DNA from: Streptococcus massiliensis DSM 18628
GTDB lineage: Bacteria; Bacillota; Bacilli; Lactobacillales; Streptococcaceae
Direction of reading: 5' to 3'
Assembly: GCF_000380065.1 (NCBI RefSeq)
Contig: NZ_KB904372.1
Location: forward strand, 1-32,231
DNA length: 32,231 nucleotides
Position numbers and translations under genes: made by a program. The notes under the pieces were generated by a model. It was not told the origin of the DNA. It was given only the letters and a program-made list of their open reading frames with translations, and did no database searches. How positions within the stretch are numbered: the first letter of the stretch is position 1; every line of letters begins with the position of its first letter. Of the stretch, positions 1 to 32,231 are shown in pieces.

Positions 1-32
1 AGTAAGTTTGTGATAAAATTTAATTGTTCCAT
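1..32 (-). CDS. ISL3-family transposase, N-terminal fragment (runs off window)
   Basis: Only the first ten codons are present, reading M-E-Q-L-N-F-I-T-N-L on the minus strand from an ATG at 32-30. This start matches what I know of streptococcal ISL3/IS1167-like transposases, DDE-type enzymes with an N-terminal zinc-binding domain. The rest lies outside the window, so I cannot tell whether the copy is intact. Confidence 0.65.
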   Translation of the reverse strand, partial: MEQLNFITNL

Positions 33-105
33 AAGATTCTTTCTAATGATGGTTTGATCGCTTTTCATTATAGGTCTTATGGGACTTTTTTTCTACAACA
101 AAATA

Positions 106-155
106 GGCTCCATAATTCCTAAAGTGATTTTACCCACTACAGAAATTATAGAGCC
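106..155. repeat. Imperfect palindrome at the ISL3 element end
   Basis: Arm GGCTCCATAATTCCTAAAGTG (106-126) is partly complementary to the arm at 134-155, whose reverse complement begins GGCTCTATAATTTCTGTAGT. The outer arm is the IS terminal repeat. The inner copy makes the end self-complementary and could fold in RNA read into the transposase gene. Confidence 0.7.
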
Positions 156-198
156 GAAACTACTACAAGTAATTTTCCAGATTTTTGAATGATAAGTC

Positions 199-227
199 TT
201 GCTATTCTTTCCTAATCGTGCTATACT
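199..227 (+). promoter_or_regulatory. Promoter of the rplU-prp-rpmA operon
   Basis: A -35 box TTGCTA (199-204) and a -10 box TATACT (222-227) are separated by 17 bases. They lie about 120 bases upstream of rplU, leaving room for the structured leader. Confidence 0.75.
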
Positions 228-230
228 TGA

Positions 231-345
231 AACGTTGACTATGCACAGCCTGTGCAACCGCTCGAACATCGTCTAAGAGGTTTGTCCCACGATGCTAGGC
301 GAGTCTTCACAAATCGGGGAAACCCAAAAATATCATAGGAGGTGC
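231..345 (+). ncRNA. Ribosomal protein L21 leader (cis-regulatory RNA)
   Basis: The untranslated stretch between the promoter and rplU folds well. Visible stems are GCACA/TGTGC (243-247 with 251-255) and CATCGT/ACGATG (267-272 with 289-294), the latter enclosed by CTCG/CGAG (261-264 with 300-303). Position and form match the L21 leader family described upstream of rplU in Firmicutes, which is thought to mediate autoregulation by L21. The assignment is by position and structure, not by a covariance model. Confidence 0.6.
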
Positions 346-348
346 ATA

Positions 349-663
349 ATGAGCACATACGCAATCGTAAAAACTGGCGGAAAACAAGTTAAGGTTGAAG
401 TTGGTCAAGCTATCTACGTTGAAAAATTGGATGTTGAAGCTGGTCAAGAAGTGACATTTAACGAAGTTGTTCTTGTTGGTGGTGAAAAGACTGTTGTTGG
501 TACACCACTTGTTGAAGGAGCTACTGTTGTTGGTACTGTTGAAAAACAAGGAAAACAAAAGAAAGTTGTTACTTTCAAGTACAAACCTAAAAAAGGTAGT
601 CACCGTAAACAAGGTCACCGTCAACCTTATACAAAAGTTGTCATCAGCGCTATTAACGCTTAA
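349..663 (+). CDS. rplU: 50S ribosomal protein bL21
   Basis: This is the 104-residue large-subunit protein bL21, which binds 23S rRNA. The sequence opens [13 protein letters not shown] and ends with the basic segment [17 protein letters not shown], both hallmarks of the family. I start at 349, behind the strong site TAGGAGGTG, rather than at the in-frame ATG 57 bases upstream, because that ATG lies inside the leader RNA and would add a non-homologous N-terminus. It is first in an operon with prp and rpmA, the usual Firmicute order, with expression probably governed by the leader above. Confidence 0.97.
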
Positions 664-683
664 TTTTGGAGTAAGATACACAT

Positions 684-1034
684 ATGATACAAGCAGTTTT
701 TGAGAGAGCCGAGGATGGCGAGTTAAGAAGTGCGGAAATCACTGGGCACGCCGAGAGTGGCGAATACGGCTTTGACGTCGTATGTGCATCGGTTTCTACG
801 CTTGCCATAAACTTTGTCAATTCGATTGAAAAGTTCGCAGGCTATGAACCAAAATTAGAGTTAAATGAGCTAGAAGGTGGTTTTTTACGGATTGAAATTC
901 CAATTGATTTACCACCACACCAAAGGGAAATGACCCAATTATTCTTTGAATCATTTTTCCTTGGGCTGGCAACCTTGGCGGAGGACGAGGAATCATCTGA
1001 GTTCGTCCAAACAAAAGTTATCACAGAAAGCTAA
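684..1034 (+). CDS. prp: Ribosomal-processing cysteine protease Prp
   Basis: Prp removes the N-terminal extension of L27 during ribosome assembly. The 116-residue length is normal for the family. The catalytic pair is visible as His22 (in TGHAESG) and Cys34 (in DVVCASVS), the same numbering as in the Staphylococcus aureus enzyme. It sits between rplU and rpmA, 20 bases after rplU and 17 before rpmA, and its substrate is encoded immediately downstream with the expected cleavage motif. That makes the assignment secure. Older annotation names it YsxB. Confidence 0.95.
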
Positions 1035-1051
1035 CACGGAGGAAAACGAAT

Positions 1052-1345
1052 ATGTTAAAAATGAATCTTGCAAACCTGCAACTTTTCGCCCACAAAAAAG
1101 GTGGAGGTTCTACATCAAACGGACGCGATTCACAAGCGAAACGTCTTGGAGCTAAAGCAGCTGACGGACAAACCGTTTCAGGTGGGTCAATCCTTTACCG
1201 TCAACGCGGTACTCACATCCACCCAGGTGTCAATGTCGGACGAGGTGGAGACGACACTTTGTTTGCGAAAGTTGAAGGCGTAGTACGCTTTGAACGCAAA
1301 GGACGCGACAAAAAACAAGTATCAGTTTATCCAATTGCGAAATAA
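1052..1345 (+). CDS. rpmA: 50S ribosomal protein bL27, with cleavable N-terminal extension
   Basis: bL27 lies at the peptidyl-transferase centre of the large subunit. The 97-residue product begins [19 protein letters not shown]. The [11 protein letters not shown] arrangement is the Prp recognition site, with cleavage expected after Ala13 so that mature L27 starts at His14. A good site (CACGGAGGA) precedes the ATG at 1052. The gene ends the rplU-prp-rpmA operon and is followed within ten bases by a strong terminator. Confidence 0.97.
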
Positions 1346-1351
1346 TGCTAG

Positions 1352-1378
1352 AACTCCCGTTTTGACGGGAGTTTTTTT
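1352..1378 (+). terminator. Intrinsic terminator of the rplU-prp-rpmA operon
   Basis: The stem AACTCCCGT/ACGGGAGTT (1352-1360 with 1365-1373) is followed by a run of T. Confidence 0.93.
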
Positions 1379-1424
1379 GCTATTTGAAATCTATTGCTTA
1401 TAAATTCAAGGGACTAGTGTAAAT

Positions 1425-2303
1425 ATGTTTAACAAAGAAATTATCAATCCGACAGATAATGAAATGAAGCAAATGCAGGATTTAGTGGCAGCGTGCCATG
1501 AAGCGGACGGAAGTTTTAGTCAGCCCTATCTGGCAACGACTTACAATGTGGACAAGACCATGCCTGCTTTTCTACTAGCTTATGAAGCGGAAGTCTTGCT
1601 AGCTTTTGCCTATCTTTATGCTGATGAACCGCATGAAGCAGAAATTCACCTTTATGTGGCGCCAGCTCATCGTAGACAGGGACTGATGACCTCGCTGTTG
1701 GAAAAGTTGGATGATTTGGCTGCGCGATATAGCTTGACTGACTTGGAATTTGCGACAGAAAAAGTCTTCTTGGATAAGCACAAAGATTTTTGTGAAAATT
1801 GTTCATTAAGAATTTTAGACGGCAGCGAAATCTGGATGATACGAGCGCAGGAAAGCAATGATGATTTTGAGAAAAATCCTGCTTTACAGATGCGATTAGC
1901 AGATAGCAGCATGATAAACGAGATTGCTGCCTTTCAGTCGGTGGCTTTTGACAATGACATAAAAACGGCTCGCCTCTATGCCCAACAGTCAGTGGAAAAT
2001 CCGAACTCGCTATTATACGTACTTTTATATCATGGTCGGATTGTCGGCTCCTGCACAGTGGATATTTCGGACAAGGTCAATCACATTTTTGGCTTGGCTA
2101 TCGAAGAAAAGTATCGGGGGCAGGGCTTTGGTACGTATCTGATGAAAAGTCTTATCCATGATTTACATAAGCAAAACGATTGGGATTTTCAAATCGTCGT
2201 GGAAGAAGACAATCATCCAGCCCGCAAACTCTATGGTAAATTAGGCTTTGTTGAACGCACAGAGGTTGTTTACCTAAAAAGGGAAGTAACTAAAATTAAA
2301 TAG
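1425..2303 (+). CDS. Tandem-domain GNAT family N-acetyltransferase
   Basis: This 292-residue protein carries two GNAT folds. The first acetyl-CoA-binding motif is VAPAHRRQGLMTSLL (about residues 78-92). The second and better one is EKYRGQGFGTYLMKSL (about 227-242), followed by EEDNHPARKLYGKLGF, the usual last strand-helix of the fold. The first domain is more degenerate, so the second is probably the active unit. The substrate cannot be told from sequence. The gene stands alone between the rpmA terminator and its own terminator, and I see no strong promoter in the 46-base gap. Confidence 0.85.
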   Translation: MFNKEIINPTDNEMKQMQDLVAACHEADGSFSQPYLATTYNVDKTMPAFLLAYEAEVLLAFAYLYADEPHEAEIHLYVAPAHRRQGLMTSLLEKLDDLAARYSLTDLEFATEKVFLDKHKDFCENCSLRILDGSEIWMIRAQESNDDFEKNPALQMRLADSSMINEIAAFQSVAFDNDIKTARLYAQQSVENPNSLLYVLLYHGRIVGSCTVDISDKVNHIFGLAIEEKYRGQGFGTYLMKSLIHDLHKQNDWDFQIVVEEDNHPARKLYGKLGFVERTEVVYLKREVTKIK

Positions 2304-2330
2304 TTTATCTTTTTAGATAAACTGTTTTTT
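2302..2330 (+). terminator. Intrinsic terminator after the GNAT gene
   Basis: The stem AGTTTATCT/AGATAAACT (2302-2310 with 2315-2323) is followed by GTTTTTT. It starts at the stop codon of the GNAT gene. Confidence 0.85.
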
Positions 2331-2382
2331 GTTTATCAGATATTTATGGTAAAATAGAAAGGACAAACTAAAGGATTGTGTT

Positions 2383-3294
2383 ATGAATATTCAACAATTA
2401 CGTTATGTAGTGGCGATTGCCAACAGTGGGACTTTTCGTGAAGCAGCTGAAAAGATGTATGTCAGCCAGCCCAGTCTATCTATTTCTGTTCGTGATTTGG
2501 AAAAAGAACTGGGGTTCAAGATTTTTCGGCGGACGAGCAGCGGGACTTTCCTGACTCGGCGCGGTATGGAATTTTATGAAAAGGCGATCGAAATCGTCAA
2601 GGGTTTTGATATTTTTGAAAATCAATATGCGAATCCAGAAGAGGAAAAAGCAGAATTTTCGATTGCTGGTCAGCACTATGATTTTTTGCCACCGATCATT
2701 ACTAGATTTTCTCAGGAATATCCAGAGCATAAAAATTTCAGGATTTTTGAGTCAACGACGGTGCAGATTTTAGACGAGGTTGCGCAAGCTCATAGTGAAA
2801 TCGGGATTATTTACCTTAATAATCAAAATACTAAGGGGATTATGCAAAAGGTGGAAAAATTGGGGCTTGAGGTTGTGGATTTGATTCCTTTTCAGACTCA
2901 TGTTTATCTTCGAGAAGGGCATCCGCTGACTCAGAAAAAAGAAATTACTTTAGATGATCTGGCGGATTTACCAACGGTGCGGTTTACTCAAGAAAAAGAG
3001 GATTATCTCTACTATTCTGAGAATTTCTTTGATACAGCAACCAGCTCTCAGATGTTTAATGTGACAGACCGCGCCACACTAAATGGGATTTTGGAGCGGA
3101 CAGATGCTTATGCGACAGGCTCTGGATTTTTAGATAGCGAAAGTGTAAATGGCATTACCGTTATTCCGATCAAGGATGCTTTGGATAACCGCATGGTCTA
3201 TGTCAAGAGGGCAGAAGTTGAGATGAGTCCAGTTTGTGAAGCCTTTGTCAGGGTTATGCGTCAGTATTTTGAGCAGAAAGAGAGTGGACAATGA
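2383..3294 (+). CDS. cpsY: LysR-family regulator of the CpsY/MtaR type
   Basis: This is a 303-residue LysR-type transcription factor. Residues 1-60 form the winged helix-turn-helix ([20 protein letters not shown], then [20 protein letters not shown]). The rest is a periplasmic-binding-protein-like effector domain. The length, the N-terminus and the position directly before lspA-rluD match the streptococcal CpsY/MtaR regulator, which controls methionine uptake and synthesis and in some species affects capsule and survival in phagocytes. It overlaps lspA by four bases (ATGA). A MET-box-like palindrome at the metA promoter in this window (30232-30248) is a plausible target. The regulon here is inferred, not shown. 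Confidence 0.88.
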
Positions 3295-3758
3295 GGCGGA
3301 AAATTATTCTTCCTGTAAGTATTTTATTTTTAGTAGTGCTTGATCAGTTGGTTAAAGCAGCTATTGTAGCCAACATTCCTCTGGGGCAGGTGCGATCTTT
3401 TATCCCGGGTTTGCTCAGTCTCACCTATCTGCAAAATACAGGTGCAGCTTTTTCCATACTTGAAAATCAGCAGTGGTTTTTTGCTCTGGTGACCTTTGTT
3501 GTTATCGGCGGAGCAATTTGGTATTTGGTGAAAAATTTGAAAGCCAGCCCTTGGCTCTTAACCAGTCTGGTCTTGATTATTGCGGGTGGTTTGGGAAATT
3601 TCATCGACCGCGTTCGTCAGAGCTTTGTGGTAGATATGTTTCAGTTGGATTTTGTAAATTTTGCGATTTTTAACGTGGCAGATAGCTATTTGACTGTAGG
3701 GGTATTGTTATTTCTCATTGTCATGATGAAAGAAGAGGATCATGGAAGTAAGAGTTGA
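3291..3758 (+). CDS. lspA: Lipoprotein signal peptidase (signal peptidase II)
   Basis: LspA is a membrane aspartyl protease that removes the signal peptide of prolipoproteins after lipid attachment. The 155-residue protein has four hydrophobic segments. The family motifs are present: QNTGAAFS (48-55), GGLGNFIDR (99-107), VVDMF with catalytic Asp115, and [11 protein letters not shown] with catalytic Asp131. It overlaps the upstream regulator by four bases and the downstream rluD by 17, so the three genes are translationally coupled. Confidence 0.96.
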
Positions 3759-4641
3759 AATAGGTGGCAGTCGCTTAGATAAGGCAGTTGCCGATTTGAC
3801 CGAATTATCGCGTAGTTTAGCAAATGAACAAATCAAATCAGGACAAATCTTGGTCAATGGTCAGGTCAAGAAAGCCAAGTATGCCGTCCAAAAGGGCGAT
3901 GTCATCAGCTATCAGGTGCCTAAGCCAGAGGTTCTGGACTATGTGGCGGAGGATTTGCCTTTGGACATCGTCTATCAGGATGAGGATGTGGCGGTGGTCA
4001 ACAAGGCGCAAGGCATGGTTGTGCATCCGAGTGCAGGGCACACGAGCGGTACGCTGGTCAATGCCCTCCTTTACCATATCAAGGATTTGTCGACTATCAA
4101 CGGCGTTTTGCGGCCGGGGATTGTGCATCGGATTGATAAAGACACATCGGGGCTGCTTATGATTGCCAAAAATGACGCCGCTCATGTCAAGCTGGCTGAG
4201 GAGCTAAAGGATAAAAAATCCTTGCGCAAGTACTGGGCGATTGTTCATGGAAATATTCCCAAAGACCGCGGGATGATTGAAGCGCCGATTGGTCGGAGTG
4301 AAAAAGACCGTAAGAAACAGGCGGTCACGGCTAAGGGGAAAGAGGCCATTACGCGCTTCCACGTCTTGGAGCGCTTCGGTGACTATACTTTGGTCGAATT
4401 GCAGCTGGAGACGGGGCGAACACATCAAATCCGTGTTCATATGGCTTATATCGGTCATCCAGTGGCGGGCGACGAGGTTTACGGTCCTAGAAAAACGCTC
4501 AAAGGTAAGGGGCAATTTCTCCATGCACGCACTCTTGGATTTACCCATCCACGAACAGGGGAAATGCTGGAATTTTCGGTAGAAGCGCCAGCCATTTTCC
4601 AAGAAACATTGGAGAAGTTGAGAGGTGACAATCATGGATAG
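3742..4641 (+). CDS. rluD: RluA/RluD-family 23S rRNA pseudouridine synthase
   Basis: This 299-residue enzyme isomerises uridine to pseudouridine in rRNA, probably in helix 69 of 23S rRNA by analogy with RluD. An S4-like RNA-binding domain fills about residues 10-70. The catalytic domain contains [12 protein letters not shown] (126-137), where Asp132 is the expected nucleophile, and later [11 protein letters not shown], another family motif. The start ATG at 3742 lies inside the end of lspA and is preceded by AGAGGA. The exact target among RluA, RluC and RluD types cannot be fixed from sequence, but the S4 domain and synteny favour the RluD group. Confidence 0.93.
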
Positions 4642-5164
4642 AGTGACTTTTTCTTATCACCCCAATATATATGATCTTGATCCTAGTGTGTTCTATGAGA
4701 ATAGCGAGGGGCTCCTTTGTCAGGTTTGTGGACAAAAACCGTCGCTCTATTTAGAACGCATGTATACAGTAGAGAAAATCTCCTGCCTTTGCCCGAGTTG
4801 TGTTGCTAGTGGTGCAGCAGCTAGGAAGTTTAAGGGCGATTTTATTCAAGAGGCTGAGTGGGAGAAAGTGAGCGACTCGGAGCGTGTCAAACATTTTTTT
4901 GAGACAACACCAGGATATGTCAGCTGGCAAGGAGAAATGTGGCTAGCCTGTTGTGATGATTTTTGTAACTTTATTGACTATGTGGGTATGGAAAAGTTAC
5001 AAAAAATGCCTGAAAAAAAGACGATTTTAGCAGATTATGCCAAAAGACAGGAATATTCTCGCGATACAGTAGAAGAATACTTAAGTCGTTCAGGAGATAT
5101 GACTGGCTACTTATTTCAATGCCGTCATTGCAAAAATTATCATTTGTATGTGGATGCAAGTTAA
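4634..5164 (+). CDS. CbrC family (UPF0167) zinc-binding protein
   Basis: This is a 176-residue cytoplasmic protein resembling the UPF0167/CbrC family, whose function is not well established. It is rich in paired cysteines: C-Q-V-C at 29-32, C-L-C-P-S-C at 51-56, a CC pair in ACCDDFC, and C-R-H-C near the C-terminus. These most likely bind zinc. I chose the ATG at 4634 because AGAGGTG sits six bases upstream; an in-frame GTG at 4625 lies within that site. The gene overlaps rluD by eight bases and ends the cpsY-lspA-rluD cluster. In some streptococci a different gene occupies this slot before proB. Confidence 0.8.
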   Translation: MDRVTFSYHPNIYDLDPSVFYENSEGLLCQVCGQKPSLYLERMYTVEKISCLCPSCVASGAAARKFKGDFIQEAEWEKVSDSERVKHFFETTPGYVSWQGEMWLACCDDFCNFIDYVGMEKLQKMPEKKTILADYAKRQEYSRDTVEEYLSRSGDMTGYLFQCRHCKNYHLYVDAS

Positions 5165-5252
5165 TGGACGCTAAGGGCAACACTAGAGTTGAAGAAGCAG
5201 AATACTTAGTTTTCCATTTTGCTTTCTAGTTGTTAAAAAGTTAGGAATGGAT

Positions 5253-6362
5253 ATGAAATACAAACGTATTGTTTTTAAGGTAGGGACGAGCTCCTTGACC
5301 AATGAGGATGGGAGTTTATCAAAAAGTAAAGTTCAAGCAATTACCCAACAACTGGCTATTTTACACGAGGCGGGATATGAGTTGATTTTGGTGTCTTCCG
5401 GAGCGATTGCAGCTGGTTTTTCTTCTTTAGGTTTTAAAAAACGTCCGACTAAGATTGTGGATAAACAAGCTTCAGCTGCCGTTGGGCAGGGCTTGCTTTT
5501 GGAAGAATATACGACAAATTTTCTATTAAAAGGGATTGTATCAGCTCAAATTTTATTAACGCAAGATGATTTTGCAGATAAGCGTCGCTATCAAAATGCG
5601 CACCAAGCGATGACGGTTTTAATGAATCGGGGAGCTATTCCGATCATCAACGAAAATGATTCGGTAGCCATCGCAGAATTAAAGGTCGGTGACAATGATA
5701 CTTTGAGTGCGCAAGTCGCTGCCATGGTCAAAGCTGACCTGTTGGTTTTGTTGACAGATGTTGATGGTCTTTATACGGAAAATCCAAGCAAAAATCCTGA
5801 AGCTAGGCGCTTAAATAAAATAGAAAAAATTCATTCTGACTTACTGGCTATGGCAGGAGAGGCGGGGAGCGACAATGGTACAGGTGGTATGGTGACTAAA
5901 ATCAAAGCTGCTGCTCTTGCGACAAATGCAGGAGTTCCAGTTTATATTTGCTCTTCTAAGAAAGAACAAGCTTTGCTTGAAGCAGCAGAGAATCAGCAAA
6001 ATGGAACTTTTTTCTTAGCTCAAGCACAAATGATGAAAAGCCAGAAGCAGTGGCTAGCTTTTTACGCCTTCAGCCAAGGAGTGATTTTTGTTGACAAGGG
6101 TGCTAGCCAAGCGCTTACTCAAGAAAGGAAGAGCCTCTTGGTTTCGGGGATTGTCCGCATGTCAGGGAATTTTTCCTATCGAGATACCGTGACTGTCTAT
6201 GACCAAGTGAGTGGTCGAGTTTTGGGCAAAGGTAAGGTGCGCCTTGGACAGGCTGCTTTGGAAGATTTGTTAAAATCCAATAAGCCCAGAGGAACAGTCA
6301 TTCATCGTAATGATTGGATTTCGCTGACGCCAGAGTTAGACTTCTTTTTATCTGAATTTTAG
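5253..6362 (+). CDS. proB: Glutamate 5-kinase (with PUA domain)
   Basis: ProB phosphorylates L-glutamate to glutamyl 5-phosphate, the first step of proline synthesis. The 369-residue product has an amino-acid kinase domain (FKVGTSSLT near the N-terminus, [29 protein letters not shown]) followed by a C-terminal PUA domain from about residue 275, as in the long form of the family. I start at 5253 because AGGA at 5243-5246 abuts the ATG at 5247 and is well spaced from 5253. The 82-base gap upstream holds no T-box and no promoter I can name. proA follows after eight bases. Confidence 0.95.
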
Positions 6363-6370
6363 AAAGGAAA

Positions 6371-7636
6371 ATGATGGATAGTACACAAGCAATGCTTGAA
6401 AAAGTCAAGCTAGCTAAAAAATCAATCAATACTGCTGGAACAAAGGAGAAAAATCTTGCTTTAGAAGGTATGGCTAAGAGTTTGATACAGGCTAGCCAGA
6501 AGATTTTGCAGGCAAATCGTCAGGATCTTGAGGCAGCAAAAGGGCAAATATCAGAAGTAATGCTAGATAGACTTTCTTTAAATCAAGAAAGAATTGCTCA
6601 AATGGCACAGGGAATTCGAGACTTGATTGTTCTTCCTGATCCTGTTGGACAGGTAATCGAAAAAAGAAGGCTAGATAACCAACTGGAAATAACTAAAAAA
6701 CGGGTGGCTTTGGGTGTGGTTGGAATCATTTATGAAAGCCGTCCTAATGTGACTTCAGATGCAGCGGCTCTAGCTTTGAAGAGTGGGAATGCAGTTGTGC
6801 TTCGTAGTGGCAAGGAAGCCTATCAAACATCCTTTGCCATTGTTGCTGCTTTGAAGGCAGGCTTGGCACAAACAAGTATTTCGTCTGATTGTCTACAATT
6901 AGTTAGCGATACTAGTAGAGACAGCGCTTATCAGTTAATGAGAGCGAAAGGATATTTGGACTTACTTATCCCTCGTGGTGGGGCAGGTCTGATTCAGGCA
7001 GTGGTGGAAAATGCACAGGTGCCAGTCATTGAGACGGGAACGGGGATTTGCCATGTTTATGTGGATAAAGAAGCCAATCAAGAAATGGCTTTATCTATCA
7101 TCGAAAATGCAAAAACAAGTCGTCCGTCTGTTTGTAATGCCATGGAAGTTTGCCTTGTGCATCAAGATATAGCTCCCTTTTTCTTGCCAAAATTAAAAAA
7201 GGTTCTGCTAGAAAATCGCAAGGCTGCTAATTTGCAACCTGTTCGCTTGCTCTTGGACGAAAGAGCTGGTACTCTAATTTCAGGGGAAGGTGCGTCAGAA
7301 GCAGATTTTGACCGAGAATTTTCAGATTATATTTTAGCTGTGAAAGTCGTCTCTTCCTTGGAAGAAGCAGTTTGCCATATTGAGCAACATAGCACCCACC
7401 ATTCAGATGCTATTGTGACAGATAATACAGTTAATGCAGCTTATTTCACGGATCAAGTAGATAGTGCTGCCGTCTATATCAATGCTTCTACACGTTTTAC
7501 AGATGGCGGACAATTTGGCTTGGGGTGTGAAATGGGAATTTCCACTCAAAAACTACACGCTCGTGGACCGATGGGCTTGGAAGAATTGACCACCTACAAA
7601 TATATTGTGGAAGGTCAAGGGCAGATTAGGGAGTAA
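6371..7636 (+). CDS. proA: Gamma-glutamyl phosphate reductase
   Basis: ProA reduces glutamyl 5-phosphate with NADPH to glutamate semialdehyde, the second proline step. The 421-residue protein shows the aldehyde-dehydrogenase-like fold: [38 protein letters not shown], and the catalytic cysteine in [10 protein letters not shown] (Cys255). The C-terminus carries the typical [17 protein letters not shown] and [10 protein letters not shown]. The ATG three bases further in (6374) is equally possible and slightly better spaced from AAAGGA. It lies between proB and proC in one operon. Confidence 0.97.
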
Positions 7637-7640
7637 GGAT

Positions 7641-8441
7641 ATGAAAATTGGTTTTATTGGTTTGGGGAATATGGGAGCTAGCCTTGCGCGTCTAGTTCTT
7701 GCTCACAAAGAAAAGACAGAAGAGATTTTATTAGCGAATCGCAGTCAAGAAAAAACAGAAAAAATAATTGAGGAGGTAGGCGGATGCCTAGCTAGCAATC
7801 AAGAAGTTTTTGCTCAAGCAGACATAATTTTTCTTGGAGTGAAACCAGCGCAAATGGCTGATCTACTTCAAGAGCAGGTAGAAATCCTGAACAAAAGAGA
7901 GTCCGTCCTCTTTGTTTCTATGGCTGCTGGCTTAAGTCTTGATCAATTACAAGATTTAACGGCTCCTCAACATCGTTTTGTTCGGATTATGCCTAATACC
8001 CCTATAACAGTTGGAGCAGGTGTGATTAGCTTTGTACTTTCTTCAAAAACAAAGGAAGCCGATGAACAACTTTTGCTTCATCTCTTAGCTCCAGCGGGCA
8101 AGCTAGTCAAATTGGAAGAAAAACAAATGGATGCTGCTACGGCTCTAGCTGGCTGTGGCCCTGCTTTTGTTTATCAATTTATTGAGGGGTTGAGTGATGC
8201 GGGAGTAAAAAATGGGCTCCCACGCGAGCTAGCTCTTGAGCTAGCCTGTCAAACTGTTTTAGGGGCCGCAAAGATGATTGAAGATAAAGAATTGCATCCT
8301 GCTGTCTTAACAGACCAGGTCGCTAGTCCAGCGGGCGCAACGATTGCAGGATTAGCTAGTTTAGAAGCAGATGCCTTCAAGGGAAAGGTTATAAAAGCAG
8401 TAGATGTTGCCTGTAAACGAACACGGGAATTAGCCAAATGA
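7641..8441 (+). CDS. proC: Pyrroline-5-carboxylate reductase
   Basis: ProC catalyses the NAD(P)H-dependent last step from pyrroline-5-carboxylate to L-proline. The 266-residue product opens MKIGFIGLGNMG, a Rossmann nucleotide-binding motif (GLGNMG at 7-12). It has the family signatures RIMPNTP, ALAGCGPAF and a C-terminal helical dimerisation domain with LTDQVASPAGATIAGL. I start at 7641, four bases after the proA stop, with GGAG and AAGGA upstream, not at an in-frame upstream ATG inside proA. It completes the proBAC operon. Confidence 0.97.
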   Translation: MKIGFIGLGNMGASLARLVLAHKEKTEEILLANRSQEKTEKIIEEVGGCLASNQEVFAQADIIFLGVKPAQMADLLQEQVEILNKRESVLFVSMAAGLSLDQLQDLTAPQHRFVRIMPNTPITVGAGVISFVLSSKTKEADEQLLLHLLAPAGKLVKLEEKQMDAATALAGCGPAFVYQFIEGLSDAGVKNGLPRELALELACQTVLGAAKMIEDKELHPAVLTDQVASPAGATIAGLASLEADAFKGKVIKAVDVACKRTRELAK

Positions 8442-8482
8442 GAGTGTTTGTCAGCATTATTCAAAAGTTACATGAGCACAGA

Positions 8483-8511
8483 TTGTCAAATGAGGCAAAA
8501 TCAAGTACAAT
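8483..8511 (+). promoter_or_regulatory. Promoter upstream of yjdM
   Basis: TTGTCA (8483-8488) and TACAAT (8506-8511) are separated by 17 bases, 29 bases before the yjdM start. No clear terminator for proBAC precedes it. Confidence 0.7.
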
Positions 8512-8540
8512 AAAACAGTTATTTTAGAAAAGGAAGAGAA

Positions 8541-8879
8541 ATGAATCAATTACCAAACTGTCCGAAATGCAATTCGGAATATGTCTACGAAGACGGCGCC
8601 CTCTTGGTCTGCCCAGAATGCGCCTACGAATGGAACCCTGCTGAGGAAGCAGAAGTGGAAGAAGGGCTTGTGGCGCTTGATGCCAATGGTAACAAGCTGG
8701 CTGACGGCGACACAGTGACCCTTATCAAGGACTTGAAAGTCAAGGGTGCGCCTAAAGATTTGAAGCAAGGCACGCGGGTCAAAAATATCCGCCTTGTTGA
8801 GGGCGACCACAATATCGATTGCAAGATTGACGGTTTTGGTGCTATGAAGCTCAAATCTGAATTTGTCAAGAAAATCTGA
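8541..8879 (+). CDS. yjdM: YjdM/PhnA-like zinc ribbon protein
   Basis: The 112-residue protein has an N-terminal zinc ribbon (two Cys pairs, CPKC at 8-11 and CPEC at about 29-32) and a C-terminal SH3-like barrel beginning [26 protein letters not shown], which is the PhnA/YjdM family. Despite the name it is not known to cleave phosphonates here, and its role in streptococci is unclear. It has its own promoter and is followed after seven bases by a membrane-protein gene that may be cotranscribed. Confidence 0.9.
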
Positions 8880-8886
8880 GGGCGCT

Positions 8887-9519
8887 ATGAATCGGAAATT
8901 TATTTTTGCTTATCGTATCCTTCTCTTCTTGCTGGCTTTTGTTGGTGTCTATCTGGAAATTTCCAAGTATGGCTGGGGCATGCTCATGTACTACACGGTG
9001 CTGTCCAACCTCTTGGTGCTGCTCTTTATGGGCTATCTGGTCTATCTCATGGCGCATACCGAGGACGCTTGGAAAAGCCCCAAACTCTTGCGGGTCAAGG
9101 GGGGCGTGACCATGTGTATCATGATTACCTGCGTGGTTTATCATTTTATGCTGGCGCCGATTGCGACTGACTTTTACCGTTTGGAGAATTTTCTCTGTCA
9201 CTATATCGTGCCACTGGCTTTCTTGCTTGATACACTGATTTTTGACCGAGCGCGGCAATACCGCTGGTTTGATCCTATTTCTTGGACCAGCGTTCCCTTG
9301 GTTTATATGGTTTTTGCCCTGTTCAATGGCTTTGTGACCAAAATTCCCATTCCTGATGCCAAAGACAATCCCTTCCCCTACTTTTTCCTCAATGTCAATA
9401 AGTACGGCTGGGGCTATGTCATCAAGATGTGCTTGATTATCTTTGTAGCTTATCTGGTTGGTGGATATATTTTTTATGCTATAAAATCAATTACATTTGC
9501 AAAAAAATACAAAAAATAG
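8887..9519 (+). CDS. Pr6Pr/FAR-17a-like integral membrane protein
   Basis: This is a 210-residue protein with about six hydrophobic helices. The pattern YYTVLSN after the first helix, CVVYHFML in the middle and NFLCHYIVPLAFLLDTLIFD resembles the Pr6Pr family (related to FAR-17a/AIG1-like membrane proteins), with conserved polar residues and histidines in the membrane. Its activity in bacteria is not established. I start at 8887, where GAGGG precedes the ATG, rather than at an upstream in-frame start inside yjdM. The basic C-terminus, rich in lysine, probably faces the cytoplasm. Confidence 0.75.
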   Translation: MNRKFIFAYRILLFLLAFVGVYLEISKYGWGMLMYYTVLSNLLVLLFMGYLVYLMAHTEDAWKSPKLLRVKGGVTMCIMITCVVYHFMLAPIATDFYRLENFLCHYIVPLAFLLDTLIFDRARQYRWFDPISWTSVPLVYMVFALFNGFVTKIPIPDAKDNPFPYFFLNVNKYGWGYVIKMCLIIFVAYLVGGYIFYAIKSITFAKKYKK

Positions 9520-9529
9520 AAGTTTTTAC

Positions 9530-9557
9530 TTGCATTTGCTAGAAAATATGCTATACT
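9530..9557 (+). promoter_or_regulatory. Promoter of the pyr operon
   Basis: TTGCAT (9530-9535) and TATACT (9552-9557) are 16 bases apart, and an extended -10 (TGC before TATACT) strengthens the call. Confidence 0.75.
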
Positions 9558-9561
9558 AGAA

Positions 9562-9690
9562 AAAATTGAAGAAATTCCTTTAAAATTGTCCTGTGAGACA
9601 GTCAAGGAGTTAACAGTTAAAAGACTAGTTTAGTGTGGTGCTATGCTTGTATTTTCTGGAACCTCCTTGTTTCAAGGAGGTTTTTCTTAT
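9562..9690 (+). promoter_or_regulatory. PyrR-binding pyr attenuator leader
   Basis: The leader contains GTCCTGTGAGAC (from 9588), matching the PyrR-binding loop consensus (UCCnGnGAG core). It ends in a strong terminator hairpin before pyrR. By analogy with the Bacillus pyr operon, UMP-bound PyrR stabilises the binding hairpin, which frees the terminator and stops transcription when pyrimidines are plentiful. I did not fold the alternative antiterminator. Confidence 0.85.
9660..9687 (+). terminator. Attenuator terminator before pyrR
   Basis: AACCTCCTTG/CAAGGAGGTT (9660-9669 with 9673-9682) is followed by TTTTT. The hairpin lies between the PyrR site and the pyrR start, so it is a conditional terminator. 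Confidence 0.9.
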
Positions 9691-9702
9691 GTATAAAAAT
9701 AG

Positions 9703-10233
<531 letters not shown>

Positions 10234-10236
10234 AAG

Positions 10237-11511
10237 ATGAATACAGAGATTCGCTATGATGTCAAGGATATGCCAAAAGCAGGTTTGTTATTAGGCTTGT
10301 CCTTTCAGCACCTCTTTGCCATGTTTGGGGCAACCGTTCTAGTACCAATTTTGGTAGGAATTGACCCAGCAGTCGCGCTCTTCTCAAGCGGGCTAGGAAC
10401 TTTGGCGCATTTGACAGTTACTAAATATAAGGTGCCAGCCTACATGGGTTCCAGCTTTGCTTATATTGCAGCCATGCAGCTTCTGATGAAGACAGATGGG
10501 ATTGCAGCAGTTGCCCAAGGGGCAATCACAGGCGGTCTGGTTTACTTTATCGTTGCACTTATTGTCAAGTTTGCAGGTAATGCTTGGATTGATAAGGTTT
10601 TGCCCCCAATCGTAGTTGGGCCAGTTGTCATGGTTATCGGTCTCAGTCTTGCGGCAACGGCTGTTAGTGATGTCATGAATATCAATGGTCAGTACAGTTT
10701 AACAAACTTCACTATCGGGATGGTCACTCTCCTAGCAGTTGTGCTCTTTAACATCTATGGCAAGAAAATTGTTGCCATTATTCCAATCCTTTTGGGTTTG
10801 ATTGTTGGCTATCTCTTTGCACTGGTTCTGGGGATGGTCACAGGACAAGAAATCATCTCTTTTGCGGGAGTGACTAAGGCGGCTTGGTTTCATTTACCAC
10901 CAATGCAATTACCTTTCTTACATTACGGATTTAAAATCTATCCAAGTGCAATTTTAACCATGGCACCGATTGCCTTTGTGACCATGACTGAACACTTTGG
11001 GCATGTCATGGTTTTGAATAGTCTGACCGGTCGTGACTTCTTTAAGGATCCGGGACTTGATAAAACTCTTGCAGGAGATGGGTTAGCTCAGGTCATTGCT
11101 GGTTTCTTTGGGGCACCGCCAGTGACTAGCTATGGCGAAAATATTGGTGTTATGGCGCTCAATAAAATCTACAGCGTTTACGTCATTGCAGGAGCAGCAG
11201 TACTTGCGGTAGTGATGAGCTTTGTCGGTAAGGTTTCAGCACTCTTGCAATCCATACCGAGTCCAGTCTTGGGTGGGATTTCGATTGCCCTTTTCGGGGT
11301 TATTGCGTCAAGCGGTTTGAAAATCTTGATTGAAGACCAAACAAACTTTGATAATAAGAAAAATCTTCTCATTGCAAGTATTATCCTAGTTTCAGGTATT
11401 GGGGGATTGACCTTACAAATTTCTGGTCTACAAATTTCAGGTGTTGCCCTGTCAACAATCCTGGGAATTGCTCTTTATCTCATCTTACCCGAGCCAGATA
11501 CAAATCATTAA
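10237..11511 (+). CDS. pyrP: Uracil permease (NCS2 family)
   Basis: This 424-residue transporter has about 12 to 14 hydrophobic segments and imports uracil with protons. The NCS2 signature region is visible as [17 protein letters not shown], and [13 protein letters not shown] is a further conserved stretch. It starts three bases after pyrR, so it is read from the same attenuated transcript and will be low when pyrimidines are abundant. It is often named uraA. Confidence 0.95.
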
Positions 11512-11525
11512 CATCGTTATCGGTG

Positions 11526-11544
11526 CTTTCTCTAGTAGAGAAAG
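11526..11544 (+). repeat. Small hairpin between pyrP and pyrB
   Basis: CTTTCTC/GAGAAAG with a five-base loop lies in the 89-base pyrP-pyrB gap. There is no T run, so it is not an obvious terminator, and no PyrR-binding core is visible. It may be a processing or stability element. Confidence 0.45.
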
Positions 11545-11600
11545 TGGATAAAAATTGTCGTCGTCACTCATATGTTTTACTAAAGAAAGTAGGTATTGCC

Positions 11601-12524
11601 ATGTCAACAAATCAAATCGCTCTCAAAAATCTTGTATCTATGGAAACTCTCTCAAATGAAGAAGTTTTGAGCCTGATTAAACGCGGAATTGAATTTAAAA
11701 ACGGTGCCAAGGTGCACTATGACGACCAGCACATCGTTTCTAATCTCTTTTTTGAATCTTCAACTCGAACGCACAAGGCATTTGAAGTCGCTGAGTTAAA
11801 ACTTGGCTGCGACCTGCTTGATTTTGATGTCAAGACCAGCTCGGTCAACAAGGGAGAAACCCTCTACGATACGATTTTGACCATGTCAGCACTGGGAGTT
11901 GATGTCTGCGTCATCCGCCACTCGCATGTGGATTATTATAAGGAATTGATTGAAAGTCCGACGATTACGACTTCCATTGTCAACGGTGGAGACGGCTCTG
12001 GGCAACACCCTAGCCAAAGTTTGCTAGATTTGATGACTATTTATGAGGAATTTGGACATTTTGACGGGCTCAAGGTAGCCATTGCAGGTGACCTATCTCA
12101 CTCACGCGTTGCCAAGTCCAATATGATGATTTTGAAACGTTTGGGAGCGGAGCTTTTCTTTGCAGGACCAGATGAATGGCGGACACCTGAGTTTGAAGAC
12201 TATGGAACCTTTGTCACGATTGACCAAGTCATTGATCAAGTGGATGTTATGATGTTGCTTCGTGTGCAACACGAACGCCACGATACTTACGGCGATTTCT
12301 CTAAGGCTGCTTATCATCGTGCACATGGACTGGATCAAGCTCGCTATGATCGCATGAAAGACCATGCTATTATCATGCACCCTGCGCCAGTCAACCGTGA
12401 TGTGGAGATTGCTGATAGCTTGGTAGAAGCTCCAAAATCACGGATTGTCAAACAAATGACTAATGGTGTCTTTGTCAGAATGGCGATTATTGAAGCAGTA
12501 TTGGCAGGACGTGGTGCGAAATAA
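11601..12524 (+). CDS. pyrB: Aspartate carbamoyltransferase catalytic subunit
   Basis: PyrB joins carbamoyl phosphate to aspartate, the committed step of pyrimidine synthesis. The 307-residue protein keeps the carbamoyl-phosphate loop [12 protein letters not shown] (SSTRT at 53-57), [14 protein letters not shown] and HPAPVNRD (260-267), so it looks fully functional. I start at 11601 ([10 protein letters not shown]); an upstream in-frame ATG would add 26 unrelated residues. The next two genes, which should supply carbamoyl phosphate, appear catalytically dead, so its substrate must come from another source or another synthetase. Confidence 0.96.
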
Positions 12525-12546
12525 GGAACAGATGAGTAAATTTTGT

Positions 12547-12577
12547 AGGCTTGGCGGAAAAGGATTTCGTCAAGCCT
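12547..12577 (+). promoter_or_regulatory. Stable hairpin between pyrB and the carA-like gene
   Basis: A 10-bp stem (AGGCTTGGCG at 12547-12556 with CGTCAAGCCT at 12568-12577, one G-U pair) sits a few bases before the ribosome binding site AGGGGG of the carA-like gene. It is followed by only four T, so it may be a weak attenuator or an RNA-processing site. Its role is not known. Confidence 0.6.
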
Positions 12578-12594
12578 CTTTTAGGGGGCAAGCT

Positions 12595-13683
12595 ATGAGC
12601 AAACGATTACTTTTACTGGAGGATGGAACGCTATTTGAAGGTGAAGCATTTGGGGCGGATCTTGATGTAACTGGAGAGCTGATCTTTACAAGCAGCCAGA
12701 CAGGTTATCAGGAGATCATCACAGATCTTTCTTATACAGGACAGATATTAGTCTTTAGTGCGCCTTCTGTTGGCAACACGGGTATTAGCCGTGAAGACTA
12801 TGAATCCATCATTCCGACTTGTAAGGGTGTGGTCGTGCGCGATGGGAGCAAAGTGTCAGACACATGGCGAAGTCAAATGTCGCTGGACGCATTTTTAAAG
12901 CTTAAAAAGATACCCGCAATCAAAGGAATTGATACACGAGCCTTGATGCGAAAAATTCGTCAAGCAGGTAGTATGCGGGCAACAATGGCAAATGTTGGTG
13001 ATCAGATTTCACATATGCAGGATCAACTGCAAGCAACTGTACTTCAGACAGATCATGTCAAGCAAGTTTCAACTAAAAACCCTTACCCAGCACCCGGTGG
13101 TAAGCGAAATATCGTTTTGATTGATCTTGGGCTCAAGCATTCTATGCTGCGTGCTTTGGCTCAGCGGGATTGTACAGTGACTGTTTTGCCTTACGATACA
13201 AGTGCGGAAACAGTACGTCAGCTTTTTCCAGATGGAGTCTTCTTATCAAATGGTCCTGGGGACCCCAGTGTTTTATCAGAAACCTTAGACTTGGTTCACC
13301 AACTTCAAGGAGAAATTCCGCTCTTTGGCATTGGTTTAGGGCATGAGCTGATTGCTTTGGCAAATGGTGCTCAGATTGATAAGTTGGCAATCTGTCATCG
13401 TGGGAATGCTCTAGCAGTTCGAGAAATCGCAACAGGACAGGTTCATTTTACTAGCCAAAATCACGGTTACATTGTTAATCGTCAAAGTTTACCAGAAGGA
13501 TTTTTTATCACTCATGAAAATGCCCTTGATCAAACAATTGCCGGTTTACGGCATCGCCATTTACCTGTTTTATCAGTGCAATTCAATCCAGAAGCAAGCC
13601 CTGGTTCCCATGATTTAAGTGCGATTTTTGATGAGTGCATGGAGATGATTGAGGCATTTTTGGAAAGGAAGACAAGGAGATGA
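12595..13683 (+). CDS. carA: CarA-like protein with lost glutaminase residues (pseudoenzyme candidate)
   Basis: The 362 residues align over the full length of the carbamoyl-phosphate synthetase small subunit. The N-terminal domain ([35 protein letters not shown]) and the class I amidotransferase domain ([20 protein letters not shown]) are recognisable. The glutaminase cannot work as usual. The nucleophile motif GICLGHQ reads GIGLGHE, putting Gly247 in place of Cys and Glu251 in place of Gln. The catalytic His in VQFHP is Asn331, while Glu333 is kept. Each change is one base from the normal codon (GGT for TGT, AAT for CAT, GAG for CAG). The frame is fully open, has the site AGGGGG and overlaps the carB-like gene by ATGA. 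I infer a non-catalytic subunit. Confidence 0.85.
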
Positions 13684-15245
13684 AAGCAGCTCAAAATCAG
13701 AAAATACTCGTTTTAGGAAGTAGTGATGAGTCGTCACTAGGTCTGCTTTTAGAGGTTTGCTCTGCTTTGAAAAATGAAGGCAAGCAAGTTTGTTTGCTTC
13801 ATCGTGGCAATCCTATTTTAAACTTGCTGCCAGAGGAACAGTTCTGTTTGGTTGAATGGACTTTGGAGAACTTCCAATCCGTTTTGAAAAAAGTTCAACC
13901 AGAAGCAGTCCTTCCAACTTTTACAGATTCTCAAGAAATGCATCTTTTATTAGCTCTTGAAAAAAGAGAAGATTTTCGAAGCACCAATATTATAGGTTTT
14001 TCTCCACAGACGTTAAGCAAACTGAATAATCAGACCTTACTGGCAGAATGCCAGCTGAAAGGAGACGGACATTCCTTTAAATATGGCAAAAGAATAACTT
14101 TTCAGATTTTACGTGACAGCGTGGGTACAACGATGATTGTGGCTAGTACAGAACAAATGGATCCTTGGAATGGTCAGAAGGAGGAATCTTTTATCTTCTC
14201 ACCAACTCAGACTCTTTCAGATGTGGAATATCAACTTTTACGAGATAGTAGTTTGAAGATTGCGCGTGCTCTGCATCTGGTGGGGCTTTGTACGATTGAC
14301 TTTATTTTGTCACCAAATAGTAGTGATTTTTCTGTTCATTCTCTCCAACTAGGTTTGACAAAAATAACAGCACTTGCCAGTCAGATTTCTACTTTTCCTC
14401 TTCCAAGTTTGATGGCTCAGCTAGCATTAGGAAAAAAGTTAACCGAGCTTATCAATCCTGTAACTCAGACAAGCTATGCTAGTTTTGAGCCCGTATCGGA
14501 TTTTATCGCAACTCAGTTGTTAGGAGAGGACCGATTTGCTCTAGGTTTTAGTTGGGAAGAAAGTTTACTCAGGTTTTGTCAATCGTCCTCTTTGGGTGTT
14601 CAGTCTTTGGAACAACTAGATGATGTTAGCCTTATGGGTAAATTATCCCATAGTAAAAATCGTCCCTTCTACTTGCTTGAGGCTTTGCGGCGGGGGTATG
14701 AAGTAAAAGAATTAGCAGAATTGACAAGAATTAATCTCTTCTTTATAGACAAGCTAAGAGGGATTGTTGAAATGGAAAGAGCCATTATGGCAAAAAGGGT
14801 CGACAAGGAAATTCTAAAGAAAGCTAAGCAAATGGGCTTTTCAGATGATAGGATTGCTGCGCTTTGGCAAATGGAAAGAAAGGAATTGACCAATTTTCGT
14901 CAGCAAGCAGAAATTTTTCTTCGTTATAAAGGTGTGGATGGCTGCGCTGGAGCCTATAACAGTCAGCCAACTCTTTATTACAGCAGTTACTTTGGTGAAA
15001 ATGAGTTAGCGGTTGAGGAACGTCAGCCCCTACTCATCGTAACTGATAGAATACTAACCGTGACAGAATTGCCAGATGTGACAAAGTACAAGAAAGTGAT
15101 TCTCGTTACTGACCAAGTCAATCCCGTTTTGCCTTCAGGAATCCAAGCAGACAAAATCTATCTTGAACCTCTGACAGCAGAATATTTAGAGGCACTTGTG
15201 GCAGCAGAAAATGTGGCGACGGTGTGGGATGGAAGAAAGAAGTAG
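13680..15245 (+). CDS. carB: Half-length CarB-like protein lacking synthetase active sites
   Basis: The 521 residues correspond to the first half of the carbamoyl-phosphate synthetase large subunit, normally about 1060 residues. Residues 1-110 resemble the pre-ATP-grasp domain but read GSSDESSLG where GSGPIIIGQ is expected. After about residue 122 some 75 residues are missing, including the glycine-rich ATP loop. The metal ligands are replaced (Asp207, Ser221, Gln223 where Gln, Glu and Asn are expected). A second gap near 285 removes the LGTQMKATGEVM region. The helical oligomerisation domain (about 290-445) is best kept. The protein ends in a remnant of the second pre-ATP-grasp domain (449-519). 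There is no internal stop. It probably cannot make carbamoyl phosphate; a scaffolding or regulatory role is inference. Confidence 0.85.
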
Positions 15246-15351
15246 ATATAAGCTTATTGAGTGTAGAAATTGGACTGAAATTTCATTATTTTCCCCGTAC
15301 AAGAGAATACATGATAAAATAGTTATAAGGATATTGAAGGGAGGGCCTAAC

Positions 15352-15957
15352 ATGGCTCAGACACAACTTGATCTTGCTTGGCAGGCTTTATTTGAGGGGA
15401 GAATTGATGAGGCAGACCAGTTATCACAAAATTTGCTCGAAGATTATGAAGTTTGGAACTTACGCTCTTATCTAGCAGTAGAAAAAAGAGAGTTCAAGCA
15501 AGCACTGGACTGGCTATCCCATTATTACGATAAGGCATTAGTGGAAAATAATAAAGAAAAGCAGCATATAGCACTCCACCAACAGGCTTTTGTGATGCGT
15601 GAATCAGGAAATTTGGTGCAGGCTTTGAAATATATTCATAAGGAAAAAGCTTTATTAATCCAGTATTTTCCAAATGATGTACTGAAACAATCAGTTAACA
15701 TTTACGAAGAGGGTTATTTGACTTTTCGATTAGGAAATGTAACTGAAGGCGAGGCGATGATGAAGCGGGCACTTAAATTAGCGCTAGAGACAGAAGATTT
15801 GATTGCTCAAGCCTGTTGCTACCGTGCTTTAGGAGAAATGTCTGATATTCAAACACAGGCACAAATTTATTTTGAGCGTGCTATCGAACTATTCGAACAG
15901 TCAGGAGATCTTGTTGGCGCTGAAAAAGTACGAGAATTACAACAATATTTTACTTGA
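15352..15957 (+). CDS. TPR-like helical repeat protein, function unknown
   Basis: This 201-residue soluble protein consists of repeated helical pairs with small and aromatic residues at the spacing expected of tetratricopeptide repeats, for example ALKYIHKEKALLI, EGYLTFRLGNVTEGEAMMKRALKLA and CCYRALGEMSDIQTQAQIYF (last segment EQSGDLVGAEKVRELQ). I see no catalytic motif, signal peptide or membrane segment, so it probably binds another protein. The ATG at 15352 follows GGGAGGG. It lies 106 bases after the carB-like gene with no strong terminator between, so it may share the pyr transcript. I cannot name it. Confidence 0.75.
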   Translation: MAQTQLDLAWQALFEGRIDEADQLSQNLLEDYEVWNLRSYLAVEKREFKQALDWLSHYYDKALVENNKEKQHIALHQQAFVMRESGNLVQALKYIHKEKALLIQYFPNDVLKQSVNIYEEGYLTFRLGNVTEGEAMMKRALKLALETEDLIAQACCYRALGEMSDIQTQAQIYFERAIELFEQSGDLVGAEKVRELQQYFT

Positions 15958-15998
15958 GCAGCAAATGAAATCATTTGTGTAGAAAAAGGGTGATAGAT

Positions 15999-16943
15999 AT
16001 GTCACGATTGTTAGAAACTTTAGCAGAAAAACCTATTTTAATACTAGATGGTGCTATGGGGACAGAGCTGGAAAAACGTGGTTATGATGTTTCGGGTACG
16101 CTCTGGTCAGCCAAGTATTTGTTGGGGGAACCTTCTCCCTTGATTGAAATTCATAAGGCATATTTAGAGGCGGGAGCAGATCTTGTAACAACAGCTAGTT
16201 ATCAGGCTTCTTATCAAGGTCTTTTGGAAGCGGGCTTGACCAAACAGCAGACAATATTGGCTATCAAAGAGAGTGTTCATATTGCGCGGGTTGCCATTGA
16301 AAAAGTGTGGGCTGACTTGTCCGAACGAGAAAAAGAAGGGCGGCTCTATCCCTTTATTGCTGGTTCTGTTGGTCCTTATGGAGCTTACTTGGCAGATGGT
16401 TCTGAATATACCGGTGCTTATCAGCTAACTAAGGAAGAATTTCAGAATTTTCACCGTCCAAGAATCAAGGCTCTTGTAGAAGGAGGAGTTGATTTACTGG
16501 CTTTTGAGACAATTCCTAATTTAACAGAAGCCCGTGCCTTACTAGAGCTTCTTTATCAGGAATATTCAAACGTGCCAGCTTATCTTTCTTTCACTAGCCA
16601 GGACGGACAGCATATCTCGGATGGTTCTTCCCTAAAAAAGGTGGTAGAGCTGGTTAATTGCTACTCAGCAGAGCTTTTGGCCGTTGGAATTAATTGTAGC
16701 AAACCAGCAGTGACAGTAACTTTTCTTAAACAACTTAGACGACTGACAGATAAAGAATTTGTCGTCTATCCTAATTCTGGCGAGGAATATGACGGGATAA
16801 ACCATGCTTGGTATGAGGAAGGAAGTACGACCGATTTGCACACTCAAGCTAAAATCTATCAAAAGTTAGGCGCACGCTTTATTGGGGGGTGTTGTCGGAC
16901 GAGACCGGTCGATATTGCTGGCTTGGCTGAATATTTTCATTAA
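15999..16943 (+). CDS. mmuM: Homocysteine S-methyltransferase
   Basis: MmuM makes methionine from homocysteine with S-methylmethionine (or S-adenosylmethionine) as methyl donor. The 314-residue product begins with the family motif ILDGAMGTELEKRG. It carries the zinc-binding cysteines in GINCSKP (about 232) and IGGCCRTRP (298-299), along with AGSVGPYGAYLADGSEY. The start at 15999 is behind GGGTGAT. The short gap from the TPR gene holds the palindrome CAAATGAAATCATTTG. No S-methylmethionine transporter gene (mmuP) is adjacent in this window. A clear terminator follows. Confidence 0.94.
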   Translation: MSRLLETLAEKPILILDGAMGTELEKRGYDVSGTLWSAKYLLGEPSPLIEIHKAYLEAGADLVTTASYQASYQGLLEAGLTKQQTILAIKESVHIARVAIEKVWADLSEREKEGRLYPFIAGSVGPYGAYLADGSEYTGAYQLTKEEFQNFHRPRIKALVEGGVDLLAFETIPNLTEARALLELLYQEYSNVPAYLSFTSQDGQHISDGSSLKKVVELVNCYSAELLAVGINCSKPAVTVTFLKQLRRLTDKEFVVYPNSGEEYDGINHAWYEEGSTTDLHTQAKIYQKLGARFIGGCCRTRPVDIAGLAEYFH

Positions 16944-16959
16944 ATCATCATAAAATTTT

Positions 16960-16973
16960 AGAAAACGCTTTCC
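16960..16973 (+). promoter_or_regulatory. cre-like catabolite-control site before the FNT gene
   Basis: AGAAAACGCTTTCC matches 12 of 14 bases of the palindromic cre form TGAAAACGCTTTCA bound by CcpA. It lies upstream of the transporter promoter and overlaps the mmuM terminator, so part of the similarity may come from the hairpin. Confidence 0.4.
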
Positions 16974-16989
16974 AATAAGGCGTTTTTTT
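16962..16989 (+). terminator. Intrinsic terminator of mmuM
   Basis: AAAACGC/GCGTTTT with flanking CTT/AAG pairing is followed by a T run. The left arm coincides with a cre-like sequence. Confidence 0.8.
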
Positions 16990-17015
16990 GTTATGATAGT
17001 TCTTGTAAATATTAT
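16988..17015 (+). promoter_or_regulatory. Promoter of the formate/nitrite transporter gene
   Basis: TTGTTA (16988-16993) and TATTAT (17010-17015) are 16 bases apart, just before the site AAAGGGAG and the ATG at 17043. Confidence 0.55.
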
Positions 17016-17042
17016 CACAATTTAAAGGGAGATTTTTATATT

Positions 17043-17840
17043 ATGGCAGAATCAACATTTCTTGCAAAAATCACAGGAGCAAGTCAAAAAAAGGAGCAAT
17101 TATTTAATAGTAGTAAGGGACGCTATGCTATCCGTTCTCTCTTTGCTGGCGCTTTTTTGACGCTCAGTACCGCAGCGGGAGCTATTGGGGCGGATGTCAT
17201 CAATAAAATCGCTCCGGGCTCAGGTCGCTTTGTCTTTCCAGCTTTCTTTGTCTGGGGGCTGGCTTATATCGTCTTTCTCAATGCAGAACTGGTGACGTCC
17301 AACATGATGTTTCTGACGGCTGGGACTTATCTGAAAAAGCTCAAGTGGCAAAAAGCTGCTGCCATTTTGCTCTATTGTACTTTCTTTAACCTCATCGGCG
17401 CTTTGATTGCTGGCTGGCTCTTTGCGCATTCGGCAGCCTTCTCGTCTTTGAGCTACGATAGTTTTATCGTCGGCGTGGTGGAAAATAAGCTGGCGCGGTC
17501 CAATGAACTCGTCTTGCTAGAGGGGATTTTGGCAAATGTCTTTGTCAATATTGCCATTCTTAGCTTTGCCTTGGTCAAAGACGGCACTGCCAAATTGCTC
17601 TTGGTTTTATCAGCTATTTATATGTTTGTTTTCTTGACCAATGAACACATCGCCGCCAACTTCGCCTCCTTTGCTATCGTTAAATTCAGCCAGGTAGCAG
17701 GAGAAGTCAAAAACTTTGATATTCCTAATATTTTGCGGCATTGGGGAGTGACTTGGATTGCCAATCTGATTGGTGGTGGCTTCTTGATTGGGCTACCGTA
17801 TGCTTGGCTCAATAAAGATCAGGATCTCTATGTCGACTGA
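17043..17840 (+). CDS. Formate/nitrite transporter (FNT) family channel
   Basis: The 265-residue membrane protein has about six hydrophobic helices and fits the FNT family of pentameric formate, nitrite or related anion channels. Family features include the FLNAELVTSNMMFLTAG segment and the conserved pore histidine in FLTNEHIAANF (His202). Streptococci ferment sugars to formate through pyruvate formate-lyase, so formate is the likely cargo, but lactate or nitrite cannot be excluded by sequence. The gene is alone between two terminators. A cre-like site upstream suggests control by carbon supply. Confidence 0.88.
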   Translation: MAESTFLAKITGASQKKEQLFNSSKGRYAIRSLFAGAFLTLSTAAGAIGADVINKIAPGSGRFVFPAFFVWGLAYIVFLNAELVTSNMMFLTAGTYLKKLKWQKAAAILLYCTFFNLIGALIAGWLFAHSAAFSSLSYDSFIVGVVENKLARSNELVLLEGILANVFVNIAILSFALVKDGTAKLLLVLSAIYMFVFLTNEHIAANFASFAIVKFSQVAGEVKNFDIPNILRHWGVTWIANLIGGGFLIGLPYAWLNKDQDLYVD

Positions 17841-17846
17841 TATGCA

Positions 17847-17879
17847 ATTAGCCTTTCAATTCAGAAGGCTAATTTTTTT
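17847..17879 (+). terminator. Intrinsic terminator of the FNT gene
   Basis: ATTAGCCTT/AAGGCTAAT (17847-17855 with 17865-17873) is followed by a T run. Confidence 0.9.
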
Positions 17880-17900
17880 AAAAAATTATGTAAAAAAGTA

Positions 17901-17929
17901 TTGACAAAAATTATAAAATTATGTAAAAT
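17901..17929 (+). promoter_or_regulatory. Strong promoter of clpL
   Basis: A perfect -35 TTGACA (17901-17906) and TAAAAT (17924-17929), with TG before the -10, are 17 bases apart. The region is extremely AT-rich. Confidence 0.85.
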
Positions 17930-17935
17930 AAATTA

Positions 17936-17955
17936 TGTAAACAAATTGGTTTACA
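17936..17955. promoter_or_regulatory. Candidate operator palindrome downstream of the clpL -10
   Basis: TGTAAAC and GTTTACA (seven-base arms, six-base gap) form a perfect palindrome just after the -10, where a bound repressor would block transcription. TTATGTAAA occurs three times around the promoter (17886, 17919, 17933), the last overlapping the left arm. No CtsR heptads or CIRCE element are visible. Confidence 0.5.
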
Positions 17956-18004
17956 CAAGACCTTTCGCTTATATAAGGAAATAGAAAATAAACGAGGTAT
18001 AAAT

Positions 18005-20116
18005 ATGAACAACAATTACAACGATTTTAACAACATGGACGACATTTTCAATCAACTCATGGGAGGGATGCGCGGCTACAACAGCGAAAACCGCCGCTAT
18101 CTGATTAACGGACGCGAAGTCACACCAGAAGAGTTTGCGGAGTATCGGGCAACGGGACGCTTGCCTAAGAGTGTAGGCGCTTCGCAAGCAGTGGAAGGAC
18201 AAGCCCAAGCACCTAAGGGAGACAGCATCTTGGCAAAACTCGGCCGCAATCTGACAGCTGAAGCGCGCGAAGACATGCTAGACCCTGTCATTGGGCGCAA
18301 CAAGGAAATCCAAGAAACAGCTGAAATCCTGTCTCGCCGCACCAAGAACAATCCTGTCTTGGTCGGAGATGCTGGGGTTGGTAAAACCGCTGTTGTTGAA
18401 GGCCTAGCGCAAGCGATTGTCCACGGAGATGTGCCAGCAGCAATCAAAAATAAGGAAATCATTTCCATTGATATTTCAGGTTTGGAAGCGGGCACTCAAT
18501 ACCGCGGTAGCTTTGAAGAAAATATCCAAAACTTGATTTCAGAAGTGAAAGAGCATGGTAATGTCATTCTCTTCTTTGACGAAATCCACCAAATTCTTGG
18601 TGCTGGAAGCACAGGCGGCGACAGCGGCTCCAAAGGCTTGGCGGACATTTTGAAACCTGCTTTGTCACGCGGTGAGTTGACCGTTATCGGGGCAACGACG
18701 CAGGACGAATACCGCAATACCATTTTGAAGAATGCAGCCTTGGCGCGCCGTTTCAACGAAGTCAAGGTCAATGCACCGTCTGCGGAGGATACTTACAAGA
18801 TTCTCCAAGGTATTCGCGACCTCTACGAAAAGCACCATAATGTCATTTTGCCAGATGAAGTGCTCAAGGCCGCAGTGGATTACTCTGTCCAATACATTCC
18901 ACAAAGGAGCCTACCTGACAAGGCCATTGACTTGATTGATGTGACGGCGGCTCACTTGGCAGCGCAGCACCCTGTGACAGATGTGCATGCAGTGGAGCGC
19001 GAAATTGCTGAACAAAAAGAAAAGCAGGAAAAAGCCGTTGAGGCAGAAGACTTTGAAGCGGCTCTTAACGCTAAGACGCGGATTGAAGAGCTCGAAAAGA
19101 AAATTGCTAACCACACAGAAGACATGAAAGTGACCGCAACGATTAACGATGTGGCTGAGTCAGTAGAGCGGATTACAGGCATTCCAGTTTCTCAAATGGG
19201 CAGCAGCGACATTGAGCGTCTCAAAGAAATGAACGCTCGGCTCAAGACCAAGGTCATTGGGCAAAACGAAGCCGTAGAGGCAGTGGCGCGTGCAATCCGC
19301 CGTAATCGTGCAGGTTTTGACGAAGGCAACCGCCCAATCGGTAGCTTCCTCTTTGTCGGGCCGACCGGTGTCGGCAAGACCGAGCTGGCTAAGCAGCTGG
19401 CGCTTGATATGTTTGGCACCAAGGACGCGATTATTCGGCTGGACATGTCTGAGTATTCTGACCGCACTGCGGTTTCTAAGCTAATCGGGACAACGGCTGG
19501 CTATGTCGGCTATGATGACAATAGCAACACGCTGACCGAGCGCGTCCGCCGTAATCCTTACTCTATCATCTTGCTGGACGAGATTGAAAAGGCTGACCCG
19601 CAGGTCATCACTCTCCTGCTTCAAGTCTTGGATGACGGTCGTTTGACGGACGGGCAAGGAAACACGGTCAACTTCAAAAATACCGTGATTATCGCAACTT
19701 CTAACGCTGGCTTTGGCTATGATAGCTTTACTGGCGACGAAGAGAAAGACAGCAAAATCATGGATCGCTTGAAACCATTCTTCCGTCCAGAGTTTCTCAA
19801 CCGTTTCAACGCAGTCATTGAGTTTTCTCACTTGAGCAAGGAAGACTTGGGTCAAATCGTGGACTTGATGTTGGCTGAAGTCAACCAAACCTTGGCTAAA
19901 AAGGACATCAGCCTTGAAGTGACCGACGCGGCTAAGGACTACCTCAAGGAAGAAGGTTACGACGAAGTCATGGGCGTGCGCCCACTCCGTCGGGTCATTG
20001 AGCAGCAAATCCGCGACAAGGTGACCGATTATCACTTAGACCACTTGGAAGACAAGCATTTGCTGGCGGATATGAAAGACGGCGAGCTAGTGATTAGCCA
20101 AAAGACAGATGAATAA
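18005..20116 (+). CDS. clpL: ATP-dependent Clp protease-like chaperone ClpL
   Basis: ClpL is a class 1 HSP100 AAA+ disaggregase of Gram-positive bacteria. It works without ClpP and protects cells from heat and some antibiotics. The 703-residue protein lacks the double Clp N-domain and instead has a short Asn/Gly-rich N-terminus ([13 protein letters not shown]). The first AAA+ module has Walker A GDAGVGKT (121-128) and Walker B VILFFDE (187-193). A short coiled middle region (about 330-375, [17 protein letters not shown]) follows, then a second module with GPTGVGKT (452-459) and [10 protein letters not shown]. The site ACGAGGT precedes the ATG. It is a single-gene unit whose richer codon use than its flanks suggests high expression. 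Confidence 0.95.
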
Positions 20117-20129
20117 TAAACCCGAAAAT

Positions 20130-20160
20130 GGAGCTGGAGTTATTTCCAGCTTCTTTTTTT
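20130..20160 (+). terminator. Intrinsic terminator of clpL
   Basis: AGCTGGA/TCCAGCT (20132-20138 with 20145-20151) is followed by TCTTTTTTT. Confidence 0.9.
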
Positions 20161-20179
20161 GAAAAATTTCTTTTTTTAC

Positions 20180-20208
20180 TTGCTTTTTGAGTGAAACTAT
20201 GATACGAT
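20180..20208 (+). promoter_or_regulatory. Promoter of rplJ-rplL
   Basis: TTGCTT (20180-20185) and TACGAT (20203-20208) are 17 bases apart, at the start of the L10 leader. Confidence 0.6.
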
Positions 20209-20213
20209 TATAA

Positions 20214-20365
20214 GCGGTTTGAAAAAACTGCCTAAGACAGTAGGGGAGCTTGACTCATAAAGATCCTACCGAGGACAAAACGGATCATGTAAAAGAAACG
20301 TATTGTACTTTCGTGTCTAGGTTTGGGCGCGTTTTTCTTTTGGAAAAATTTCCCAAGCAAAATAA
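20214..20365 (+). ncRNA. Ribosomal protein L10 leader (cis-regulatory RNA)
   Basis: The long leader contains CCTAAGACAGTAGGGGAGC and TCCTACCGAGGACAAAACGG, the conserved core of the L10 leader family. In that family L10, alone or with L12, represses its own operon. The distance from promoter to rplJ (about 180 bases) is as expected. Boundaries are approximate. Confidence 0.85.
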
Positions 20366-20385
20366 TTACGGAGGTGAAACACTAA

Positions 20386-20886
20386 ATGAGTGAAGCAAGT
20401 ATTGCTAAAAAAGCGGAACTAGTTGATGTAGTTGCTGAAAAAATGAAAGCAGCTGCAAGTATCGTTGTTGTGGATGCTCGTGGTCTTACAGTTGAACAAG
20501 ACACAGTTCTTCGTCGTAATCTTCGTGGAAGCGAAGTTGAGTATAAAGTTATCAAAAACTCAATTTTACGTCGTGCAGCTGAAAAAGCTGGACTTGAAGG
20601 CCTTGCTGATACTTTTGTTGGACCATCTGCTGTTGCATTTTCAAATGAAGATGTTGTAGCACCAGCAAAAATCATCAATGATTTTACTAAAGAAGCTGAT
20701 GCACTTGAAATTAAAGGTGGAGCTATTGAAGGTGCTGTTGCATCTAAAGAAGAAATTGTTGCTCTTGCAACTCTTCCAAACCGCGAAGGACTTCTATCTA
20801 TGCTACTATCTGTACTTCAAGCGCCAGTTCGCAACGTTGCTCTCGCAGTCAAAGCGGTTGCAGACAACAAAGAAGACGCAGCTTAA
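20386..20886 (+). CDS. rplJ: 50S ribosomal protein uL10
   Basis: uL10 forms the base of the ribosomal stalk and carries the L7/L12 dimers. The 166-residue protein opens [16 protein letters not shown] and keeps [19 protein letters not shown]. The C-terminal helix that binds L12 ([20 protein letters not shown]) is typical. The site ACGGAGGTG is strong. It is translated from the leader above, and rplL follows 71 bases later. Confidence 0.97.
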
Positions 20887-20957
20887 TCCTAAGTTGTGCA
20901 GCCTAGCTTGCTAGGAAAAATATTAAAAATTATAAAACTTATTTGGAGGAAATAACA

Positions 20958-21326
20958 ATGGCATTGAACATTGAAAACATTATTGCTGAAATTAAAGAAG
21001 CTTCAATCCTTGAGCTTAACGACCTTGTAAAAGCTATCGAAGAAGAATTTGGTGTAACTGCGGCTGCTCCTGTAGCTGTAGCTGCTGCTGGTGCTGGCGA
21101 AGCTGCCGCTGCTAAAGATTCATTTGACGTTGAATTGACTGCAGCTGGTGACAAGAAAGTCGGCGTTATTAAAGCTGTACGTGAAATCACAGGTCTTGGT
21201 CTTAAAGAAGCTAAAGAACTTGTTGATGGCGCACCTGGCGTTATCAAAGAAGGCGTTCCAACTGCAGAAGCTGAAGAAATCAAAGCTAAACTGGAAGAAG
21301 CTGGAGCTAGTGTTACTCTTAAATAA
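20958..21326 (+). CDS. rplL: 50S ribosomal protein bL12 (L7/L12)
   Basis: bL12 is the flexible stalk protein that recruits translation factors. The 122-residue product has an N-terminal dimerisation region ([20 protein letters not shown]), an alanine-rich hinge ([17 protein letters not shown]) and the conserved C-terminal domain with [20 protein letters not shown] and KELVDGAP. I start at 20958 behind TTGGAGGAAA, not at an in-frame ATG 15 bases upstream that overlaps this site. Confidence 0.97.
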
Positions 21327-21365
21327 TAGAGTATCACAAGAGATTCTGATATTTCAGGATGATTA

Positions 21366-21402
21366 AAAACAAGCCTCACTTACAGTGGGGCTTGTTTTTT
21401 GT
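21366..21402 (+). terminator. Intrinsic terminator of rplJ-rplL
   Basis: A 14-bp stem (AAACAAGCCTCACT at 21367-21380 with AGTGGGGCTTGTTT at 21384-21397) is followed by T. Confidence 0.93.
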
Positions 21403-21441
21403 GGTGTAATTGATAAATTCAAGTAAAAGTGTAGGTTCTGA

Positions 21442-21506
21442 TTCATAATAAAATTGATGAGCAAATGCTCCAAGAGTAAAGTAAGAAATATAGATTTTAT
21501 TATGAA
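21442..21506. repeat. Inverted repeat with nested hairpin upstream of the tRNA gene
   Basis: TTCATAATAAAAT (21442-21454) is exactly complementary to ATTTTATTATGAA (21494-21506). Between them lies the hairpin GAGCA/TGCTC (21459-21470). It does not end in a T run and lies outside any gene. Confidence 0.6.
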
Positions 21507-21512
21507 AACATC

Positions 21513-21541
21513 TTGCATAACTCACTAGACTAGGGTACAAT
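21513..21541 (+). promoter_or_regulatory. Promoter of the tRNA-Arg gene
   Basis: TTGCAT (21513-21518) and TACAAT (21536-21541) are 17 bases apart, 14 bases before the tRNA. Confidence 0.8.
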
Positions 21542-21555
21542 AGTAAGGAAAGTTT

Positions 21556-21627
21556 GTCCCCTTAGTTCAATGGATATAACAACTCCCTCCTAAGGAGTAG
21601 TTGCTGGTTCGATTCCGGCAGGGGACA
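21556..21627 (+). tRNA. tRNA-Arg (anticodon CCT)
   Basis: The 72-base cloverleaf has acceptor stem GTCCCCT/AGGGGAC, anticodon stem ACTCC/GGAGT around the loop CTCCTAA (anticodon CCT, reading AGG), and a T arm GCTGG-TTCGATT-CCGGC. The discriminator base is A. The CCA end is not encoded. Confidence 0.95.
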
Positions 21628-21635
21628 GAAAAAAT

Positions 21636-21657
21636 GAGCTCATTTCGAGCTCTTTTT
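21636..21657 (+). terminator. Intrinsic terminator of the tRNA-Arg gene
   Basis: GAGCTC and GAGCTC with a five-base loop are followed by TTTTT. Confidence 0.88.
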
Positions 21658-21670
21658 GATTATTGTAAAA

Positions 21671-21697
21671 TAAAAACCGCTGTTTCCAGCGATTTTT
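21671..21697. terminator. Terminator between the tRNA and the DUF3042-like gene (works on the minus strand, possibly both)
   Basis: The stem CGCTG/CAGCG (21678-21682 with 21687-21691) has A's on its left and T's on its right. On the minus strand it directly follows the DUF3042-like stop. On the plus strand it would back up the tRNA terminator. Confidence 0.8.
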
Positions 21698-21867
21698 TAG
21701 TGTGATACGCGGCGGCGTGCTGCTTTTTTGCGGTTTTCTTCGATGAAAGCTGCTTTCTTTTCTTCTGGTTCGATTACTTTTTTCTTGAATGCGTAAACCG
21801 CACCAGCTACAGCAGCAACCGTTCCAGCGACACCTGTTAGAACGCCTTTACCAAAATTTTTAGCCAT
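21697..21867 (-). CDS. DUF3042-like small protein (56 residues)
   Basis: A 56-codon frame on the minus strand starts at an ATG (21867-21865) behind the perfect site AAAGGAG and ends at TAA. It begins MAKNFGKGVLTGVAGTVAAV, a glycine- and alanine-rich hydrophobic helix of roughly 20 residues. This is followed by a charged tail with VIEPEEKKAAF and the very basic end KKAARRRVSH. This matches DUF3042-type proteins widespread in streptococci and lactobacilli, function unknown. The pattern suggests a membrane-anchored small protein with a cytoplasmic basic tail. A terminator directly follows. Confidence 0.88.
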   Translation of the reverse strand: MAKNFGKGVLTGVAGTVAAVAGAVYAFKKKVIEPEEKKAAFIEENRKKAARRRVSH

Positions 21868-21935
21868 GTGAATTTCTCCTTTACCTAGGGGTCGGGAAAG
21901 CTGAAGAAAGGTTTTCGTCCGAGCTCCTTATTTTA

Positions 21936-21944
21936 TGTTATACT
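21936..21944 (+). promoter_or_regulatory. Extended -10 promoter of miaA
   Basis: TATACT at 21939-21944 lies 38 bases before miaA, with TG shortly before it. No good -35 is seen at 17 bases. The divergent DUF3042-like gene must also have its promoter in this 115-base gap. Confidence 0.5.
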
Positions 21945-21982
21945 AATAGTAACGAAAAAACGAAATTTTTTCAAGGAAAAAG

Positions 21983-22867
21983 ATGAAAACCAAGATAATC
22001 GTAATTGTAGGCCCCACAGCAGTGGGAAAAACGGCTTTGAGTTTGGAATTGGCTCAGAGATTTAAGGGCGAGGTCATCAGCGGCGACAGCCAGCAGGTCT
22101 ATCAAGGGCTTGATATTGGCACAGCCAAGGCGACTGAGAAAGAGCGGGCTTTAGTGCCCCACCACCTGATTGATGTGCGAGAGTTGACGGAGACTTACTC
22201 AGTGCACGATTTTGTGGTCGAGGCAGGGGCTGCTATCACAGACATCACGAGCCGTGGCAAGCTTCCCATTATCGCAGGCGGGACAGGGCTTTATGTCCAG
22301 AGCCTGCTGGAGGGCTATCATCTGGGTGGGCAGGTGCCGCATGATAAGGTGCTGGCTTATCGGGAGCAGCTGGAGCTTTTGGAGGACCAAGACCTGTTTG
22401 ACAAGGTAGCGCAGCAAGGGTTGACCATTTCGCAAATCAACCGTCGGCGGGCGATTCGGGCTTTGGAAATCGCGCGTTTTGGACAGGATTTGGAAAATCA
22501 AGAACCTGCCTATGAGGCGCTTCTTATCGGGCTTAATGATGAGCGGGAGCGGCTCTACGAGCGCATCAATCAGCGCGTGGACGATATGCTGACAGCGGGC
22601 TTGCTATATGAAGCACGCCAGCTTTACCAGCAGTATCCACAGGCGCAAGCTACACGTGGCATCGGCTACAAAGAGCTTTTTCCTTATTTTTCAGGGGAAA
22701 TCTCTCTGGAAGAAGCCGTGGAGAAGATTAAGCAAAATACGCGGCGTTTTGCCAAACGGCAAATTACTTGGTTTAAAAATCGCATGCAGGTGGACTTTTA
22801 TCAGATTTCAGAGGCTGATTATAAGGCACAAATCATCAAGCAAGTTGAAGGATTTTTGAATGATTGA
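21983..22867 (+). CDS. miaA: tRNA dimethylallyltransferase
   Basis: MiaA adds a dimethylallyl group to A37 of tRNAs that read codons beginning with U. The 294-residue protein has the P-loop GPTAVGKTA (10-18), the substrate motif [17 protein letters not shown] (from residue 33) and [13 protein letters not shown]. The C-terminal region has [10 protein letters not shown] and [15 protein letters not shown], as in the family. It is first in a tightly packed set with hflX, which it overlaps by eight bases. Confidence 0.96.
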
Positions 22868-24098
22868 AACAGAAAAAAAGCAAGAACGGGTCTTTTTGAT
22901 CGGGGTTGACCTAGGACAGCATGACCATTTTGATATGTCCATGGAAGAATTAGCTAGTCTAGCGCAAACAGCAGGGGCTGAGGTGCTGGGCACCTACACG
23001 CAAAAGCGGGAAAAATATGACAGCAAGACCTTTGTCGGCTCGGGAAAATTGACAGAAATCAAGCAAATGGTGGAAGCCGACGAGATTTCCACCGTCATTG
23101 TCAATAATCGCTTGACTCCACGGCAGAATGTCAATCTGGAAGAGACGCTAGGCGTCAAAGTGATTGACCGCATGCAGCTGATTTTGGATATTTTTGCTCT
23201 GCGGGCGCGCAGCCATGAGGGCAAGCTCCAAGTGCACCTAGCCCAGCTCAAATATATGCTGCCACGCTTGGTTGGACAAGGCATTATGCTCAGCCGTCAG
23301 GCTGGGGGAATTGGCTCGCGTGGACCGGGCGAAAGCCAGCTGGAACTCAATCGCCGTAGCATTCGTCACCAGATTTCAGATATTGAGCGGCAGCTCAAAA
23401 CTGTGGAGAAAAATCGGGCGACCATTCGCGAAAAAAGGCTGGAATCGAGCGTCTTTAAAATCGGGCTGATTGGCTACACCAACACTGGAAAATCAACGAT
23501 TATGAACGCCCTGACCAGCAAGAGCCAGTATGAAGCCGATGAGCTCTTTGCGACGCTGGACGTGACGACCAAGAGCATTCACCTAGCGGACAAGCTCCAA
23601 GTGACCTTGACGGACACTGTTGGTTTCATTCAGGATTTGCCGACCGAGCTGGTGTCTAGCTTCAAGTCGACCCTAGAAGAAAGCAAAAATGTGGATTTGC
23701 TGGTGCATGTCATTGACGCCAGTGACCCACATCACGAGGAGCACGAAAAGACCGTGCTTGACATCATGCAGGACTTGGGCATGGCAGACCTTCCTCGCCT
23801 GACCCTTTATAATAAAGCAGACAAGGCGGAGAATTTCACGCCGACCCAGACCCCCTATGTCCTCCTTTCGGCTAAGGCGGAAAATAGTGGAGCTGTCTTG
23901 CAGGAAGTGCTAATCAACAAAATGAAAGAGTTGTTTAGTCCGTTCACGATGACTGTCAGTCCAGCTAAGGCTTATAAAGTGCACGATTTAGAGACGATTA
24001 CCATTATCGAAAAACGTGATTATCTGGATGATGCCGAGCAAATTTCTGGCTATATCGCTGAGAAAAACAAATGGAGGCTAGAAGAATTTTATGACTGA
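22860..24098 (+). CDS. hflX: GTPase HflX
   Basis: HflX is a ribosome-associated GTPase that splits stalled or hibernating 70S ribosomes. The 412-residue protein has the N-terminal HflX domain ([29 protein letters not shown]), the glycine-rich linker [18 protein letters not shown] (149-166) and the G domain. The G domain shows G1 GYTNTGKST (205-213), G3 DTVGF (252-256) and G4 NKAD (318-321). It overlaps miaA upstream and the unknown gene downstream by eight bases each. Confidence 0.96.
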
Positions 24099-24714
24099 TT
24101 ATCTTGATTTGGCGCTCAAATACGGCGGCTTCACTAGCCTAGATAAGGTCTATTTGACGCGGGTTTTGGCAGAGCTGACCGAGGCGCAAAAGTTGACCTT
24201 TATCACGCCGCCACCCAGCGTCATCAATGCTTACTTTGCAGAATTGTATCAAAAGAAGAGCCCAGAAGCAGCGACCGACTACTTTTTTGAGCTTAGCCGC
24301 AAGCTTTCACTTTTCAACGACCGACCGACTTTTGAAGAGACCAAGCCTTTTGTCCGCCTCAATTTATCGGGCAAGGCATTTGGCTACTGCTATGTAGCTG
24401 AAAATGAGCTGGCGCGTGTTTTTGCTCAAGAGAAAGTGGAAATCACAGCTGACTTGCTTTTTGAAATCGCGCAGATTTTCCCGCATTATCAGGTCTATGA
24501 AAAAGCAGGAAAGATTTATATGGAGCCCGCGCCAGCCGAAGAAGTCGTGGACAGACAATCCTTGACCGCTTTGACCGACCTAGAAATCTTAACAGACAGT
24601 CGCAAAAAATTGTCCGGCTACAATCAAGAGGAGCTGCTAGATTTGGCGCAGAACTACGCTGGCAAAAAGGCTTTTCGCTCGCAAAATCGCACAGCCATGA
24701 TATATATCGAATAG
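24091..24714 (+). CDS. Conserved streptococcal protein of unknown function between hflX and rnz
   Basis: This is a 207-residue soluble protein with no signal peptide, membrane segment or catalytic motif I recognise. It starts [22 protein letters not shown], and has a lysine-rich end ([22 protein letters not shown]) finishing with [13 protein letters not shown] recall that homologues at this place in streptococcal genomes sometimes carry a cystathionine-enzyme label, but no pyridoxal-phosphate lysine motif is visible and the length is half that of such enzymes. It overlaps hflX by eight bases and precedes rnz by ten, so it is cotranscribed with tRNA and ribosome genes. A role there is only a guess. 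Confidence 0.75.
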
Positions 24715-24724
24715 AAAGAAAAAT

Positions 24725-25654
24725 ATGGAACTACAATTTTTAGGAACCAGCGCTGGACAGCCGTCCAAGGCTCGCAATGTCTCTAGCCTCGTCCTCAAGT
24801 TACTGGAGGAAATCAACGAAATTTGGATGTTTGATTGCGGCGAGGGCACCCAGCATCAGATTTTAAAGACGACCATTAAACCGCGCAAAATCAGCAAAAT
24901 TTTTATCACCCACCTGCATGGCGACCATATTTTTGGTTTGCCTGGTTTTCTATCTAGCCGCTCTTTTCAGGCAAATGAGGAGCAGACGGATATTGAGCTC
25001 TACGGCCCTGTCGGCATTAAGAATTTTGTCATGACGAGCCTACGCATGTCGGGTTCGCATCTGCCTTACCGCATTCATTTTCATGAGTTTGATGAGAAAA
25101 GTCTGGGCAAGATTTTAGAAACGGATAAATTCACCGTCTATGCTGAAAAGCTGGACCACACGATTTTTTGTGTGGGCTACCGCATTATGCAAAAGGATTT
25201 GGAAGGCAGCCTTGATGCTGAAAAATTAAAGGCAGCGGGAGTGCCTTTTGGCCCTCTGTTTGGGAAAATCAAGAGCGGTCAGGACATCGTTTTGGAAAAT
25301 GGCGACAAGATTGTGGCGGCGGATTACATCTCGCCACCGCGTCCTGGCAAGGTCGTGACCATTTTGGGCGATACCAGAAAGACGGATGCTAGCATTCGTT
25401 TGGCAGTGGCGGCGGATGTTTTTGTGCATGAGGCGACTTATGGCAAGGGCGATGAGAAGTTGGCTCGCAATCACGGGCACTCAACCAATATGCAGGCGGC
25501 GCAGGTTGCCAAAGCGGCAGGCGCCAAGCGGCTTTTGCTTAATCATATCAGCGCCCGCTTTTTGTCCAAGGACATCAGTCAAATGCGCAAGGATGCAGCA
25601 ACGATTTTTGAGCCCGTGCATCTAGTCAAGGATTTGGAAGAGGTAGAGATATGA
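24725..25654 (+). CDS. rnz: Ribonuclease Z (tRNA 3'-processing)
   Basis: RNase Z cuts the 3' trailer of tRNA precursors, which is required here because the tRNA-Arg in this window does not encode CCA. The 309-residue metallo-beta-lactamase protein has the zinc motif HLHGDH (63-68: His63, His65, Asp67, His68). Further ligands are expected in the [12 protein letters not shown] segment, in ILGDTRK and in [11 protein letters not shown]. Length and motifs match the short bacterial form. It overlaps the next gene by four bases. Confidence 0.95.
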
Positions 25655-26406
25655 GAACGATTATCATGACGGGGGCTAGCGGTGGGCTGGCTCAAGAAAT
25701 AGTGAAACTCTTGCCTGACGACCGGTTGATTTTGCTAGGGCGCAGCCGAGCCAAGCTAGAGAAGCTCTACGGCAGTCTTTCAAATGCTGAGCTGGTGGAG
25801 CTGGATATTACAGACAGCGCAGCCGTGGCAGATTTCAGCCAGCAGGTTTACGACAAGTATGGAGTGATTGATGTTTTGGTCAATAATGCAGGCTACGGCA
25901 TTTTTGCGGAATTTGACCAGATTGCGCCGAGCGAGATTGAAGCCATGTTTGAGGTTAATACCTTTGCCCTCATGAACTTTTCCCACCTGTTTGGCGCTCA
26001 AATGAAAGCAGTCCGCAAGGGGCATATCATCAATATTGTCAGCATGGCGGGGCTGATTGCCAGCAGCAAGTCCAGCCTTTATTCAGCGACCAAGTTTGCG
26101 GCTATCGGTTTTTCAAATGCCCTGCGCTTGGAGCTCATGCCCTGTCAAGTCCATGTAACGACGGTCAATCCAGGGCCTATCAAGACCGCCTTTTTTGACC
26201 AAGCAGACCCAGAAGGGACTTATGTAAGAGCTGTGGAGCGCTACATTCTGGAAGCGCCAGTTGTTGCTCGCAAAATCGTCCGCATTTTTGGCAAAAAGAA
26301 GCGCGAGCTTAACCTACCTTTCCTGCTTAATCTTGCCCACAAGCTCTATGTCCTCTTTCCCAACCTTGCCGACAAAATGGCCAGCAAGATGTTTGATTAT
26401 AAATAA
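25651..26406 (+). CDS. Short-chain dehydrogenase/reductase (SDR)
   Basis: This 251-residue classical SDR has the cofactor motif TGASGGLA (7-14), NNAG (78-81), catalytic Ser131 in NIVSMAG, and the Tyr144-Lys148 pair in SLYSATKFA. The substrate cannot be told; the C-terminal part ([19 protein letters not shown]) is typical of the DltE/YqjQ-like group. It overlaps rnz by four bases and belongs to the miaA-hflX-rnz transcript. Confidence 0.92.
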
Positions 26407-26417
26407 GCGAGGAAAGC

Positions 26418-27125
26418 ATGGATTTAAAAGCCTACAAAAAACACCTCCAAGAACCTTGGGGGCAATTACAATATGACATAATTTTTTATCAGTTAGCTGA
26501 ACTTACCGGACAAAAAATCCTTGATTTTGGCTCTGGTTTTGGGCTGGTTAGCAATTTCTTGGCTCAAAAAAATCAAGTATTAGCTATTGAGCCTAGTGCA
26601 GAAATGATAGCTGAACGCAAGCAAACTTATACATACGAGCAAAAACAAGGAAGTATAGAACTTTTGACGCAGTTAGCTGACAAGTCCTTTGATACCATTG
26701 TATGTCATAATGTTTTGGAATATGTCCCAGGCCCAGCGGCCTACTTAGAGGAGTTTGCTCGCTTGTTAAAACAAGGTGGTCGGCTGTCTCTCGTCAAGCA
26801 TAATCACGTTGGGCGCATTATGCAGACTGTTGTTTTTGAGAACGCTATTAACAAGGCGCAAAAATTATTGGCAGGCCAGACTTATCAGACTCATAGCATG
26901 GGTGAGGCAAATTTTTATGAGGTGAATGATGTCATTAGGCACTTACCTTTAGAAATTCAAACTTATCAAGGAATTCGGATTTTTTACGGTTTGCAAGCCA
27001 ATGAGTTTAAGACAAATCCCGATTGGCGAAAGAATATGTTAAGTATGGAGCTGGCTGTTTGTGGTCAGTCACCTTATCGTGATATTGCGGCTTTTCAGCA
27101 CCTTTGGTTGACTAAGAGAGGCTAG
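26418..27125 (+). CDS. Class I SAM-dependent methyltransferase
   Basis: The 235-residue protein has motif I KILDFGSGFG (33-42), the acidic residue Glu58 in VLAIEPSAEM, and the later segment FDTIVCHNVLEYVPGP, as in UbiE/COQ5-like methyltransferases. The substrate is unknown. Its AT-rich codon use differs from the GC-richer rnz and SDR genes before it and recJ after it. I recall this slot being empty in other streptococci, so it may be a later insertion. It is followed directly by a structured intergenic element. Confidence 0.88.
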   Translation: MDLKAYKKHLQEPWGQLQYDIIFYQLAELTGQKILDFGSGFGLVSNFLAQKNQVLAIEPSAEMIAERKQTYTYEQKQGSIELLTQLADKSFDTIVCHNVLEYVPGPAAYLEEFARLLKQGGRLSLVKHNHVGRIMQTVVFENAINKAQKLLAGQTYQTHSMGEANFYEVNDVIRHLPLEIQTYQGIRIFYGLQANEFKTNPDWRKNMLSMELAVCGQSPYRDIAAFQHLWLTKRG

Positions 27126-27302
27126 GAGGTTGGGACAAAAGTCTGCAACCTCGAAAATCTGTTCGGAGTATATACAAGACGCGGTAGCCTCTTGACTTTT
27201 ACGTTCGTCTTGACAGACTCCGTACAAGCCTAATAGGCATCGCGGGGGTGGGACAACGAACTATTCCTTTTAAGGAATGAGTTCTGTCCCACTCCCTTTT
27301 TT
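27126..27302 (+). repeat. Composite hairpin-rich intergenic element ending in a terminator
   Basis: Four structures follow one another: GAGGTTG/CAACCTC (27126-27132 with 27146-27152); a nested stem of CGGAGT/ACTCCG (27164-27169 with 27217-27222) around CAAGACG/CGTCTTG (27175-27181 with 27206-27212); GCCTA/TAGGC; and a long terminator stem. The GTTGGGACAAAAGTC and GGTGGGACA motifs recall dispersed intergenic repeats of streptococci. No open reading frame is visible. Confidence 0.7.
27243..27302 (+). terminator. Strong terminator of the miaA-methyltransferase set
   Basis: A long stem pairs the arm from 27244 (GGGGTGGGACA then GAACT) with AGTTCTGTCCCACTCCC (27280-27296). An inner ATTCCTT/AAGGAAT pairing and a run of six T follow. 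Confidence 0.9.
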
Positions 27303-27313
27303 ATTGATTTTTC

Positions 27314-27322
27314 TGCTATAAT
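27314..27322 (+). promoter_or_regulatory. Promoter of recJ (extended -10)
   Basis: TGC-TATAAT, with TATAAT at 27317-27322, lies directly after the terminator T run. No clear -35 is seen. Confidence 0.65.
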
Positions 27323-27355
27323 AGAGGATGGAATTTACAGAAAGAGTTGACATTC

Positions 27356-29572
27356 ATGATTACATCAAAATACGACTGGCAGTTTGCGCCTCATTTTTCG
27401 GACGAGCACTTTCTCAAACTTGCCAAAAAAGCAGGGCTAGAGCCGTCGGTTGCGAGTCTCCTTTACCAAAGAGGCATTCAGACTGAAAAAGACCTGGCTC
27501 AGTTTTTAGAGCCTGATTTGGTGGCGCTTTATGACCCTTATCTGCTGCACGATATGGACAAGGCGGTGGCACGGATTCGATCGGCGATTGAAAATTACGA
27601 GCAAATCCTCATCTACGGTGACTACGATGCAGACGGGATGACCTCGGCTTCCATTGTCAAAGAAGCCTTGGAGCAGCTGGGGGCAGAGTGTCAGGTCTAT
27701 CTGCCTAATCGTTTCACAGACGGCTACGGGCCCAACAGCAGCGTTTACAAGTATTTTATAGAAAATCAAGGTATTTCCCTCATTATTACAGTAGATAATG
27801 GGGTGTCAGGACTGGAGGCGATTGAGCTGGCTCAAAGCATGGGCGTTGACGTCATTGTCACCGACCACCACTCTATGCCCGAAGTCTTGCCTGAGGCTTA
27901 TGCCATTGTTCATCCGGAACATGGCGGAGCGGATTATCCTTTTAAGCACTTGGCTGGTTGCGGGGTGGCTTTTAAGCTGGCGACGGCTCTTTTGGAGGAA
28001 GTCCAAGTGGAGCTGCTGGACTTGGTTGCCATTGGAACGATTGCCGATATGGTCAGCTTGACCGATGAAAATAGGATTTTGGTCAAGTACGGCTTGTCTG
28101 TGCTGAAAAACACTCAGCGCATCGGCCTGCAAGAGCTTTTCAAAATCGCTGGCATTCAAGCCCATGAAATCAACGAAGAAACCGTTGGTTTTCAGCTGGC
28201 ACCACGCCTCAATGCCCTTGGACGCTTGGACGACCCCAATCCCGCTATCGAATTGTTGACAGGATTTGATGAGGAAGAAGCGCATGCCATTGCCCTTATG
28301 ATTAACCAAAAAAATGACGAGCGCAAAGAAATCGTTCAAGCCATTCATGACGAGGCTAGAAGCATGGTTGATCCTAAGAAACCCGTTCAAGTCTTGGCTA
28401 AAGAAGGCTGGAATCCGGGCGTTTTGGGTATCGTTGCTGGGCGGCTCTTGGAAGAATTGCACCAGCCAGTCATCGTGCTCAATATCGAAAATGGTCTGGC
28501 CAAAGGCAGCGCCCGTTCGCTAGAAGCGGTCAACATTTTTGAGGCGCTGGATCAGCACCGCGACTTGTTTGTGGCTTTTGGTGGGCACGCAGGAGCCGCA
28601 GGCATGACCCTAGAAGTGGACAAGCTAGCAGCTCTTTCAGACACCTTGTCCGCCTATATCAAGGACAATCAGCTAGATTTGTCCAGCAAAAACGAGCTCT
28701 TTTTGGACGAAGAATTATCTCTGCCCGAGTTGAGCTTGGATACGCTGAAAAACTTTGAAAAGCTAGCTCCATTTGGCATGGACAATAAAAAGCCAGTTTT
28801 CTATCTCAAGGATTTCAAGGTCGAAAATACCCGCACCATGGGGCAAAATAATGCCCACCTCAAACTGAAAATTGCCCAAGACGGAGCTAGTTTTGAAGTG
28901 GTCGCCTTTGGACTAGGGGCGCTTGCGACGGAGTTTGCTCAGACCAAAAATCTGGAATTGGCGGTCAGCCTTTCGGTCAACCAGTGGAATGGACAGACCA
29001 GCCTTCAGCTCATGCTGATTGACGTCCGCGTTGAGGGCGTGCAGCTCTTCAATATCCGCGGCAAACATGCAGCCCTGCCCGCTCAAGTTCCGATTTTGCG
29101 CTTTTCTGAGGAGCTTCCTTCTTTGGAAAATAGCAGAGCTGTCGTCGTTTATGACCTACCAGATGATTTGCAAGTGCTGAAAGACTTGCTTCAGTCTCAC
29201 GATTTTGAAGCCATTTACTTTAAAAATGAAATCACTCAGCCTTACTATCTGACGGGCTACGGCACGCGTGAGCAATTTGCCAAGCTCTACAAAACCATTT
29301 ACCAATTCCCAGAATTTGACGTCCGCTACAAGCTCAAAGACTTGGCTAATTATCTTAAGATTGACCAGATTTTACTAGTCAAGATGATCCAGATTTTTGA
29401 AGAATTGGGCTTTGTCATGATCAAAGACGGCGTCATGACTGTCAACAAAAATGCCCAAAAACGCGAGATTGAAGAAAGCCAGATTTATCAAGACCTAAAA
29501 GCCAAGGTCAAGGAGCAAGAACTCATGGCACTCGCTACCGTGCAGGAAATTTATGACTATCTCATGCAATAA
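27356..29572 (+). CDS. recJ: Single-stranded-DNA-specific exonuclease RecJ
   Basis: RecJ degrades single-stranded DNA 5' to 3' in recombination and repair. The 738-residue protein has the DHH phosphoesterase motifs YGDYDADG (87-94), VDNG (146-149) and TDHH (169-172), then FQLAPRLNALGR, and the DHHA1 motif GHAGAAGM. A long C-terminal region, about 200 residues beyond the core, is typical of Firmicute RecJ. I start at the ATG 27356 (MITSKYDWQ) instead of an in-frame TTG nine bases upstream; the ribosome site is weak either way. It has its own promoter. Confidence 0.95.
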   Translation: MITSKYDWQFAPHFSDEHFLKLAKKAGLEPSVASLLYQRGIQTEKDLAQFLEPDLVALYDPYLLHDMDKAVARIRSAIENYEQILIYGDYDADGMTSASIVKEALEQLGAECQVYLPNRFTDGYGPNSSVYKYFIENQGISLIITVDNGVSGLEAIELAQSMGVDVIVTDHHSMPEVLPEAYAIVHPEHGGADYPFKHLAGCGVAFKLATALLEEVQVELLDLVAIGTIADMVSLTDENRILVKYGLSVLKNTQRIGLQELFKIAGIQAHEINEETVGFQLAPRLNALGRLDDPNPAIELLTGFDEEEAHAIALMINQKNDERKEIVQAIHDEARSMVDPKKPVQVLAKEGWNPGVLGIVAGRLLEELHQPVIVLNIENGLAKGSARSLEAVNIFEALDQHRDLFVAFGGHAGAAGMTLEVDKLAALSDTLSAYIKDNQLDLSSKNELFLDEELSLPELSLDTLKNFEKLAPFGMDNKKPVFYLKDFKVENTRTMGQNNAHLKLKIAQDGASFEVVAFGLGALATEFAQTKNLELAVSLSVNQWNGQTSLQLMLIDVRVEGVQLFNIRGKHAALPAQVPILRFSEELPSLENSRAVVVYDLPDDLQVLKDLLQSHDFEAIYFKNEITQPYYLTGYGTREQFAKLYKTIYQFPEFDVRYKLKDLANYLKIDQILLVKMIQIFEELGFVMIKDGVMTVNKNAQKREIEESQIYQDLKAKVKEQELMALATVQEIYDYLMQ

Positions 29573-29620
29573 AAGCTGCTGTTTCAATCAGAGCTTATAT
29601 TGAGATTTCTTGTCATTTTC

Positions 29621-29649
29621 TTTCACATTCATCGAAAACGTGATATAAT
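29621..29649 (+). promoter_or_regulatory. Promoter of apt
   Basis: A perfect -10 TATAAT (29644-29649) with a weak -35 TTTCAC (29621-29626) at 17 bases. Confidence 0.6.
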
Positions 29650-29682
29650 AGAGAGTAAAAATTTTTTGAGAGAAAGATAAAC

Positions 29683-30195
29683 ATGGATTTAAAAGATTAC
29701 ATTGCTACTATTGAAAATTATCCGCAAGAGGGGATTATTTTCCGCGACATCAGCCCTTTAATGGCTGATGGGAGTGCTTACAGTTACGCTATTCGAGAAA
29801 TCGTACAATATGCAACAGACAAGAAGATTGACATGATTGTTGGACCAGAAGCCCGCGGTTTCATTGTTGGTTGTCCAGTCGCTTACGAATTGGGTGTTGG
29901 ATTTGCTCCAGTGCGTAAGCCCGGTAAATTGCCACGCGAGGTCATTTCAGCTAATTATGAAAAAGAATATGGTATAGATACTTTAACCATGCACGCTGAT
30001 TCTATCAAGCCGGGGCAACGTGTGCTCATTGTAGATGATTTGCTGGCGACAGGTGGAACGGTCAAGGCGACGATTGAGATGATTGAGCGTCTGGGCGGCG
30101 TGGTAGCAGGTTGTGCCTTTCTGATCGAATTGGACGATTTGAAAGGGCGCGAAGCGATTGGCGACTACGATTACAAAGTGCTCATGCATTATTAA
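29683..30195 (+). CDS. apt: Adenine phosphoribosyltransferase
   Basis: Apt makes AMP from adenine and PRPP in purine salvage. The 170-residue protein has the PRPP motif [13 protein letters not shown] (114-126), [10 protein letters not shown] and KPGKLPREV, all typical. It has its own promoter after recJ. No clear terminator follows, only a weak GATATA/TATATC pairing, so transcripts may run into metA. Confidence 0.97.
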
Positions 30196-30231
30196 GATAT
30201 AGGTGAAATTTATATCTAGATAGAGAAAAAC

Positions 30232-30248
30232 TATAATTGCAAACTATA
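30232..30248. promoter_or_regulatory. MET-box-like palindrome at the metA promoter
   Basis: TATAATTGCAAACTATA matches 15 of 17 positions of the streptococcal MET-box as I recall it (TATAGTTTSAAACTATA, bound by MtaR/MetR-type LysR regulators). It overlaps the -35 box. The CpsY-type regulator in this window is a candidate binder. Confidence 0.65.
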
Positions 30249-30265
30249 TCTCCTTTGGTTATAAT
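30237..30265 (+). promoter_or_regulatory. Promoter of metA
   Basis: TTGCAA (30237-30242) and a perfect TATAAT (30260-30265) are 17 bases apart. Confidence 0.85.
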
Positions 30266-30289
30266 AGACATATACAACAAAGGAGATAT
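30246..30289. repeat. Perfect 12-bp inverted repeat enclosing the metA -10 and containing its ribosome binding site
   Basis: ATATCTCCTTTG (30246-30257) is exactly complementary to CAAAGGAGATAT (30278-30289). The right arm holds the site AAAGGAG of metA. The left arm lies between the -35 and -10, so only a transcript entering from apt would contain both arms and mask the site. Confidence 0.85.
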
Positions 30290-30293
30290 TTTC

Positions 30294-31238
30294 ATGCCGA
30301 TTAAGATTGATAAACAGTTACCAGCAGTTGAGAAACTAAGTTCTGAGAATATCTTTGTTATGGACGATGATAGAGCGATTCATCAGGATATTCGTCCCTT
30401 AAAGATTTTGATTTTAAATCTTATGCCACAGAAAATAGTCACTGAAGCTCAGCTTTTACGCCATCTGGCCAATACTCCCTTGCAGTTAGACGTTGAGTTC
30501 CTTTATATGACCAGTCATTCGTCAAAAACGACGAGTCTAGAGCATATGGAGACTTTCTACAAGACTTTCGACCAAGTTTGCGACCGTTATTTTGATGGCT
30601 TGATTATCACGGGTGCCCCTGTTGAAAATCTAGCTTTTGAAGAGGTAGACTACTGGCAGGAGTTAGCCGAAGTAATTGAATGGTCTAAAACACACGTTTA
30701 CTCGACCCTTCACATTTGCTGGGGCGCACAAGCTGGGCTGTATGCTCGCTATGGTGTAGATAAAGTTCTGAAAGAGAAAAAACTTTCCGGAGTATATTCG
30801 CAGTCAACGCCAAGAGAACCACATCTTCTTTTTCGTGGCTTTGATGATGAGTTTTTGGCACCGCATTCGCGTCATACTGAAGTGTTACGAGAGGATGTTT
30901 TACAAAAAACTAATTTGGAGATTTTGTCTAGTGGTAAAGATGTAGGCTTGTCCATTCTTGCTAGCCGTGATTTGCGGGAGGTTTATAGTTTCGGACACTT
31001 AGAATACGACCGTGACACGCTTGCCAAGGAATACTTCCGAGATGTCAAGGCGGGCTTAGAGCCGCATCTGCCAGAGAATTATTTTCCAAGTAATGATTCA
31101 GATCAGACACCAAGCTTACGCTGGAGCCTAGCAGCAGCGCTCTTTTTTAATAACTGGGTCAATTATGCTGTCTATCAAGAAACGCCATTTGATTGGGAAA
31201 AATCAGAAAATGATGTATCTTTTTTTGCTTATTTATGA
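30294..31238 (+). CDS. metA: Homoserine O-acetyltransferase (MetA/HTS family)
   Basis: This enzyme acylates homoserine in methionine synthesis. The 314-residue protein has the catalytic Cys142 (HICWGAQAG), His235 and Glu237 (SFGHLEYD). Residue 111 is Glu (APVENLAF). In the family, Glu at this position goes with acetyl-CoA and Gly with succinyl-CoA, so acetyltransferase is the likelier activity. I start at 30294, behind AAAGGAG, not at an upstream in-frame ATG that falls among the promoter boxes. Control is probably through the MET-box-like palindrome. Confidence 0.94.
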
Positions 31239-31246
31239 GAGGGAAT

Positions 31247-31915
31247 ATGACTTATCTAGCTTCTTTTAAAACTGGAAACCTGGTTTTGCCAAGTGATCTA
31301 CTTTTTCATTATAAAGAAATCTTTGAAACTAGTGACGATTTTTTGGTATGGCAATTTTTTTACTTACAAAATACAACAGCCTTAAATGAAATTTCGCCTA
31401 GTAAAATTGCTGACAGCACGGGGCAAACTGTTTCTGAAGTCAATCGTTCTATGTCGCGTTTGATGGAAAAGGGGCTGCTTGTCTATAAAACCATTGAATT
31501 GAGTGGTGAAGTGGAAGAAATTTTTGATGCGACACCTGCCTTAGAAAAGTTGGATATTCTTCTTTCCCCCAAAAAAGAAATAACGGAGAAGACAAACACT
31601 CTCAAAGATTTGGTTGAGACTTTCCAGCAAGAATTGGGACGATTGTTGACTCCATTTGAGATTGAGGACTTGACCAAGACCGTGCAGGAGGATAAGACCA
31701 GTCCTGATTTGGTCAAGGCTGCTCTGCGGGAGGCGGTCTTTAATGGCAAGGCTAATTGGAAGTATATCCAAGCGATTTTGCGCAACTGGCGGCGCGAGGG
31801 CATCACAACTCCAGCTCAGGTAGAAGCCAAGCGAGCAGAGCGCGAAGCGACTAATCCGCAGAATGTCACGGTTTCTGACGACTTCCTCAACGCCATGGAC
31901 TTGTGGAAAGACTGA
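31247..31915 (+). CDS. dnaD: DnaD family replication protein
   Basis: DnaD takes part in replication initiation and restart in Firmicutes by helping load the helicase. The 222-residue protein has an N-terminal winged-helix part (about 1-100, with SPSKIADSTGQTVSEVNRSM). Its C-terminal DnaB_2/DnaD domain is at about 125-195 and includes the motif WKYIQAILRNWRREGI. The ATG at 31247 follows GAGAGGGA; an in-frame ATG at 31235 overlapping the metA stop is possible. It may be read with metA. Confidence 0.9.
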   Translation: MTYLASFKTGNLVLPSDLLFHYKEIFETSDDFLVWQFFYLQNTTALNEISPSKIADSTGQTVSEVNRSMSRLMEKGLLVYKTIELSGEVEEIFDATPALEKLDILLSPKKEITEKTNTLKDLVETFQQELGRLLTPFEIEDLTKTVQEDKTSPDLVKAALREAVFNGKANWKYIQAILRNWRREGITTPAQVEAKRAEREATNPQNVTVSDDFLNAMDLWKD

Positions 31916-31987
31916 AAACTATGATTAAAAAGGAAAAGAGCTGAGACTTATGTCGGCTCTTTGTCAACTGTAGTGGGTTGATGTCAG

Positions 31988-32231
31988 CTAAGATCTGGAG
32001 AGAACCGAATTGGTTCTCTCCTTTTTGATATTTAAAGCGATGAGAATTCTAGTTTTAAAGTTGTCAAAGTTCCGAAAGCCGAAAGCGTTGCGCTTGATAA
32101 CCTTGATAAGGTTGTTAGTGGCCTCTAGCTTAGCATTTGAGTAGGGAAGTTCCAAAGCATTGATAATCTTGTCCCTCTCTTTCAAAAAAGTCTTAAAAAC
32201 AGTCTGAAAGATAGGGTTTACAGAAGAAATT
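31988..32231 (-). CDS. ISL3-family transposase, C-terminal fragment (runs off window)
   Basis: About 80 C-terminal residues are visible on the minus strand, open to the window edge. The conserved end reads YSNAKLEATNNLIKVIKRNA then FGFRNFDNFKTRILIALNIK, which is characteristic of ISL3 DDE transposases; the Glu of LEATNN is the expected third catalytic acid. The stop is at 31990-31988. Nothing in the visible part suggests damage. Confidence 0.92.
   Translation of the reverse strand, partial: ISSVNPIFQTVFKTFLKERDKIINALELPYSNAKLEATNNLIKVIKRNAFGFRNFDNFKTRILIALNIKKERTNSVLSRS
31997..32026 (+). terminator. Plus-strand terminator inside the ISL3 element
   Basis: GGAGAGAACC/GGTTCTCTCC (31997-32006 with 32012-32021) is followed by TTTTT on the plus strand. 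It overlaps the last codons of the minus-strand transposase, so it would stop transcripts entering from dnaD and running antisense to the transposase. Confidence 0.85.

Follow-up and report, generated by a model that had tools for sequence, protein, structure and literature searches.

The closest described relative of the locus considered here is the glutamine-dependent carbamoyl phosphate synthetase, which is made up of a small glutaminase subunit, CarA (TIGR01368), and a large subunit, CarB (TIGR01369). We take the full large subunit to consist of two synthetase units and a C-terminal allosteric domain, about 1060 residues in all, with a glycine-rich ATP loop and, in E. coli numbering, the metal ligands Gln285, Glu299 and Asn301, and we likewise assume Cys269, His353 and Glu355 to be the catalytic residues of CarA. 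Isolated halves of normal carbamoyl phosphate synthetases are known to work as dimers. In mammalian carbamoyl phosphate synthetase I the glutaminase domain lacks the catalytic Cys, whereas the synthetase halves are undamaged and function with ammonia. The gene pair described below, from Streptococcus massiliensis DSM 18628, is homologous to carA and carB, stands in the same pyr operon gene order and retains a recognisable CarA profile and CarB oligomerisation domain, but lacks the glutaminase nucleophile, the ATP loop, the metal ligands, the second synthetase unit and the allosteric domain. It has a Cys-less glutaminase in common with the mammalian enzyme and differs from it in that the latter has kept its synthetase halves intact and active.

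There is precedent for an inactive pyrimidine enzyme beside pyrB in the aspartate carbamoyltransferase of Pseudomonas, which is reported to be associated with an inactive dihydroorotase (PMC7053772). The streptococcal pair resembles this case in its position and apparent inactivity but is derived from another enzyme and occurs also where no PyrB was found. Growth without a synthetase also has parallels. In Thermococcus, ArcB has been shown to supply carbamoyl phosphate, and that study describes synthetase genes as absent and pyrimidines as made from arginine-derived carbamoyl phosphate by way of ArcE and ArcB (PMC13260591); in streptococci a comparable route is suggested by gene content, although here an inactive remnant pair is kept. 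According to a study of oral bacteria, taxa lacking the synthetase can obtain carbamoyl phosphate from the arginine deiminase pathway (PMC10986539). No report of an inactive half-size pair was found in searches of open-access papers.

The window (the whole stretch of DNA analysed, 32,231 nucleotides) is one entire contig of an 84-contig draft genome. Its pyr operon runs on the forward strand in the order PyrR-binding RNA element, pyrR, uraA, pyrB, carA, carB. The RNA element upstream of the operon (9573..9690; Rfam RF00515, 64.6 bits against a cut-off of 54) is the single match to that family above cut-off in the window. It is followed by pyrR, the operon regulator (9712..10233; NF003548, 306.7 bits, cut-off 218), by a uraA/pyrP-like uracil permease (10237..11511; PF00860, 310 bits; TIGR00801, 394.9 bits, above cut-off; NF007995, 413.1 bits, below its cut-off of 477) and by pyrB, encoding an aspartate carbamoyltransferase that looks functional from its sequence (11607..12524; NF002032, 361.9 bits, cut-off 263). 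The operon then continues with a carA-like gene of 362 codons (12595..13683) and a half-length carB-like gene of 521 codons (13680..15245), the two overlapping by 4 nt. PyrR elements also reached cut-off at loci L103, L104, L106 and L132, but not at L125 or L135. Other RNAs in the window are a Srn266 RNA (45-155), an L21 leader (246-316), an L10 leader (20213-20347) and a tRNA (21556-21627).

A sequence-only reading of this DNA had described 13680..15245 as an open frame encoding a half-length CarB from which the ATP loop, a second segment, the metal ligands and the whole second half had been lost. The frame is indeed open on the forward strand through 521 codons, and an alignment of its product with the CarB of E. 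coli and with nine full CarBs from streptococci bore out each of these losses. The columns corresponding to E. coli residues 128-207, the ATP-grasp A subdomain with its glycine-rich loop, are mostly missing (69 of 80 consensus columns), at a junction placed at 14025..14051, the exact base depending on the alignment. A further 20 columns are gone within E. coli 301-402, between about residues 359 and 384 (junction 14511..14537). At the former metal and ATP site (14298..14348) Asp207, Ser221 and Gln223 stand in place of Gln285, Glu299 and Asn301, and nothing aligns beyond about E. coli residue 640, so that neither the two-unit architecture nor the allosteric domain of a large subunit is present; no remnant of the second half was found downstream within 12001-20000. 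In agreement with this, the protein reaches only 242.8 bits against TIGR01369 (cut-off 1027), its ATP-grasp match is restricted to the C-terminal part of the domain (profile positions 90-210 of 211) and its pre-ATP-grasp match is weak. The oligomerisation domain is present (CPSase_L_D3, 14652..14867; PF02787, 84.4 bits, cut-off 26.6, E 7.2e-25). Of the columns invariant in ten full CarBs, those retained by the protein number 10/13 and 18/27 for the oligomerisation domain, compared with 19/47 for ATP-grasp B, 0/28 for ATP-grasp A, 20/65 for the 301-402 segment, 21/75 for the pre-ATP-grasp part and 13/43 for the tail.

On profile scores alone the upstream gene would be named carA (NF009475, 428 bits against 221; TIGR01368, 401 against 307). 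At the three catalytic positions, however, it reads Gly, Asn and Glu: a GGT codon (13333..13335) places Gly247 where Cys269 is expected, Asn331 takes the place of His353 and only the Glu355 position retains its residue, while Gln273 is replaced by Glu. The earlier description of a CarA-like partner was thus right in that a CarA homologue adjoins the half-length gene but missed the absence of the catalytic Cys; judged from these residues, the product would be an inactive glutaminase subunit and both active sites of the enzyme appear to be gone. The substitution is not peculiar to this genome. The nucleophile position is Gly in all 30 species found to carry a half-length CarB, and Cys in all 12 sampled rows with a full-type CarB. 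These 12 are E. coli and 11 streptococci, of which two have a broken carB.

These 30 species were found in surveys, with one genome per species, using the PF02787 profile in 247 species and the 521-residue protein as query in 284 Streptococcus species genomes. Half-length CarBs of 521-580 residues occur in at least 30 of the 284, and in the 29 species other than that of the window they are the only CarB found. The remaining species comprise 26 without a match and 228 that are counted as having a full CarB by exclusion, a few of these with broken carB frames; because frames were read for only part of the 228, further short forms may be concealed among them and 30 should be taken as a minimum. 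The notion of a short form unique to one genome, under which the sequence-only reading would have been undermined, is therefore wrong for the architecture and true of the exact 521-residue form, the other 29 proteins being 576-580 residues long when counted from the first start codon. An assembly or sequencing artefact might be suspected, given an 84-contig draft in which the window is one whole contig. Against this, the same plan is found in 29 other genomes, in several of them within a single contig, and a hidden second CarB in the window's genome was ruled out: only one CPSase_L_D3 match was found genome-wide, and the other three ATP-grasp matches are frames of 349-465 residues that lack this domain. 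For the family an artefact is refuted, and for the window we regard its chance as negligible.

The half-length CarBs fall into four sequence types, with type A represented by the window, type B by 18 species, type C by eight and type D by three (G111, G232 and G252). All end near the same alignment position, type D some 15-20 residues further on, and each is immediately preceded by a CarA-like gene. In 28 of the 30 species the frames of the two genes overlap (gap -1 to -10), with two type D species at +11, whereas in full operons the gap is 23-360 nt in 12 of 12 and there is no overlap in any. These figures take the most upstream start codon and leave out two genomes with a broken carB. In one of them, G023 (L139 6392-9568), the gene aligns over its full length but is open for about 500 codons, with an in-frame stop near codon 499 or else a sequencing error; if it is not an error, this gene shows how a half-length form could begin. 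In the other, G081 (L140 6792-10059), the frame is broken near residue 350.

The residues kept differ between the types. All 26 type B and C species keep E215, G241, H243, E299 and N301, and all 26 have lost R169 and R303 and carry Lys for Q285 (R129, whose position varies with the alignment, was excluded from the argument). In type D, E215 and H243 are kept and the metal ligands are replaced by Arg, Gln and Gly; in type A, E215, H243, E299, N301, R169, R303 and Q285 are all lost. Since A, B/C and D have each lost different active-site residues, the common denominator of the family, as read from these sequences, is not the synthetase reaction. A working synthetase formed by dimers of half-length CarBs and fed with free ammonia could be imagined, given that isolated halves of normal synthetases do work as dimers. 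This is very hard to reconcile with the absence of the ATP-loop subdomain and the replaced metal ligands in type A, the loss of both arginines and replacement of Q285 in B and C, and the replaced ligands in D, and we give it scarcely any weight.

In 26 of the 30 species, those of types B and C, the ATP-grasp core is the most conserved part of the protein. Identity in its A and B subdomains is 98-99% within either type and 81% between the two, compared with 88-98% within B, 68-95% within C and 41-69% between B and C for the other parts of CarB. The previous claim that the oligomerisation domain is the best preserved part therefore holds for the 521-residue protein but not for types B and C, and the argument drawn from it for a structural role does not generalise to the family, because more than half of that domain's second part is deleted in these 26 species. 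The conservation of the core counts against the non-catalytic role favoured below, since it would also suit a catalytic or nucleotide-binding role. On that view the pair would have acquired a new activity, enzymatic or nucleotide-sensing, in types B and C at least, with their retained E215, G241, H243, E299 and N301, and type A would be a further reduced branch. The invariant loss of R169 and R303 and the Lys at 285 in B and C speak against such an activity, as do the missing ATP-loop subdomain and metal ligands of type A and the Arg, Gln and Gly of type D, and we consider it unlikely.

Whether functional or not, the genes do not look like decaying ones. Omega was estimated by the method of Nei and Gojobori within types B, C and D, no second type A species having been found. 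Median values were 0.032 (CarA-like) and 0.087 (CarB-like) in type B, where 16 of the 18 carA-like genes were used, the other two being broken, and 0.025 and 0.106 in type C; in type D only a single pair was usable for each gene, with values of 0.068 and 0.041. Reference values from three species with full genes were 0.046-0.059 for carA and 0.042-0.078 for carB. When a full carB was allowed to evolve neutrally to 40% identity, stops arose in 300 of 300 simulated runs, with a mean of 17.8 over 521 codons. Both genes are thus under purifying selection within types B and C. It might still be proposed that they are pseudogenes, so far open, on the way to a clean loss of carAB. Such loss does occur: carA and carB were absent from all six pyrB loci of CarB-less species that were read, five of which (L158, L159, L160, L162 and L163) are plain pyrR-uraA-pyrB operons in species with carbamate kinase. 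Gene-tree branches are moreover very long, and the carA-like frame is broken in two of the 18 type B species, by a shift in G226 and a stop in G204 (L109 9939-11029 and L122 10001-11092). The low omega in B, C and (from single pairs) D, the lack of stops after deep divergence, the overlapping frames and the spread over 30 species nevertheless leave this proposal strongly disfavoured.

If neither subunit is catalytic, carbamoyl phosphate would have to reach PyrB by another route. Across 11 species that have a full-type CarB, 145 columns of PyrB are invariant; the PyrB of the window keeps every one of them, the same is true of 27 of 27 short-type PyrBs compared, and PyrB scores above its curated cut-off in 28 of the 30 short species. 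A gene for carbamate kinase, arcC, was found above cut-off in 29 of the 30 (G252 is without it), in 23 of the 26 CarB-less species and in 95 of the 228 full-CarB species, the last figure being what is left of 147 once 29, 22 and G283 are subtracted; G283 was counted as CarB-less because it is absent from the matches of the 521-residue query. For the comparison of PyrB, PyrD and arcC, 20 full-CarB and 25 CarB-less genomes were picked by hand. Among the species examined, all 44 with PyrB and without a full CarB (28 short and 16 of the 25 CarB-less) have arcC (Fisher's test, p 3e-15, ignoring kinship). In the genome of the window, arcC and an ornithine carbamoyltransferase-like match stand 3.3 kb apart on one contig. 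With PyrB intact and arcC present in 44 of 44, the most likely source of carbamoyl phosphate for PyrB in the half-CarB species, on the evidence of gene content, is arginine breakdown.

The pair lies directly downstream of pyrB in 27 of the 30 species (26 and the window) and elsewhere in three, which makes PyrB a candidate partner in 27. In the extreme form of this idea the pair would serve PyrB alone as a subunit, much as the inactive dihydroorotase serves the Pseudomonas aspartate carbamoyltransferase, with the gene order and that precedent (PMC7053772) in its favour. However, no PyrB was found in G232 and G252, nor any PyrD above cut-off, although the pair is present behind pyrR in both. It is possible that PyrB is hidden in these genomes, which are drafts of 260 and 240 contigs, but both genes would have to be hidden in both. 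In G111 PyrB is on another contig than the pair. Furthermore, 16 of the 25 CarB-less species examined keep PyrB without any CarB-like partner found, and PyrB itself retains all its invariant columns. Since two species that have the pair yielded no PyrB, a partnership with PyrB alone is unlikely, and a dedicated PyrB subunit seems to us improbable. G111 also has a short-chain dehydrogenase-like frame (L103 9530-10342) between pyrR and the CarA-like gene; gaps of similar size to that interval are seen at L104 and L105. A second pyr cluster in the same genome (C60, L164) reads by eye as pyrB-pyrC-pyrK-pyrD-pyrF-pyrE, without carAB, and its PyrB is only 52% like that of the window.

On balance we think it probable, though well short of assured, that the two genes encode a pseudoenzyme pair with a non-catalytic binding, scaffold or regulatory role. 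The structural or binding role put forward by the sequence-only reading is upheld to the extent that catalysis appears lost in both subunits and relatives are under selection; the domain-based reasoning behind it is not. A CarA with a dead glutaminase would bind a half-length CarB with a dead synthetase, and the overlapping frames may couple their translation. The pair would no longer make carbamoyl phosphate, and PyrB would instead be supplied from arginine breakdown through a catabolic ornithine carbamoyltransferase, with carbamate kinase as its companion. Freed from catalysis, the pair could have lost the second half of the synthetase and changed fast, after which selection may have held it for a non-catalytic job, in which the two proteins would form a complex, expressed along with the pyrimidine operon, that binds, scaffolds or regulates. 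A wider reading, to which we give an even chance, is that there is a family of synthetase-derived pseudoenzyme complexes in at least 30 species, each a regulator or scaffold whose target is not, or not only, PyrB, and which arose once or several times when cells lived on arginine-derived carbamoyl phosphate. The target of such a complex probably extends beyond PyrB, but any particular partner we would name with low confidence. If the favoured interpretation is correct, a central enzyme has been metabolically replaced and yet kept as an inactive pair whose CarA half passes the profile cut-offs of a working CarA, and metabolic models could wrongly score such streptococci as having a synthetase. 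The link from arginine to pyrimidines would become testable in the half-CarB streptococci, and there would be at least 30 species in which to ask why a retired enzyme complex is kept.

A single origin of the short forms is favoured by the sequence data but not proven. Trees were built from samples of the 30 short rows (17 for the first CarA tree, 12 for the first CarB tree and seven for the second of each), and all short forms were joined with support of 93/97 (17 rows) and 86/91 (seven) for CarA and of 99/98 (12) and 97 SH-aLRT (seven) for CarB. The branches of the short forms drew long-branch warnings, and in trees built with one type at a time each type was unresolved and fell in a different place. 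Shared new residues in CarB exceed shuffled expectation for all six pairs of types, the weakest being A-D, with 27 shared compared with 19.1, a count matched in 33 of 2000 shuffles. For CarA the excess is seen in B-C, B-D, C-D and A-D (0, 2, 3 and 19 of 2000), while A-B and A-C stay within the range of the shuffles (243 and 118 of 2000). Judged by ClpE, the five relatives closest to the window's genome all carry a full CarB. Constraining the window's CarA to group with three of those relatives was not rejected (p 0.157); the same constraint for CarB gave p 0.001, which is not a clean result as those relatives do not form one group for CarB. The short forms may thus have had one origin with patchy inheritance, or several origins.

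Outside Streptococcus, no short CarB was present among the roughly 150 matches listed for 395 members of the order (Streptococcus included). In 25 weaker-scoring genomes of other genera, frames of 272-507 residues that looked half-length were seen in five genomes of one genus (g31), but those that were read in context are truncated: the match stops at a contig end in G486 (twice), G517 C66, G582 and G597 C4 and starts at base 5 in G517 C18, again cut by the contig end. Some genomes of this genus have two such cut CarB frames (L168-L173), as if near-identical carB copies had broken the assembly. A further shortened form, a CarB frame of 836-870 residues, is the only match in genomes of several other Lactobacillales genera (G598, G607, G438, G574, G524, G400, G515, G541, G532 and G332).
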